A DNA stretch of 64,000 nucleotides from Candidatus Mediterraneibacter merdipullorum (GTDB lineage Bacteria > Bacillota > Clostridia > Lachnospirales > Lachnospiraceae). The stretch spans positions 1 through 64,000 of the forward strand of contig DXAL01000048.1 in NCBI GenBank assembly GCA_019117125.1, given 5' to 3'. The translations under genes were made by a program, and so were the position numbers. Below are positions 1-64,000 of this stretch, piece by piece. Positions within the stretch are counted from its first letter, which is position 1. Each line of letters opens with the position of its first letter. Under the pieces are notes generated by a model, which did not search any database, had not been told where the DNA came from, and was given only the letters and a program-made list of their open reading frames with translations.

Positions 1-1
1 C

Positions 2-622
2 ATCCTGGGCAGGCGCTATGTGACGAAAGAGGCAAAGAATCTGTATATTACCGAGATAGGTGAAGTCGTCAACAATATGATGAAGCAGTCCTTCCCGAGC
101 ATCGTGGACGTGAATTTCACGGCGAACATGGAAGGTCTCCTCGACATGGTGGAAGAAGGAAAGGTCGAGTGGAAGGAAGTCATCCGCAATTTCTATCCGG
201 ACCTTGAGGACGCGGTAAAGGTAGCGGAGAAAGAGCTGGAGTCCGTGAAGATTGAAGATGAAGTGACGGATGTGGTCTGCGAGGAGTGCGGCAGGAACAT
301 GGTCATCAAATACGGGCCCCACGGGAAATTCCTCGCCTGCCCCGGCTTCCCGGAATGCCGCAACACGAAGCCGTATCTGGAAAAGACAGGGGTTCCCTGT
401 CCGCTCTGCGGAAAAGACGTGGTGATACGCAAGACAAAGAAAGGCAGGAGATATTACGGCTGCGAGGACAATCCGGAGTGCGGATTCATGTCCTGGCAGA
501 AGCCTTCTGCGAAGAAGTGTCCCGAGTGCGGCGGATATATGGTGGAAAAAGGAAATAAACTTGTCTGCGCAAATGAAAAATGCGGGTACGTGGAAACGAA
601 AAAGACAGAAAAATCACATTGA
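2..622 (+). CDS. topA: DNA topoisomerase I, C-terminal part (5' end outside window)
   Basis: Open frame from the window edge; several CxxC zinc ribbons (CEECGRNMVIKYGPHGKFLACPGFPECRNTKP) typical of the TopA C-terminus; directly upstream of codY. Confidence 0.93.
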   Translation: MLGRRYVTKEAKNLYITEIGEVVNNMMKQSFPSIVDVNFTANMEGLLDMVEEGKVEWKEVIRNFYPDLEDAVKVAEKELESVKIEDEVTDVVCEECGRNMVIKYGPHGKFLACPGFPECRNTKPYLEKTGVPCPLCGKDVVIRKTKKGRRYYGCEDNPECGFMSWQKPSAKKCPECGGYMVEKGNKLVCANEKCGYVETKKTEKSH

Positions 623-766
623 TATTCTGACAATTCTGTGATAACATAGGCTTACCTATTAATTTGACAGATTTTGTATATACAATTATCAATGATGCCA
701 GACTGAGACAGGCTGAGCCCGCATGAGCCTGCACATAAGAAAGAGGCAAACTACACGGAGGAAGTA

Positions 767-1546
767 ATGAGTGTACAATTATTAGACAAAACGAGAAAAA
801 TCAATAAACTGCTCCACAACAACAATTCGAGCAAAGTCGTATTTAACGATATCTGCGCGGTCCTCACGGACATCCTGGATTCGGATGTGCTCGTTGTCAG
901 CAGGAAGGGGAAGATACTCGGTGTGAGCAGATGCGCGGATGTAAGAGAGATTCACGAGCTCATTACGGAGTCCGTGGGCTCCCATATCGACCCGATGTTA
1001 AACGAAAGGCTCCTGAGCATCCTTTCCACGAAGGAAAATGTAAACCTTGAGACGCTCGGATTTTCTTCAGAAGCAGTCCAGGGCTGCACGGCGATTATCA
1101 CGCCCATCGATATCGCGGGAGAGCGGCTCGGGACGCTGTTCATCTACAAGCAGGGCTCCACGTATTCCATCGATGACATCATCCTCAGCGAATACGGGAC
1201 CGCGGTGGTAGGACTGGAGATGCTGCGCTCTGTCAATGAGGAGAGCGCAGAGGAGACGAGGAAAGAGCATATCGTTCAGTCGGCGATAAGCACCCTGTCA
1301 TTCTCGGAGCTGGAAGCCATCATACATATCTTCGACGAACTCGGAGGGACGGAGGGCATCCTCGTGGCGAGCAAAGTGGCGGACCGCGTGGGCATCACCC
1401 GCTCGGTCATCGTAAACGCGCTGCGCAAGTTCGAGAGCGCCGGCGTGATAGAGTCCCGCTCATCAGGCATGAAAGGAACCTATATCAAAGTCCTCAATGA
1501 TTACGTGTTTACAGAACTTGAAAAAATCAGAAAAGAACGGATGTAG
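767..1546 (+). CDS. codY: GTP-sensing pleiotropic transcriptional repressor CodY
   Basis: MSVQLLDKTRKINKLL N-terminus and C-terminal wHTH (ADRVGITRSVIVNALRKFESAGVIESRSSGMKGTYIKVLND); RBS ggagg upstream. Confidence 0.97.
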   Translation: MSVQLLDKTRKINKLLHNNNSSKVVFNDICAVLTDILDSDVLVVSRKGKILGVSRCADVREIHELITESVGSHIDPMLNERLLSILSTKENVNLETLGFSSEAVQGCTAIITPIDIAGERLGTLFIYKQGSTYSIDDIILSEYGTAVVGLEMLRSVNEESAEETRKEHIVQSAISTLSFSELEAIIHIFDELGGTEGILVASKVADRVGITRSVIVNALRKFESAGVIESRSSGMKGTYIKVLNDYVFTELEKIRKERM

Positions 1547-1561
1547 CCGGGAGGGAACAGC

Positions 1562-1888
1562 ATGTACGAAGGAAATCCGGTAGACCTGCGGATGGAAAAG
1601 ATTCTGTCTGCGGACGGCATATTTGATGACTCGCCGCGCCAGTGCAAGGTGAAGAAATATGACCCGGAGGAAGACCATATCTACCTCGAATTACAGGACG
1701 GCAGGCTGGAGACCGTCTCGCTGGACGCAAAGTACAGATGTTACATATCTACGCGGACGGAACTGCTGTATTGTACCGGGGTCGTAAAAGAGCGGTACTG
1801 CCAGGAAAACCGGAATATTCTGAAGTTCCGGATAGAAAACGGGTTTTACAATGTATACGAGGGAAGAAAAATGACGAAGCGTGCTTAA
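1562..1888 (+). CDS. Small hypothetical protein, possibly PilZ-like
   Basis: 108-aa ORF with RBS (gggagg), followed by a terminator; family assignment is weak. Confidence 0.6.
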   Translation: MYEGNPVDLRMEKILSADGIFDDSPRQCKVKKYDPEEDHIYLELQDGRLETVSLDAKYRCYISTRTELLYCTGVVKERYCQENRNILKFRIENGFYNVYEGRKMTKRA

Positions 1889-1907
1889 GCGGCGCGCTTC
1901 TTTTTTT
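1876..1907 (+). terminator. Rho-independent terminator after codY/hypothetical
   Basis: GAAGCGTGC...GCGCGCTTC stem followed by TTTTTTT. Confidence 0.8.
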
Positions 1908-1941
1908 GACGCTTCTTTTTTAAAAAACCTCACAAACTGTG

Positions 1942-1970
1942 TTGACAAATCAAAACCGTAGTGCTATTTT
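1942..1970 (+). promoter_or_regulatory. SigA-like promoter of groESL
   Basis: TTGACA - 17 bp - TATTTT. Confidence 0.75.
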
Positions 1971-1983
1971 ATATTCATGAGGT

Positions 1984-2010
1984 TTAGCACTCGTAAGAAA
2001 TGAGTGCTAA
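1984..2010 (+). promoter_or_regulatory. CIRCE element (HrcA operator)
   Basis: Exact TTAGCACTC-N9-GAGTGCTAA. Confidence 0.97.
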
Positions 2011-2035
2011 CAAAAATCATCAAGGAGGAATCACA

Positions 2036-2323
2036 ATGAAGTTAGTACCATTAGGTGACAAAATTGTTTTGAAACAGTTAGAAGCAGAAGAGACTACAAA
2101 ATCCGGCATCGTCCTTCCCGGTCAGGCGAAAGAGAAGCCGCAGGAGGCGGAAGTCATTGCGGTAGGTCCGGGAGGAAATATAGACGGCAAAGAAGTCGTG
2201 ATGCAGGTGAAGGCTGGAGATAAGGTAATCTATTCCAAATATGCAGGAACAGATGTAGAGCTGGACGGCGAAGAATATATCATCGTAAAACAGAATGACA
2301 TTCTCGCAATCGTGGAGGCATAG
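2036..2323 (+). CDS. groES: Co-chaperonin GroES
   Basis: MKLVPLGDKIVLKQLEAEETTKSGIVLPGQAKEKPQEAEVIAVGPG; start placed at ATG 2036 after aaggagg. Confidence 0.98.
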   Translation: MKLVPLGDKIVLKQLEAEETTKSGIVLPGQAKEKPQEAEVIAVGPGGNIDGKEVVMQVKAGDKVIYSKYAGTDVELDGEEYIIVKQNDILAIVEA

Positions 2324-2396
2324 CCGATACTCCGAGCGCAGGCGGGGAGGTATCAATCGCAGGACCTGGCGCGGCTGCATTATCATTACAGAATAG

Positions 2397-4043
<1,647 letters not shown>

Positions 4044-4084
4044 TCCACATTTCTGCGGACAGGAAGACAGAGATTATGAAAATT

Positions 4085-4117
4085 CCCCCGGACGTCTGTT
4101 CCGGGGGCTTTTTTTGG
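4085..4117 (+). terminator. Terminator after groEL
   Basis: CCCCCGGA...TCCGGGGG followed by a T run. Confidence 0.85.
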
Positions 4118-4219
4118 AAAGAGCTGCGTCAGAATCCATACATCAAGTAAGTTATCTGAACTCTAATAAGCTTTACTTATAGATGTACCTTAAAATAAAT
4201 CAAGTTAAATTTACTCTGA

Positions 4220-5779
<1,560 letters not shown>

Positions 5780-5844
5780 TCCGGCGGGCGGATGAGAAAG
5801 CAGACGGACAGAGCGGACGGAAACGGACGGTCCGGATGAGATAC

Positions 5845-5887
5845 GCCGGCATGGCGATACCAGTTATCGCACATGCCGGCGCCTTTC
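5845..5887 (+). terminator. Strong inverted repeat, probable terminator after guaB
   Basis: GCCGGCATGGCGATA-ccagt-TATCGCaCATGCCGGC, one bulge. Confidence 0.55.
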
Positions 5888-5926
5888 TTATGCCGGTGCG
5901 GTATGATTCCTGTAAGAGGGAGTGCA

Positions 5927-6583
5927 ATGCAAAAGAAGAGAAACAGATACAAAAGAAGGAAGACGATGGGAAAGGGGTTGATGGCGGCGGGGCTCATCCT
6001 GCTGCTCATCCTCACGGCAGCGCTGGCGGCCCGCGCGGTTCTTGGCGGAGGGACGAGAAGGGTCGATGTGGATGCGTCAGAGCCGGACATCGATGTACAG
6101 CTCCTCGATGTCAATCCCTATTCCCGTCCGGGCACCCAGTCTGACGGCATCACGGGTATCGTGATACATTATACCGCAAATCCGGGGAGCACCGCCCAGG
6201 ACAACCGGGATTATTTCAACGGACTCCAGTATTCCCACGAGACATCCGCCAGCAGCAATTTTGTGGTGGGCATTGACGGGGAGATTATCCAGTGTGTGCC
6301 GACCTGGGAAGTGGCGTATGCTTCCAATGACCGGAATCATGATACGGTGTCCATAGAGGTGTGTCATCCGGATGAGAGCGGTGAATTTACAGATGCGACT
6401 TACCGGTCCCTGGTCCGGCTTACCGCCTGGCTCTGTGTGAAGTTCGGACTGACGGAAGAGAATGTGATTCGCCATTACGATGTGACCGGGAAGAACTGCC
6501 CGAAGTATTTTGTGGAACACGAAGACGAATGGACGGCATTTCGGGAAAATGTAGCGCGCGCTATTGAAAAGGCGCCGGACTGA
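5927..6583 (+). CDS. N-acetylmuramoyl-L-alanine amidase (Amidase_2/PGRP-like), secreted or membrane anchored
   Basis: TM segment then GITGIVIHYTANPGSTAQDNRDYFNGLQ...SSNFVVGIDGEIIQCVP...NHDTVSIEVCH; start choice uncertain (ORF opens at 5873). Confidence 0.88.
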   Translation: MQKKRNRYKRRKTMGKGLMAAGLILLLILTAALAARAVLGGGTRRVDVDASEPDIDVQLLDVNPYSRPGTQSDGITGIVIHYTANPGSTAQDNRDYFNGLQYSHETSASSNFVVGIDGEIIQCVPTWEVAYASNDRNHDTVSIEVCHPDESGEFTDATYRSLVRLTAWLCVKFGLTEENVIRHYDVTGKNCPKYFVEHEDEWTAFRENVARAIEKAPD

Positions 6584-6641
6584 TGCGGACACATCCGACC
6601 AGACGCCGGACTGATGCGATACACCTGACCGGATGCCGGAC
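6574..6641 (+). repeat. Imperfect ~30-bp tandem repeat spanning the amidase stop codon
   Basis: GCCGGACTGATGCGGACACATCCGACC.. / GCCGGACTGATGCGATACACCTGACC.. / GCCGGACC; TGA stop lies in copy 1. Confidence 0.75.
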
Positions 6642-6698
6642 CGGGCGGTTTTCCTTGCCAATCCATCTGAAAATTGCTATAATGTCGCTGTTCCTGTT

Positions 6699-6761
6699 CA
6701 GCGGATATGGAAGGAAATTCAGCGGATACAGAAGGAAATTCAGCGGATACGGAGGAAAATG
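6699..6761 (+). repeat. 21-bp tandem repeat, 3 copies, upstream of and including the RBS of aroK
   Basis: CAGCGGATATGGAAGGAAATT / CAGCGGATACAGAAGGAAATT / CAGCGGATACGGAGGAAAATG. Confidence 0.95.
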
Positions 6762-7316
6762 ATGAAGGACCATGAGAAGATAGCGCCCTTTTCCTGCAAT
6801 ATCGCCCTGATTGGGTTTATGGGGACCGGGAAGTCCACGGTGGCGGAATGCCTTGGAAGGATGTCCGGCATGCGGGTCGTGGAGATGGACGAAGAGATTG
6901 CCGCGCGTCAGGGCATGACGATTCCAGAGATTTTTGCAAAACACGGGGAAAGATATTTCCGCAGTCTGGAGACCGGGCTTTTGAGAGAGCTGGGAAGCGG
7001 GGAGAACTGCATCATATCCTGCGGAGGCGGCGCGGCGCTCCGAGAGGAGAACGTGGCTCTGATGAAGAGGAACGGAAAGGTGGTCCTGCTCACGGCTGCT
7101 CCGGAGACCATTGCCCGGCGGGTGAAAGGAGACAGCACACGACCGCTCTTAAAAGACAATCAAAGCGCAGCGTATATCGCGGACATGATGGAGGCGCGGC
7201 GCCCAAGGTATGAGGCGGCGGCAGATATTGTGATACAGACAGATGACAGGACGGCAGAAGAGATATGCGGGGAACTTCTGACAAAGATCAGGGGGATGGG
7301 TGAGAAAGATGTTTGA
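6759..7316 (+). CDS. aroK: Shikimate kinase
   Basis: NIALIGFMGTGKSTVAECLGRMSGMRVVEMDEEIAARQGMTIPEIFAKHGERYFRSLE...ISCGGG. Confidence 0.93.
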   Translation: MMKDHEKIAPFSCNIALIGFMGTGKSTVAECLGRMSGMRVVEMDEEIAARQGMTIPEIFAKHGERYFRSLETGLLRELGSGENCIISCGGGAALREENVALMKRNGKVVLLTAAPETIARRVKGDSTRPLLKDNQSAAYIADMMEARRPRYEAAADIVIQTDDRTAEEICGELLTKIRGMGEKDV

Positions 7317-7818
7317 ACGTTTTTTTCCGGATGAATATGTGGCATCCACATATGTCATACCATTTGAAAAACTGTATGAAGAAGGGTACCGGGGCGTGAT
7401 ATTTGACATTGACAACACCCTCGTGCCCCACGGAGCGCCTGCGGACGAGCGGGCAAAGAAGCTCTTTGAACGGCTGGAGAGGATTGGATTTGCCTCCTGC
7501 CTTATTTCCAATAATCAGGAGAAACGGGTCCGGATGTTCAACCGCGATATCGGCACCCGGTACATTTACAACGCGCACAAGCCTTCCACGAAGAACTATA
7601 TCCGGGCGATGGAGCTTATGGGCACGGACCGCAGCAGCACCATCTTTGTGGGCGACCAGCTCTTTACAGATGTCTGGGGAGCGAAGCGGGCGGGCATCCG
7701 CAATATCCTCGTCAGACCGATACATCCGAAGGAGGAGATTCAGATTGTGCTCAAGCGTTATCTGGAGAAGCTTGTCCTTCATTTCTATAAAAAAAGATTG
7801 AAAAATCAGGCGGATTAG
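7300..7818 (+). CDS. yqeG: YqeG family HAD-IIIA type phosphatase
   Basis: RGVIFDIDNTLVPHGAPADERAKKLFERL...LISNNQEKRV...HAKPSTKN-like ...FVGDQLFTDVWGAKRAG. Confidence 0.92.
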   Translation: MRKMFERFFPDEYVASTYVIPFEKLYEEGYRGVIFDIDNTLVPHGAPADERAKKLFERLERIGFASCLISNNQEKRVRMFNRDIGTRYIYNAHKPSTKNYIRAMELMGTDRSSTIFVGDQLFTDVWGAKRAGIRNILVRPIHPKEEIQIVLKRYLEKLVLHFYKKRLKNQAD

Positions 7819-7874
7819 TATAAAATTATTAAGTGGAGTGCCGGTATGGCGCGCAAATCGAAGGAGGAAGATAA

Positions 7875-8432
7875 ATGGTTTCAGCAGGAGATTTTAAGAA
7901 TGGCATTACCGTGGAAATTGACGGGAATATTTATCAGATTTTGGAATTTCAGCACGTAAAACCGGGAAAAGGCGCTGCTTTTGTGAGAACAAAACTGAAA
8001 AATATCATCAGTGGAGGAGTTGTCGAGAAGACGTTCCGTCCGACTGAAAAATTTGAGAATGCGCATATCGACAGAAAAGATATGCAGTATCTGTATCAGG
8101 ACGGAGACCTGTATAACTTCATGGATGTTGAGACATATGACCAGATTGCGCTCGACGCGGAAGTCGTGGGGGATGCCCTGAAATTTGTAAAAGAGAACGA
8201 GACAGTCAAGATATGTTCCCACAACGGGAATGTATTTTCCGTGGAGCCGCCGCTGTTCGTGGAGCTGGCTATCACAGAGACAGAGCCGGGCTTCAAGGGC
8301 GATACCGCACAGGGAGCTACCAAACCGGCTACCGTTGAGACAGGAGCAGTCGTCAATGTACCGCTGTTCTGCGAGACCGGAGATGTGCTCAAGATTGATA
8401 CGCGTACAGGCGAGTATCTCTCAAGAGTCTGA
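7875..8432 (+). CDS. efp: Translation elongation factor P
   Basis: [43 protein letters not shown]...[17 protein letters not shown]. Confidence 0.98.
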
Positions 8433-8511
8433 GGATGTGGTCCCGTCTCCCCTTTTGGCACATCCTTTGCGGAGATTTCGGGGAGAGTCAGGATGAAGAT
8501 GAAAAGAGGAA

Positions 8512-8547
8512 GGGTGCGTTCCCGGTCGGGGGCGCATCTTTTTTTGT
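8512..8547 (+). terminator. Terminator after efp
   Basis: GGGTGCG..CGCATC hairpin followed by TTTTTTT. Confidence 0.65.
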
Positions 8548-8695
8548 GAAATATTCCCTATTGCTTTTTGCAGGCTGCTCGTCTATAATCAAGGTCACAT
8601 AATATTGTTCCAGTTTTTTTATCAAATCAAATGGTACATTTCGTACCGGTTTTCTCATTTAGTTTACGATGGACCGCGTGAAAGAAAGGAGAAGA

Positions 8696-9649
8696 ATGAA
8701 TTACACGGAATTTGTATGCGCGGTAGAGGAGAAGCTGAATCAGAGGATGACAGGAGGTGTCAGGGCAGAGTTACACAAGGCAGTCAAAAATAACGGGACA
8801 GAGCGCACGGGCGTTATGATAGAGAGCCCGGGCGTCAATATCTCTCCCACAATCTATCTGGAAGAGTACTACGAAAGATATCTGGCGGATACGTCCATCG
8901 ACAATGTGGTCGATGAGGTCCTGAAGTTCTATGACACCGTCAGGCGGGAAACATCGTGGGACTGCAAGGATATTTTATGCTATGAAAAACTGAAGGAAAA
9001 GGTCGTGTTCAAACTCGTGAATACGGCGAAAAACCGCAGGTTCCTGGACACGGTCCCGCACATGGCGTTCCTGGACCTGTCAGTTATATTCTATGTGCTG
9101 CTGGAGGCGACGAAAGAGGGCACGGCGGCGATGGTGGTCACGTGCGACCACATGAGGCGCTGGGGCATTCGTAAGGAGACGCTCTGGACAGACGCGGTGC
9201 GCAATGTAAAGCGCCTGCTGCCGGCAGAGTTCTTTACCATGAGCTACGCGCTCCGGGAGATGCTGAAGAAGAGCCCGGATGGCGCGGCAGGCGAACATCA
9301 GGAGAACCTGCTGGTCCGGGACGATTTCAAGCGGGACGGACTCTATGTTCTGTCCAACCGGCTGCGGAGCAACGGAGCCGCGTGCATCGCATATCCCCAT
9401 ATCCTGGAGATGATAGGAAACATCCTGCAGTCGGATTACTATGTCCTGCCGAGCAGCGTGCATGAAGTGGTGATTACGCCCTGCCACCGGGAAGTGACCG
9501 CGCCGGAACTGGACGAGATGGTCAGGGATATCAATGAGACCCAGGTGGCGGAGGAAGAGGTCCTGAGCGACCATGCCTATCTGTTTCTCCGGCGGACGGG
9601 CAAGCTCTGCATCGGTTCCGAATGTCTGGCAGGGAGGGGAGCGCGATGA
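8696..9649 (+). CDS. DUF5688 family protein (function unknown)
   Basis: MNYTEFVCAVEEKLNQRMTGGVRAELHKAVKNNGTERTGVMIESPGVNISPTIYLEEYYERYLADTSIDNVV; RBS gaaaggag; family recalled from sequence style. Confidence 0.75.
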   Translation: MNYTEFVCAVEEKLNQRMTGGVRAELHKAVKNNGTERTGVMIESPGVNISPTIYLEEYYERYLADTSIDNVVDEVLKFYDTVRRETSWDCKDILCYEKLKEKVVFKLVNTAKNRRFLDTVPHMAFLDLSVIFYVLLEATKEGTAAMVVTCDHMRRWGIRKETLWTDAVRNVKRLLPAEFFTMSYALREMLKKSPDGAAGEHQENLLVRDDFKRDGLYVLSNRLRSNGAACIAYPHILEMIGNILQSDYYVLPSSVHEVVITPCHREVTAPELDEMVRDINETQVAEEEVLSDHAYLFLRRTGKLCIGSECLAGRGAR

Positions 9650-12600
9650 GGAGACGATTGAAACGGATTTCCGCATGCCTGCTGGCAGGCATCATGCTCC
9701 TGACATCCATGACAGGATATGCCGCGCAGAACGGCGGGGAATCCGCGGAGGAGGTCGTACAGAGGCTGCATGCCATCGCCCTTGCCGGTCTTCCGGCTTC
9801 CGTGCATGCGCGCAGCGCAGGGCAGACGGAGCATCTGACGACCGGGACGCAGATTGACTATTACGGGAGCCGTACGCGCAGATATACGGTGAACGGTGAG
9901 GAGGCGTACTGCGTGGAACCCCGCGTGAGCGGACCGTCTTCCGGGGATTACCGCGTGACGGAGGCGTATACGGTGGATACGGAAGGGCACGGAGCCCTGG
10001 ATATCAGGTATCTGCGGGCGGCGATGTGGTTTTCCTACGGGGCGCCGGGCTTTGACAAGTCGATGTGGCCGGACACCTATTATGACGGCACAACAATGGA
10101 TGCGGACGACTACAGGGTGTGTTCCCATCTTCTTGTCAGCAAGGTGTTCCAGAATGGTTCCGCCGCGGTCAAAGTCGGATGTACGGCGGGATTTTACAAC
10201 TGGTACTGGAGGTACATCACCGGGGATTACCGGAACGATGCGTCCATTGACCGGAAGAATCCGTGGAACCAGATTGCGTTTGACGGACGGGTGAACGAGG
10301 TGCCGGATACGTTCCGGGTGTACTTTCTGTATACCGGGACCGGGACCCAGCTCATCGCGTTCTGGGACTATGAACCGGAAGGATATGTCCGTCTGGTCAA
10401 GGGTGCAAAGGCAGAGGACATTACCGCGGGAAATGCCTGCTACGACCTGTCGGGAGCAGTGTACGGCGTGTACGCGGACCGGGCGTGCAGGGACCGGAAA
10501 GGAGTTCTGGAGACCAAAGCGGACGGACAGTCTGAAACAGTGAAGCTGGATGCAGGGGATTACTTCGTAAAAGAAACCGGAGCGCCCGAAGGCTATGCCC
10601 TGGATACGCAGGTATACTCTCTTACCGTTACATCCGGTGAGACGGAGGTGCTGCGGGTAAAAGACATCCCCCAGAGCAATCCGGTGGAGCTGCTGCTTCA
10701 AAAGGCGGATGAGGAGACGGGCGGACATACGCCGCAGGGGAGCGCGGCTCTGGAGGGCGCGCAGTTTCGCGTTGATTTCTACGGAGGATATCACACTTCC
10801 ATCCCGGAGAGCGCGCCCATCCGGACCTGGGTGCTCCGGACAGGAAAGGACGGAACGTGCCGGCTGGATGACGCCCATAAGGTATCCGGAGACCGATTCT
10901 GGAAAAATCAGTCCGGGGAAACAGTACTCCCGCTCGGGACAGTGGTAATCCGGGAAGTGGAGGCGCCGGAAGGGTATCTCATAAATGACCAGGTTTACAT
11001 CCGGCAGATCACTTCTGAAGGGACGAAAGAGACGGTCCGCACGTACCAGGCGCCGACCGTGGAGGAAGCGGTCATCCGCGGCGACCTGGAACTCGTAAAA
11101 TTTGCAGAGCCGGCGGACGAGGAAGCAGACCAGATGGAGCCGCTTTCGGGAATCATCTTTGAAATCACCTCAAAGACGACAGGAAAGAGCGTGTGCATCA
11201 CAACAGACGAGAGAGGGTTTGCATCTACCAGGCAGCTGGGCATATCCGAACGCGGCAGCCTTCCGTTTGATACTTACATCGTCCGGGAGAAGAACACGCC
11301 TCCGGGACTGACGCCGGTGGATGACTTTGAGGTCACCATATCCGGGGAAGGGCAGGTGCTCTACTACCTTCTGGAGGACAGGCAGGTCATCTCCCCGGTC
11401 AGGCTTGTCAAAGCCGATTGCACGACAGGACAGGTCATCCCGGCAGCGGACGTGACATTTCAGCTTCTGGACGAAGAAAAAGAACCGGTCCGCATGGAGA
11501 CCCACTATCCGGATACAGAGGTGCACGAGGTGTTCCGGACCGATGAGACCGGTTCGTTCCTGCTCCCGGAGAAACTCCCGGCAGGAGTCTATTATTTCCG
11601 GGAGCTGAGCGCTCCGGAAGGGTATGTGCTGAGCAGGGAAGACCTGAAGTTTGAGATAACCGAAGGACATGACTGGGACGAACCTCTTACTGTTACTTTT
11701 GAGGATGCCCCTGCCATGGGGTGCATCGAACTGCGAAAGACCGATGGGGATGCCGGATATCCGCTGGCGGGAGCAGAATTCACTGTGACAGCGGCAGAAG
11801 ACATTGTGACGCCGGACGGGACCCTGCGGCTGGAAAAAGGAGAGACAGCGGATGTGCTCACCACCGGGTATGACGGGACGGCGCGCTCGAAGCGGCTGTT
11901 CCTGGGGCGCTATCTCGTGACGGAGACAAAGCAGCCGTCAGGGTATGTGCTCCCGGAGGAGCCGTGGAGCGTGGAGCTTGCATACAAAGACCAGGAGACA
12001 GAACTTGTCATGGAATCTCTTGTCGTGGAAAATACGCCGGTCAGAGTCCGGCTCAGGAAGACAGAGGAAGGCACGGATGCACCTCTTGCCGGAGTTGCCT
12101 TTGAGATATGGAAGAAGGAGGCGGATGCTGCCCAGGATGCCGGAACCGGCACAGACAGTGCATCCGGCGCGGAGAGCACAGACAGTGCAGCGGAACCGGC
12201 AGCAGGGACTGTGGTTACCGGTGAGGACGGGGAAATCCTGCTTGAGCGGCTGATGCCGGGGACTTACTGTATCCGGGAATCCCAGGCGCTTCCGGGCTAT
12301 GTGTCAGACGGGAGGATACGGGAGTTCACTGTTTCCCAGGACGGCCGCATCAGCGGCAGGGAAGAGTTCCTCATCCCGGTTGTCAATGAGAGGACGGAAA
12401 TCACGCACACAGTTGCATGCAGGGCGGATACCGGAGGGAAGGATGCTTATCCGGGCGTCTTCACCATCGCGGATACCGTCCGCATGGAGAACCTGCAGCC
12501 GGGAGAGACATACACTCTCCGGGGCGTACTTGCAGACCAGGAGACCGGAAGTCCGGTCACGGACCGGAACGGGGACCAGATAAGAGCGGAGAAGATATTT

Positions 12601-13311
12601 ACTCCTGAAAAATCTGCGGAGGAGGTGGACGTGGTATTTGAGGACGCCGACCTTTCCGGGTGTGCGGGACAGACAGTCGTGGTATTTGAGACACTATATC
12701 AGGGAGATGTGAAAATCAGCAGTCACGAGGACCCGGATGCAGCCGAACAGCAGATACGGGTCAGAAGTCCAAAACTTCGCACGACGGCGCAGGAACCGGT
12801 GAGCGGTACGCAGGAAGCGCCTGCACAAAACGAGGTCTGCATACGGGACACGGTCTCCTACACCGATGTCATTCCCGGGAACTATGTCATCAGGGGAATC
12901 CTGATGGACAAAAAGAGCGGAGAGCCGCTTCTTGCAGGAGGCAGGCATGTGACGGCAGAGCGGGAGATACAGATTTCGGAAGAAAACGGGACGGTGGACA
13001 TGGAGTTCCACCTTGACGCCTCCGGACTGGACGGCGTATCAGCGGTCGTATTTGAATCCCTGTATCCGGCGTCTTTGGATGAACCATTCGGACAGAAAGG
13101 AGAGCCGGTGGCAGCTCACGAAGATATCGATTCAGAGGAGCAGACTGTCACATTTGCCGCGCCGTCCGGTGAGGACAGCCCGACGCCCCAAACCGGCGTC
13201 AGGGATGGACTCGCACTGTGGACTGCCGCTGCGGGAATCGCCGGATGTGTCCTGGCTGTCATACGCGCAGTCCTGAAAAAGGCGGGGTACGCGGCGCGGA
13301 GGAAAAGATGA
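9646..13311 (+). CDS. Large cell-surface adhesin: thioester-like N-domain, multiple CnaB/SpaA isopeptide domains, two VaFE-type domains, C-terminal sorting signal PTPQTG
   Basis: Signal peptide; EEAYCVEPRVSGPSSGDY; repeated APEGY/PSGY CnaB E-boxes; THTVACRADTG...VVFETLY and DTVSYTDVIPG...VVFESLYP VaFE-type repeats; SPTPQTG + TM + RRKR. Confidence 0.9.
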   Translation: MRRRLKRISACLLAGIMLLTSMTGYAAQNGGESAEEVVQRLHAIALAGLPASVHARSAGQTEHLTTGTQIDYYGSRTRRYTVNGEEAYCVEPRVSGPSSGDYRVTEAYTVDTEGHGALDIRYLRAAMWFSYGAPGFDKSMWPDTYYDGTTMDADDYRVCSHLLVSKVFQNGSAAVKVGCTAGFYNWYWRYITGDYRNDASIDRKNPWNQIAFDGRVNEVPDTFRVYFLYTGTGTQLIAFWDYEPEGYVRLVKGAKAEDITAGNACYDLSGAVYGVYADRACRDRKGVLETKADGQSETVKLDAGDYFVKETGAPEGYALDTQVYSLTVTSGETEVLRVKDIPQSNPVELLLQKADEETGGHTPQGSAALEGAQFRVDFYGGYHTSIPESAPIRTWVLRTGKDGTCRLDDAHKVSGDRFWKNQSGETVLPLGTVVIREVEAPEGYLINDQVYIRQITSEGTKETVRTYQAPTVEEAVIRGDLELVKFAEPADEEADQMEPLSGIIFEITSKTTGKSVCITTDERGFASTRQLGISERGSLPFDTYIVREKNTPPGLTPVDDFEVTISGEGQVLYYLLEDRQVISPVRLVKADCTTGQVIPAADVTFQLLDEEKEPVRMETHYPDTEVHEVFRTDETGSFLLPEKLPAGVYYFRELSAPEGYVLSREDLKFEITEGHDWDEPLTVTFEDAPAMGCIELRKTDGDAGYPLAGAEFTVTAAEDIVTPDGTLRLEKGETADVLTTGYDGTARSKRLFLGRYLVTETKQPSGYVLPEEPWSVELAYKDQETELVMESLVVENTPVRVRLRKTEEGTDAPLAGVAFEIWKKEADAAQDAGTGTDSASGAESTDSAAEPAAGTVVTGEDGEILLERLMPGTYCIRESQALPGYVSDGRIREFTVSQDGRISGREEFLIPVVNERTEITHTVACRADTGGKDAYPGVFTIADTVRMENLQPGETYTLRGVLADQETGSPVTDRNGDQIRAEKIFTPEKSAEEVDVVFEDADLSGCAGQTVVVFETLYQGDVKISSHEDPDAAEQQIRVRSPKLRTTAQEPVSGTQEAPAQNEVCIRDTVSYTDVIPGNYVIRGILMDKKSGEPLLAGGRHVTAEREIQISEENGTVDMEFHLDASGLDGVSAVVFESLYPASLDEPFGQKGEPVAAHEDIDSEEQTVTFAAPSGEDSPTPQTGVRDGLALWTAAAGIAGCVLAVIRAVLKKAGYAARRKR

Positions 13312-13568
13312 GCGCAGATGAAAAAGCAAGGCTCGAGTATGAGGCGAGAGAAAAAGCAATCCGGGATTATAATTCCCAGATAAACAGCGCACTGCGCCGG
13401 GGACAGGAAAAGGGGATTGAAGAGGGCAGGCGTTCGGTGCTCATGCGGATGCTGGAGAATGGTCTGAGTCCGGAAGAAATTATGCGTTTGTCCGGTGCGG
13501 CTCAAAAAGAAGTTGAAGATGCGGAAAAGAGACTGCGAGATTTGACCGGAATCAAATGCCGGAATTAA
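13308..13568 (+). pseudogene. C-terminal remnant of an Rpn / PD-(D/E)XK family transposase-nuclease-like protein
   Basis: MSADEKARLEYEAREKAIRDYNSQINSALRRGQEKGIEEGRRSVLMRMLENGLSPEEIMRLSGA resembles only the C-terminal tail of this family; ATGA overlap with the adhesin. Confidence 0.5.
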
Positions 13569-13647
13569 CTCTTTACTTTTCAGATGATTTATGCTAGGAT
13601 AAGTAAGGCTGTAAAGGGAAGCGCATGTTTCCCTTTACAGTTGGAAT

Positions 13648-13719
13648 GCGTCTGTAGCTCAGTGGATAGAGCAATGCCCTCCGGAGGCATGTGCGGCGGT
13701 TCGACTCCGCTCAGACGCT
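13648..13719 (+). tRNA. tRNA-Arg (anticodon CCG)
   Basis: Cloverleaf: GCGTCTG/CAGACGC acceptor, ATGCC-CTCCGGA-GGCAT anticodon arm, GGCGG-TTCGACT-CCGCT T arm. Confidence 0.95.
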
Positions 13720-13730
13720 TTTATTTTTTG

Positions 13731-13780
13731 TCCCGGGAATACACCAGGTATATGGAGCAGGTGTTTCCCGGGATTTTTTT
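13731..13780 (+). terminator. Terminator after tRNA-Arg
   Basis: TCCCGGGAATACACC...GGTGTTTCCCGGGATTTTTTT. Confidence 0.9.
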
Positions 13781-13782
13781 GC

Positions 13783-14688
13783 TCACGCCTCATTATCCCG
13801 CAGGATACGCTGTTTCATATCGGGGTCGAATACGCCGCTTTTGAGCATTTCTATTTCATATTTATAAGGCGCATAAGATTTCTTCGCGAGAGAAGCGGAC
13901 GGGATGTAAGGTGTTTCCAGTATCTTCGGGACGTTTTCAAAATCCGGGTGGCGGACGATGTACTCCAGCGCCTCGAAGCCGATGTGCCCGAAGCCGATAT
14001 TTTCATGGCGGTCTTTGGCGGCTCCCGGCGCATTCCTGCTGTCGTTGATATGGAATACGGCAATCTGCTCCCTGCCGATGATGCGGTCAAATGTTTCCAT
14101 CACATCATCAAACCGATGGACGATGTCGTACCCGCTGTCGCTCGTATGGCAGGTGTCAAAGCAGACCCGCAGTTTGTCGTTGTATCGGACCCCGTCGTAG
14201 ATACGCGCCAGTTCTTCAAAGCTGCGTCCGATTTCCGAGCCTTTTCCAGCCATAGTCTCAAGAGCGATGAAGCACGGAGTGTCGGATGTGAGTACTTCGT
14301 TGAGCCCTTTGATGACCTGGGCGATGCCAGTGTCTGTGCCCTCGCCCACGTGGGAGCCCGGATGAAGGATGAGGACGCGGCTGCGGCACGCTGCCGTCCG
14401 GTCTATCTCCTTTGCCAGGAATTCTACGGCAAGGGAGAAGGTCTCCGGCTTCACACTGTTCCCGAGGTTGATGATGTAAGGCGCATGGACCAGTATCTCG
14501 CTTATCCCGTGGCGGTCCATATATTCCCAGGCAGGGGCGATGTTGAGCTCGTCAATCTCCTTCCGTTTTGTATTCTGGGGCGCTCCGGTATAGAACATAA
14601 AGGTATTGGCGCCGTAGGAGACGGCCTCCTTTGCAGAGCCCAGAAGCATGTCTTTTCCGCTCATGCTGACATGTGAACCGATTTTCAT
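13783..14688 (-). CDS. nfo: Deoxyribonuclease IV (endonuclease IV)
   Basis: [43 protein letters not shown]...[14 protein letters not shown]...[25 protein letters not shown]. Confidence 0.96.
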
Positions 14689-14820
14689 GGCAGGTGTTCC
14701 TCCTTTGCATTTTACGCCTCATTATAAAACAAAATGCAGATATGGCGCAAGAGCTGTCTTGCCCTCATTCTGTATACATGGTAGAATATCTTTCATACGG
14801 ATAAAGGAGTGTGGAAGAGA

Positions 14821-16587
14821 TTGAAAACATTACTGCAACTGATTACAACAGAGATGGAGGAGGCTTTTGAGAAAGCGGGCTACGAACGGGAACTCGCAAA
14901 AGTGACTCTCTCCAACCGCCCGGACCTGTGCGAGTACCAGTGCAACGGAGCCATGGCGGGAGCGAAGAAATATAAGAAAGCGCCGTTCCTGATTGCGGAG
15001 GACGTGGCGCAGTACTTAAAGGAGAGCGCGTATTTTGAATCCGTGGATGTGGTGAAACCCGGATTCATCAACCTGAAGCTTTCCGGCGCGTGCGCGGCTT
15101 CCTATCTGAATGACATGGTGGCGGAAGCAAAGCTGGGAGTGGACGATGAGGAGAAGGCGCGGACCATCCTCATCGATTACGGCGGACCGAATGTGGCGAA
15201 GCCGCTCCATGTGGGACACCTGCGCTCTGCCATCATCGGGGAGAGTGTCAAGCGCATCCTGCGCTATAAAGGGAACCATGTGACCGGAGATATCCATCTG
15301 GGAGACTGGGGATATCAGATGGGGCTCATCATCACGGAGCTGAAGAAACGCCAGCCGGACCTTCCGTATTTTGACGAGAGTTATGAAGGGAAGTACCCGG
15401 AAGAGGCGCCCTTTACGATAGGCGAACTGGAGGAAATCTATCCGACGGCGAGCGCCTATGCGAAAGAACATGAAGATTACCGGGACGAAGCATTGCATGC
15501 GACTTATCTCCTGCAGAGCGGGCACCGCGGATACCGCGCGATATGGGACCATATCATGCATGTGTCCGTGACAGACCTGAAGAAGAACTACCAGAATCTG
15601 AATGTGGAGTTCGACCTCTGGAAAGGCGAGGCGGACGCTCAGAAATATATCCCGGATATGGTGCAGATGTTGAAGGACAAAGGATATGCCCGCTATGATG
15701 AGGGCGCCCTTGTCGTGGATGTCCAGGAGGAGACGGACAAGAAGGAAGTCCCGCCGTGCATGATTTTAAAATCCGACGGCGCGGCGCTCTACGATACAAC
15801 GGACCTTGCCACGCTCGTGCAGCGGGAGCAGGACTATCAGCCGGATGAAGTCATCTACGTGGTGGACAAGCGCCAGGAACTGCATTTTACCCAGGTGTTC
15901 CGCTGTGCAAAGAAGACGGGCATCGTGCGCCCGGAGACAGGGCTTACATTCCTCGGATTCGGGACGATGAACGGAAAGGACGGAAAGCCCTTCAAGACGA
16001 GGGATGGAGGCGTGATGCGCCTGGAGAACCTGATTCGCGAGATTGATGAGGAGATGTACCGCAAGATTATGGACAACCGGACCGTGGAAGAGGAAGAGGC
16101 AAAACGCACCGCCGGGATTGTCGGTCTTGCAGCCATCAAGTACGGGGATTTGTCCAATCAGGCGTCCAAGGATTATGTGTTCGACGTGGACCGTTTTACT
16201 TCCTTTGAGGGAAATACCGGACCGTACATCCTGTACACCATTGTCCGCATCAAATCTATCCTGAACAAATACCGTGAAAACGGCGGGGAACCGGAAGGAC
16301 TGTCAGTGCTTGCTCCGGAAAACGAGTATGAGAAGGCGCTGATGCTGCAGGCGCTCAAATTCAATGACGTATTTGAGGCGGTCTATGCAGAGAAGGCGCC
16401 CCACAAGCTCTGTGCGTATATTTACGAGCTTGCCAATGAGTTTAATAAATTCTACCATGAGACGAAGATACTCTCCGAGGAAGATGAGACGAAGAAATCC
16501 GGATATATCGCGCTCCTGCTCCTGACAAAGCGGGTGCTTGAGACGTGCATCGACCTGCTTGGATTTGAGGCTCCGGAAAGGATGTAA
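14821..16587 (+). CDS. argS: Arginyl-tRNA synthetase
   Basis: DYGGPNVAKPLHVGHLRSAIIGESVKRILRYKGNHVTGDIHLGDWGYQMG; DLLGFEAPERM C-terminus. TTG 14821 preferred because the SD abuts GTG 14809. Confidence 0.95.
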   Translation: MKTLLQLITTEMEEAFEKAGYERELAKVTLSNRPDLCEYQCNGAMAGAKKYKKAPFLIAEDVAQYLKESAYFESVDVVKPGFINLKLSGACAASYLNDMVAEAKLGVDDEEKARTILIDYGGPNVAKPLHVGHLRSAIIGESVKRILRYKGNHVTGDIHLGDWGYQMGLIITELKKRQPDLPYFDESYEGKYPEEAPFTIGELEEIYPTASAYAKEHEDYRDEALHATYLLQSGHRGYRAIWDHIMHVSVTDLKKNYQNLNVEFDLWKGEADAQKYIPDMVQMLKDKGYARYDEGALVVDVQEETDKKEVPPCMILKSDGAALYDTTDLATLVQREQDYQPDEVIYVVDKRQELHFTQVFRCAKKTGIVRPETGLTFLGFGTMNGKDGKPFKTRDGGVMRLENLIREIDEEMYRKIMDNRTVEEEEAKRTAGIVGLAAIKYGDLSNQASKDYVFDVDRFTSFEGNTGPYILYTIVRIKSILNKYRENGGEPEGLSVLAPENEYEKALMLQALKFNDVFEAVYAEKAPHKLCAYIYELANEFNKFYHETKILSEEDETKKSGYIALLLLTKRVLETCIDLLGFEAPERM

Positions 16588-16595
16588 CGGGAGAA

Positions 16596-17819
16596 ATGAC
16601 AGAGAAGCTTTTTTATAAGGACAGCCATCTCAGAGAGTTTGAGGCGAAGGTCCTTTCCTGCAGACCGGCGGAAAGCAGGGAGCTGTCCGGGCGGAAAGGA
16701 TGCTGCGCCGTGGAACTTTCCGGCACCGCTTTCTTTCCGGAGGGCGGCGGTCAGTATGCGGATACGGGGATGCTGGGCGGCTTCCGGGTAGTTGACGTGC
16801 AGGAGGCGGACGGGCATATCTTCCATTATCTGGAACTGCCCCGGGACGGGCGCGATGGAGCCGGCAGTCCGGAAGTATTCCGGCCGGGCGCATCCGTCAC
16901 GGGAACCATCGACTGGGAAGAACGGTTTATGAAAATGCAGCAGCACAGCGGTGAGCACATCGTCTCAGGGCTGGTGCATGCCAGATTCGGTTATGACAAT
17001 GTCGGGTTCCATCTTGGCAGCACGGACTGCACCATGGACTTTAACGGAGACATCACGAAGGAAGAACTCCGGGAGATTGAGCGGGAAGCGAACCGGGCGG
17101 TGTGGAAAAACCTGGAGATACAGACCCTCTATCCGGATGAGCGGGAACTCGCGCAGATGGAGTACCGCAGCAAGATTGAAATCGAGGGGCAGGTCCGCAT
17201 CATCGTGGTGCCCGGGTATGACGTGTGCGCCTGCTGCGCGCCCCATGTCTCGCGGACCGGTGAGATCGGCATCATCAAGCTGACGCACATCCAGAGATAT
17301 AAAGGCGGCGTGCGGGTGACGATGCTCTGCGGAGCAAGGGCACTGGCAGACTACGGGGTGAAGCAGGAACAGGCGGGAGAGATTTCCGCCATGCTCTGTG
17401 CAAAGGAAAATGAGATTGCAGAGGCAGTGCGGCATCTGAAAGAGGAAGCCGGCTCCCTGAAATATGAACTTGGGGAAAAAGAAAAGAAACTGGTCCTGGC
17501 AAAGGCCGGGGAAATCCCGCGGGACGGCAGGGCTGCCTGCATCTTTACAGAAGATTTTTCCGGGGATTCCATGCGGATGCTCATGAACCGGGTCCTGGAA
17601 GACGGACACGTCCTGTGCGCCGTATTCCATGGAAATGAACAGGGCGGATACCGCTATGTGCTCGGAAGCCGGACGATGGATATAAGAAACATGGCGAAAG
17701 AGCTGAATGCGGCGTTTGGCGGACGCGGAGGCGGAAAGCCGGAGATGGTCCAGGGGACGCTGTCCGGAAAAGAAGCGGACATCCGCACATGGCTCTGTGA
17801 GAAAGCAGGTGGAAAGTGA
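16596..17819 (+). CDS. Alanyl-tRNA editing protein (AlaX-like with DHHA1 domain)
   Basis: ALSGTAFFPEGGGQYADTGMLGG-type, MQQHSGEHIVSGLVHARFGYDNVGFHLGSTDCTMDF, CACCAPHVSRTGEIGIIKL, AFGGRGGGKPEMVQG. Confidence 0.88.
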   Translation: MTEKLFYKDSHLREFEAKVLSCRPAESRELSGRKGCCAVELSGTAFFPEGGGQYADTGMLGGFRVVDVQEADGHIFHYLELPRDGRDGAGSPEVFRPGASVTGTIDWEERFMKMQQHSGEHIVSGLVHARFGYDNVGFHLGSTDCTMDFNGDITKEELREIEREANRAVWKNLEIQTLYPDERELAQMEYRSKIEIEGQVRIIVVPGYDVCACCAPHVSRTGEIGIIKLTHIQRYKGGVRVTMLCGARALADYGVKQEQAGEISAMLCAKENEIAEAVRHLKEEAGSLKYELGEKEKKLVLAKAGEIPRDGRAACIFTEDFSGDSMRMLMNRVLEDGHVLCAVFHGNEQGGYRYVLGSRTMDIRNMAKELNAAFGGRGGGKPEMVQGTLSGKEADIRTWLCEKAGGK

Positions 17820-18697
17820 TGGGACAGATTCAGAGGAAAAGCCCGTTCTGGAGTCTTGCGGGACCGATGCTCGGTTATCTTGCGATTCAGTTTGCCGTGC
17901 AGCTTGGGATACAGCTTGTTATCACGGCGCCTTATATCATCCGTGCTTATCCGGACATGGTCGAAAGCCTTGCCGGAGCGGCGCCTTCCATGGAGAAGTT
18001 CATGGATATCTATCTGAGCGCGCTGGAACCGGCGTTCGTATTGATTGCGGCATATCAGACGGAGATTGCCGCCGCGTCGGCGCTGGTCACCCTTGCCATG
18101 ACGCTCCCCCTGTTCTTAAAAGACCGGAAACTGGAGCGGGAGTATCAGGTGGTCCTGCCGGCAAAAGCCCCGCCGGCACAGTACTGGACGGTAATCCTGT
18201 TCGGCGCGGTGGGGTGCGTGGCGGTCACATGCCTGATGGCGATGGTGCAGCTGGCATTTTATGACGCCCAGTACCAGCAGAGCATACAGACTGCGTATTC
18301 TTCGCCGGTGGCGCTGCAGGTCCTGTGTTCCGGCATCGTCATCCCCCTGGCGGAAGAACTCCTTTTCCGGGGCATCCTGTACAGGCGGTTCCATGAGCGC
18401 CAGTCCTTCTGGTATTCGGCAGTGTGTTCGGCGATGCTCTTTGCCTTCCTCCACTCCAATACGACACAGATGGTCTATGCGTTCCTGCTGGGGCTTTTGC
18501 TGGCGTATCTCTATGAGAAGTTTGGCTCGTTCCTGGCTCCGCTTCTCCTGCACATCGTGCTCAACACGGGTTCGGTGGTATTTACGGCGCTCGGCGTGTT
18601 CCGGTGGCTCGGCGCGGACCCCATGCGCATGGCGGGAGCGGTCATAGCCGGAGCGTTCGTCTGCTCGGTCCTGTTCGTGCGGATAAGGAAAATGTAA
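17816..18697 (+). CDS. CPBP family intramembrane glutamic endopeptidase
   Basis: PLAEELLFRGILYRRF; FAFLHSNTTQMVYAFLLGLLLAYLYEKFGS; hydrophobic. Confidence 0.88.
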   Translation: MMGQIQRKSPFWSLAGPMLGYLAIQFAVQLGIQLVITAPYIIRAYPDMVESLAGAAPSMEKFMDIYLSALEPAFVLIAAYQTEIAAASALVTLAMTLPLFLKDRKLEREYQVVLPAKAPPAQYWTVILFGAVGCVAVTCLMAMVQLAFYDAQYQQSIQTAYSSPVALQVLCSGIVIPLAEELLFRGILYRRFHERQSFWYSAVCSAMLFAFLHSNTTQMVYAFLLGLLLAYLYEKFGSFLAPLLLHIVLNTGSVVFTALGVFRWLGADPMRMAGAVIAGAFVCSVLFVRIRKM

Positions 18698-18796
18698 CCA
18701 TTGTGTGAATTATGCGCGGATGCTGTTGAAAAATGTTCCCTTCTGCTATATGATATAAAGAGTGGAAACAAATGACGAATTTGGAAAGGTGAACCC

Positions 18797-19963
18797 ATGA
18801 ATTATAGAAAACGAATCCAGAATACAGCAGCAGCGGCGCTGCTCGTCTGTGCGGTAACGGTAACTCCGGTCTACGCGGAACCGGCAGATACGGCAGGGGA
18901 CCTGCAGAACGAGCAGGCAGACCTGCAGAGTCAGAAATCAGCTGCCCAGAGCGAACTGAGCAGTCTTCAGTCGCAACTGGAGCAGCTGCTTTCAAAGGCG
19001 GCGGAACTGGAGGACCAGCTGATAGCCAAGGGCGAGGAAATCACACAGGCGGAAGACGACCTGGTCGTGGCGGAAGAGAAGCGGCAGGACCAGTATGATG
19101 CGATGAAGCTCCGCATCAAATATATTTACGAGTCGGGCGGTGACGCCGCGACCATTGAGAAAGTACTTTCTTCCGGGGATATCTCGACAATCCTGACCCA
19201 GGCGGAGTATTCCCAGAAGGTGCATGAATATGACAGAGAACAGCTCCAGGCTTATGTTCAGACCGTACAGGAAATCTCAGAACTCCACGAGAAGCTGGAG
19301 GAGGAGATGGCGAACCTGGAGAGTCTGGAAGGACAGTATCAGGAGCAGCAGGAGACACTGGACGCGACGATCACCTCCAAGCAGGATGAGATATCCAATC
19401 TGGACGGCATGATCCAGGAGGCTGCGCAGCGCGTGCTGGAACAGCGCCAGCGCGAACAGGAGGAGCAGCGGGAAGCGGAAGAGGCTGCACAGGAGGAAAC
19501 GGATGACCGGCAGACGCAGGAGCAGGACAGGGATGCCGGTGGAAATGATGCGGATGACGCGGATGATGCGACCGGCGGGAACGAGGACAATGCATCGGAA
19601 CCTGAGACAGAGACGCCTTCCGCACCGGAGCCGGACTACAGTGCTTCCGCGGGAAATGCCATCGTCTCCCGTGCCTGGTCGATGATCGGGAAGCCGTATA
19701 AGTGGAGCGCTGTGGGACCGGACAGCTTCGACTGTTCCGGACTGGTGAGCTACTGCGTGACAGGAGAGTTCAAACGCGCATACACTACATACAGTCTGAT
19801 GGCGATGCCGCATGTGAGCAATCCCCAGCCGGGTGACATCTGTACGACGTACACCCACTGCGGAATCTATATCGGAGGAGGGCAGATGATACACGCGCCC
19901 CAGACCGGAGATGTGGTGAAGGTTTCCCCGGTGAAATCCGGCATGGTATATGTCCGTCCGTAG
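18797..19963 (+). CDS. NlpC/P60 (C40) peptidoglycan hydrolase with PcsB/CwlO-like coiled coil, paralog 1
   Basis: Signal peptide, coiled coil, DSFDCSGLVSYCVTG...GDICTTYTHCGIYIGGGQMIHAPQTGDVVKV. Confidence 0.93.
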   Translation: MNYRKRIQNTAAAALLVCAVTVTPVYAEPADTAGDLQNEQADLQSQKSAAQSELSSLQSQLEQLLSKAAELEDQLIAKGEEITQAEDDLVVAEEKRQDQYDAMKLRIKYIYESGGDAATIEKVLSSGDISTILTQAEYSQKVHEYDREQLQAYVQTVQEISELHEKLEEEMANLESLEGQYQEQQETLDATITSKQDEISNLDGMIQEAAQRVLEQRQREQEEQREAEEAAQEETDDRQTQEQDRDAGGNDADDADDATGGNEDNASEPETETPSAPEPDYSASAGNAIVSRAWSMIGKPYKWSAVGPDSFDCSGLVSYCVTGEFKRAYTTYSLMAMPHVSNPQPGDICTTYTHCGIYIGGGQMIHAPQTGDVVKVSPVKSGMVYVRP

Positions 19964-20021
19964 TTTTTGCAGACGCCGCGCGATACGCATACAGAACGAT
20001 GCGGATACAGAATATCAGAAA

Positions 20022-20056
20022 GCCTTCGGGAAAAATTCCCGGAGGCTTTTTCGCGG
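20022..20056 (+). terminator. Terminator between C40 paralogs
   Basis: AGCCTTCGGGAAaaaTTCCCGGAGGCTTTTT. Confidence 0.85.
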
Positions 20057-20093
20057 TCAAAACAGGGTTTGTTACAAAAATGTTAAAAAACTA

Positions 20094-20122
20094 TTGAAAA
20101 ATCCGCCGGGATTTATTATAAT
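20094..20122 (+). promoter_or_regulatory. SigA-like promoter of C40 paralog 2
   Basis: TTGAAA - 17 bp - TATAAT. Confidence 0.7.
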
Positions 20123-20261
20123 CTATTACAGATTATGAACACAAAAGACGAAATTCCCTGCATGGCGGATTTTTTGGATTTTTCTGTTGAAAAACAGGAG
20201 GTTCTGTTGTATCATGCTTATATGTGGGGATATAGATAATTTAATAGGGAAAGGTGAAGAG

Positions 20262-21341
20262 ATGAGATTAAAAAGAGTACAAAGTGCTTTGGTCGCAGCA
20301 GCCCTTACCTGCTCGATGGCAGTGACTCCGGTACTGGCGGCACCTGACACCCTTGAGGACCTCAAGGACCAGCAGGAAGCGCTCGAGAGTCAGAAGTCCA
20401 GCGCTCAGAGCGAACTGAGCGGTCTTCAGTCACAGCTCGATGAACTGGTCGGTAAGATTGCCGAGCTGGAGAACCAGCTGATTGCCAAGGGTGAGGAAAT
20501 CATTCAGGCGGAAGAAGACCTGAAAGTCGCCAACGAGAAGAAAGACGAGCAGTACGAGGCGATGAAGCTCCGCATCAAGTATATGTATGAGGCGGGAAGC
20601 GGTTCTGCGACAATGGAAAAGGTAATGTCCTCCGGAGATATTTCCAGCATGCTGACGCAGGCGGAATATTCCCAGCAGGTACACGAATATGACCGTGAGC
20701 AGCTGCAGGAATATGCGGATACGGTCAAAGAGATTGAAGAGCTGCAGGAGACGCTGGAGGAGGAGATGGCGAATCTGGAGAGCCTGGAAGCCCAGTACGA
20801 GGACCAGCAGGATGCGCTGGACGCGACAATCGCTTCCAAGCAGGATGAGATATCCAATCTGGACGGCATGATCCAGGAAGCAGCGAGAAAGGTTGAGGAA
20901 GAACAGGAGCGCCAGGCAGAACTGGAACGCCAGCGTGAGCTGGAGCGCCAGAGACAGCAGGAGGCGGCGGAGAGCACCCCGTCTTCAGGCGGAGGCTCCT
21001 CATCAGCTCCGGAGTATAACGCAGCTACAGGAAATGCAGTTGTCGACCGCGCGCTGAACAAACTCGGATGTGCATACGTCTGGGGAGCGGTCGGACCGAA
21101 TACATTTGACTGTTCCGGACTTGTGAGCTACGCTCTGAGCGGAAGCTACGTCCGTCTGGGAACGACAAACACGTTCATGGGCTGGACGAGGGTGAGCAAT
21201 CCCCAGCCGGGTGACATCTGTACGACGTCCACCCACTGCGGTATCTACATAGGAAACGGTCAGATGGTGCACGCCCCACATAGAGGCGACGTTGTCAAAA
21301 TCAGCGCCGTACAGAGCGGTATGATTTACGTCCGCTACTAA
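20262..21341 (+). CDS. NlpC/P60 (C40) peptidoglycan hydrolase with PcsB/CwlO-like coiled coil, paralog 2
   Basis: MRLKRVQSALVAAALTCSMAVTPVLA signal; NTFDCSGLVSYALSG...GDICTTSTHCGIYIGNGQMVHAP; closely related to paralog 1. Confidence 0.93.
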   Translation: MRLKRVQSALVAAALTCSMAVTPVLAAPDTLEDLKDQQEALESQKSSAQSELSGLQSQLDELVGKIAELENQLIAKGEEIIQAEEDLKVANEKKDEQYEAMKLRIKYMYEAGSGSATMEKVMSSGDISSMLTQAEYSQQVHEYDREQLQEYADTVKEIEELQETLEEEMANLESLEAQYEDQQDALDATIASKQDEISNLDGMIQEAARKVEEEQERQAELERQRELERQRQQEAAESTPSSGGGSSSAPEYNAATGNAVVDRALNKLGCAYVWGAVGPNTFDCSGLVSYALSGSYVRLGTTNTFMGWTRVSNPQPGDICTTSTHCGIYIGNGQMVHAPHRGDVVKISAVQSGMIYVRY

Positions 21342-21358
21342 AAGAATGACAGTTCAGG

Positions 21359-21391
21359 ACCTCTGCGGCAGGAGCCGCAGAGGTCTTTTTG
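21359..21391 (+). terminator. Terminator after C40 paralog 2
   Basis: GACCTCTGCGGCaggaGCCGCAGAGGTCTTTTT. Confidence 0.88.
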
Positions 21392-21416
21392 CGTGGTGCA
21401 CTTTTTGCGTGGTGCG
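21385..21416 (+). repeat. 16-bp tandem duplication upstream of cobO
   Basis: CTTTTTGCGTGGTGCA / CTTTTTGCGTGGTGCG. Confidence 0.9.
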
Positions 21417-21468
21417 CTTGCCATGGAAATGCCCGATGTGTTAGAATAGAAAGAACCTTACAGAGAGG

Positions 21469-22005
21469 ATGGACGCGATGGAGTGGGGACTGATACACAT
21501 TTACTGCGGAGACGGAAAGGGAAAGACATCGGCAGCCACGGGACTGGCTGTGAGAGCGGCAGGGTGCGGGAAGCGTGTGCTCTTTGCCCGGTTCCTGAAA
21601 AATGAGGATTCGGGAGAGCTGCATGTCCTGGATGCGGTCCCTGAGATAGACGTCATCCATCTGGAAAGGTCTTACGGCTTTTACCGCACGCTTTCAGATG
21701 AAGAGAAGGAGGAAGTCCGGCGGATGTACGGCGGATTGTGGGTTGATATTATTGACCGGACCGCCTCGGGCGCGTACGATATGCTGGTCATGGATGAGTT
21801 CATGGCTGCGTATGGATACGGGCTCATTGACCGGGATGAGGCGCTCTCTTTTCTGAGGGAAAAGCCGGAGCATCTGGAAATCGTCCTGACCGGGCGTGAC
21901 CCGGATGAGCGTCTTGTGGAGCTGGCGGATTATGTGTCCGAGGTCCGCAAGGTCAAACATCCCTTCGACCGGGGCATCCGGGCGAGAAGAGGGATAGAGT
22001 ACTGA
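21469..22005 (+). CDS. cobO: Cob(I)yrinic acid a,c-diamide adenosyltransferase (CobO/BtuR family)
   Basis: GLIHIYCGDGKGKTSAATGLAVRAAGCGKRVLFARFLKN...DMLVMDEFMAAYGYGLI...LTGRDPDERLVELADYVSEVRKVKHPFDRGIRARRGIEY. Confidence 0.95.
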   Translation: MDAMEWGLIHIYCGDGKGKTSAATGLAVRAAGCGKRVLFARFLKNEDSGELHVLDAVPEIDVIHLERSYGFYRTLSDEEKEEVRRMYGGLWVDIIDRTASGAYDMLVMDEFMAAYGYGLIDRDEALSFLREKPEHLEIVLTGRDPDERLVELADYVSEVRKVKHPFDRGIRARRGIEY

Positions 22006-22084
22006 CAGACTGTCCGGTCCGGAAAAGACCGGGGAGGAGTGCCGGGTCCGGCATACATTTAAAAGACACAGCCTGTGGATATAT

Positions 22085-22236
22085 CCGGTCCGTTCCGGAG
22101 CAGGCTGCGAGGAAGACAGGTGAGAATCCTGCACAATACCCGTTGCTGTATTGGCGGAGCGGCGTTTCAGGAAAAGCCACTGGGAGAATTTCCCGGGAAG
22201 GCAGAGACGCCTGCGATGAGGCTTAAGTCAGAATAT
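22085..22236 (+). promoter_or_regulatory. Cobalamin (adenosylcobalamin) riboswitch upstream of cbiM
   Basis: GGTGAGAATCCTGCACAATACCCGTTGCTGTA and B12-box-like aaGCCACTGGGAGAATTTCCCGGGAAGGCAGAGACGCCTGCGATGAGGCTTAAGTCAG. Confidence 0.93.
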
Positions 22237-22290
22237 TCGCTTTTAAATGGACCTGGGGATTACGGGAATATGATCAAAGGAGAAAAGAAA

Positions 22291-23046
22291 ATGCCAAAAA
22301 AACAAAAGTTCTTACTGCGCGCGTACATCGTATTTGCAGCGATGTTCGTGGTCGCGCCTGCATCCAATGCGATGCATATCATGGAGGGCTACCTTCCCGC
22401 AGGATACTGCGTGGCGTGGGGAGCTGTCTGCCTGCCGTTTCTGGCAGCAGGATTTTTTTCACTTCGCAGCAAAATAAAGGAAAACAGGAGGAATCTCATC
22501 CTCATCGCCATGTCCGGGGCATTTATCTTCGTGATTTCATCGCTGAAGATTCCTTCGGTGACGGCAAGCTGTTCCCATATGACGGGAACAGGGCTTGGAG
22601 CCATCCTGTTCGGACCGTGCTCCGTCAGCATACTGGGACTCCTTGTCCTGGTCTTCCAGGCAGTGCTGCTGGCACACGGAGGACTGACGACGCTGGGGGC
22701 GAATACATTTTCCATGGCGATAGCCGGTCCCCTGGTTTCCTTTGGAATATACCGGCTGTGCTGCCGTACGAAGGTGAACCACAGGGCAGGCATCTTTCTG
22801 GCGGCATTTGCCGGCGACCTGTTTACGTACTGTGTGACGAGCGTCCAGCTCGCCCTCGCCCACCCGTCGGAGGCAGGCGGCGTGGCTGCCTCGACGGTGA
22901 AGTTCCTGGGCGTGTTTGCGCCGACCCAGCTTCCCCTCGCCGTCATCGAGGGAATCCTGACGGTCGTCATCGTCATAGGGCTTGAGACCTATGCCGGACC
23001 GGAGCTTCGCGCCATCGGTTTTGTGGACAGACGGAAGGAGGCGTGA
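22291..23046 (+). CDS. cbiM: Cobalt ECF transporter substrate-binding protein CbiM
   Basis: SNAMHIMEGYLPAGYCVAWGAVCLPFLAAG; SVTASCSHMTGTGLGAILFGPC; multi-TM. Confidence 0.96.
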   Translation: MPKKQKFLLRAYIVFAAMFVVAPASNAMHIMEGYLPAGYCVAWGAVCLPFLAAGFFSLRSKIKENRRNLILIAMSGAFIFVISSLKIPSVTASCSHMTGTGLGAILFGPCSVSILGLLVLVFQAVLLAHGGLTTLGANTFSMAIAGPLVSFGIYRLCCRTKVNHRAGIFLAAFAGDLFTYCVTSVQLALAHPSEAGGVAASTVKFLGVFAPTQLPLAVIEGILTVVIVIGLETYAGPELRAIGFVDRRKEA

Positions 23047-23384
23047 AGAGGATGACAAAGAATACCAAGACGGTGCTCCTGCTCCTTTTCATCGCCGTCC
23101 TCATCGCCGTGGTCCCGGTGGCGGCATTAAAAGGCGCCGGATTCGGAGGCTCGGACGATGCGGGGAGCGCGATGGTGGAAGAGATACAGGAAGGATACGA
23201 GCCCTGGTTTACACCGGTCCTTGAGACTGCGCTGGGCGGGGAACTGCCCGGGGAGGTCGAGAGTCTGATATTCTGTATCCAGACAGGAATTGGTGTTGGC
23301 GTCATCGCCTTTTTCATGGGGCGGTTCGTAGAGAGAAAGAAATGGATGGACAAACAGGGAGGAGAAGATGCTCCTGATAGATAA
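23043..23384 (+). CDS. cbiN: Cobalt transport protein CbiN
   Basis: FGGSDDAGSAMVEEIQEGYEPWFTPVLETALGGELPGEVESLIFCIQTGIGVGVIAFFMG; between cbiM and cbiQ (ATG 23052 also possible). Confidence 0.93.
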   Translation: MKRMTKNTKTVLLLLFIAVLIAVVPVAALKGAGFGGSDDAGSAMVEEIQEGYEPWFTPVLETALGGELPGEVESLIFCIQTGIGVGVIAFFMGRFVERKKWMDKQGGEDAPDR

Positions 23385-24150
23385 GCTGTGTTACCGGTCA
23401 AGGCTGCGATATGTGAATGCGTCGGAGAAACTGCTGTATGCCGCAGCGACGCTCATTATCTGTATCGTGAGCAGGAGCGCCGCGACCGCAGTTCCGGTCT
23501 TCCTGGTCAACCTGGCGCTGACCGTGGGGAAGGGGGGCATCCCCCTTTCCCGGTATCTCCGCCTGCTGCTCATACCAGCTGCGTTTCTCGCAGCCGGCAC
23601 AGCGGCGGTGGCGGTCAATCTTTCGGAAACGCCGATGGACGCATTTGCATTTCCCGTCGGAGGATGGTATATCACCGGCAGCACGGAGGGGGCGCGGCAG
23701 GCGCTCACCCTCTGCCTGACAGCGATGGCGGCGGTGAGCTGCCTGTACTTCCTGGCGCTCAATACAGTGATGACGGACATCCTGGGGGCGCTCCGGAAGT
23801 GGAAGGTCCCGGCGCTCCTGGTGGAGCTGATGCTCCTGATTTACCGGTTCATATTCGTGCTGGCAGGGACCGCATCCGCTATAAGGACCTCCCAGGTTTC
23901 CCGCCTCGGGAACCGGAACCTTAAGACCGGTGTGCGCTCCTTCGGGGCGATGGCGTCCTCGCTTTTCATCCTGGCGCTGAAGCGCTCGAACGCGCTCTAT
24001 GACGCCATGGAGTCCAGATGCTATGACGGGACGATATGCGTGCTCTCAAAGGAGCAGCCGGCGAAAGGGACCGGGATTGCCGCCATCCTCTTCTATGAGG
24101 CGGCGCTCCTGTTCATATGGGCGCTGGCGCACAGATATGCGGGGGTCTGA
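23368..24150 (+). CDS. cbiQ: Cobalt ECF transporter T component CbiQ
   Basis: Multi-TM; IDKLCYRSRLRYVNASEKLLYAAATLIICI; FGAMASSLFILALKRSNALYDAMESRCYDG. Confidence 0.93.
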   Translation: MLLIDKLCYRSRLRYVNASEKLLYAAATLIICIVSRSAATAVPVFLVNLALTVGKGGIPLSRYLRLLLIPAAFLAAGTAAVAVNLSETPMDAFAFPVGGWYITGSTEGARQALTLCLTAMAAVSCLYFLALNTVMTDILGALRKWKVPALLVELMLLIYRFIFVLAGTASAIRTSQVSRLGNRNLKTGVRSFGAMASSLFILALKRSNALYDAMESRCYDGTICVLSKEQPAKGTGIAAILFYEAALLFIWALAHRYAGV

Positions 24151-24171
24151 CCGGGCGGACGGAAGGAAACA

Positions 24172-24250
24172 GATGCAGACAGAACCGGACGGAGAGGGTG
24201 GAATGGATGACAGGCAGAACCGGATGGAGAGGATGGAACGGATGACAGAG
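24172..24250 (+). repeat. 34/35-bp imperfect tandem repeat at the cbiO start
   Basis: GATGCAGACAGAACCGGACGGAGAGGGTGGAATG / GATGACAGGCAGAACCGGATGGAGAGGATGGAACG / GATGACAGAG. Confidence 0.85.
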
Positions 24251-25105
24251 AAGGAAAACTGGATAATCGAAGCGCGGGATGTCTCTTTTTCCTATGAAGG
24301 GGATGACAAAAAAGCGCTGGACCATATCAGCCTGAAGATACGAAAGGGGAGCCGCGTGGCTTTCATGGGCGGGAACGGCTCCGGGAAGTCGACGTTCTTC
24401 CTCTGCCTCAACGGGATACACAGACCGGATTCGGGCACGATATCTATTGATGGAAAGCCTGTCCGGTATCAGAGAAAGGGGCTGCTGGATGTGAGGAGGA
24501 AAGTGGGCATCGTTTTCCAGGAGCCGGACGACCAGCTCTTTTCCGCAAGCGTCTACGAGGAGATATCCTTCGGGGTGCAAAACCTGGGCGTGGATGAAGC
24601 GCGGGCAAAGCAGGAAGTGGAGCGGGTGATAGAGGAACTCGATATCGCGCCCTTCCAGGACCGCCCGGTACACGCATTGAGCGGCGGGCAGAAGAAGCAG
24701 GTCGCCATCGCGGACATCCTGGTCATGCATCCGGAAGTGATGATACTGGATGAGCCGGCATCAGCCCTGGACCCCGTGCACACGCGGAAGGTGCGGGGAA
24801 TCGTGGACCGGCTGGCAGACCAGGGCATCACGGTGCTGATGGCGACCCATGACATCGACTACGCCTATGCCTGGTCGGATGAAATCGTGCTCCTGCATGA
24901 GGGGAAAGTCCTCCGGCAGGGAACGCCCGATATTGTATGTGCTGACAGGGAGGCGTTAAAGCAGGCGGGGATGGAGGCGCCGACTGTGCTCAGAATGTAC
25001 GGATGCCTCCGGGAAAAAGGCCTCTTTGCAGACGGGAGCGCCGCACCGCGGAGCATGGAAGGGCTCCTCCGTCTGCTGGAACAGACAGAGAACAGGAAAG
25101 GATGA
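24173..25105 (+). CDS. cbiO: Cobalt ECF transporter ATP-binding protein CbiO
   Basis: ARDVSFSYEGDDKKALDHISLKIRKGSRVAFMGGNGSGKSTFFLCLNGI...ALSGGQKKQVAIADILVMHPEVMILDEPASALDP; start ATG 24173 or 24243. Confidence 0.94.
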   Translation: MQTEPDGEGGMDDRQNRMERMERMTEKENWIIEARDVSFSYEGDDKKALDHISLKIRKGSRVAFMGGNGSGKSTFFLCLNGIHRPDSGTISIDGKPVRYQRKGLLDVRRKVGIVFQEPDDQLFSASVYEEISFGVQNLGVDEARAKQEVERVIEELDIAPFQDRPVHALSGGQKKQVAIADILVMHPEVMILDEPASALDPVHTRKVRGIVDRLADQGITVLMATHDIDYAYAWSDEIVLLHEGKVLRQGTPDIVCADREALKQAGMEAPTVLRMYGCLREKGLFADGSAAPRSMEGLLRLLEQTENRKG

Positions 25106-25111
25106 GAGAAG

Positions 25112-25882
25112 ATGGAAAAAGGAATCCTGGCAGTCAGCTTTGGGACAAGTTATGTGGACACACTGGATAAGACCATTGCGGTAATCGAGAAGGAGATTGC
25201 CGCCCGGTTCCCGGAATGGGGCGTATACCGAGCATTTACGAGCCGGATGATCGTGCGCAGGCTGAAGCAGACAAAAGGCATCCATGTGGATACAGTGGAA
25301 GAGGCGTTAAAGCGGATGGCGGATGACGGCATCCGGGAGGTCGTCGTGCAGCCCACCCATATCATCAACGGCATTGAAAACGACCGGATGATGGAAGCTC
25401 TGATGGAGCATATGCCGCTGTTTGAGCGGATACGGGTGGGCAAGCCGCTTCTGAGCAGTGTGGACGATTACAAGAAAGCAATCCACGCAGTGATGTCGGA
25501 AATCCGCCTGGAGGACGCCGAGATGCTGGTCCTGATGGGGCACGGGACGGAGCACCATGCCAACGCCGCATACCCGACGCTGGAGTATACCTTCCATGCG
25601 CTGGGATACAGTCAGGTGCTGGTAGGGACGGTGGAGAGCTTCCCGGAACTGAAAAATGTGATGGCGAAACTGGAAATCGCAGGGAAGAAAAAAGTGGCGC
25701 TCATGCCCTTTATGCTCGTGGCAGGGGACCATGCCAGAAACGATATGGCGGGAGAGGAAGATTCCTGGAAATCCGAACTGGAATCCGAAGGATATGAGGT
25801 GCGCGTCATCATGAAAGGACTGGGGGAATTCGAGGGGATACGGAACCTGTTCCTGGAGCACATCGAAGACGCGATGGAGTAG
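25112..25882 (+). CDS. cbiK: Sirohydrochlorin cobaltochelatase (CbiK)
   Basis: KGILAVSFGTSYVDTLDKTIAVIEKEIAARFPEWGVYRAFTSRMI...VVQPTHIINGIEND...LMGHGTEHHANAAYPTLEY. Confidence 0.95.
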   Translation: MEKGILAVSFGTSYVDTLDKTIAVIEKEIAARFPEWGVYRAFTSRMIVRRLKQTKGIHVDTVEEALKRMADDGIREVVVQPTHIINGIENDRMMEALMEHMPLFERIRVGKPLLSSVDDYKKAIHAVMSEIRLEDAEMLVLMGHGTEHHANAAYPTLEYTFHALGYSQVLVGTVESFPELKNVMAKLEIAGKKKVALMPFMLVAGDHARNDMAGEEDSWKSELESEGYEVRVIMKGLGEFEGIRNLFLEHIEDAME

Positions 25883-25902
25883 CGAAGACACAATGGAGTA
25901 GG
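25865..25902 (+). repeat. 19-bp tandem duplication spanning the cbiK stop codon
   Basis: GAAGACGCGATGGAGTAGC / GAAGACACAATGGAGTAGG; TAG stop present in both copies. Confidence 0.9.
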
Positions 25903-25906
25903 AGAC

Positions 25907-27127
25907 ATGGGAGATAACAGGGAAATCGGGACGACCCGCTCCGGGCTGCGCCTTGGATGGACCACCGGGAGCTGTGCCGCGGGAGCGGCGAAAGCGGCCG
26001 CCCGGATGCTGTTTGCCGGAGAGAGCGTGGAACAGGTCTGCCTGACGACGCCCAAAGGCATCCGGCTCACTCTGGACGTGGAAGAAATCAGCAGACATTC
26101 TGACCGGGTCCGGTGCGCAGTGCGCAAATACAGCGGCGACGACCCGGATGTGACGGACGGGATGGCAGTGTACGCATGCGTGGAGCGCGTACCGGACATG
26201 CCGGAGGAAGGACCGGCGCCGGACCGGGCATTTCTGGAAATTCCGGAGAAGGAAAGCCCTCATGGCAGGCTTCGCATCATCCTGGACGGCGGATGCGGCG
26301 TGGGCCGTGTGAGGAAGAGAGGACTGGAGCAGAAGGTCGGACAGCCGGCAATCAACCGGGTGCCCCGCAGGATGATTACCGAAGAGGTGGCGCAGATATG
26401 CCGGCAATACGGATACAGCGGCACGATAAAGGTGACCGTCTCCATCCCGGGAGGGGAGGAGACGGCGAAACGGACGTTCAACCCCAGGCTCGGCATCGAA
26501 GGAGGGCTGTCGGTGCTGGGCACATCCGGCATCGTGGAGCCTATGAGCGAGAAGGCGCTGACAGACACCATCTGGCTGGAAATGAAGATGCTGCGGGGGA
26601 ACGGTTACAGGTCCTGCTATGCGGTGCCGGGCAATTACGGGATGGATTTTCTCAGAGAGAGTCTGGGGCTTTCCCCGGAACTGGCGGTCACCTGCAGCAA
26701 TTACGTGGGCGAGACCATTGATGACGGAGTCCTGCTCGGGATGAAAAGCATCCTCCTGGTGGGACATGTGGGGAAATTCATCAAGCTGGCGGCAGGCGTG
26801 ATGGATACCCATTCCAGGCAGGCGGACTGCCGGATGGAAATCTTTGCAGCCCACGCCGCCATGGCAGGTGCGGATGCAGGGACAGCGCGCGCTCTCATGT
26901 CCTGCATCAATACGGCGCAGGCAGTCCGCATCTTAAAGGAGAACAATCTTTTGGAGACCGTCATGGAGTCCGTGATGGAACGCATTGCATTTTATCTGCA
27001 CCAGCGCGGCGGAGAAGGGATGCGCGTGGAAGCCATCGTCTTTTCGGAAGAGGAGGGAATCCTCGGACAGACGGCGCGTGCGGGAGAACTCCTGGAGATG
27101 ACAGAAGGGCAGAAGAACGGAGGATGA
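25907..27127 (+). CDS. cbiD: Cobalt-precorrin-5B (C1)-methyltransferase CbiD
   Basis: GLRLGWTTGSCAAGAAKAAARMLF...GGCGVGRVRKRGLEQKVGQPAINRVPRRMI...GTSGIVEPMSEKALTDTI. Confidence 0.97.
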   Translation: MGDNREIGTTRSGLRLGWTTGSCAAGAAKAAARMLFAGESVEQVCLTTPKGIRLTLDVEEISRHSDRVRCAVRKYSGDDPDVTDGMAVYACVERVPDMPEEGPAPDRAFLEIPEKESPHGRLRIILDGGCGVGRVRKRGLEQKVGQPAINRVPRRMITEEVAQICRQYGYSGTIKVTVSIPGGEETAKRTFNPRLGIEGGLSVLGTSGIVEPMSEKALTDTIWLEMKMLRGNGYRSCYAVPGNYGMDFLRESLGLSPELAVTCSNYVGETIDDGVLLGMKSILLVGHVGKFIKLAAGVMDTHSRQADCRMEIFAAHAAMAGADAGTARALMSCINTAQAVRILKENNLLETVMESVMERIAFYLHQRGGEGMRVEAIVFSEEEGILGQTARAGELLEMTEGQKNGG

Positions 27128-27134
27128 AAGACAG

Positions 27135-27926
27135 ATGAACGGGACATTTACAGGAGCAGGAGTGGGACCGGGCGACCCGGAGCTGATGACATTTAAGGCG
27201 GCGCGCGCCATCCGGGAGTGCGATGCAGTCGCCATACCGGTATCGGACAAAAGGCTGACCCGGCCGGTCTTTGAGGCAGTGCGGCAGGAACGGAACGATG
27301 ACAGCGCATCCGAAGCGTGCAGAGCATATCTGGAAAAATGCGTGGCCTATCAGATTGCGGCGGGAGCAGTCCCGGAAATCCGGATGAAAGACCGGCTCTA
27401 CCTGCCCATGCCGATGGTCAAAGAAAAAGACCGGTTAAAGAAGATACACGACAGAGATGCAGATGCAGTGGAAGAGCTGCTGGAGAGCGGGAAGGATGTG
27501 GTCTTCCTGACACTGGGAGACCCTTCGGTGTATTCCACATGCATGTATGTGCACAGGCGGCTGAAAGCGCGCGGATACCGGACGGGACTCATTCCGGGCG
27601 TGCCGTCGTTCTGTGCGGCTGCCGCGCGGCTGGATATCCCGCTGGTGGAGAACCGGCAGGAGCTCCATCTGCTCCCTGCATCCTATGAGATTGAAGAGAG
27701 CCTGCGGCTTCCGGGGACAAAGGTCCTGATGAAAGCAGGCAGGAAAATGGCGGATGTAAAGCGCATCTTAAAGGAGAGCGGCATGCAGGCGGCAATGGTG
27801 GAGAACTGCGGCATGGAGAAGGAGCAACTCTTTTTCTCCACAGAGGAGATACCGGAGGAGGCGGGATATTATTCCCTTCTCGTTGTAAAAGAAGAAAAGA
27901 CAGAAAAAGGGAGGACAGGAGCATGA
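27135..27926 (+). CDS. cbiL: Precorrin-2 / cobalt-factor II C20-methyltransferase
   Basis: MNGTFTGAGVGPGDPELMTFKAARAIRECDAVAIPVSD...FLTLGDPSVYSTCMYVHRRLKARGYRTGLIPGVPSFCAAAARLDIPL. Confidence 0.95.
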   Translation: MNGTFTGAGVGPGDPELMTFKAARAIRECDAVAIPVSDKRLTRPVFEAVRQERNDDSASEACRAYLEKCVAYQIAAGAVPEIRMKDRLYLPMPMVKEKDRLKKIHDRDADAVEELLESGKDVVFLTLGDPSVYSTCMYVHRRLKARGYRTGLIPGVPSFCAAAARLDIPLVENRQELHLLPASYEIEESLRLPGTKVLMKAGRKMADVKRILKESGMQAAMVENCGMEKEQLFFSTEEIPEEAGYYSLLVVKEEKTEKGRTGA

Positions 27927-28672
27927 TTACATTTGTAGGGGCAGGACCGGGGGCGGAAGACCTGATTACAGTCCGGGGACAGCGCCTTCTTGGAAATGCC
28001 GACATCGTCATCTATGCGGGCTCCCTTGTGAGTCCGGCGCTTCTGTCCTGGTGCCGCACAGACTGCGCCGTCTACAACAGCGCTGAGATGACGCTGGAAG
28101 AAGTGCTGGAAGTGATGACAAAAGGAGCCCGGGAAGGCAAAGAAGTGGTCCGGCTCCACACAGGCGACCCCTGTCTTTACGGAGCCATCCGGGAGCAGAT
28201 GGACGCACTGGAACAGGAGCACATCCCCTATGAAGTGTGTCCGGGCGTCAGTTCTTTTTGCGGAGCGGCGGCAGCTCTGGGCGCAGAATATACCCTGCCG
28301 GGCGTCTCCCAGTCCGTGGTGATTACCAGGCTGGCAGGGCGCACGCCGGTGCCGGAGCGGGAGTCTGTCCGGAGTTTTGCCGCGCATCAGGCGACGATGG
28401 TCGTCTTTTTGAGTACCGGGATGCTCGGCAGACTCTCGGAAGAGCTCATTGCCGGAGGCTATGCAGCGGACACGCCGGCGGCAGTGGTCTACAAAGCCAC
28501 CTGGCCGGAAGAGAAAGTGCTCCGGTGTACGGTGGGGACGCTGGAAGAGACGGCAGAGCGGGAGCATGTGACGAAGACGGCGCTCATTGTCGTGGGAAAT
28601 ATACTGGAAGGGGAGTATGAGCGCTCGAAACTGTACGACCCGTCATTTACCACAGGATTCAGAAAGGCGTGA
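27923..28672 (+). CDS. cbiF: Precorrin-4 / cobalt-precorrin-4 C11-methyltransferase
   Basis: MITFVGAGPGAEDLITVRGQRLLGNADIVIYAGSLVSPALL...VRLHTGDPCLYGAIREQMDALEQEHIPYEVCPGVSSFCGAAAALGAEYTLPGVSQSVVITR. Confidence 0.97.
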   Translation: MITFVGAGPGAEDLITVRGQRLLGNADIVIYAGSLVSPALLSWCRTDCAVYNSAEMTLEEVLEVMTKGAREGKEVVRLHTGDPCLYGAIREQMDALEQEHIPYEVCPGVSSFCGAAAALGAEYTLPGVSQSVVITRLAGRTPVPERESVRSFAAHQATMVVFLSTGMLGRLSEELIAGGYAADTPAAVVYKATWPEEKVLRCTVGTLEETAEREHVTKTALIVVGNILEGEYERSKLYDPSFTTGFRKA

Positions 28673-29418
28673 AACTTTTTATGGAACACGGAAAGATTTA
28701 TGTGACCGGCCTCGGTCCGGGAGCAGCGGAGCAGATGACGTTCCAGGCAGGGAATGTCCTGGAGAAATGCAGCGTGATTATCGGTTATACCGTGTATATC
28801 GACCTGATACGGGAAGCGTATCCGGATAAAGTATTCCTGAGCACGCCCATGCGCAGGGAAGCGGAGCGCTGCCGCATGGCATTTGAAGAGGCGGCGAAGG
28901 GGAAGAACGTCGCCATGGTGTGCAGCGGAGATGCCGGAATCTACGGCATGGCGGGGCTGATTTATGAAATCGGCAGGGATTATCCGGAGGTAGGCATCGA
29001 AGTCGTGCCTGGCATCACGGCGGCGTCCGGCGGTGCGGCTGTCCTGGGCGCCCCTCTGATGCATGACTTTGCGGTTATCAGCCTGAGCGACCTTCTTACG
29101 CCCTGGGAGACTATTGAACGGAGGCTGCGTGCTGCGGCGGAAGCGGATTTCGTTATCTGCCTGTACAATCCATCCAGCAAAAAGAGGGCGGACTATCTCC
29201 GGAGAGCCTGCGCTCTTATCCTTCAGTACCGGAGCGGTAAGACTGTGTGCGGGACAGTCCGCAACATCGGCAGAGAGGGGGAATCCTGCAGGATACTTTC
29301 CCTGGAGGAGCTCATGGATACTCCGGTCGATATGTTTACGACGGTATATATCGGAAATTCCAATACCATGGAGCTGCGCGGCAGGATGGTGACGCCGAGA
29401 GGATACCGGGATGTGTGA
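28669..29418 (+). CDS. cbiH: Precorrin-3B / cobalt-factor III C17-methyltransferase
   Basis: KIYVTGLGPGAAEQMTFQAGNVLEKCSVIIGYTVYIDLI...VCSGDAGIYGMAGLIYEI...YNPSSKKRADYLRRACALI. Confidence 0.96.
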   Translation: MKLFMEHGKIYVTGLGPGAAEQMTFQAGNVLEKCSVIIGYTVYIDLIREAYPDKVFLSTPMRREAERCRMAFEEAAKGKNVAMVCSGDAGIYGMAGLIYEIGRDYPEVGIEVVPGITAASGGAAVLGAPLMHDFAVISLSDLLTPWETIERRLRAAAEADFVICLYNPSSKKRADYLRRACALILQYRSGKTVCGTVRNIGREGESCRILSLEELMDTPVDMFTTVYIGNSNTMELRGRMVTPRGYRDV

Positions 29419-29510
29419 AGACAGAAGGGAAGAGCAGGATGTGTGAAGACAGGAGGGAAAAGCAGGATGTGTGAGGACGGACGGAAGAGCATGAGGTGTG
29501 GAGACACACA
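29410..29510 (+). repeat. 28-bp imperfect tandem repeat, 3-4 copies, from the cbiH stop into the start of cbiET
   Basis: GATGTGTGAAGACAGAAGGGAAGAGCAG / GATGTGTGAAGACAGGAGGGAAAAGCAG / GATGTGTGAGGACGGACGGAAGAGCAT / GAGGTGTGGAGACAC. Confidence 0.95.
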
Positions 29511-30783
29511 GGGAAACAAAGCGCAGACAGGCGGGGAGTCCCGGAAAATCTTCCTCGTCGGCATCGGTCCGGGAGCAGCAGGGACTATGACGGCGGAAGC
29601 GCTGGACGCGGTGAGGGGAAGCGACTGCCTCATCGGCGCACAGCGGATGCTGGAGGCGGCCGGCTCAGAGAGAGCGGAGGGAACGCCCGTTTTCTGCGAG
29701 TACCGTGCGGACGGCATCCTCTCTTATCTCCGGGAGCATCCCCAGTTCCGCTCTGTGGCGGTGCTGCTCTCCGGTGACGGGGGATTCTACAGCGGGGCGA
29801 AGAAGCTGGAGGACCTTCTGGCGGAAGAGGCAGACCGGTACGAAGTGCAGAGGATACCGGGGATATCATCCATCGCCTGCCTGGCGGCGCGCCTGGGGAC
29901 GTCGTGGGAGGACGGCGCAGTTGTCAGCCTCCACGGACAGGAGGGGAATTTTATCCAGACGATTGACCGGAACAAAAAGACCTTTCTCCTTCTGGGCGGT
30001 GCAGGCGCAGGGGAGCGGATGCTGAGGCGTCTGACAGAGTACGGGATGGACCATGTGACGGTCTGCATCGGCCGCAGGCTCAGCTATCCCGATGAATGCA
30101 TCCGGTGCGGGCATCCGGGGGAGCTTTCTAAAGCGGATGCGGACGGACTGTGCGTGGTGATGGTCCTGAACCCGCGCCCCAATCCGGCGGCAGGCTGTCA
30201 TATCCGGGATGAGGCATTTCTCCGAGGAAACGTGCCTATGACCAAGGAGGAAGTGCGGGCGGTGAGCCTGGCGAAACTGGAGCTTACGCAGGACGCGGTG
30301 GTCTATGACATCGGCGCGGGCACCGGCTCGGTATCAGTGGAAGCAGCAGGATGCAGGGACAGTATCCGGGTGTACGCAGTGGAAAAAAAAGCGGAAGCCG
30401 TGGAGCTTTTGAAGCAGAACCGGAGAAGATTCCGGGCGGACGGCATCTGCATCGTGGAAGGAGAAGCGCCCGGAGCGCTGGAATCCCTGGAAGCGCCGAC
30501 CCATGTGTTCATCGGCGGCAGCTCGGGGAACCTCCGGGAAATCTTAAGCATTGTACTTGAAAAGAATCCGGATGTGCGCATTGTCATCAACGCCATCTCT
30601 CTGGAGACGCTGGAAGAAGCTGTGAGCGCGGCGAAAGAGGGACTCTTAAGGGACGTTCAGGTCACGCAGGTCGCGGCGGCGCGTTCCCGGGAGCTTGGAA
30701 GGTATCACATGATGACCGGACTGAATCCGGTGTTCATCATCTCCGCGGGAGGGAAGGAACAACCCGCAGGAGAAAAAGAGTAA
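29443..30783 (+). CDS. cbiET: Bifunctional precorrin-6Y C5,15-methyltransferase / decarboxylase (CbiE-CbiT fusion)
   Basis: KIFLVGIGPGAAGTMTAEALDAVRGSDCLIGAQRML...LLSGDGGFYSGAKKL...PMTKEEVRAVSLAKLELTQDAVVYDIGAGTGSVSVEAA. Start uncertain because the N-terminal region lies in repeats. Confidence 0.93.
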   Translation: MKTGGKSRMCEDGRKSMRCGDTQGNKAQTGGESRKIFLVGIGPGAAGTMTAEALDAVRGSDCLIGAQRMLEAAGSERAEGTPVFCEYRADGILSYLREHPQFRSVAVLLSGDGGFYSGAKKLEDLLAEEADRYEVQRIPGISSIACLAARLGTSWEDGAVVSLHGQEGNFIQTIDRNKKTFLLLGGAGAGERMLRRLTEYGMDHVTVCIGRRLSYPDECIRCGHPGELSKADADGLCVVMVLNPRPNPAAGCHIRDEAFLRGNVPMTKEEVRAVSLAKLELTQDAVVYDIGAGTGSVSVEAAGCRDSIRVYAVEKKAEAVELLKQNRRRFRADGICIVEGEAPGALESLEAPTHVFIGGSSGNLREILSIVLEKNPDVRIVINAISLETLEEAVSAAKEGLLRDVQVTQVAAARSRELGRYHMMTGLNPVFIISAGGKEQPAGEKE

Positions 30784-30821
30784 TCCGCAGAAGAAGAAAA
30801 CAATCTGCGGGAGGAAAGGAG
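30739..30821 (+). repeat. 20-22-bp imperfect tandem repeat, about 4 units, spanning the cbiET stop codon
   Basis: ATCTCCGCGGGAGGGAAGGAAC / AACCCGCAGGAGAAAAAGAGT / AATCCGCAGAAGAAGAAAAC / AATCTGCGGGAGGAAAGGAG. Confidence 0.8.
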
Positions 30822-30831
30822 CAGAGGCAGG

Positions 30832-32292
30832 ATGCAGATTCCCAGGATACTGGTCGCCGCCCCGGCAAGCGGCAGCGGGAAAACAGCGGTTTCCTGTGCG
30901 CTGATGCAGGCGTTCCAGGAGAGAGGACTGTGTGTGCGCGCGTGCAAATGCGGTCCGGACTATATCGACCCCATGTTCCACCAGACAGTGCTCGGGGTGG
31001 ACTCGCGAAATCTGGACCTTTTTTTCTGCAGCAGGGACGGGCTCAGAAACGAGCTGCTCCTGCACGGAGAAGGGGCGGACCTTCTTGTGACAGAAGGGGT
31101 GATGGGCTATTACGACGGGCGCGCCATGGATACGGATGCGGGAAGCTCTTATGATGTGGCGACGGCGCTTGATATGCCGGTCATTCTCGTGATAAACTGC
31201 CGGGGCGCGGCGCTCTCCCTTGCGGCGCAGGTGCTGGGGATGATAGGGTTCCGCCCGGACAGCAATATCCGTGGCATCCTGCTGAACCGGGTGTCAGGGA
31301 TGCTGTATTCGAGACTGAAAACAATGCTCGTGCAGGAGCTGAAAAAGGAAGGATTCGACCTCCCTGTCCTGGGCTATATCCCGGAGGATGACGCCTTTTG
31401 TATCGAGAGCAGGCATCTTGGCCTGGTGACGCCCCGGGAGCTGGAAGGACTGGAGGCGCGCATCGGAAGAGGCGCCCGCATCCTGTCGGAAACGGTGGAC
31501 CTTGATGCAATCCTCTCCATCGCCCGGTCCGCGCCGGAGCTGACCGGCAGAGAGAAAACCAGCGGCAGCGGGATATCTGCCGGCAGAGCATGGAATGACA
31601 GTCCCGGTGGCGGGGGCGGACCTGTGCGCATCGGAATTGCAAGGGATGAAGCATTTTGCTTCTACTATAAGGCGAACCTGGAACTATTGGAAAAGGCGGG
31701 CTGCAGGCTCATCCCGTTCAGCCCCCTCCATGACCGGGAACTTCCGAAGGGACTCTGCGGACTGCTGTTTGGAGGAGGCTATCCGGAGCTTCACGCCCCG
31801 GAGCTGTCCGGGAACCGGCAGCTCAGAGAAGAGATACGCAGACAGGTCCTGGAGCGTGGGATGCCCTGCATCGCGGAGTGCGGAGGCTTTATGTATCTCC
31901 AGGAAGAGATTGCCGACCGGGAGGGGAAACGGTATCCTGCTGTGGGCGCGGTACCGGGCGCAGCCTGTCCTGCAGGAAAACTCAAACGGTTCGGATATGT
32001 AAATATTTCAGTTGCTAAAAAAAGTAATAAATATCTAAAGAAAGAAGAAACAATAAAGGGACACGAATTTCACTACTGGGACAGCACGGACTGCGGAGAC
32101 GACTGTAGGGCTCAGAAACCGGATGGAAAGAGGTCCTGGAACTGCATCCATGCGCGAGGGAATCTCTTCGCAGGATATCCCCATCTGTATCTGCCGTCCC
32201 TGCCGGAATTCGCCCGGCGGTTCGCAGACACGTGCCGGGAATGGAAGGCAGGAAGAGGAAACGGAGGAAGAATGTATGAGCGGGGAATTTGA
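30832..32292 (+). CDS. cbiA: Cobyrinate a,c-diamide synthase
   Basis: PRILVAAPASGSGKTAVSCALMQAFQERGLCVRACKCGPDYIDPMFHQTVLG...GLLFGGGYPELHAPELSGNRQLREEIRRQVLERGMPCIAECGGFMYLQEEI. Confidence 0.97.
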   Translation: MQIPRILVAAPASGSGKTAVSCALMQAFQERGLCVRACKCGPDYIDPMFHQTVLGVDSRNLDLFFCSRDGLRNELLLHGEGADLLVTEGVMGYYDGRAMDTDAGSSYDVATALDMPVILVINCRGAALSLAAQVLGMIGFRPDSNIRGILLNRVSGMLYSRLKTMLVQELKKEGFDLPVLGYIPEDDAFCIESRHLGLVTPRELEGLEARIGRGARILSETVDLDAILSIARSAPELTGREKTSGSGISAGRAWNDSPGGGGGPVRIGIARDEAFCFYYKANLELLEKAGCRLIPFSPLHDRELPKGLCGLLFGGGYPELHAPELSGNRQLREEIRRQVLERGMPCIAECGGFMYLQEEIADREGKRYPAVGAVPGAACPAGKLKRFGYVNISVAKKSNKYLKKEETIKGHEFHYWDSTDCGDDCRAQKPDGKRSWNCIHARGNLFAGYPHLYLPSLPEFARRFADTCREWKAGRGNGGRMYERGI

Positions 32293-33352
32293 AAAGGAAC
32301 TGCAGCAGCTGACGAGCCGAATCCGTCCGGCTGACCAGGCTTCCATGGAGGCGGCGCGGGCACATTGGAAGACCGTGGGAAAGCCCCTGAACAGCCTGGG
32401 CAAACTGGAAGATGCGGTGACGCGCATGGCGGGGATACAGAGGACGCCGGATGTCCGGCTGAACAAAAAAGTCCTCGTCATCATGTGTGCGGACAACGGG
32501 GTAGTCGCGGAGGGGGTTACCCAGAGCGGGCAGGAAGTGACCGCTATTGTTGCCGGGAACTTTACCCGGCGCGCCACCAGCGTCTGCCTGATGGCAGAAA
32601 TTGCGGGCGCGGAACTTTTTCCGGTGGATATCGGGATGGCAGTGGATGTGCCGGAAGTGACCAGACCGGAATACAAAGTGATGGCGGGGACAAAGGACAT
32701 GCTCCTTGAACCTGCCATGACAAGAGAGCAGGCGGCGCAGGCTGTAGTGACCGGGATACATATCGCGCAGAAGCTGGCGGCGGACGGATGCAGCCTGATT
32801 GCCACGGGCGAGATGGGCATCGGCAACACGACGACCAGCAGCGCTGTGGCATCGGTGCTCCTTGGACGCAGCGCAGAGGAAGTGACCGGACGCGGGGCAG
32901 GGCTGAGCCTGACCGGACTGGAACGAAAGGTCGATGTGATACGGCAGGCGTGCCTCCTGCACCGTCCGGACCCCGGGGACATCCTGGACGTTCTGTCCAA
33001 AGTGGGAGGACTGGACATCGCCGGGCTGGCGGGCGTATTCCTGGGCGGGGCGCTGTGCCGCATCCCGGTAGTCATCGACGGATTTATCTCGTCGGCAGCG
33101 GCGCTCTGCGCGGCGCGGATGTGTCCCGCTGCCTTGGACAGCATGATTCCTTCCCACTGTTCCGGAGAGCCGGCAGGGCAGATGGTCCTGGATGCGCTGG
33201 GACTCTCGCCCTTTCTCGACTGCCGCATGTCGCTCGGCGAAGGAAGCGGTGCGGTAGCGGTCCTGCCGCTGCTTGAGATGGGACTGGCTGTGTACCGGGA
33301 GATGAGCACCTTTGAAGAAATCCATGTGGAACAGTATGAGGAATTTGACTAG
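32276..33352 (+). CDS. cobT: Nicotinate-nucleotide-dimethylbenzimidazole phosphoribosyltransferase
   Basis: GKPLNSLGKLEDAVTRMAGIQRTPDVRLNKKVLVIMCADNGVVAEGVTQSGQEVT...GEMGIGNTTTSSAVASVLLG; start ATG 32276. Confidence 0.96.
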   Translation: MSGEFEKELQQLTSRIRPADQASMEAARAHWKTVGKPLNSLGKLEDAVTRMAGIQRTPDVRLNKKVLVIMCADNGVVAEGVTQSGQEVTAIVAGNFTRRATSVCLMAEIAGAELFPVDIGMAVDVPEVTRPEYKVMAGTKDMLLEPAMTREQAAQAVVTGIHIAQKLAADGCSLIATGEMGIGNTTTSSAVASVLLGRSAEEVTGRGAGLSLTGLERKVDVIRQACLLHRPDPGDILDVLSKVGGLDIAGLAGVFLGGALCRIPVVIDGFISSAAALCAARMCPAALDSMIPSHCSGEPAGQMVLDALGLSPFLDCRMSLGEGSGAVAVLPLLEMGLAVYREMSTFEEIHVEQYEEFD

Positions 33353-33385
33353 CGTCAGTGCAGAACAGAAAGAGAGTGATATGAT

Positions 33386-34171
33386 ATGCGTCTTGTGGCT
33401 TCCCTGGCAATCGCCATATCCATGTATTCCAGGATTCCGGCGCCCACGGTGGAATGGAATCAGAAAAATATGAAGTATGCGATGTGTTTTTTTCCTGTAG
33501 TCGGAGTGATAACAGGATTACTTGAGCTTGGAATCGGATACGTTCTCCTGACGGAGACATCCTGCGGGAAGGTGTTTTTTGCCGCTGTCATGACACTGGT
33601 TCCGGTCATTGTCACCGGAGGCATCCACCTGGACGGATATGCAGATACCATCGATGCATTGAGCTCCTGCGGGGACAGGGAGAAAAAGCTGCAGATATTG
33701 AAAGACTCCCACGCGGGAGCGTTTGCGGTGATTGGGCTGTGCGTGTATTTTACTGCGTCCGTGGCAGTCTGGAGCGAGGCGGAGATATCCATGCTCCCGC
33801 TGGCTGCCTGCATCTTTCCCTTGTCCAGGTCATTGAGCGGCATCTCTGTCGTGACATTTCGCGCGGCGAAGGACAGCGGTCTGCTGCGGACGTTCCAGGA
33901 CGGGGCGCAGCGCCGGCGCGTCAGGGCGGTGCTGGTTATCTGGGCGTGCGCGGATGTGTGCGTGATGGCTCTGTCCGCATACCGGTATGGTCCGGGCGGC
34001 ATGGCGGCGCCGGCTGTGATGACTGCGGCGGCGCTCCTTGTATTTCTTCATTATTACGGGCTGTGCAGGAAACAGTTCGGCGGGACGACCGGAGACCTGG
34101 CGGGATACTTCCTCCAGGTGTGCGAGCTTGGGATGCTCGCGGCAGGAGTTCTGACCTGGAACCTGCGGTGA
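33386..34171 (+). CDS. cobS: Adenosylcobinamide-GDP ribazoletransferase
   Basis: AISMYSRIPAPTVEWNQKNMKYAMCFFPVVGVITG...GGIHLDGYADTIDALSSCGDREKKLQILKDSHAGAFAVI. Confidence 0.96.
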   Translation: MRLVASLAIAISMYSRIPAPTVEWNQKNMKYAMCFFPVVGVITGLLELGIGYVLLTETSCGKVFFAAVMTLVPVIVTGGIHLDGYADTIDALSSCGDREKKLQILKDSHAGAFAVIGLCVYFTASVAVWSEAEISMLPLAACIFPLSRSLSGISVVTFRAAKDSGLLRTFQDGAQRRRVRAVLVIWACADVCVMALSAYRYGPGGMAAPAVMTAAALLVFLHYYGLCRKQFGGTTGDLAGYFLQVCELGMLAAGVLTWNLR

Positions 34172-34291
34172 CTGCGCGCAATCCTGCAATGACCGGATGT
34201 GCAATCCTGCGGTGAGCGCGCGCAATCCTGCGGTGACCGGACGTGTAATCGGGGATGCAACCCGGATGTGCAGTCGGGGATGCAACCCGGG
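34162..34291 (+). repeat. Compound tandem repeat: 44-bp unit x2 (each two CCTGC..TGA half-units) then 25-bp unit x~1.7
   Basis: CCTGCGGTGACTGCGCGCAAT CCTGCAATGACCGGATGTGCAAT CCTGCGGTGAGCGCGCGCAAT CCTGCGGTGACCGGACGTGTAAT CGGGGATGCAACCCGGATGTGCAGT CGGGGATGCAACCCGGGG; first TGA is the cobS stop. Confidence 0.93.
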
Positions 34292-34292
34292 G

Positions 34293-34320
34293 TTGACAAA
34301 AAGAGAACCTGTGATAAAAT
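34293..34320 (+). promoter_or_regulatory. SigA-like promoter of the pheST T-box transcript
   Basis: TTGACA - 16 bp - TAAAAT. Confidence 0.7.
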
Positions 34321-34326
34321 GGAAGA

Positions 34327-34630
34327 GTGATTCGGCTGTACGGCAGCCGGAACAAGATAAAGCATAAAAGCGTTGAACGTGTAAAGTAGGGAACCATTTT
34401 CTATCAGAGAGAGAAAATCACCGGCTGCAAGTTTTCTTTAGTTCAGATGGGGACCGAATTTCCCACGGGAGCTGTATCTCGGAACCTTCCTTACAGAAGG
34501 GGAAAGAAGTAGGAGATACCGTAGACTGTACGTTACACAGACCAGAGTGTCCATACTTGACGTATGGGAAACAGGGTGGTACCGCGAGAACATATGCCTC
34601 GTCCCTTATTGGGACGGGGCTTTTCTGTTG
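34327..34630 (+). promoter_or_regulatory. T-box riboswitch leader upstream of pheS (presumed tRNA-Phe sensing)
   Basis: T-box core AGGGTGGTACCGCG at 34573-34586, then terminator GCCTCGTCCCttattGGGACGGGGCTTTT; directly upstream of pheS. Confidence 0.93.
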
Positions 34631-34670
34631 GGAATATTATGCGGAAAAAGCTGAAAGGAGCAGGAAAAAG

Positions 34671-35690
34671 ATGAAAGAAAAACTGGAGCAGATCAAAGCG
34701 GAAGCAGTCGCACAGATTCAGGCGGCGGATGTCCCGGAGAAGTTAAACGATGTGCGCGTGAAGTTCCTCGGAAAGAAGGGAGAACTGACCGCTGTATTAA
34801 AAGGAATGAAAGATGTTGCCCCGGAAGACCGTCCGAAAGTCGGACAGATGGTAAATGACGCCAGGGCAGCTATCGAGGCGCTTCTGGAGGAGTCAAAGAC
34901 AAAGATGGAGCGCGCCATCCGCGAGCGGAAGATGAAGGCGGAAGTCATCGACGTGACGCTCCCGTCCAAAAAGAACATTATGGGACACCGTCACCCGAAT
35001 ACCATCGCTCTGGAAGAAGTGGAGCGCATCTTCGTGGGTATGGGATATGAAGTTGTGGAAGGACCGGAGGTGGAGTACGATGAGTACAACTTCGAGAAGC
35101 TGAACATCCCGGCGGACCATCCGGCAAAGGATGAGCAGGATACGTTCTATATCAATAAAGAAATCGTGCTCAGGACCCAGACCTCACCGGTGCAGGCGCG
35201 CATCATGGAGCAGGGAAAGCTCCCCATCCGTATGATAGCGCCGGGAAGAGTATTCCGCTCGGACGAGGTGGATGCGACACATTCCCCGTCCTTCCATCAG
35301 ATTGAAGGACTGGTGATAGACAAAAATATCTCCTTTGCCGACCTCAAAGGCACGCTGGAAGTGTTCGCAAAAGAGCTGTTCGGACCGGAGACAAAGACGA
35401 AGTTCCGCCCCCATCATTTCCCGTTCACAGAGCCCAGCGCCGAGGTGGACGTAAGCTGCTTCAAATGCGGCGGAAAGGGCTGCCGTTTCTGTAAAGGCTC
35501 CGGCTGGATTGAGATTCTTGGCTGCGGCATGGTACATCCCCATGTGCTCGAGATGTGCGGCATTGACCCGGAAGTCTACGGCGGATTCGCATTCGGCGTA
35601 GGTCTGGAACGCATCGCCCTCCTCAAATATGAGATTGACGACATGAGGCTCCTGTATGAGAACGACGTCCGTTTCCTGAAACAGTTCTGA
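34671..35690 (+). CDS. pheS: Phenylalanyl-tRNA synthetase alpha subunit
   Basis: [67 protein letters not shown]. Confidence 0.98.
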
Positions 35691-35747
35691 CCCCTCGGGA
35701 AGAGAATCTCATGAGAACAAAATACAGCGCAAAGAAAGGATAGAAAA

Positions 35748-38168
35748 ATGAATACTTCATTATCATGGATAAAAGCATATGTTCCGGACCTGGACGTGAC
35801 CGCGCAGGAGTATACCGATGCGATGACGCTCTCCGGAACAAAAGTAGAAGGATATGAAAAACTGGATGCAGACCTGGAAAAAATCGTCATCGGACAGATT
35901 AAAAAGATAGAGAAGCATCCGGATGCGGACAAGCTTATCATCTGCCAGGTGGATATCGGCACAGAGACCATCCAGATTGTAACAGGCGCGCCGAACGTAA
36001 AAGAAGGCGACAAGATTCCGGTTGTGCTGGACGGCGGACGTGTGGCGGGCGGTCATGAGCCCGGACAGAAAGTCGAGGGCGGCATCCGGATAAAGAAAGG
36101 CAAACTGCGCGGCGTAGAGAGCAACGGCATGATGTGTTCCATCGAAGAGCTGGGTTCCACAAGAGAGATGTATCCGGAGGCGCCGGAGTACGGCATCTAT
36201 ATCTTCCCGGAGGACGCGGTGGTCGGAGAGAGCGCCATCAAAGCCCTGGGGCTTGACGACGCCATCTTTGAGTATGAGATTACATCCAACCGTGTGGACT
36301 GCTTCAGCGTCATCGGCATCGCGCGCGAGGCGGCGGCGACATTCCGCAAAGAATTTAAGCCTCCGGTGGTGACGCCTACGGGAAATGACGAGGACGTCAA
36401 TGACTATGTCAGAGTGACGGTGGAGAACACGGAACTCTGCCCGCGCTACTGTGCGAGAGTTGTCCGTAACATCAAGATAGGTCCGTCCCCGAAATGGATG
36501 CAGAGACGGCTCGCATCCGTTGGCATCCGCCCCATCAACAACCTGGTGGATATCACAAACTACGTGATGGAAGAGTACGGACAGCCCATGCACGCATACG
36601 ACCTGGATACCATCGCAGACCGCCACATCGTGGTGAAGACGGCGAAGGACGGCGATAAATTCACCACACTGGACGGTCAGGAACGGACGATGGATGAGAA
36701 TGTCCTGATGATATGCGACGGAGAGAAGGAAATCGGCATCGCCGGAATCATGGGCGGCGAAAACTCCATGATAACAGACGATGTGAAGACCATGCTCTTT
36801 GAGGCGGCATGCTTTGACGGCGTGAACATCCGCAAATCCGCAAAACGCATCGGACTGCGGACAGACGCCTCCGCCAAATTCGAGAAAGGACTGGACCCGA
36901 ACAACGCGCAGGCAGCCATTGACCGTGCGTGCCAGCTTGTGGAAGAGATGGGCGCAGGCGAAGTCGTGGGCGGCATGGTGGACGTCTACGGCAAAAAGAA
37001 AGAACCGGTGAGGGTGCCCTTTGATGCGGACAAAGTCAACGCGCTTCTTGGAACAGACCTTTCTGAGGAAGAGATGCTCGGCTACTTCCGGATGATTGAG
37101 CTGGAGTATGACGCAGAGAAAAAAGAAGTCATCGCGCCGACTTTTCGTCAGGACCTCTTCCGTCTGGCTGACCTTGCGGAGGAAGTGGCGAGATTCTACG
37201 GATACGACAATATCCCGACCACTCTTCCGGCAGGAGAGTCCACCACAGGAAAACTTTCCTTCAAGCTGCGCATCGAGCAGGTGGCGAGAGACATTGCGGA
37301 GTTCTGTGGATTCAGCCAGGGCATGACATACTCTTTCGAGAGCCCGAAGGTATTTGACAAGCTCCTCCTCCCGGCAGATTCAGAGCTGAGAAAAGCGATA
37401 GAAATCATGAATCCCCTGGGAGAGGATTACAGCATCATGCGGACCATTTCCCTGAACGGGATGCTGACGTCACTGGCGACCAACTACAACCGCCGGAATA
37501 AAGACGTCCGTCTGTATGAGCTCGGAAACATCTATATTCCGCACGAACTGCCGCTTGCCGGTCTGCCGGACGAGCGGATGCAGTTCACCCTCGGAATGTA
37601 CGGGGACGGCGACTTCTTCACCATGAAAGGCGTGGTGGAAGAGTTCTTTGAGAAGATTGGCATGCGGGGCAGAGAAAAATATGACCCGGATGCAGGCAAG
37701 ACATTCCTTCACCCGGGACGTCAGGCAAATATCCTCTACGACGGAAAAGTCGTGGGATATCTGGGCGAGGTACATCCGGAAGTGGCGGATACTTACGGAA
37801 TCGGCACACGCGCCTACGTGGCGGTCATCGACATGCCGGAAATCCTGCCGTATGCGACATTTGACCGGAAGTACACGGGCATCGCGAAATATCCGTCTGT
37901 GACAAGGGATATCAGTATGGTCGTTCCGAAGGAAATCCTGGTCGGTCAGATTGAGGAAGTTATCGAGAAGAGAGGCGGCGCGCATCTGGAGAGCTTCCGC
38001 CTGTTCGACATCTACGAAGGCTCCCAGATAAAAGAGGGATTCAAGTCCGTGGCATATTCCATCGTGTTCCGCGCGAAGGACAGGACGCTGGAGGAGAGCG
38101 ATGTTTCATCTGCGATGACAAAGATACTGAAAGGACTGGAAGAACTGGGGATTGAATTACGCCAGTAA
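35748..38168 (+). CDS. pheT: Phenylalanyl-tRNA synthetase beta subunit
   Basis: [40 protein letters not shown]3/B4 and FDX-ACB domains. Confidence 0.98.
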
Positions 38169-38184
38169 TGAAAGGAATACCCGC

Positions 38185-39210
38185 ATGAAGACAAGTGATT
38201 TTTCTTACGAGCTGCCCCAGGAGCTCATCGCCCAGGACCCCCTTGAGGACCGCTCATCCTCCCGGCTGATGGTGCTGGACAAAGAGACAGGAAAGACCGA
38301 ACACCATGTGTTCAGGGAAATCATTCATTATCTGGAGCCCGGCGACTGTCTGGTCATCAATGACACAAAAGTTATTCCGGCAAGGCTCATCGGCGCCAAA
38401 GAGGAGACCGGTGCGAAGATAGAAGTCCTGCTCTTAAAGCGAGGGGCGGGAGATGTCTGGGAGACACTGGTAAAACCGGGGCGCAAGGCAAAGCCCGGGA
38501 CGCGCATCACATTTGGAGACGGGCTGCTCACAGGAGAAGTGGTGGACATCGTGGACGAGGGAAACCGCCTCATCCGTTTTGAGTATGAGGGGATTTTTGA
38601 GGAAATCCTGGACCGGCTGGGTCAGATGCCGCTCCCGCCGTACATTACCCATCAGCTCAGGGACAAAGACCGCTACAATACCGTCTATGCAGAACATTCC
38701 GGCTCCGCGGCAGCGCCCACGGCAGGACTGCATTTCACACCGGAGCTGCTCCGGGAGATTGAAGAAAAGGGCGTGGATATTGCCCGGGTGACGCTCCATG
38801 TGGGGCTCGGCACGTTCCGGCCGGTCAAGGTGGACGATGTGGAGAACCACCATATGCACTCCGAGTTCTACATGATAAGCGAGGAGGCGGCAGAAAAGGT
38901 CAACCGCGCCAAAGACGGCGGCGGACGGGTCATCTGCGTGGGGACTACGAGCTGCCGGACCATCGAGTCCGCCGCAGATGAAAACGGACATCTGCGCGCA
39001 TGCAGCGGCTGGACAGAGATATTTATCTATCCGGGCTACCGCTTCAAAGCGCTGGACTGCCTGATTACCAACTTCCATCTGCCGGAGTCCACGCTCATCA
39101 TGCTCGTATCTGCCCTGGCGGGAAAAGAACATGTGCTGGCGGCGTATGAGGAAGCGGTGCGGGAGAGATACCGGTTCTTCAGCTTTGGAGACGCCATGTT
39201 TATCAAGTGA
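38185..39210 (+). CDS. queA: tRNA preQ1 S-adenosylmethionine ribosyltransferase-isomerase
   Basis: [46 protein letters not shown]...[14 protein letters not shown]. Confidence 0.97.
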
Positions 39211-39268
39211 GACGGGCGGGGACAGACCCTGCCGCATAAAAAACAGAGAACAGACAGAGGATATTTCG

Positions 39269-39328
39269 GGCTGTCCGGCTTTGCCGGGCAGCCCGCTTTG
39301 CGCTATCTGTATGGGGCTTTACAGATAG
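39269..39328 (+). terminator. Two consecutive hairpins after queA
   Basis: GGGCTGTCCGGCtttGCCGGGCAGCCC, then CTATCTGT...ACAGATAG. Confidence 0.5.
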
Positions 39329-39458
39329 AATATTTCTTTTCTTTTGTGAAAACACTAAAATATAGTAGTAAATCAATAAAATAACGCTTGATTTTCGTAT
39401 AAAATGTGATAATCTATAGAAAAGAAGGATTAGAACCGGAAAATCGGGAGGCGGAATC

Positions 39459-39998
39459 ATGGGATTTGCTTTACAGAAAATATTATATGCTCCGGAAGTG
39501 AAGAACATTCGGAAAAATCTGAATATGAAGCAGAAAGAGCTGGCTGTACTGCTGAATGTTTCCGTCAAGACGGTGGAACACTGGGAAAGCAGCGGGGGCA
39601 GTGTATCCGGCGCTGCTGCCGCTTTGCTCTGTATCCTTCGGGAGCGCCCCTGGCTTCTGGAAGAACTGGAGATTCCGGAGAAGAAGTTTCCGCTGCGCCT
39701 CAGATATATGAACGGGGAACGGCTGTGTACAATCATCGATGTAAATGACAGAGAGCAGCGGGTGATAATTAAAAATTATGTAACGGACCCGCTGTACCGC
39801 GCATTCGGAAGGAACGAGCATCCTTCGTACAGGGATTATGAAGAATTTCTGGAGTCAAGATGTTTCCCGCGGACGCGGGACAAGATGAAAATCATACTGG
39901 AAGAACTAAATCTCCCGTTTTATGACCCGTTTCTGATTATACAGAAAACGGAAGGGAAGATGGCGGAAGATGATTTCCGGATTGAGATTGAGAGATGA
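39459..39998 (+). CDS. XRE/HTH-domain protein fused to a HipA-associated adaptor-like C-terminal domain (putative antitoxin/regulator)
   Basis: NIRKNLNMKQKELAVLLNVSVKTVEHWESSGGSVSGAAAALLCILRERPWLL HTH; C-terminal YEEFLESRCFPRTRDKMKIILEELNLPFYDPFLIIQKTEGKMAEDDFRIEI; ATGA overlap with the next gene. Confidence 0.65.
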   Translation: MGFALQKILYAPEVKNIRKNLNMKQKELAVLLNVSVKTVEHWESSGGSVSGAAAALLCILRERPWLLEELEIPEKKFPLRLRYMNGERLCTIIDVNDREQRVIIKNYVTDPLYRAFGRNEHPSYRDYEEFLESRCFPRTRDKMKIILEELNLPFYDPFLIIQKTEGKMAEDDFRIEIER

Positions 39999-40813
39999 AG
40001 AGGATGGTCAGACTGGAAGAAAACGAATTGAGAACTGCAGCCCATCAGTCCTCAAAAGGAAATCAGCTGAAGTGGGAATCGGACGGCGTATGGTACAAAG
40101 CAGACTATATGGGATATGAAGGTCTGGCGGAGTATATGGTTTCCGGACTTCTGAAACATTCAAACATGAATGAAGAAGAGTATATCCTGTATGAGACAGA
40201 AGAAATCGCTTATAAGAAAGTACGGTACCGGGGATGCCGGAGCGGGAACTTCCTGCCGGAGGGCTGGCAGCTTATTACGCTTGAGAGGCTGTTTCAGAAT
40301 CTGTACGGGCAGAGTCTGTACATGAGTATTTTCAGAATACAGGGCACGAAGGAGCGGGCACGTTTTCTGACAGAACAGGCAGAACAGATGACGGGTCTTG
40401 AAAACTTTGGCGTTTATCTCAGCCGTCTGATGACAATCGACGCGCTGTTCCTTAATGAAGACAGACACATGCACAATATCGCTGTGCTGCGTGACGGAAC
40501 CGGCCGGTATCATTATTGTCCGGTTTTTGACAATGGATGCGCGCTTCTGTCTGATACTCAGATGGATTATCCGATGGGAGAGGATATACTTCATCTCATC
40601 CCACAGGTCAGAGCCAAAACACTGTGCAGTGATTTCATGGAACAGCTGGAGGCGGTGGAAACGCTGTATGGGCAGTCATTAAAATTCTCATACAACGCAC
40701 ATGATATTGAGAGACTGCTGGAGAAAGAACGATATTATCCGGAAGACATAAAGATGCGGGTGCGTGATATTCTGCTTCAGCAGTGGCGCACCTACCGGTA
40801 TTTGTTCGGATAA
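39995..40813 (+). CDS. HipA-like kinase domain protein
   Basis: YGLENFGVYLSRLMTIDALFLNEDRHMHNIAVLRDGTGRYHYCPVFDNGCALLSD: catalytic (NEDRHxxNI) and metal-binding (FDNG) motifs of HipA/CtkA-type kinases. Confidence 0.75.
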   Translation: MKRMVRLEENELRTAAHQSSKGNQLKWESDGVWYKADYMGYEGLAEYMVSGLLKHSNMNEEEYILYETEEIAYKKVRYRGCRSGNFLPEGWQLITLERLFQNLYGQSLYMSIFRIQGTKERARFLTEQAEQMTGLENFGVYLSRLMTIDALFLNEDRHMHNIAVLRDGTGRYHYCPVFDNGCALLSDTQMDYPMGEDILHLIPQVRAKTLCSDFMEQLEAVETLYGQSLKFSYNAHDIERLLEKERYYPEDIKMRVRDILLQQWRTYRYLFG

Positions 40814-40836
40814 AAAATATAGAATAATAAACCAGG

Positions 40837-40870
40837 GATGTCACACCAATCCGGTGGGGCATCTTTTTTT
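40837..40870 (+). terminator. Terminator after HipA-like gene
   Basis: GATGTCACACCaatccGGTGGGGCATCTTTTTTT. Confidence 0.8.
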
Positions 40871-40905
40871 ATTTCATAGGAAATTGCTTTCCTATGAAAT
40901 AAAAA
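40866..40905. repeat. Perfect 18-bp inverted repeat with 4-nt loop
   Basis: TTTTTATTTCATAGGAAA-ttgc-TTTCCTATGAAATAAAAA. Confidence 0.97.
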
Positions 40906-41026
40906 TGCTTCGCGAAATTTACAAAGGCTTTTCTGAAACAAACAAACAGCACATCCGAAAAAGGGTATTGCTATCACGGTAGCGTGATGGCGTATGCTCA
41001 GATATACGGGGAAAGGAAAAGCCTTA

Positions 41027-41449
41027 ATGAAAAAAACAAATGAGATGAGCAGGCTCGCCGGGGTCAGCAGGCGGACATTGCAGTACTACGACGACGAGGG
41101 GCTGCTCATAACCGAGAGAACTTGTGACAATCACCGCCTGTATGACCGCCAGGCGATGGAGCGGATATGGGAAATCCTGGTGTATAAGGCAATGGATTTT
41201 GAACTGGGGGAAATCCGGCACATCGTAGAGGGGTCCGAAGAGCAGAAAAAGAAATGGCTTGCCCGGCGGAAAAAGGCAATCGACGAGAAAATCACGGAAG
41301 AGAGGCAAAAAAAAGATGTGATTGCATTTGTGCAGAAACACGGGATACCGCCGCTGCCGGAAGAAGGAAGTGGAAAGACTTATGTAGAGTGTATCAGGGA
41401 ATTGAGAGACAGGGCAGTCTGTGAAAGGAGAGGAAAATATGGAAGTTAA
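41027..41449 (+). CDS. MerR family transcriptional regulator
   Basis: MSRLAGVSRRTLQYYDDEGLLITERTCDNHRLYDRQAMERIWEILVYKAMDFELGEI. Confidence 0.92.
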   Translation: MKKTNEMSRLAGVSRRTLQYYDDEGLLITERTCDNHRLYDRQAMERIWEILVYKAMDFELGEIRHIVEGSEEQKKKWLARRKKAIDEKITEERQKKDVIAFVQKHGIPPLPEEGSGKTYVECIRELRDRAVCERRGKYGS

Positions 41450-41834
41450 ATGTCCAAAATGCGGCGCGCCGCTTACAGATGGAACGTGCGGCTATTGTGG
41501 CTATAAGGCGGAAAGAACCGATGGAAACCAGGGGAACGGAGATGCTGCTCATACGCAGACGGGACCGGCACAGGAACAATGGAACATGACAGGGAATCCT
41601 ATGCTGTACGCTGCGGGAATCATCCCCGGAGTCAGCAGGAAAAGCAGAGTGACGGCATTATTGCTCTGCATCTTTTTAGGCGGGCTGGGGGCGCACCGGT
41701 TCTATGTGGGAAAAGTGGGAACAGGCATCCTGTACTTGTGTACCGCCGGGCTTTTCGGTATCGGATGGCTTATTGATATCATCCGCATTGTGGTCGGTTC
41801 ATTCCGGGATGAATTCGGGCTTTTGCTGCAGTAA
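41439..41834 (+). CDS. Zinc-ribbon plus TM2 domain membrane protein
   Basis: CPKCGAPLTDGTCGYCGYK; KSRVTALLLCIFLGGLGAHRFYVGKVGTGILYLCTAGLFGIGWLIDII. Confidence 0.9.
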   Translation: MEVKCPKCGAPLTDGTCGYCGYKAERTDGNQGNGDAAHTQTGPAQEQWNMTGNPMLYAAGIIPGVSRKSRVTALLLCIFLGGLGAHRFYVGKVGTGILYLCTAGLFGIGWLIDIIRIVVGSFRDEFGLLLQ

Positions 41835-41850
41835 TAAAGGAGGGAACACA

Positions 41851-42742
41851 ATGGGATTGTGGGATGTTGTCAAAGACCAGTTCCTTGATGTGATTGAATA
41901 TGAAGATGAAAGCAACAAACTTATCGTCACGAAATTCCGGCGCGAAAGCGGAAACGATGAACTGAAACAGGGGTCAAAAGTCATTGTCAGGGAAAGCCAG
42001 TGCGCAGTCTTTCTAAAAGGCGGTCAGCTGGCAGACATCCTGATGCCGGGGACCTATTCGCTGAATACGGAAAATTTCCCCGTTTTAACAAAACTCCAGG
42101 CATTCCCCTATCTGTTCGTATCGCCTGTAATCGCGGATTTGTATTTCGTGAGCACAAGACAGTTTGTGGATAATCAGTGGGAGACGAAAAATCCCATCAT
42201 CAAGCGGGACAAAGGGAATCGTGATGACCTATGATATCGTCGGATATCTTTCCTCCATGGTGACAGAGACGTTTTCGGCTGTCGTTGGCGATACGGACCG
42301 TTCGGTGCTTGACCTGGCTGCCGCATATCAGGAACTGTCGGTGGAAATGCAGAAAAAGCTGAATGAACAGCTGCAGGTTACAGGCATTGGGTTCAGCGAT
42401 ATCGTGATTGAGAATATCTCGCTTCCGGAACGGGTCGAAGAACTGATAGACGAGCAGTCGGGAATCGGAATAGTCCGGGGAGATATGGGGACTTTCGTAG
42501 AGTATCAGACCGCAAGAGCCATGAGGGATGCGGCAAAGCAGGAAGGGGGACTGGCAGGTCTGGGAGCAGGCGTGGCATTTGGAAATACGATTGCCCAGAA
42601 TATACAGAATGTATCAAACGAAAGCACTCCTGCAAAGAGTAAAGCCGAACAGTTGAGAGAAGTTAAGAGCCTGTTCGATGAGGGAATTCTGACGCAGGAA
42701 GAGTTTGATGCGGAAAAGAAGCGGATTTTAACAGCAAAATAA
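41851..42742 (+). pseudogene. SPFH-domain (YdjI/virion core protein-like) gene split by an apparent internal deletion and frameshift
   Basis: Frame 1: MGLWDVVKDQFLDVIEYEDESNKLIVTKFRRES...FVDNQWETKNPIIKRDKGNRDDL*; frame 2 resumes MTYDIVGYLSSMVTETFSAVVGDTDRSVLDLAAAYQELSVEMQKKLNEQLQVTGIGFSDIVIENISLPERV. Confidence 0.75.
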
Positions 42743-42774
42743 AATCAATATGAGAGACAAAGGAGAGAAAATTC

Positions 42775-43908
42775 ATGTCAAAAAAACCCAAAATGATAAT
42801 TTGTAGAAACTGCGGTGCAACTATTCCGAAACAGGCAAGGATATGTCCGTCATGCGGGGCAAAAAACAAGAAGCCGTTTTATCAGAGATGGTGGTTTATC
42901 CTGCTCATCGTTATCGTTGTATTTGGAATCGTCAGCTCCTTCAGGGGAAGACAGAGTGAAAAGTTTGACTGGGATGAGACCGTGCTCGGGGAGAAGCTGC
43001 CGGAGCCTGCATCCAATAAAGGTTCCATCGTTATCAATGACAGCGAATATCTGAAGGTGCATGTAGATGAGACGTCCCCGAATGAACATAATGCGTACGT
43101 CGAGGAATGTCAGTCTCTGGGGTATACTGTCGAGAGTGTGCAGGATGGAAGCACATATAAAGCATTTGATGAAGAGGGATATATGCTTTCCGTGAATTAC
43201 AGCGGAGAGACGATGTATATCGAGTTGAAAGCGCCCATGGAAATGGGAGAGCTGAACTGGCCGAAGAGTGAACTTGCAGGGTTGCTTCCGGTGCCTCAGT
43301 CCAAAGTCGGAAAAGTGGAGGTGGATGCATCTGACAGGTGTCATATCTATGTCGGGAAGACATCCGGGGATGATTTCAATGATTATACAGAAGAATGCTC
43401 CAATGCCGGATTCGCTGTTGACTATGAGAAAAGTGATGCATCCTATCATGCGTATGATGAAAAGGGGAACGAACTCTATCTGACCTATCAGGGGAATCAG
43501 ATAATGGAAATCGAGCTTATCAAAGCAGCAGAGGAAGACGCATCATCACAGGAAGATGCGGAAATCACTGAGGAAGCGGAAGAGCCTGCAGAACCGGAGG
43601 AATCAGAAGAATCAGAAGAATCAGAAGAAAGCAGCGTGTCTGAAGATGAAATCCGGCCGGAGTTTAAGGAAGCTATGGACAGTTACGAAGCGTTCTATGA
43701 CGATTATTGTGACTTTATGACAAAATACAAGGAAAATCCAAGCGACCTGCAGCTGATAGGCGAGTATACGGACATGCTTGCAAAAGTTGTTGAAATGGAT
43801 GAAAAATTTGCGGCATGGGAAGAGGAAGACCTGACTGACGCAGAATTGATGTATTACGCAGAGGTAAATGGAAGAGTAGCGCAAAAGCTGCTGGAGGCAG
43901 GAATTTAA
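42775..43908 (+). CDS. Zinc-ribbon membrane protein with repeated DUF6591-like domain
   Basis: ICRNCGATIPKQARICPSCGAKNKKP, TM segment, WPKSELAGLLPVPQSKVGKVEVDASDRCHIYVGKTSGDDFNDYTEEC; ESEESEESEES acidic tract. Confidence 0.7.
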   Translation: MSKKPKMIICRNCGATIPKQARICPSCGAKNKKPFYQRWWFILLIVIVVFGIVSSFRGRQSEKFDWDETVLGEKLPEPASNKGSIVINDSEYLKVHVDETSPNEHNAYVEECQSLGYTVESVQDGSTYKAFDEEGYMLSVNYSGETMYIELKAPMEMGELNWPKSELAGLLPVPQSKVGKVEVDASDRCHIYVGKTSGDDFNDYTEECSNAGFAVDYEKSDASYHAYDEKGNELYLTYQGNQIMEIELIKAAEEDASSQEDAEITEEAEEPAEPEESEESEESEESSVSEDEIRPEFKEAMDSYEAFYDDYCDFMTKYKENPSDLQLIGEYTDMLAKVVEMDEKFAAWEEEDLTDAELMYYAEVNGRVAQKLLEAGI

Positions 43909-43915
43909 ATTTGTG

Positions 43916-44396
43916 TTAGTCTTTCATCCGAATGACATGATACATGACATCCGCCTCTGCATCTCCCACCGGGATGATGACCCGGTCTTTCAGCACATCA
44001 TCCGGGTCTGTTGCCAGGTTGGTGGTAAAGCAGGGCAGGGTGGAACTGCGGATGAGTTCCCGAAATTCATAATCATCTTTCTGTACGAGAAAGCGCGAGG
44101 CGGGCATCTTCTGACGGCACATCTCATTCCAGAATCCAATCTCAGAGCGCAGCAGAAAGTTAAAGCCATTGAGCATCTCAAATGTTACAAGACCGTGTCC
44201 GGACAGGGCATGGTCTTTTGTGACGCAGATGGAAAGGGTCTCCCGTAAGAACGGCGTACAGTCAAGGGCAGCGTCCTCGGTGGAAAAGGGAAGGATGCCG
44301 ACCTGGCAGGCGCCGGTTTTTACATGTTGGATGATGTCGGGGATGGGGACGAGTTTAACTGTAAGTGAAGAGAAGGGCTTGGAAAAGTAATTGCCT
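43916..44396 (-). pseudogene. LysR family regulator lacking its N-terminal HTH (C-terminal substrate-binding domain only)
   Basis: Reverse frame: FSKPFSSLTVKLVPIPDIIQHVKTGACQVGILPFSTEDAALDCTPFLRETLSICVTKDHALSGHGLVTFEMLNGFNFLLRSEIGFWNEMCRQKMPASRFL...; TAA immediately upstream. Confidence 0.8.
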
Positions 44397-44438
44397 TAAA
44401 AAGATTCCATGAGATGAATAAAAAGGAGGACGAACAGA

Positions 44439-45276
44439 ATGGAATATGTAACGCTGAATAATGGAGTGAAGATGCCGTTGCTCGGATACGGAGTATACCA
44501 GACTCCGCCGGAGGAGACGGAGCGCTGTGTCCTCGAAGCGCTGGAGACAGGATATCGCAGCATTGATACAGCGCAGGCGTACTACAAAGGAAGGCGTGGG
44601 AAATGCCCTGGCAAAATGCGGGATACCAAGGGAAGAGATTTTTGTCACGACGAAAGTCTGGATTGCAAATGCCGGATATGAGAAGGCGAAAGAATCCATT
44701 GCAAAATCTCTGGAAAAACTTCGGACGGATTATGTGGACCTGCTTCTGATTCATCAGCCGTTCGGCGATTATTACGGGACCTACCGCGCGATGGAAGAAG
44801 CATACCGAGAAGGAAAGGCACGCGCCATCGGCGTGTCGAATTTCTATCCGGACCGGTATCTGGATTTGTTCCATTTTGCAGAGGTCAAGCCGGCAGTTAA
44901 CCAGGTGGAGACGCATGTGTTCCAGCAGCAGAAGACAGCGCGGAAATATATGGAGAAGTACGGCACCCAGATTATGTCGTGGGGACCGTTTGCCGAAGGA
45001 AAGAACGATTATTTCCAGAATCCGGTGCTCAGAGAGATTGGCGGGAAATATGGAAAGTCTGTGGCACAGACGGCGCTCCGGTTTCTGCTCCAGAGCGGCG
45101 TGGTGGTGATACCGAAATCCGTGCATAAGGACCGGATGGAAGAGAACTTCGATGTATTTGATTTTACTCTGACGGAAGATGAGATGAAGCGCATCGAGGC
45201 GCTGGATACGGGAGAAAGTCTGTTTTTCTCCCACTATGCACCGGAGACCGTAGAATGGTTTATGAGTCGGGTATAA
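44439..45276 (+). pseudogene. Aldo/keto reductase with frameshift near codon 48
   Basis: [50 protein letters not shown] then shift to [70 protein letters not shown]. Confidence 0.88.
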
Positions 45277-45329
45277 GCAGGGCTGTGAGTCTGGCACAGT
45301 CAGGATTGCCACACAGGTAGGATTGTCTC

Positions 45330-45380
45330 TTGACTTTTAGTCCGATTTCATACTATAATCATAGTACGAAATCGGACTAA
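45330..45380 (+). promoter_or_regulatory. SigA-like promoter overlapped by a ~20-bp-arm palindrome (candidate MarR operator)
   Basis: -35 TTGACT (45330), -10 TATAAT (45354); TTAGTCCGATTTCaTACTAT-aatc-ATAGTAcGAAATCGGACTAA. Confidence 0.85.
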
Positions 45381-45391
45381 GGAGACATATC

Positions 45392-45841
45392 ATGAAGATA
45401 CATTTAGAACAGGAAGTAAGTGCGTTCAGCCATCTCTACAAAGAGGTGGAGGACGTCTATCATGAAATTGCGCTGTCCGTAGGAGTTTCGGACGGCGCTT
45501 TTGACGTGCTCTACGTCCTCTGCGTGCTGGGAGACGGATGCCTGCAGAGGGATATCTGCCGGGAGACGTTCGTGAGCAAGCAGACGGTCAACTCTTCGGT
45601 GCGCAGCCTGGAGAAGAAGGGCTTTCTGTATCTGGAGAAAGAGGGGCGGGACAAGCATATTTATCTCACGGAGTCGGGAAAGCGGTTTGCAGACGAGAGG
45701 ATACGCCCGGTTATCGAGGCGGAGAACGAGGTGTTCCTGGCGATGAAACCGGATGAGAAAGCGGAATTTCTGCGCCTGTTCCGGAAGCTCGCGGACGGGT
45801 ATCAGGAGCGGAAGAAGCCGCTCCTTGAGAAGCTGAGGTGA
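45392..45841 (+). CDS. MarR family transcriptional regulator
   Basis: GDGCLQRDICRETFVSKQTVNSSVRSLEKKGFLYLEKEGRDKHIYLTESGKRFADE. Confidence 0.9.
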   Translation: MKIHLEQEVSAFSHLYKEVEDVYHEIALSVGVSDGAFDVLYVLCVLGDGCLQRDICRETFVSKQTVNSSVRSLEKKGFLYLEKEGRDKHIYLTESGKRFADERIRPVIEAENEVFLAMKPDEKAEFLRLFRKLADGYQERKKPLLEKLR

Positions 45842-45857
45842 AGGCGGAGGAACAGCT

Positions 45858-47597
45858 ATGAAGATGATTCTTGATTTTCTGAAACCATACCGGCGGCTGT
45901 GCGTGTTTACGGTCCTCGTCATGGTCCTGGACGTGGCGGGCGGGCTTTTCGTGCCGAAGCTGACGGCGGATATGATTAATATCGGCGTGGCGGATGGAAA
46001 GATGGACTACATTATCGGCAGAGGGGCAGCCATGCTGGCGGTCACTCTCATTTCCGGCGCCGGAGCCCTGGCAGGGAGCTGGCTCTGTGCGGATCTGTCG
46101 GCAAAGCTGGGCAAGGATATGCGCAATGCGGTCTATGAGAAATCGCTGACGTTTTCCGAGTATGATTTCAGCCGGTTCGGAACAGGCTCCATGATAACGA
46201 GGACCCTCAATGACATCAACATCGTCCAGCAGTCCGTGGTCTGGTGCATCCAGATGGTGCTCCCGGTCCCGGCGGCGTGCGTGATGGGGGTCGCCATGGC
46301 GTTTGCGATTGATACAGTGATGGGATATGTACTGATTGGGGTGACCCTGCTCATTATCGTGCTCGCCGTATTTGTGACGAGAAGGGCGTCGGAAATCTTC
46401 GGCAGGCTCCAGCGCCTCCTGGACCGGATGAATGTGGTGCTCCGGGAAAATCTGACCGGCGTGCGGGTGGTCCGTGCGTTCCGGAAGGAGAAGAGCGAGG
46501 AGAAGCGGCTGCGGAAGTCTTTTGAGGAGTATGCGGAGACGTCCATCCGGGCGAATCTGCTTTTTGCGGGGCTTGAGAGTACGGCGTTTTTTGTCATCAA
46601 TCTCTGTATCACTGCCATCCTCTGGGTCGGCGGAGACCGGGTGGGAGCGGGATATATGGAGATTGGCGATATCACGGCGCTCACCGAATACTCCATCCTC
46701 ATCCTCTTCTATATCATCATGGCGCAGATGGTCATCATCCTCCTGCCCCGGGCGGCGGTCTGCAGCCGGCGCATCCGGGAGGTCCTGGAGCGGGAGCCGG
46801 AGATCACGGACCCGGAGATGCGGGAGCATGGGTGCGGGGCGGAAGACGGAGCGGTCGTGCAGTTCTGCGATGTGTCCTTCCGGTTTCCGGATGCGGATGC
46901 GTATGCCCTTTCCGGTCTGGATTTCATCTGCCGGAAGAAAGAGACGACGGCGGTTATCGGAGGGACAGGAAGCGGAAAGTCCACGCTTGCGAAGCTGCTC
47001 CTGCGCTTCCACGATGTGACGGAGGGCTCGGTGAAGGTAAACGGCAGGGATGTGCGTGAGATGACCCAGGAGGAACTGAGAGAGCGCATCGCCTATGTGC
47101 CACAGAAGGCATGGCTCTTTTCCGGAACTATCGCGGAGAACCTGCTGGATGGAAATGAACACGCAGGAGAAGAAGAGATGCGCCACGCCCTTGCCGTCGC
47201 GCAGGCGGACTTTGTGAGCAGTCTGGCGAACGGGCTGGACGCCCATGTGTCCCAGGGCGGGAGGAATTTTTCGGGAGGACAGAGACAGCGGCTTTCCATT
47301 GCGAGGGCGCTGATGAAACAGGCGGACCTGTATATTTTTGACGACAGTTTTTCCGCCCTTGATTTCCGGACGGATGCGGCGCTCCGGAATGCGCTGAAAA
47401 CGGAAGTGGCGGATGCGGCGGTGCTTATCATTGCCCAGCGCGTCAGTACCATCCGGAATGCCGACTGCATCATCGTGCTGGATGAAGGCAGAGTGGCGGG
47501 CATCGGCAGGCATGAGGAGCTGATGGAAAGCTGCGGCGTCTACCGGGACATCGTCAGGTCGCAGATGAAAGGAGGCGGAGAGAATGTCGGAAACTGA
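45858..47597 (+). CDS. ABC exporter half-transporter 1
   Basis: TM domain + GGTGSGKSTLAKLLLRF, FSGGQRQRLSIARAL, DLYIFDDSFSALD. Confidence 0.95.
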   Translation: MKMILDFLKPYRRLCVFTVLVMVLDVAGGLFVPKLTADMINIGVADGKMDYIIGRGAAMLAVTLISGAGALAGSWLCADLSAKLGKDMRNAVYEKSLTFSEYDFSRFGTGSMITRTLNDINIVQQSVVWCIQMVLPVPAACVMGVAMAFAIDTVMGYVLIGVTLLIIVLAVFVTRRASEIFGRLQRLLDRMNVVLRENLTGVRVVRAFRKEKSEEKRLRKSFEEYAETSIRANLLFAGLESTAFFVINLCITAILWVGGDRVGAGYMEIGDITALTEYSILILFYIIMAQMVIILLPRAAVCSRRIREVLEREPEITDPEMREHGCGAEDGAVVQFCDVSFRFPDADAYALSGLDFICRKKETTAVIGGTGSGKSTLAKLLLRFHDVTEGSVKVNGRDVREMTQEELRERIAYVPQKAWLFSGTIAENLLDGNEHAGEEEMRHALAVAQADFVSSLANGLDAHVSQGGRNFSGGQRQRLSIARALMKQADLYIFDDSFSALDFRTDAALRNALKTEVADAAVLIIAQRVSTIRNADCIIVLDEGRVAGIGRHEELMESCGVYRDIVRSQMKGGGENVGN

Positions 47598-49401
47598 GTC
47601 GATGCAGTACACAGACGATCTGGATTTTGAAGTGCCGGAACATGCCGGCAGGACGGTCCTGCGGCTCTGGCAGACTATGGGACGGCAGCGTCTCCGGCTG
47701 GTCATTGTGGCGGTCTCGGTAGTCTTTTATACCCTTCTCTCCGTGGCGGCTCCGGTCTACAGCGCAAAAATTGTGGATTTGCTGTTCGGGGAAGTGCAGG
47801 CGGCTGTGTCCGGAGAGCGCGTCTTCCGCGTGACGTGGGAGCACGGAGGGAGGGAAATCCTGTTCCTGCTCTTTATCTATACGGTGACCGGCATCCTGTA
47901 TACATTTCAGAGTTTTCTGATGGCGGGGTTTGCAGAGCGTCTGAGCCTGGAGCTGCGCACCCGGATCAGCCGCAAGCTGAACCGGCTCCCCCTTTCTTTC
48001 TATGACGGACACAGACCGGGGGAGGTTTTAAGCCGTGCCACCAACGACCTGGACAAGATGTCGGAAGTGCTGCAGACCGGACTTTTAAAACTGTTCACTG
48101 CAGCCGGGATGGTTGTCGGGTCCCTTGTGATGATGTTCTGGTTCCATGCCGGACTGACCCTGATCTTTCTCTTCTTTACGGTTCTGTCCATGATATCTAC
48201 GAAGATATTTGCGGGGAAGACGCTGCAGTGCGCTGCCAGACGGCAGCAGGCAGTCAGCCGGGTCACCGGCCAGGTGGAAGAGTCCTACAGCGGGCGCACG
48301 GTGATACGTGCGTTCAACCGGGAAGAAAAGAGTGCTGCCGATATGAGAGAGGCGGTGGAAGAACTGGCGGATGCATCCCGCAGGGCGGACTTTATGATGA
48401 ATGCGGTGAATCCGTTTATCCGTCTGGTGAACCGGCTCGGACAGGCGGTCATCGCGGTCCTGGCGGGAAAGCTCCTTTTAGACGGCACTCTCAGCGTGGG
48501 CGTGTTTCAGGCATTTTTCCAGTATGTATATCAGGCGTCAGAGCCGCTGACAGAGGCGGCGTATATGCTCAATTCCCTCCAGTCGTCCATCGCGTCGGTG
48601 GAGCGCATCTTCCGTCTGCTGGATGAGGAAGAGATAAAAAAAGACCCTGCAGACGCCATCAACTGTTCCGGCGTGGAGGGACGGGTGGAATTTCGCCATG
48701 TGAGATTCGGCTATTCGCCGGACCGTCTGCTGATGGAAGATATCAGCTTCACGGCAGAGCCCGGACAGAAGATTGCCGTCGTCGGAAGCACGGGGGCGGG
48801 AAAGACGACGCTTATCAATCTGCTGATGCGCTTTTACGAGGTGGACGGCGGACAGATACTCCTGGATGGAAGAGATACGTCCCGGATGACTTATGCCGGA
48901 CTGCGGGAGCACTTCGGCATGGTGCTCCAGGACACCTGGCTTTTTGACGGGACTATCGCGGAAAATATCGCCTACGGGCGTCCGGATGCTTCCATGGAGG
49001 ATATCATCCGCGCGGCAAAAGCGGCGCGGGCGGACTTTTTTATCCGGACGCTGCCGGACGGGTATGATACGAGGCTGAGCGGCGACGGGGAAACCCTTTC
49101 CGCGGGGCAGCGGCAGCTTCTTACCATTGCCCGGGTGATGCTGTGCGACCCGGCGGTGCTCATACTCGACGAGGCGACTTCCAGTGTGGATACCCGCACC
49201 GAAATGGAGATAAGCGGCGCCATGGACCGGCTGATGAAGGGCAGGACCAGCTTTGTGATTGCCCATCGCCTCTCAACCATCGTGGATGCAGACCTGATAC
49301 TTGTGATGCAGAACGGCGGCATCATCGAGCAGGGGAGCCACCGGGAGCTCCTCCGGGCGGGCGGAGCCTATGCGGGGCTGTACAACAGTCAGTTCGCATG
49401 A
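47584..49401 (+). CDS. ABC exporter half-transporter 2
   Basis: TM domain + GSTGAGKTTLINLLMRFYEVDGGQILLDG, LSAGQRQLLTIARVM, AVLILDEATSSVD. Confidence 0.95.
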   Translation: MSETESMQYTDDLDFEVPEHAGRTVLRLWQTMGRQRLRLVIVAVSVVFYTLLSVAAPVYSAKIVDLLFGEVQAAVSGERVFRVTWEHGGREILFLLFIYTVTGILYTFQSFLMAGFAERLSLELRTRISRKLNRLPLSFYDGHRPGEVLSRATNDLDKMSEVLQTGLLKLFTAAGMVVGSLVMMFWFHAGLTLIFLFFTVLSMISTKIFAGKTLQCAARRQQAVSRVTGQVEESYSGRTVIRAFNREEKSAADMREAVEELADASRRADFMMNAVNPFIRLVNRLGQAVIAVLAGKLLLDGTLSVGVFQAFFQYVYQASEPLTEAAYMLNSLQSSIASVERIFRLLDEEEIKKDPADAINCSGVEGRVEFRHVRFGYSPDRLLMEDISFTAEPGQKIAVVGSTGAGKTTLINLLMRFYEVDGGQILLDGRDTSRMTYAGLREHFGMVLQDTWLFDGTIAENIAYGRPDASMEDIIRAAKAARADFFIRTLPDGYDTRLSGDGETLSAGQRQLLTIARVMLCDPAVLILDEATSSVDTRTEMEISGAMDRLMKGRTSFVIAHRLSTIVDADLILVMQNGGIIEQGSHRELLRAGGAYAGLYNSQFA

Positions 49402-49591
49402 CGCTTGGCCGCGTTCTGTACAGACCGGGACAGCAGAGTGACAAAGCGCCTCAGAGCAGGACCACGTTCGTCACCGCGGCAAAAGGAAAATATTATCAGC
49501 TGTACACCGGGAATTTTGCAGCGTAAGATATCCGGAACAGTGTCATATCCCCCCGCAGGAGAGCATAGGCTTTCCTTACGGGGGTGTTTTT

Positions 49592-50782
49592 ATGATTTAT
49601 GTGGTAAAGAGCGGTGATACGCTGCAGAAGATATCGGGGGAGACCGGGGTCTCCGTACAGAAGATTGCTGCGGATAATCAGCTGAAGTACCGGGACCGTC
49701 TGGCGCCGGGGCAGGCGCTCCTGCTCCGGGGGACGGATGGGGACAAAGAACAGGGGATGGGGGCGGGCTTTTTGACAGGCGGCTACGCCTATCCGTTTAT
49801 CGACCCGCCGGTGCTGGAAGAGGCGCTTCCTGCACTGGATGAGGTGCTGGTCTTTTCTTACGGGTTTACGTTTGCGGGAGACCTGGTCCCGCCCCGCCAG
49901 GAGGAGCGGTGGATGCTGGAAAGAGCGCAGAGTATGGGAGTGCGGCCGTGGATGGTGCTGACGCCCTTCTCTTCCGAAGGGGCGTTTAACAACCAGCTTA
50001 TCCGGGCGCTCGTTGAGAACAGCGGGATGCAGGAGCGGCTCATCGGACAGATTCTGTCCGGGATGAAGGAAAAAGGCTACCGGGGACTGGATATTGATTT
50101 TGAATACATCCTCCCGGGGAACCGGGAGCAGTATGCGCAGTTTGTGGGGAAGGTGAAAGAAAAGCTCGGTCCGGAGGGCTTTCCTGTGACGGCTGCTGCA
50201 GCGCCCAAGACTTCCGGGCAGCAGAAGGGAATTCTGGTGGAAGGGGTGGATTACGCTCTGCTGGCAGAGCATGCAGATGCGGTCTTCCTCATGACATATG
50301 AGTGGGGATATACGTACGGACCGCCCATGGCGGTGGCGCCGCTGGATAAGGTGCGGGAAGTGGTGGAGTACGCGCTCACCCAGATGCCTCCGGAGAAGAT
50401 ACTTCTTGGGATTCCAAACTACGGATATGACTGGACCCTTCCCTATGAACGCGGCATCACCCGGGCAAAGACCATCGGGAATGAAGAAGCGGTGGAGATT
50501 GCAGTGGAAAACGGAGTCTCCATCGAATATGCATCCGTGTCCGAGAGTCCCTGGTTCACCTACCGGAAAAACGGGATGGAACATGTGGTGTGGTTCGAGG
50601 ATGTGCGCAGCATCCGGGCAAAGTGGAACCTGGTACGGGAGTATGGACTTTCCGGCGCGCGGTACTGGAATCTGATGCGCCCCTTCCGGGCGAACTGGCT
50701 GCTCATCGGTCCGGCAAAGAGGGGGCAGGGATGGAAAATACCGTGCCGCTCCCCATGGAAAGCCCGAGCAGAATGGATGTGA
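49592..50782 (+). CDS. LysM + GH18 (YaaH/SleL-like spore-cortex hydrolase) with an aberrant C-terminus
   Basis: MIYVVKSGDTLQKISGETGVSVQKIAADNQL; GYRGLDIDFEYILPGNREQYAQFV; YGLSGARYWNLMRPFRANWLL then an unrelated tail GPAKRGQGWKIPCRSPWKARAEWM. Confidence 0.88.
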   Translation: MIYVVKSGDTLQKISGETGVSVQKIAADNQLKYRDRLAPGQALLLRGTDGDKEQGMGAGFLTGGYAYPFIDPPVLEEALPALDEVLVFSYGFTFAGDLVPPRQEERWMLERAQSMGVRPWMVLTPFSSEGAFNNQLIRALVENSGMQERLIGQILSGMKEKGYRGLDIDFEYILPGNREQYAQFVGKVKEKLGPEGFPVTAAAAPKTSGQQKGILVEGVDYALLAEHADAVFLMTYEWGYTYGPPMAVAPLDKVREVVEYALTQMPPEKILLGIPNYGYDWTLPYERGITRAKTIGNEEAVEIAVENGVSIEYASVSESPWFTYRKNGMEHVVWFEDVRSIRAKWNLVREYGLSGARYWNLMRPFRANWLLIGPAKRGQGWKIPCRSPWKARAEWM

Positions 50783-50963
50783 GGAAGGTCATCAGAGAGA
50801 ATGCAGAGCCCACGGCAGCCAGGGCGCCTGCACCGAGAAACCGTCCGACGATGAGTGTATCCGCGATATTATAGCACTGCTGCAGCAGGTTGCCTAAAAT
50901 CATGGGGACGGCGAAACGCAGCATTGTTTTCATGACAGGTCCCCGGGTCAGTTCATATTCCAA
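50703..50963 (-). pseudogene. MATE efflux transporter, N-terminal fragment only
   Basis: MEYELTRGPVMKTMLRFAVPMILGNLLQQCYNIADTLIVGRFLGAGALAAVGSAFSLMTFLTSILLGLSMGSGTVFSI then unrelated PAPSLPDR*. Confidence 0.9.
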
Positions 50964-51022
50964 GTCAGGTCACATCGCTTTCTATCTGAAGTCATATCTG
51001 CAACATATGATAATCAGAGGGG

Positions 51023-51056
51023 TGTAAAATGTCAACAGATGTAAAATGTCAACATT
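51023..51056 (+). repeat. 17-bp tandem duplication upstream of cbiG
   Basis: TGTAAAATGTCAACAGA / TGTAAAATGTCAACATT. Confidence 0.9.
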
Positions 51057-51115
51057 GGCTATCATTTTTCCCCCATAGATAGTATAATGTCGGGAGAAAG
51101 AAAAGGACTTGGGTT

Positions 51116-52207
51116 ATGAAAGAGACAGAAATCAGGAACATTATCCTCTTCAGTTTTACCCGCACCGGAACTTCCCTGGCGCGGGAACTTCTGAAACGGC
51201 AGCCGGGATGGACGGCTTATGCGCCGGAAAAATATGTGGGGGAAGGCGTGCTTCCCCTTCCAAAAGAGCGGGAAAAATTCATCGGTGCGCAGTGGGGAAG
51301 GGCAGCCTTTCTTTTTATCGGGGCGGCTGGGATTGCTGTCCGGTATATTGCTCCGTGGGTGCGGGATAAATATACGGATTCCCCGGTCCTGGTCATGGAC
51401 GAGAGGGGCGCATATGTCATTCCGCTTCTGTCCGGTCATATGGGCGGCGCGGCGGTGCTTGCCGATGAGATTGCGGACCTTGCCGGGGCGACAGCCGTAC
51501 ACACGACGGCGACGGATGTACAGGGAAGGTTCGCGGTGGATGTGTTTGCAAAAGAGAATCATCTGACCGTCACGGACCGGACTGCGGCGAAAGAAATATC
51601 GGCGGCGGTGCTGGATGGGGAAGAAATCGCACTTTATATAGAAGACGCAGGATGGGACAGGGGACAGTCCGCCCTTCCGGAGGGACTTGTCTTCTGCCGG
51701 ACGAAGGAAGAGGCGGGATTATTCTGCCGCCGCATCATCATCGCCCGGGAACTGCCTTCCGGTTTTTCCGGCACATGCAAGGGCGCTCAGACAACGCTCT
51801 TTCTTAAGATGGAGCTGCCGGATATCATTGCGGGCATCGGCTGCAGGAAAGGGATTCCGGCAGAGGTTCTGGAAGAAGGCTTTCGTGAGATTCTGGAAGA
51901 AACGGGTGTTGCTGTGAGCCGTGTGAAGATGCTCGCCAGCATTGACCTGAAAAAAGACGAGCCGGCGCTCCGGAAACTTGCGGATACATACCGGCTCCCC
52001 TTTGTCACTTATCCGGCAGAGGAGCTGCGAAGAGTCCGGGATGTTTCATCCGGCTCGGAATTTGTGGAGAAAGTGACTGGCGTTGACAATGTGTGTGAGC
52101 GCGCGGCGCGCCTGTGCTGTGCGGATGGCATCCTGCTCCGGGGGAAAACCGTCCGGAGCGGGATGACCATGGCGCTTGTAAAATGTCCGGGGACCATCCG
52201 GTTTTAA
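51116..52207 (+). CDS. cbiG: Cobalt-precorrin 5A hydrolase CbiG
   Basis: FLFIGAAGIAVRYIAPWVRDKYTDSPVLVMDERGAYVIPLLSGHMGGAAVLADEIADLAGATAVHTTATDVQGRFAVDVFAKEN. Confidence 0.95.
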   Translation: MKETEIRNIILFSFTRTGTSLARELLKRQPGWTAYAPEKYVGEGVLPLPKEREKFIGAQWGRAAFLFIGAAGIAVRYIAPWVRDKYTDSPVLVMDERGAYVIPLLSGHMGGAAVLADEIADLAGATAVHTTATDVQGRFAVDVFAKENHLTVTDRTAAKEISAAVLDGEEIALYIEDAGWDRGQSALPEGLVFCRTKEEAGLFCRRIIIARELPSGFSGTCKGAQTTLFLKMELPDIIAGIGCRKGIPAEVLEEGFREILEETGVAVSRVKMLASIDLKKDEPALRKLADTYRLPFVTYPAEELRRVRDVSSGSEFVEKVTGVDNVCERAARLCCADGILLRGKTVRSGMTMALVKCPGTIRF

Positions 52208-52211
52208 CTGC

Positions 52212-52571
52212 TCAGTCGAGCATGGACTGCAGGGCGTCGTACCCGGTCTCTCCGGTCCGTATCTTCAGGGCGCTTCGGATTTCATAGCTGAAAATCTTGC
52301 CGTCGCCCATCTCTCCGGTGCATGCCGCCGTCCGGATGGCGTCGATGACTTTCGCTTCCCATTCTTCGGAAGATACGACAATCTCGAACTTGACTTTCGG
52401 GAGCAGGACGATATCCACTTCAGAGCCCCGGACAATCTCCCGGTATCCTCTCTGGGCGCCGCATCCCATAACCTGTGAAACGGTGATGCCGTTGACTTCT
52501 ATCTGACGGAGCGCATCTTTGACTTCCTCAAATTTTTCTTCTCTTACGATTGCTTCTATTTTAATCAGCAT
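52212..52571 (-). CDS. P-II family nitrogen regulatory protein
   Basis: MLIKIEAIVREEKFEEVKDALRQIEVNGITVSQVMGCGAQRGYREIVRGSEVDIVLLPKVKFEIVV...GEMGDGKIFSYEI; downstream of amt. Confidence 0.93.
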   Translation of the reverse strand: MLIKIEAIVREEKFEEVKDALRQIEVNGITVSQVMGCGAQRGYREIVRGSEVDIVLLPKVKFEIVVSSEEWEAKVIDAIRTAACTGEMGDGKIFSYEIRSALKIRTGETGYDALQSMLD

Positions 52572-52640
52572 GACCTGTACCTCCTTTTTATACCAGCGTG
52601 AGCCTGTGTCTGTACTGTGCACTTCCCTGTTCTGCCGGTC

Positions 52641-53879
52641 TTAGTCAAAACCGTTGAAGGACGGGTATGCCTGTTCGCCGTGCTGGGTGATGTCAAGTCC
52701 GAGCGTCTCCGATTTCTCATCTGCGCGGAGCTTCGTAAAGATACGGATGATGCCGATGCAGACAAGGGAGCCGATGACCGCCACGGCAATCGTTACCAGG
52801 ATGCTGATAACCTGTGCCGTGAACAGGCCGGTCTCTCCAAATACAAGACCGTCCCACCGGGCAACGGAGTTGATGGAGCTCTGTCCGAACAGTCCGGTCG
52901 CGATGCCGCCCCAGATGCCGCCGACGCCGTGGCATCCGAAAGCGTCAAGCGCGTCATCAATCTTCAACCGGTGTTTGATGATGTTCATCATAAAGTAGCA
53001 GATAGGGCTTACCAGGGCGCCGATGATAAAAGATGCCCAGATTGGGACGAATCCTGCTCCCGGTGTGATGGCGACCAGTCCCACGACAAGACCGGTGGAC
53101 GCTCCCACCAGGGTCGGTTTTCCGCCTTTCAGTGTGTCAATCAGCATCCAGGAAAGAAGTGCTGTGGCAGCGGAGACAGATGTAGTCATAAATGCATGTG
53201 CGGCAAGCCCGTCTGCCGCCAGCGCGCTTCCTGCATTGAACCCATACCAGCCAAACCACAGAAGCGCGGCTCCGAGTACGACGAAAGGAATATTGTGAAT
53301 GCGGTAAGATGTCTTCTCGTAACCGCGTCTTCTGCCAAGGTAAACGGCGAGCACCAGTGCGCTGACACCGGAACTGATGTGGACCACATTTCCTCCGGCA
53401 AAATCGACGGAGCCGATGGATGCCAGAAAGCCGCCCTGTCCCCATACCATATGCGCCATTGGATAATAGACGATGACAGACCAGAGGGCGATGAAGGCGA
53501 ACAGCGCCTTAAATTTCATCCGTCCGACCACGGCGCCGGTGATAAGCGCCGGAGTAATCATCGCAAACATCATCTGAAACGCGCAGTATACCAGATGCGG
53601 GATGCTGTCAGAATACGGTCCCGCTTCCCAGCCGACCTGAGAGAGCCCCAGCCATTCCAGACTTCCGATGAATCCTCCGTGGTCGCTCCCGAAGGAGAGC
53701 GAATAGCCGAACAGCGTCCACATAAATACGGAAAGCCCCATGATGGCAACACATGCCATCATCGTGTTTACAACATTTTTTCTCCGGACAAGTCCCCCGT
53801 AGAAAAAAGCCAGTCCCGGCGTCATGAGAAAGACAAGCGCCGAGCAGACCATCATAAATCCTGTGTTTCCTGTGTCCAT
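52641..53879 (-). CDS. amt: Ammonium transporter
   Basis: MVCSALVFLMTPGLAFFYGGLVRRKNVVNTMMACVAIMGLSVFMWTLFGYSLSFG; FDAFGCHGVGGIWGGIATGLF-like motif. Start at the M of MDTGNTGF. Confidence 0.96.
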   Translation of the reverse strand: MDTGNTGFMMVCSALVFLMTPGLAFFYGGLVRRKNVVNTMMACVAIMGLSVFMWTLFGYSLSFGSDHGGFIGSLEWLGLSQVGWEAGPYSDSIPHLVYCAFQMMFAMITPALITGAVVGRMKFKALFAFIALWSVIVYYPMAHMVWGQGGFLASIGSVDFAGGNVVHISSGVSALVLAVYLGRRRGYEKTSYRIHNIPFVVLGAALLWFGWYGFNAGSALAADGLAAHAFMTTSVSAATALLSWMLIDTLKGGKPTLVGASTGLVVGLVAITPGAGFVPIWASFIIGALVSPICYFMMNIIKHRLKIDDALDAFGCHGVGGIWGGIATGLFGQSSINSVARWDGLVFGETGLFTAQVISILVTIAVAVIGSLVCIGIIRIFTKLRADEKSETLGLDITQHGEQAYPSFNGFD

Positions 53880-54005
53880 AGTAATACCTCCCATTTCCAG
53901 CAGAAATAACGGCTTTTCATGATTCCCCGGGGTCCGGCGCCAGGAGGAGCAATGCGCCCTGTGCCGGTCACAAAAAAGTGTGAAACTGCTCTGTGATGAT
54001 AAAGA

Positions 54006-54055
54006 AAAGGCGCCGGATGGTGAGAGTGTTTTTCGTCTCATCATCTGACGCCTTT
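54006..54055 (-). terminator. Long hairpin plus T tract in the 5' leader of amt (candidate attenuator)
   Basis: Reverse strand: AAAGGCGTCAGATGATGAGA-cgaaaaacac-TCTCACCATCCGGCGCCTTTTCTTT. Confidence 0.65.
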
Positions 54056-54216
54056 GTCTTTATGGCGCATAGTCTATCAGATGGCGTGTCAAAAATCAAG
54101 AAAAAAAACAGAAAAAAATGATATTTGTACAAAATTTAGAAAAAATTCGATAAAAAACAGAAAATATCGACTGATTCCACAAAAGCCGGAGAACGGCAGG
54201 CGCATCGCCATATCTT

Positions 54217-54633
54217 ATGCCGTCGGAGATTCTGGTAGTTCTTTGCCTCGGCTTTGTCAGAGGTGAAAATCAACCACTTGTAACCCCGGAAACGATTCGC
54301 TATAATGGGAAAGGAAACCGGCTGACAAAGCTGCTCGGGGTGCTGTTTTCCCCGAAGATAGATGCAGCGGCAAAAATAGACCGGCTCGAGCAGGAGTTTG
54401 AGATACCGATGGAAGAACAGATGGGAGAGGAGTTGAACCAGATGTGCAATCTGAGTGATTATGTAGTAAAAGTCAGTCTGCAGGAAGGCAGGGAGCAGGG
54501 AAAGGAACAGCTGCTCATGGAACAGGTGATGAAAAAGCATGCGAAGGGAAAGTCGGCTGTCGAGATAGCGGATGCACTTGAAACGGACGAAGAGACAGTC
54601 AGGAATATCCTGCGGAATGCGGGAAAGCCATGA
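54217..54633 (+). pseudogene. C-terminal remnant of an Rpn / PD-(D/E)XK family transposase-nuclease-like protein
   Basis: GNRLTKLLGVLFSPKIDAAAKIDRLEQEFEIPMEEQMGEELNQMCNLSDYVVKVSLQEGREQGKEQLLMEQVMKKHAKGKSAVEIADAL; catalytic N-terminal domain not seen. Confidence 0.65.
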
Positions 54634-55439
54634 CAGGCGGCAATACGGACAGAACGGGTCCTGAAATCCTGATTTTTGCAGGAACGACAGAGGGCAGGGA
54701 ACTGGCTGAGTATGCATCTGCCCGGTCAATCCGGTGTTTTGTGAGCACAGCCACCGGCTATGGAAAAAGCCTGCTTGACCATCTGGACTGCATTACGGTC
54801 CTTTCCGGGCGGATGGAGGAACAGGAAATCCGGGAATTTCTGGAAGAACAGGAAATCCGGCTTGTGATAGACGCGACCCACCCGTTCGCTCTTACAGCGA
54901 CGGAAAATATCAGAAATGCCTGTGAAATGTCTGCGCGGGGCCGTGAAATCCGTTACGTGCGGTGCATCAGGCGCTTCGGGGAAAAGCAGAGGGATAAAGA
55001 CATCCTGTATGTTGATTCCGTGCAGGCGGCAGTGAACTATCTGAAAAACACAGAAGGCAACATCCTGATTGCGACAGGGAGCAAGGAACTCCACCTGTAT
55101 ACGGAAATCGAAAACTACCGGAAACGCTGTTTTGCGAGAGTCCTCTCCACAGAGCCGGCGGTGGCACAGAGTGTCCGCCTTGGTTTTGAAGGAAAACATC
55201 TTTTCGCCATGCAGGGACCTTTTGGTACGGACATGAATCTGGCGCTGCTGCGTCAGACCGAAGCCGTTTATTTCGTGACAAAAGAGAGCGGCAGGGCGGG
55301 TGGATTTGAAGAAAAGGCGGAAGCCGCAGAGGAAGCAGGAGCAGTGCTCGTCGTGGTCGGGAGACCGGAGGAGACCGGGAACAGCCCGGAAGAAGTAAAA
55401 GAACTTCTGAGGGAATACGGCGGGATGCAGGACGCCTGA
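54630..55439 (+). CDS. cbiJ: Precorrin-6A / cobalt-precorrin-6A reductase
   Basis: EILIFAGTTEGRELAEYASARSIRCFVSTATGYG...VIDATHPFALTATENIRNACEMSARGREIRYVRCIR. Confidence 0.94.
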   Translation: MTGGNTDRTGPEILIFAGTTEGRELAEYASARSIRCFVSTATGYGKSLLDHLDCITVLSGRMEEQEIREFLEEQEIRLVIDATHPFALTATENIRNACEMSARGREIRYVRCIRRFGEKQRDKDILYVDSVQAAVNYLKNTEGNILIATGSKELHLYTEIENYRKRCFARVLSTEPAVAQSVRLGFEGKHLFAMQGPFGTDMNLALLRQTEAVYFVTKESGRAGGFEEKAEAAEEAGAVLVVVGRPEETGNSPEEVKELLREYGGMQDA

Positions 55440-55639
55440 AACAGAGCCGCCCGGACAGCGGAAAAAGGACTGCTCAAACCGTGCAAAAATTCCTTGCAAT
55501 GCCCATTTTTCTGTGATATACTACGAATGTTGCAAAAAAACACGCATGCGTATTTCTCTGACGGTGCCAAAGCCGGAAATCCGGACGGTCTCAGGGAAGA
55601 AAACATGCGGAAGATGAAAACCAAATGGAGGAAAGAAAC

Positions 55640-56410
55640 ATGAGTGTTATTTCAATGAAACAGCTTTTGGAAGCAGGTGTTCATTTCGGACACCAGACAA
55701 GAAGATGGAACCCGAAAATGGCTCCGTACATCTACACAGAGAGAAATGGTATCTACATCATCGACCTGCAGAAATCTGTAGGAATGGTCGACGATGCATA
55801 TAAAGCCGTTTCTGACATCGCTGCTGAGGGCGGCACGATTCTTTTCGTCGGAACAAAGAAACAGGCGCAGGACGCTATCAAGGCTGAGGCAGAGCGCTGC
55901 GGCATGTTCTATGTAAACGAGAGATGGCTGGGCGGTATGCTCACAAACTTCAAGACGATTCAGAGCCGTGTGAAACGCCTCAAAGAAATCGAGGCAATGT
56001 CAGAAGACGGAACATTTGATGTACTTCCGAAAAAAGAAGTCATCGCACTGAAAAAAGAGTGGGCAAAACTGGAGAAGAACCTTGGCGGTATCAAAGAGAT
56101 GAAGAGACTGCCGGATGCAATCTTCGTAGTTGACCCGAAGAAAGAGCGTATCTGCGTACAGGAAGCTCACACTCTTGGAATCACACTGATTGGTATCTGC
56201 GATACAAACTGCGACCCGGAAGAACTGGATTATGTCATCCCGGGCAATGACGATGCAATCCGTGCAGTAAAACTGATTGTCTCCAAGATGGCTGACGCTG
56301 TTGTCGAGGCAAATCAGGGAGCAGCTGCAGAGGCAGAGGATGAGTATTATGACGACGCTGCTTACGCTGAGACAGAAGCAGCGGAAGTGGAAGAGGCTGT
56401 AGAAGAGTAA
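55640..56410 (+). CDS. rpsB: 30S ribosomal protein S2
   Basis: [54 protein letters not shown]. Confidence 0.99.
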
Positions 56411-56440
56411 TATCTTGATTTATTAATGGAGGAATCTATC

Positions 56441-57364
56441 ATGGCAATCACAGCAGGAATGGTAAAAGAGTTAAGAGAGATGACAGGCGCAGGCATGATG
56501 GACTGCAAAAAAGCTCTTTCAGAGACAAACGGCGATATGGACGCAGCTGTTGAGTTCCTGAGAAAGAACGGACAGGCAAAGGCTGAGAAGAAAGCCGGCA
56601 GAATCGCTGCAGAAGGCATCGTAAAAACAGTGGTAAGAGATGACAAAGTCGCAGCAATCGTAGAAGTAAACTCTGAGACAGACTTCGTTGCAAAGAACGA
56701 CGAGTTCCAGAGCTTTGTAGAGGAAGTTGTAAATCAGGTAGCAGATAATAATCCGGCAGACATGGATGCATTCATGGCTGAGCCGTGGGCTGCAGACAGC
56801 TCCAAGACAGTAAAAGACGCTCTTGTAGAGAAGATCGCAGTTATTGGCGAGAACCTGAATATCAGGAGATTCGAGAGAGTAGAGGCACAGAACGGATGCG
56901 TAGTTCCGTATATCCATGGCGGCGGACGTATCGGCGTCCTCGTAGTTGCAGATACAGACGTTGTAAATGACGACATCAAGACATGCCTCAAAAACGTGGC
57001 AATGCAGGTTGCTGCAATGACACCGAAGTATGTATCCCGCGATGAGGTGTCTCAGGAGTTCATGGACCATGAGAAAGAAATCCTTCTTGCTCAGGCGAAG
57101 ACAGAGAACCCGGAGAAGCCGGACAACATCATTGAAAAGATGATTATCGGACGTCTCAACAAAGAGATGAAGGAGTACTGCCTGCTCGATCAGGTATACG
57201 TACAGGACAGCGACCTGACTGTAGGAAAATACGTTGCAAAAGTTGCGAAAGAAAACAACGCAAACGTAACAGTAAAGAAATTCATCCGCTTCGAGACAGG
57301 CGAAGGAATCGAAAAGAAAGTAGACGACTTCGCAGCAGAAGTAGCAGCCCAGGCAGGGATGTGA
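56441..57364 (+). CDS. tsf: Elongation factor Ts
   Basis: [44 protein letters not shown]. Confidence 0.99.
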
Positions 57365-57371
57365 GCGTTTA

Positions 57372-57500
57372 GCACAAGCGCGACAGATATGGAAATGGAG
57401 CCGACGCAAGTTTACTTGCGGTCAGCTCCATTTTTATATCTACCGTGCGACGCACGGAAAGCGAGATGGAGCGAAGCGGAATCGAGCTGAGCGCTTGTGC
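57372..57500. repeat. Nested inverted-repeat element downstream of tsf, includes a terminator
   Basis: Outer arms GCACAAGCGC/GCGCTTGTGC; inner GGAGCCGACGCAAG..CTTGCGGTCAGCTCCATTTTT; CCGTGCgacGCACGG. Confidence 0.75.
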
Positions 57501-57605
57501 GGACGGCGGGAAAGCGGCGCGACAGGTCAGGCATTGTCATACATGCGCTCCTGTTGTATGATAGAATTGTTTGAAAAGCGGCATCGCCGGGCAGGAAAGG
57601 AGAAT

Positions 57606-58319
57606 ATGTTTATGCTGGAACAGTTGAAAAAAGAAGTCTATGAAGCAAATATGCTGCTCCCGAAGTACAGCCTCGTGACATTTACATGGGGAAATGTCAG
57701 CGGCATCGACCGGGAGAGCGGTCTTTTCGTTATTAAACCAAGCGGGGTGGAGTATGAGAAGCTCTCTCCGGAAGATATGGTAGTCGTCGACCTGAACGGC
57801 AACAAGGTGGAAGGAAGATACAACCCCTCTTCCGACACGCCGACCCACGTAGTGCTCTACAACCGGTTCCCGAAGATTGGCGGCGTGGTCCACACCCATT
57901 CTGCGTGGGCTACTAGCTGGGCTCAGGCAGGGCGTGCCATTCCCTGCTACGGAACGACCCATGCAGATTACATTTACGGGGAAATCCCCTGTGTGCGCAA
58001 TCTCACAAAGGAAGAAATCGAGGAGGCGTACGAGAAGAATACAGGCGTCCTCATTGCGGATGAATTCGACCGGATGGCAAAGGACTATATTGCGGTGCCG
58101 GCAGTCCTGTGCAAGAACCACGGCGTGTTCACGTGGGGAAAGGATGCGCACGAGGCGGTGCACAATGCAGTGGTGACGGAAGAAGTGGCGAAGATGGCGG
58201 CGCGGAGCGAACTGATTAACCCCCAGGTCAAACCGGCTCCACAGGAACTCCAGGACAAGCACTACTACAGAAAGCACGGCGCGAACGCCTACTACGGACA
58301 GCCGGGAGACAGGGTGTGA
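57606..58319 (+). CDS. araD: L-ribulose-5-phosphate 4-epimerase / class II aldolase
   Basis: [62 protein letters not shown]...[34 protein letters not shown]. Confidence 0.92.
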
Positions 58320-58339
58320 CAGCCGGGAGGCAGGCTGCA
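58298..58339 (+). repeat. 21-bp tandem duplication spanning the araD stop codon
   Basis: ACAGCCGGGAGACAGGGTGTG / ACAGCCGGGAGGCAGGCTGCA. Confidence 0.85.
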
Positions 58340-58367
58340 GCGGCAGACAAGTCGTAACAGTTCTTCA

Positions 58368-58396
58368 TTGAAAACTCGCGCGGACATCGGTATAAT
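58368..58396 (+). promoter_or_regulatory. SigA-like promoter of ddh
   Basis: TTGAAA - 17 bp - TATAAT. Confidence 0.75.
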
Positions 58397-58440
58397 AGCA
58401 GAAGAGCACAAATGAAACAAACAGAAAAGGAGCAGATAAA

Positions 58441-59427
58441 ATGAGTATCAGAATCGGAATTTCAGGCTACGGCAACCTGGGCAGAGGCATCGAGTGCGCC
58501 ATCAGACAGAATCAGGATATGGAACTTGCAGCGGTATTTACCCGCAGGGCTCCGGAGACGGTATCCATCCTGACAGAAGGCGTTCCGGTATGCCGTGTGG
58601 AAGACGCACCGGAGTGGAAGGACAGGATTGATGTAATGATACTCTGCGGCGGGAGCGCTACAGACCTTCCGGAGCAGACGCCGGAGTATGCCGGCATATT
58701 CAATGTCATCGACAGCTTTGACACTCATGCAAAGATTCCGGAGCACTATGCGGCGGTGGACGCTGCAGCGAAAAAAAGCGGAAAAATCGGCATCATCTCT
58801 GTGGGCTGGGACCCGGGAATGTTCTCCCTCAACCGCCTGTATGGCAATGTGATTCTGCCGGAAGGGAAAGATTACACATTCTGGGGCAAAGGCGTGAGCC
58901 AGGGACACTCCGACGCCATCCGCAGAGTGGAAGGCGTGAAAGATGCAAAGCAGTACACCATCCCGGTAGAGGCGGCTCTTGAGGCGGTGAGAAGCGGGGA
59001 AAACCCGGAGCTTACCACAAGACAGAAACATACGAGGGAATGCTTTGTTGTTCTGGAAGAGGGCGCAGATGCGGCAAAGGTGGAAGAAGAGATAAAGACG
59101 ATGCCGAATTACTTCGCTGACTACGACACGACGGTGTATTTTATCAGTGAAGAAGAATTAAGGAGAGACCACAGCGGCATCCCCCACGGCGGATTCGTTC
59201 TGCGGAGCGGAAAGACCGGATGGAACGGCGAGAACAGCCACCTGATTGAGTACAGCTTAAAGCTGGATTCCAATCCGGAGTTCACATCATCCGTCCTTCT
59301 CGCGTACGCGCGTGCAGCTTACCGGCTTTCTGCGGAAGGACAGAGCGGATGCAGGACAGTGTTTGATATCGCGCCGGCTTATTTAAGCGCGATGAGCGGG
59401 GAAGAACTGAGAAAAAACATGCTGTAA
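58441..59427 (+). CDS. ddh: meso-Diaminopimelate D-dehydrogenase
   Basis: [34 protein letters not shown]...[47 protein letters not shown]. Confidence 0.96.
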
Positions 59428-59438
59428 AAAGGAGGAAT

Positions 59439-61049
59439 GTGCAAATGCGGAGCAAAGAGGAAATCAGAGACATGATAAACGCCGGACAGGCAGTACTTGG
59501 CATAGAGCTTGGCTCCACGAGAATCAAGGCGGTTCTCATCGATACGGACAAGACGCCGGTGGCTTCCGGCAGCTATGACTGGGAGAACCAGTATGTGGAC
59601 CACATCTGGACCTATGATATGGACGAAGTCTGGAAAGGGCTGCGCGGCTGCTACAGCGACCTGGTAAAAAATGTCCGGGAAACATACGGCGCGTCCATCA
59701 CGAACCTTGCAGCCATCGGCATCAGCGCCATGATGCACGGCTATCTTGCATTTGATGAAAAAGACGAACTCCTGGTTCCTTTCCGCACCTGGCGCAATAC
59801 CATCACCGGGGAGGCTTCCGGGAAGCTCTCGGAACTGTTTGCCTACCACATTCCCCAGCGCTGGAGCATCGCCCACCTGTATCAGGCAATCTTAAACGGA
59901 GAGGACCATGTAGATAAAATCCGTTTCTTTACGACCCTTTCCGGATATATCCACTGGAAGCTGACCGGACGCAAAGTGCTCGGAAGCGGCGATGCGGCGG
60001 GCATGTTCCCGATGGATATCAGCGCAAAAGATTTTGACGGCAGGATGCTGGACCAGTTCGACGCTCTTGTGGCTGAGAAAGGATTTCCGTGGAAGATACG
60101 GGACCTGCTCCCGAAAGTACTCCTTGCGGGAGAGAATGCGGGCTGCCTGACAGAAGAAGGGGCAAAGCTCCTGGATGCGGAGGGCAATCTGGCATCGGGC
60201 ATCCCCATGTGTCCGCCGGAAGGCGACGCCGGGACCGGCATGACAGCGACGAACAGTGTGGCTGTGCGGACCGGCAATGTCTCCGCAGGAACAAGTGTAT
60301 TTGCCATGGCGGTACTGGAAAAGGACCTGACAAAGCCCTATGAGGAAATCGACCTCGTGACAACGCCTGCCGGGGACCTGGTGGCAATGGTGCACTGCAA
60401 CAACTGTACTTCCGACCTGAATGCATGGGTTGGACTCTTCAAAGAGTTTGCCGAGAGCTTTGGCATGGATGTGGACATGAACCGGCTTTTCGGCACCCTC
60501 TACAACAAAGCGCTGGAAGGAGATGCGGACTGCGGCGGACTGCTGGCTTATAACTATTTCTCCGGAGAGCACATCACGGGCTTTGACGAGGGACGTCCGC
60601 TCTTTGTGCGCTCGCCTGAGAGCCGGTTTAATCTGGCGAACTTCATGCGGGTGCATCTGTATACCTCTCTCGGTGCGCTCAAGACGGGGATGGACATCCT
60701 GCTCAAAAAGGAGAATGTGAAGCTGGACCGCATGATGGGGCACGGCGGGCTGTTCAAGACAAAAGGCGTCGGACAGAGGATACTTGCCGGAGCTATCAAC
60801 ACGCCGGTGTATGTCATGGAGACTGCCGGAGAGGGCGGCGCGTGGGGCATCGCCCTGCTTGCAGATTACCTGGTCCGCAAAGAGGACGGCGAAAGCCTGA
60901 CAGATTATCTGGACAACAAAGTATTCCATGACGCGGAAGGGACCGGGATGGACCCGGTACCGGAAGACGTGGCGGGATATGAGAAATTCATGGAGAGATA
61001 TGCCAGAGGACTGGCTGTCGAACGTGCCGCGGTGGACTGCGGGATATAG
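59439..61049 (+). CDS. FGGY-family carbohydrate kinase (ribulokinase/xylulokinase-like)
   Basis: [48 protein letters not shown]; downstream of araD/ddh. Confidence 0.9.
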
Positions 61050-61056
61050 ACAGGAA

Positions 61057-61106
61057 GGTCCGGGTGCAGGGTGCTGTGGCGGCATCCCGTGCCCGGACCG
61101 TTTTTT
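61057..61106 (+). terminator. Terminator after FGGY kinase
   Basis: GGTCCGGGTGCAGGG...CCCGTGCCCGGACCGTTTTTT. Confidence 0.85.
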
Positions 61107-61142
61107 CTTTTGGATAAACAAAAACTTTTGGATAAACAGAAA
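61107..61142 (+). repeat. 18-bp tandem duplication between converging genes
   Basis: CTTTTGGATAAACAAAAA / CTTTTGGATAAACAGAAA. Confidence 0.95.
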
Positions 61143-61149
61143 CTTATAT

Positions 61150-62439
61150 TTACAGCAGTTCCTCAAATGTATCATAGAAGGTCGGATAGGACACTTCCAC
61201 ACACTGACTGTCGAGGATTTTCGTATTCCCTTCCGCTGTCAGCGCGGCGATGCTGAACGCCATGGCGATGCGGTGGTCCAGCAGGGTGTGGATGGCTGCG
61301 CCTTTTAACTTTCCCCCGGTGATGACCATGCCGTCTGCTGCCGGAGTCACCTTGCAGCCCATCGCTGCGAGGTTGTCGCATATCGTCTCGATGCGGTCGG
61401 TCTCTTTGACTTTCAGCTCTGCGGCGTCCCGGATGATTGTCGTCCCTTCCGCCACAGCCGCCATGACTGCGATGACCGGTATCTCGTCGATAAGGGTCGG
61501 GATGATGTCTCCCTGGATGACGGTCCCGTGCAGCCGGCTGGTGCGGACCAGGATGTCCGCTATCTTTTCGCCCCCTTCCACGCGCTCGTTCAGGAGCGTG
61601 ATGTCTCCGCCCATATCTTCGCAGACTTTCAGGATGCCTGCGCGGGTCGGGTTGATGCCCACATTTTCAATCAGGATTTCCGAATCCGGCACAATCAGCC
61701 CGGCAGCGATAAAGTACGCGGCTGAGGAGATGTCTCCGGGAACAGTGACTTTCTGACCGTACAGCTCATTCCCGGGGGTGATGACAGCCGTCGCTTTTGT
61801 GCTGTCCAGGGCATAGACGGAGCGGATGTCCGCGCCGAATTCTTTCAGCATGAGCTCTGTGTGGTTCCGGGACAGAGAAGGCTCGGTGACGGATGTCTCG
61901 CCTTCTGCATACAGTCCCGCCAGCAGGATGCAGGATTTGACCTGGGCGGAAGCCACCGGGGAATCATAGTGGATTCCGTGGAGCTCCCCGGGAGTGATAT
62001 AAAGAGGAGCGCAGCCGTTGCGGAGGATGCTGGAGATGTTCGCGCCCATCTGCGACAGCGGTTCGATGATGCGCTTCATGGGACGGGCGTTCAGCGACTC
62101 GTCTCCGGATATCTTTGACTCAAAGGGCTGGCCTGCAAGGATGCCGGAGAGCAGGCGGGTGGTCGTTCCGCTGTTTCCCACATCCAGGATGTGCTCCGGT
62201 GCCGAAAGACCATGGAGCCCTTTGCCGTGCACGGTGACGGTGTCCTCCTTTTCCTCGATATCGATGCCCAGTGTCCGGAAGCACCGGATCGTGGCAAGGC
62301 AGTCCGCTCCTTCCAGGAAACGATGTATCTCTGTGGTGCCCCGGGCGATGGAGCCGAACATCACACAGCGGTGTGAGACGGACTTGTCCCCCGGGACGCT
62401 GATTTTTCCTCTTAAACCTGTAATGCTGCATAATTCCAT
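61150..62439 (-). CDS. aroA: 3-phosphoshikimate 1-carboxyvinyltransferase (EPSP synthase)
   Basis: MELCSITGLRGKISVPGDKSVSHRCVMFGSIARGTTEIHRFLEGADCLATIRCFRTLG...LDVGNSGTTTRLLSGIL. Confidence 0.97.
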   Translation of the reverse strand: MELCSITGLRGKISVPGDKSVSHRCVMFGSIARGTTEIHRFLEGADCLATIRCFRTLGIDIEEKEDTVTVHGKGLHGLSAPEHILDVGNSGTTTRLLSGILAGQPFESKISGDESLNARPMKRIIEPLSQMGANISSILRNGCAPLYITPGELHGIHYDSPVASAQVKSCILLAGLYAEGETSVTEPSLSRNHTELMLKEFGADIRSVYALDSTKATAVITPGNELYGQKVTVPGDISSAAYFIAAGLIVPDSEILIENVGINPTRAGILKVCEDMGGDITLLNERVEGGEKIADILVRTSRLHGTVIQGDIIPTLIDEIPVIAVMAAVAEGTTIIRDAAELKVKETDRIETICDNLAAMGCKVTPAADGMVITGGKLKGAAIHTLLDHRIAMAFSIAALTAEGNTKILDSQCVEVSYPTFYDTFEELL

Positions 62440-62455
62440 GATGAATCTGTCCTTC

Positions 62456-63553
62456 CTATGTCTCGTAAACGATATAATGATATTTCTGCAGGAGTTCCAC
62501 CGCTTTTGCGGAAGAAGCCCCGTCGTAGAACTCGATGCGGAGCGCGCCCTCTTCAAACTCCCGGTTGTGGATGATGCCGATGTTTTTGATATTGATGTTG
62601 TTGCTCGCCAGGATGGTGGCGATGGTGGCGATGCCTCCTGCTTCGTCGATGATATCGCAGTAGAGGGCAAACTGTTTCTTGATCGGACCTGCCGAGCCCT
62701 CGGGCATGGAATCCCGGTAGCCGCGGGATGTCTCGAACAGTGTGTAGAGCCTGTCCTCATCTCCGGAATCGACGGCGTCCTTTGCCTGCCTGAGCGCCTG
62801 GATATAGCTGTCCAGGATGTGAGAGATATTTCCCCCGTTTTTCAGGCATATCTGCTGCCACATGACCGGTGAGGACGATGCGATGCGGGTGATGTCCTTG
62901 AACCCTCCGGCAGCCAGCGCCTTCATCAGCCTGTCCGGAGTATCGTGGTCGCGCACGTAATTGACCAGCGTGGCTGCGATGATATGGGGCAGGTGGCTGA
63001 TGGTCCCGGTGACCAGGTCGTGTTCCCGGTAGTCCAGGACGATGGGGATGGCTTTGAGCGATGAGAGGAACTCCCGGAAGGATTCGACTTCCGGGGCAGG
63101 CACCTTCTCTGAGGGAGTCAGGATATAGTAGGCATTCTCGATGAGATGCGCCCGGGCGTTTGCAAAACCGCTCTTTTCCGAACCCGCCATGGGATGCCCG
63201 CCGATGAAGCAGCTCTCCATGCCGAGCGCGGCGGCTTCCTCGTGGATGGAAGTCTTTACGCTCCCCACGTCCGTCAGGATGCAGCCGCTGCCCATAACGG
63301 ACTTTAACTGCGCCAGATAGGCGGTATTGCACGATACCGGCGCGCACAGGAAGATATAGCGGCAGCCGGAAAAGCTCTCGTCGATGGAAGAGCAGGCGGT
63401 GTCTATGAGATTGTCCTGTACAGCGAGCGCCAGTGTCTCCCGGCTCTTGTCAAATGCGATGAGCTCATGCTCCGGGTAGTACTTCCGGATGGCTTTTGCC
63501 ACGGAGCCGCCGATGAGCCCGAGCCCGATAAATCCGATCTTGGATGATGTCAT
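62456..63553 (-). CDS. tyrA: Prephenate dehydrogenase with C-terminal ACT domain
   Basis: KIGFIGLGLIGGSVAKAIRKYYPEHELIAFDKSRETL...GGHPMAGSEKSGFANARAHLIENAYYILTP; C-terminal ACT-like domain. Confidence 0.94.
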   Translation of the reverse strand: MTSSKIGFIGLGLIGGSVAKAIRKYYPEHELIAFDKSRETLALAVQDNLIDTACSSIDESFSGCRYIFLCAPVSCNTAYLAQLKSVMGSGCILTDVGSVKTSIHEEAAALGMESCFIGGHPMAGSEKSGFANARAHLIENAYYILTPSEKVPAPEVESFREFLSSLKAIPIVLDYREHDLVTGTISHLPHIIAATLVNYVRDHDTPDRLMKALAAGGFKDITRIASSSPVMWQQICLKNGGNISHILDSYIQALRQAKDAVDSGDEDRLYTLFETSRGYRDSMPEGSAGPIKKQFALYCDIIDEAGGIATIATILASNNINIKNIGIIHNREFEEGALRIEFYDGASSAKAVELLQKYHYIVYET

Positions 63554-63779
63554 AGTAAGCTGTGTCCTTTCTGTCTGCGCGGTGAAAAATAAGTCCTGAC
63601 CGCGCTTATGAGTCCTATTTTACCATTTTACGGGGAAAAGGTAAACTCTTACTATTCTTTATGAAAAATGAATAAAATAGTTGTAATCATACGGTAATTT
63701 TAGTACAATATATCCATGATGTGCCTGCCGGAACGTGCAGATGGCAGGCGAAATAACTACATAACAAGGAGGCAGCAGC

Positions 63780-64000
63780 ATGAAGGTTTACAGAACAGAC
63801 GAAATCAGGAACGTAGTATTGCTCGGACACGGCGGAAGCGGAAAGACAAGTCTTGTCGAGGCAATGCTGTATGTATCGGGTGCGTCGAACCGCATGGGCA
63901 AAGTTTCAGATGCCAGTACGGTGAGTGATTTTGATAAAGAGGAGCAGAAACGCGGATTTTCCATCAGCACGAGCCTGATTCCCATTGAGTGGGAGAAAGC
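63780..64000 (+). CDS. Elongation factor G-like GTPase, N-terminal part (cut by window edge)
   Basis: MKVYRTDEIRNVVLLGHGGSGKTSLVEAMLYVSGASNRMGKVSDASTVSDFDKEEQKRGFSISTSLIPIEW. Confidence 0.9.
   Translation, partial: MKVYRTDEIRNVVLLGHGGSGKTSLVEAMLYVSGASNRMGKVSDASTVSDFDKEEQKRGFSISTSLIPIEWEK

Follow-up and report, generated by a model that had tools for sequence, protein, structure and literature searches.

The window, that is the whole stretch of 64,000 nucleotides of Candidatus Mediterraneibacter merdipullorum DNA analysed here, carries a two-gene module that is probably an autoregulated type II toxin-antitoxin system, in which the functions of HipB and HipS are fused in one protein (ORF1) and paired with a HipT-like kinase (ORF2; Table 1). 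Toxicity and its neutralisation are predicted; the modelled folds, the catalytic residues, the pairing of the two genes and the predicted operators are documented by comparison with relatives and by structure models. In the proposed mechanism, free ORF2 would act as a HipT-like kinase toxin that phosphorylates a cellular target and arrests growth. The HipS-like domain of ORF1 would cap the N-lobe and the Gly-rich loop of this kinase and keep it inactive, as structure, natural fusions and gene decay suggest, and an ORF1 dimer would repress the operon by binding, through its helix-turn-helix (HTH) domains, to a pair of 17-bp palindromes that overlie the promoter, a step for which covariation gives strong support. 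Without ORF1, both transcription and the kinase would be set free.

Table 1. Coordinates of the module and its signals in the window.
Feature	Position	Strand	Remarks
queA terminator	39267..39295	+	Parts the module from the upstream gene; -28.1 kcal/mol, z -5.0
Putative operator 1	39352..39368	.	Palindrome core ACTAAAATATAGT at 39354-39366
Putative operator 2	39384..39400	.	ACGCTTGATTTTCGTAT in the window, a degenerate site; spaced 32 bp from operator 1
Probable promoter	39389..39416	+	TTGATT, 16 nt, TAATCT, with TGA before it (extended -10); overlapped by operator 2; read from the sequence
ORF1	39459..39998	+	179 aa; XRE-type HTH and HipS-like domain; proposed antitoxin/autorepressor
HTH domain of ORF1, residues ~9-62	39483..39644	+	HigA2/MqsA type; recognition helix VSVKTVEHWE
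HipS-like C-terminal domain of ORF1, residues 74-179	39678..39995	+	AlphaFold2 and Foldseek
ORF2	39995..40813	+	272 aa; short Hip/CtkA-type kinase; proposed toxin
Gly-rich loop of ORF2, S19-S-K-G-N-Q-L-K26	40049..40072	+	S19 aligns with HipA Ser150
Lys35 of WYKAD in ORF2	40097..40099	+	Presumed ATP-binding lysine; invariant in 46 sequences
Catalytic loop of ORF2, NEDRHMHN	40454..40477	+	D156 and N161 align with HipA D309 and N314
Mg-binding motif of ORF2, FDNG	40526..40537	+	D179 aligns with HipA D332
Intrinsic terminator of the module, after ORF2	40826..40875	+	-16.7 kcal/mol, z -4.2, T run

ORF1 and ORF2 are read in the same direction and are flanked by the queA terminator upstream and by a MerR-type regulator gene at 40994 downstream. 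An earlier, sequence-only reading of this DNA had described two frames of this length, the kinase motifs LNEDRHMHNIAVL and FDNG in the second of them, and a terminator; both frames and both motifs are indeed present, and terminators were found on both sides of the pair, after queA and after ORF2. The ATGA overlap of the two frames, also described there, exists, but may not be a translation start, since ORF2 probably has its conserved start at codon 4 (40004), where a methionine (Met4) is conserved to at least 90% in the alignment of relatives, and in the sister species (locus L032) the codon upstream of this conserved methionine is GTG. The nearest relative of the pair is found in Candidatus Mediterraneibacter guildfordensis, with 92% identity in ORF2 and 96% in ORF1. 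Further along the window, the region 43922-45276 holds two damaged genes, one for LysR, from which the first 114 residues are missing, and one for an aldo-keto reductase, which is frameshifted near residue 49; both genes are intact between queA and the MarR/ABC genes in the sister species. Rfam models also place in the window a tRNA (13648-13719), a cobalamin riboswitch (22081-22258) and, before the phe tRNA synthetase region, a T-box leader (34364-34609).

Judged by its sequence and model, ORF2 is a complete, short kinase of Hip/CtkA type, for which catalysis is predicted. The AlphaFold2 model, made with 46 relatives, has a pLDDT of 92.4, and Foldseek ranks CtkA of Helicobacter pylori first (probability 1.00, TM 0.63), ahead of HipT, Legionella HipT and HipA; structure prediction thus agrees with the kinase fold previously read from motifs. 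CtkA is also the sole credible solved relative by sequence (profile search against PDB, E=4e-4). ORF2 and Escherichia coli HipA can be brought into register at S19=S150, G22=G153, Q24=Q155, K26=K157, D156=D309, N161=N314 and D179=D332. HipA autophosphorylates at Ser150 (PMC10627512), and the equivalent of this serine as well as all catalytic residues are kept across the 46 kinase sequences, S19, K21, G22, Q24 and K26 of the Gly-rich loop being invariant. Since ORF2 begins at the Gly-rich loop (residue 19), the N-subdomain 1 of HipA is absent from it, as it is from HipT (PMC8262856). In Pfam searches the Couple_hipA domain was not found in ORF2 and HipA_C stayed below its gathering score (19.1 vs 30.5 bits); the kinase does lack the N-terminal part of HipA, as had been claimed.

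The first 70 residues of ORF1 form an HTH that is nearest to HigA2 and MqsA, and not to HipB. Pfam HTH_3 matches above its cut-off (E=2.8e-6), PDB profiles give HigA2 (5jaa) at E=2.2e-9, MqsA at E=1e-6 and HipB at just E=0.02, and Foldseek returns HigA2 with a probability of 1.00. The extra C-terminal domain that had been postulated behind this XRE-type HTH is present in the AlphaFold2 model, whose mean pLDDT is 93.5 over the whole protein. Its residues 74-179 have no convincing Pfam family match. Foldseek aligns them with Legionella HipS (8ezr_A) at a probability of 0.80, a TM of 0.65 over HipS and an rmsd of 3.4, with a weak E-value of 0.49; HipS is the only informative non-HTH fold for this part among the PDB matches listed. 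SaPI2 Stl, which bears on the HTH and Stl-like domain that mark the hipRG antitoxin, is matched by ORF1 at a low probability (0.28), and a comparison with BFVD returned mostly HTH matches. Profiles of the domain (35 sequences, then with 12 diverse adaptors added) reached an hhalign probability of <1% against HipA N-subdomain 1 profiles, a test with HipA N-domains as its only targets; the HipA sequences that a PF13657 search drew from 200 Bacillota genomes were too few for deepening the HipA profile. Because this profile-profile comparison found nothing, HipS likeness is claimed here by fold and context alone.

The lack of a sequence signal to HipA N-subdomain 1 and the weak Foldseek E-value are also what one would see if the C-terminal domain were unrelated to HipS, the fold being a chance or analogous one, the kinase being inhibited through another surface, or the HTH alone neutralising the kinase as HipB does in HipBA. 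We regard this as unlikely, given how the domain behaves among relatives: in L135 and L136 domain and kinase make up one chain with the domain first, like N-subdomain 1 in HipA, elsewhere it stands beside the kinase in the absence of any HTH, and three loci (L064, L080 and L122) have lost the HTH while the HipS-like domain and the kinase are intact. Together with the fold match, these HTH-less and kinase-fused relatives bear out the proposal of the sequence-only reading that a DNA-binding and a small HipS-like domain are fused in ORF1.

More generally, a comparison of relatives presents the HipS-like domain as the constant partner of the kinase and the HTH as the variable part. The domain is found behind a resolvase-type HTH (L143, L145), behind another XRE (L150, L151) or behind a different N-terminal extension of coiled-coil appearance (L149, L016). 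It is also encoded as a protein of its own, upstream or downstream of the kinase gene (L146, L147, L148), and stands alone on Bacillus and Streptococcus plasmids (L193-L195) and, beside a kinase, on the conjugative plasmid pBpOF4-02. In single proteins of ~428 aa (L137, L138, L139, L140), a Hip-type kinase is preceded by a resolvase-type HTH and one half of the cap domain; at L140, the missing half is apparently encoded by the next gene. A tree of the kinases places all 19 sampled modules with the HTH fusion of the window type in one group (SH-aLRT 96). Cap-like domains were also observed fused ahead of another domain at L057 (8060-8875) and L153 (1702-2502), in the latter case directly after a kinase gene; this other domain is presumably of DUF2442 type. 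The genome of the window holds a second HipS-like stretch (G000:C44:39637; L142 1739-2341), a 201-aa open frame that is apparently a remnant, and no kinase match was found near it in the fetched 4.5 kb.

Decay among relatives follows the order that one would predict for a harmful kinase held in check by the cap. Counting only breaks away from contig ends, the kinase is damaged and ORF1 intact in eight loci (L015, L078, L089, L091, L112, L119, L124 and L127), the HTH has gone from the three loci named above, and the HipS-like domain is broken next to an intact kinase at L046 only, by a frameshift that is possibly an error. As many loci come from metagenome-assembled genomes (MAGs), some frameshifts may be assembly errors. 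In L089, L124 and L127, the kinases lack their first ~66-75 residues, which include the Gly-rich loop and the ATP lysine, and ORF1 is intact; from their sequences, these are possibly inactivated kinases retained alongside the antitoxin.

Strong evidence from sequence comparison that ORF1 represses its own operon comes from paired palindromes whose sequence switches with two residues of the recognition helix; both the pairs upstream of ORF1 and this predicted, helix-linked switch are new here. In relatives, two 17-bp palindromes lie upstream of ORF1, 32-33 bp apart, with the second over the promoter, and this spacing is seen in 32 of 53 non-redundant upstream regions, when shuffles give an expectation of ~5 per distance. 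Operator 1 of the window belongs to such a two-site array in relatives and is conserved as TACTAAAATATAGTA in the sister species, and the counterpart of operator 2 in L032 reads ATACTTGAATTTAGTAT. The probable promoter, which a simple consensus promoter scan did not call, has the counterpart TTGATT-16-TATACT in L037. Of 23 helices of the P..R type, 18 have a called site, always with the half-site ACCAT; of 19 of the K..R type, 18 have one, always with ACCCT. K..H helices go with TACTA in five of six cases and R..N helices with ACCAC in 2/2. The contrast of P..R/ACCAT with K..R/ACCCT gives a Fisher p of 2e-10, kinship being ignored. On the best tree, the helix residue and the operator each change six times; the independent-pairs test, which was limited to well-supported (starred) branches, contains a single pair and is thus underpowered. 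Repression of its own operon by the antitoxin, one of the marks of type II systems, is accordingly predicted in silico, by the palindrome pairs and by the covariation of helix and operator.

An HTH protein and a kinase in one operon, on the chromosome and under strong purifying selection, could also belong to a signalling pair, in which ORF1 would be a transcription factor controlled by ORF2 through phosphorylation or binding, with a regulon beyond its own operon. This reading appears improbable to us, as the kinase decays while ORF1 remains, the paired operators, looked for upstream of ORF1, sit on the module's own promoter, and the module occupies varying places in the genome with no neighbour conserved.

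The ORF1-ORF2 pair is a real unit, and not a chance association. ORF1 lies directly upstream in 60 of 61 ORF2 relatives on genome contigs, the exception being a kinase fragment, and a reverse fetch with the C-terminal domain found kinase sequence adjacent in all 30 sampled strong-match loci, some of the kinases being damaged. Homologs of ORF2 thus do not routinely occur without ORF1, a situation that would have spoken against the earlier proposal of a module. With dN/dS values of at most 0.15 for ORF1 and of 0.04-0.23 for ORF2 (most values 0.04-0.15), both genes are estimated to be under strong purifying selection. The module sits at unrelated chromosomal sites with neighbours that vary between species, and no third conserved gene recurs beside the pair among the loci compared. 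At L032 (5840-6151), an orphan hipB is found next to the module, and G019 has an intact hipBA at the same spot (L094 703-2149); it seems that one toxin-antitoxin module takes the place of another at this site. A canonical hipBA is also present in the genome of the window (G000:C32:60054; L093).

The C-terminal domain of ORF1, in any form, occurs patchily, in 56 of 299 Lachnospiraceae genomes (one per genus), and the kinase was detected at E<=1e-10 in 3 of 300 Bacillota genomes, two of them Lachnospiraceae. One example, L. eligens EUBELI_RS13140/RS13135, is annotated just as 'helix-turn-helix' and 'hypothetical'. A phage origin is not supported, because scans of viral contigs with ORF2 and with the ORF2 alignment gave no relatives and matches in phage collections are mostly short unannotated fecal contigs.

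The patchy distribution, together with the repeated swapping of the DNA-binding part, would also suit anti-phage abortive infection, where ORF1 senses infection, or a phage protein degrades or displaces ORF1, and the kinase is released; such a role would not contradict the toxin-antitoxin reading but supply it with a trigger. In its favour, ORF2 belongs to the same kinase superfamily as the PADLOC candidate PDC-M03, which pairs a kinase (A) with an adaptor (B), and partially matches PDC-M03A (3.9e-9, residues 77-188), and PDC-M03B weakly matches the adaptor domains of some distant relatives (0.0019 for L150). However, ORF1 of the window matches no PDC-M03B model at E up to 1, its chromosomal neighbours are ordinary, with no recurrent gene resembling a defence partner, and PDC entries are computational candidates. 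We therefore hold the anti-phage role to be possible but doubtful. With similar reserve, one may tentatively picture a large, unnamed Bacillota superfamily of toxin-antitoxin systems, in which a constant HipS-like cap and a Hip/CtkA kinase are combined with a swapped DNA-binding or sensing module (HigA2-type HTH, resolvase-type HTH, another XRE, coiled coil or none), with a helix-operator code in the HTH branch and kinases triggered by infection.

If the toxin-antitoxin reading is true, Hip kinases gain an organisation with repressor and kinase cap as one protein, in a module often met in Lachnospiraceae of the human and animal gut. Because cap and HTH can be separated by a cut, the module offers a clean test of HipS-type cap function, and with the recognition-helix/operator code a range of natural repressor specificities is at hand.

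Among known systems, canonical HipBA shares with the module of the window an HTH partner encoded upstream, the Hip kinase motifs and the Ser150 equivalent. It differs in that the window kinase is ~170 aa shorter and devoid of Couple_hipA and the partner has an extra domain; the absence of N-subdomain 1 and the added domain agree with the sequence-only reading, which had set the module apart from HipBA. Membership in HipBA is ruled out, as ORF2 has no Couple_hipA match and its HipA_C match is below threshold; both models do match the canonical HipA that the genome of the window also encodes. CtkA of H. pylori, the closest solved fold to ORF2, is ~14% identical. The Hip kinases of the hipRG, hipIN, hipJS and hipMP families (Gerdes et al. 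2021, PMC8262856) are likewise short, at 279-321 aa, and their putative antitoxins are two-domain or HipS-like, as in the module. HipN, HipS and HipP are encoded downstream, and HipN has a HIRAN domain (PMC8262856). HipG is described as being without Ser/Thr at the Gly-rich loop (PMC8262856), and the module is ruled out as a hipRG member by this description, S19 being invariant in 46 sequences. A fusion of HTH and HipS is not among the ten organisations of the survey by Gerdes et al. (PMC8262856), which drew on high-scoring HipA homologs, a level that the window kinase probably does not reach, and our literature search found no description of this gene pair. HipBST (E. coli O127, Legionella) and the module have in common a short kinase without N-subdomain 1, a partner of HipS fold, an HTH repressor and the promoter-proximal order of DNA-binder, HipS and kinase. 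HipBST consists of three genes with a separate HipS, whereas the module of the window has two, with HTH and HipS-like domain in one polypeptide; moreover, its HTH is HigA2/MqsA-like, its kinase is nearer to CtkA by sequence and fold, and the likeness of its cap to HipS goes without sequence-level homology (HipA N-domains being compared). The module thus fits none of the Hip families of the 2021 survey and is a variant of the Hip/HipBST organisation.
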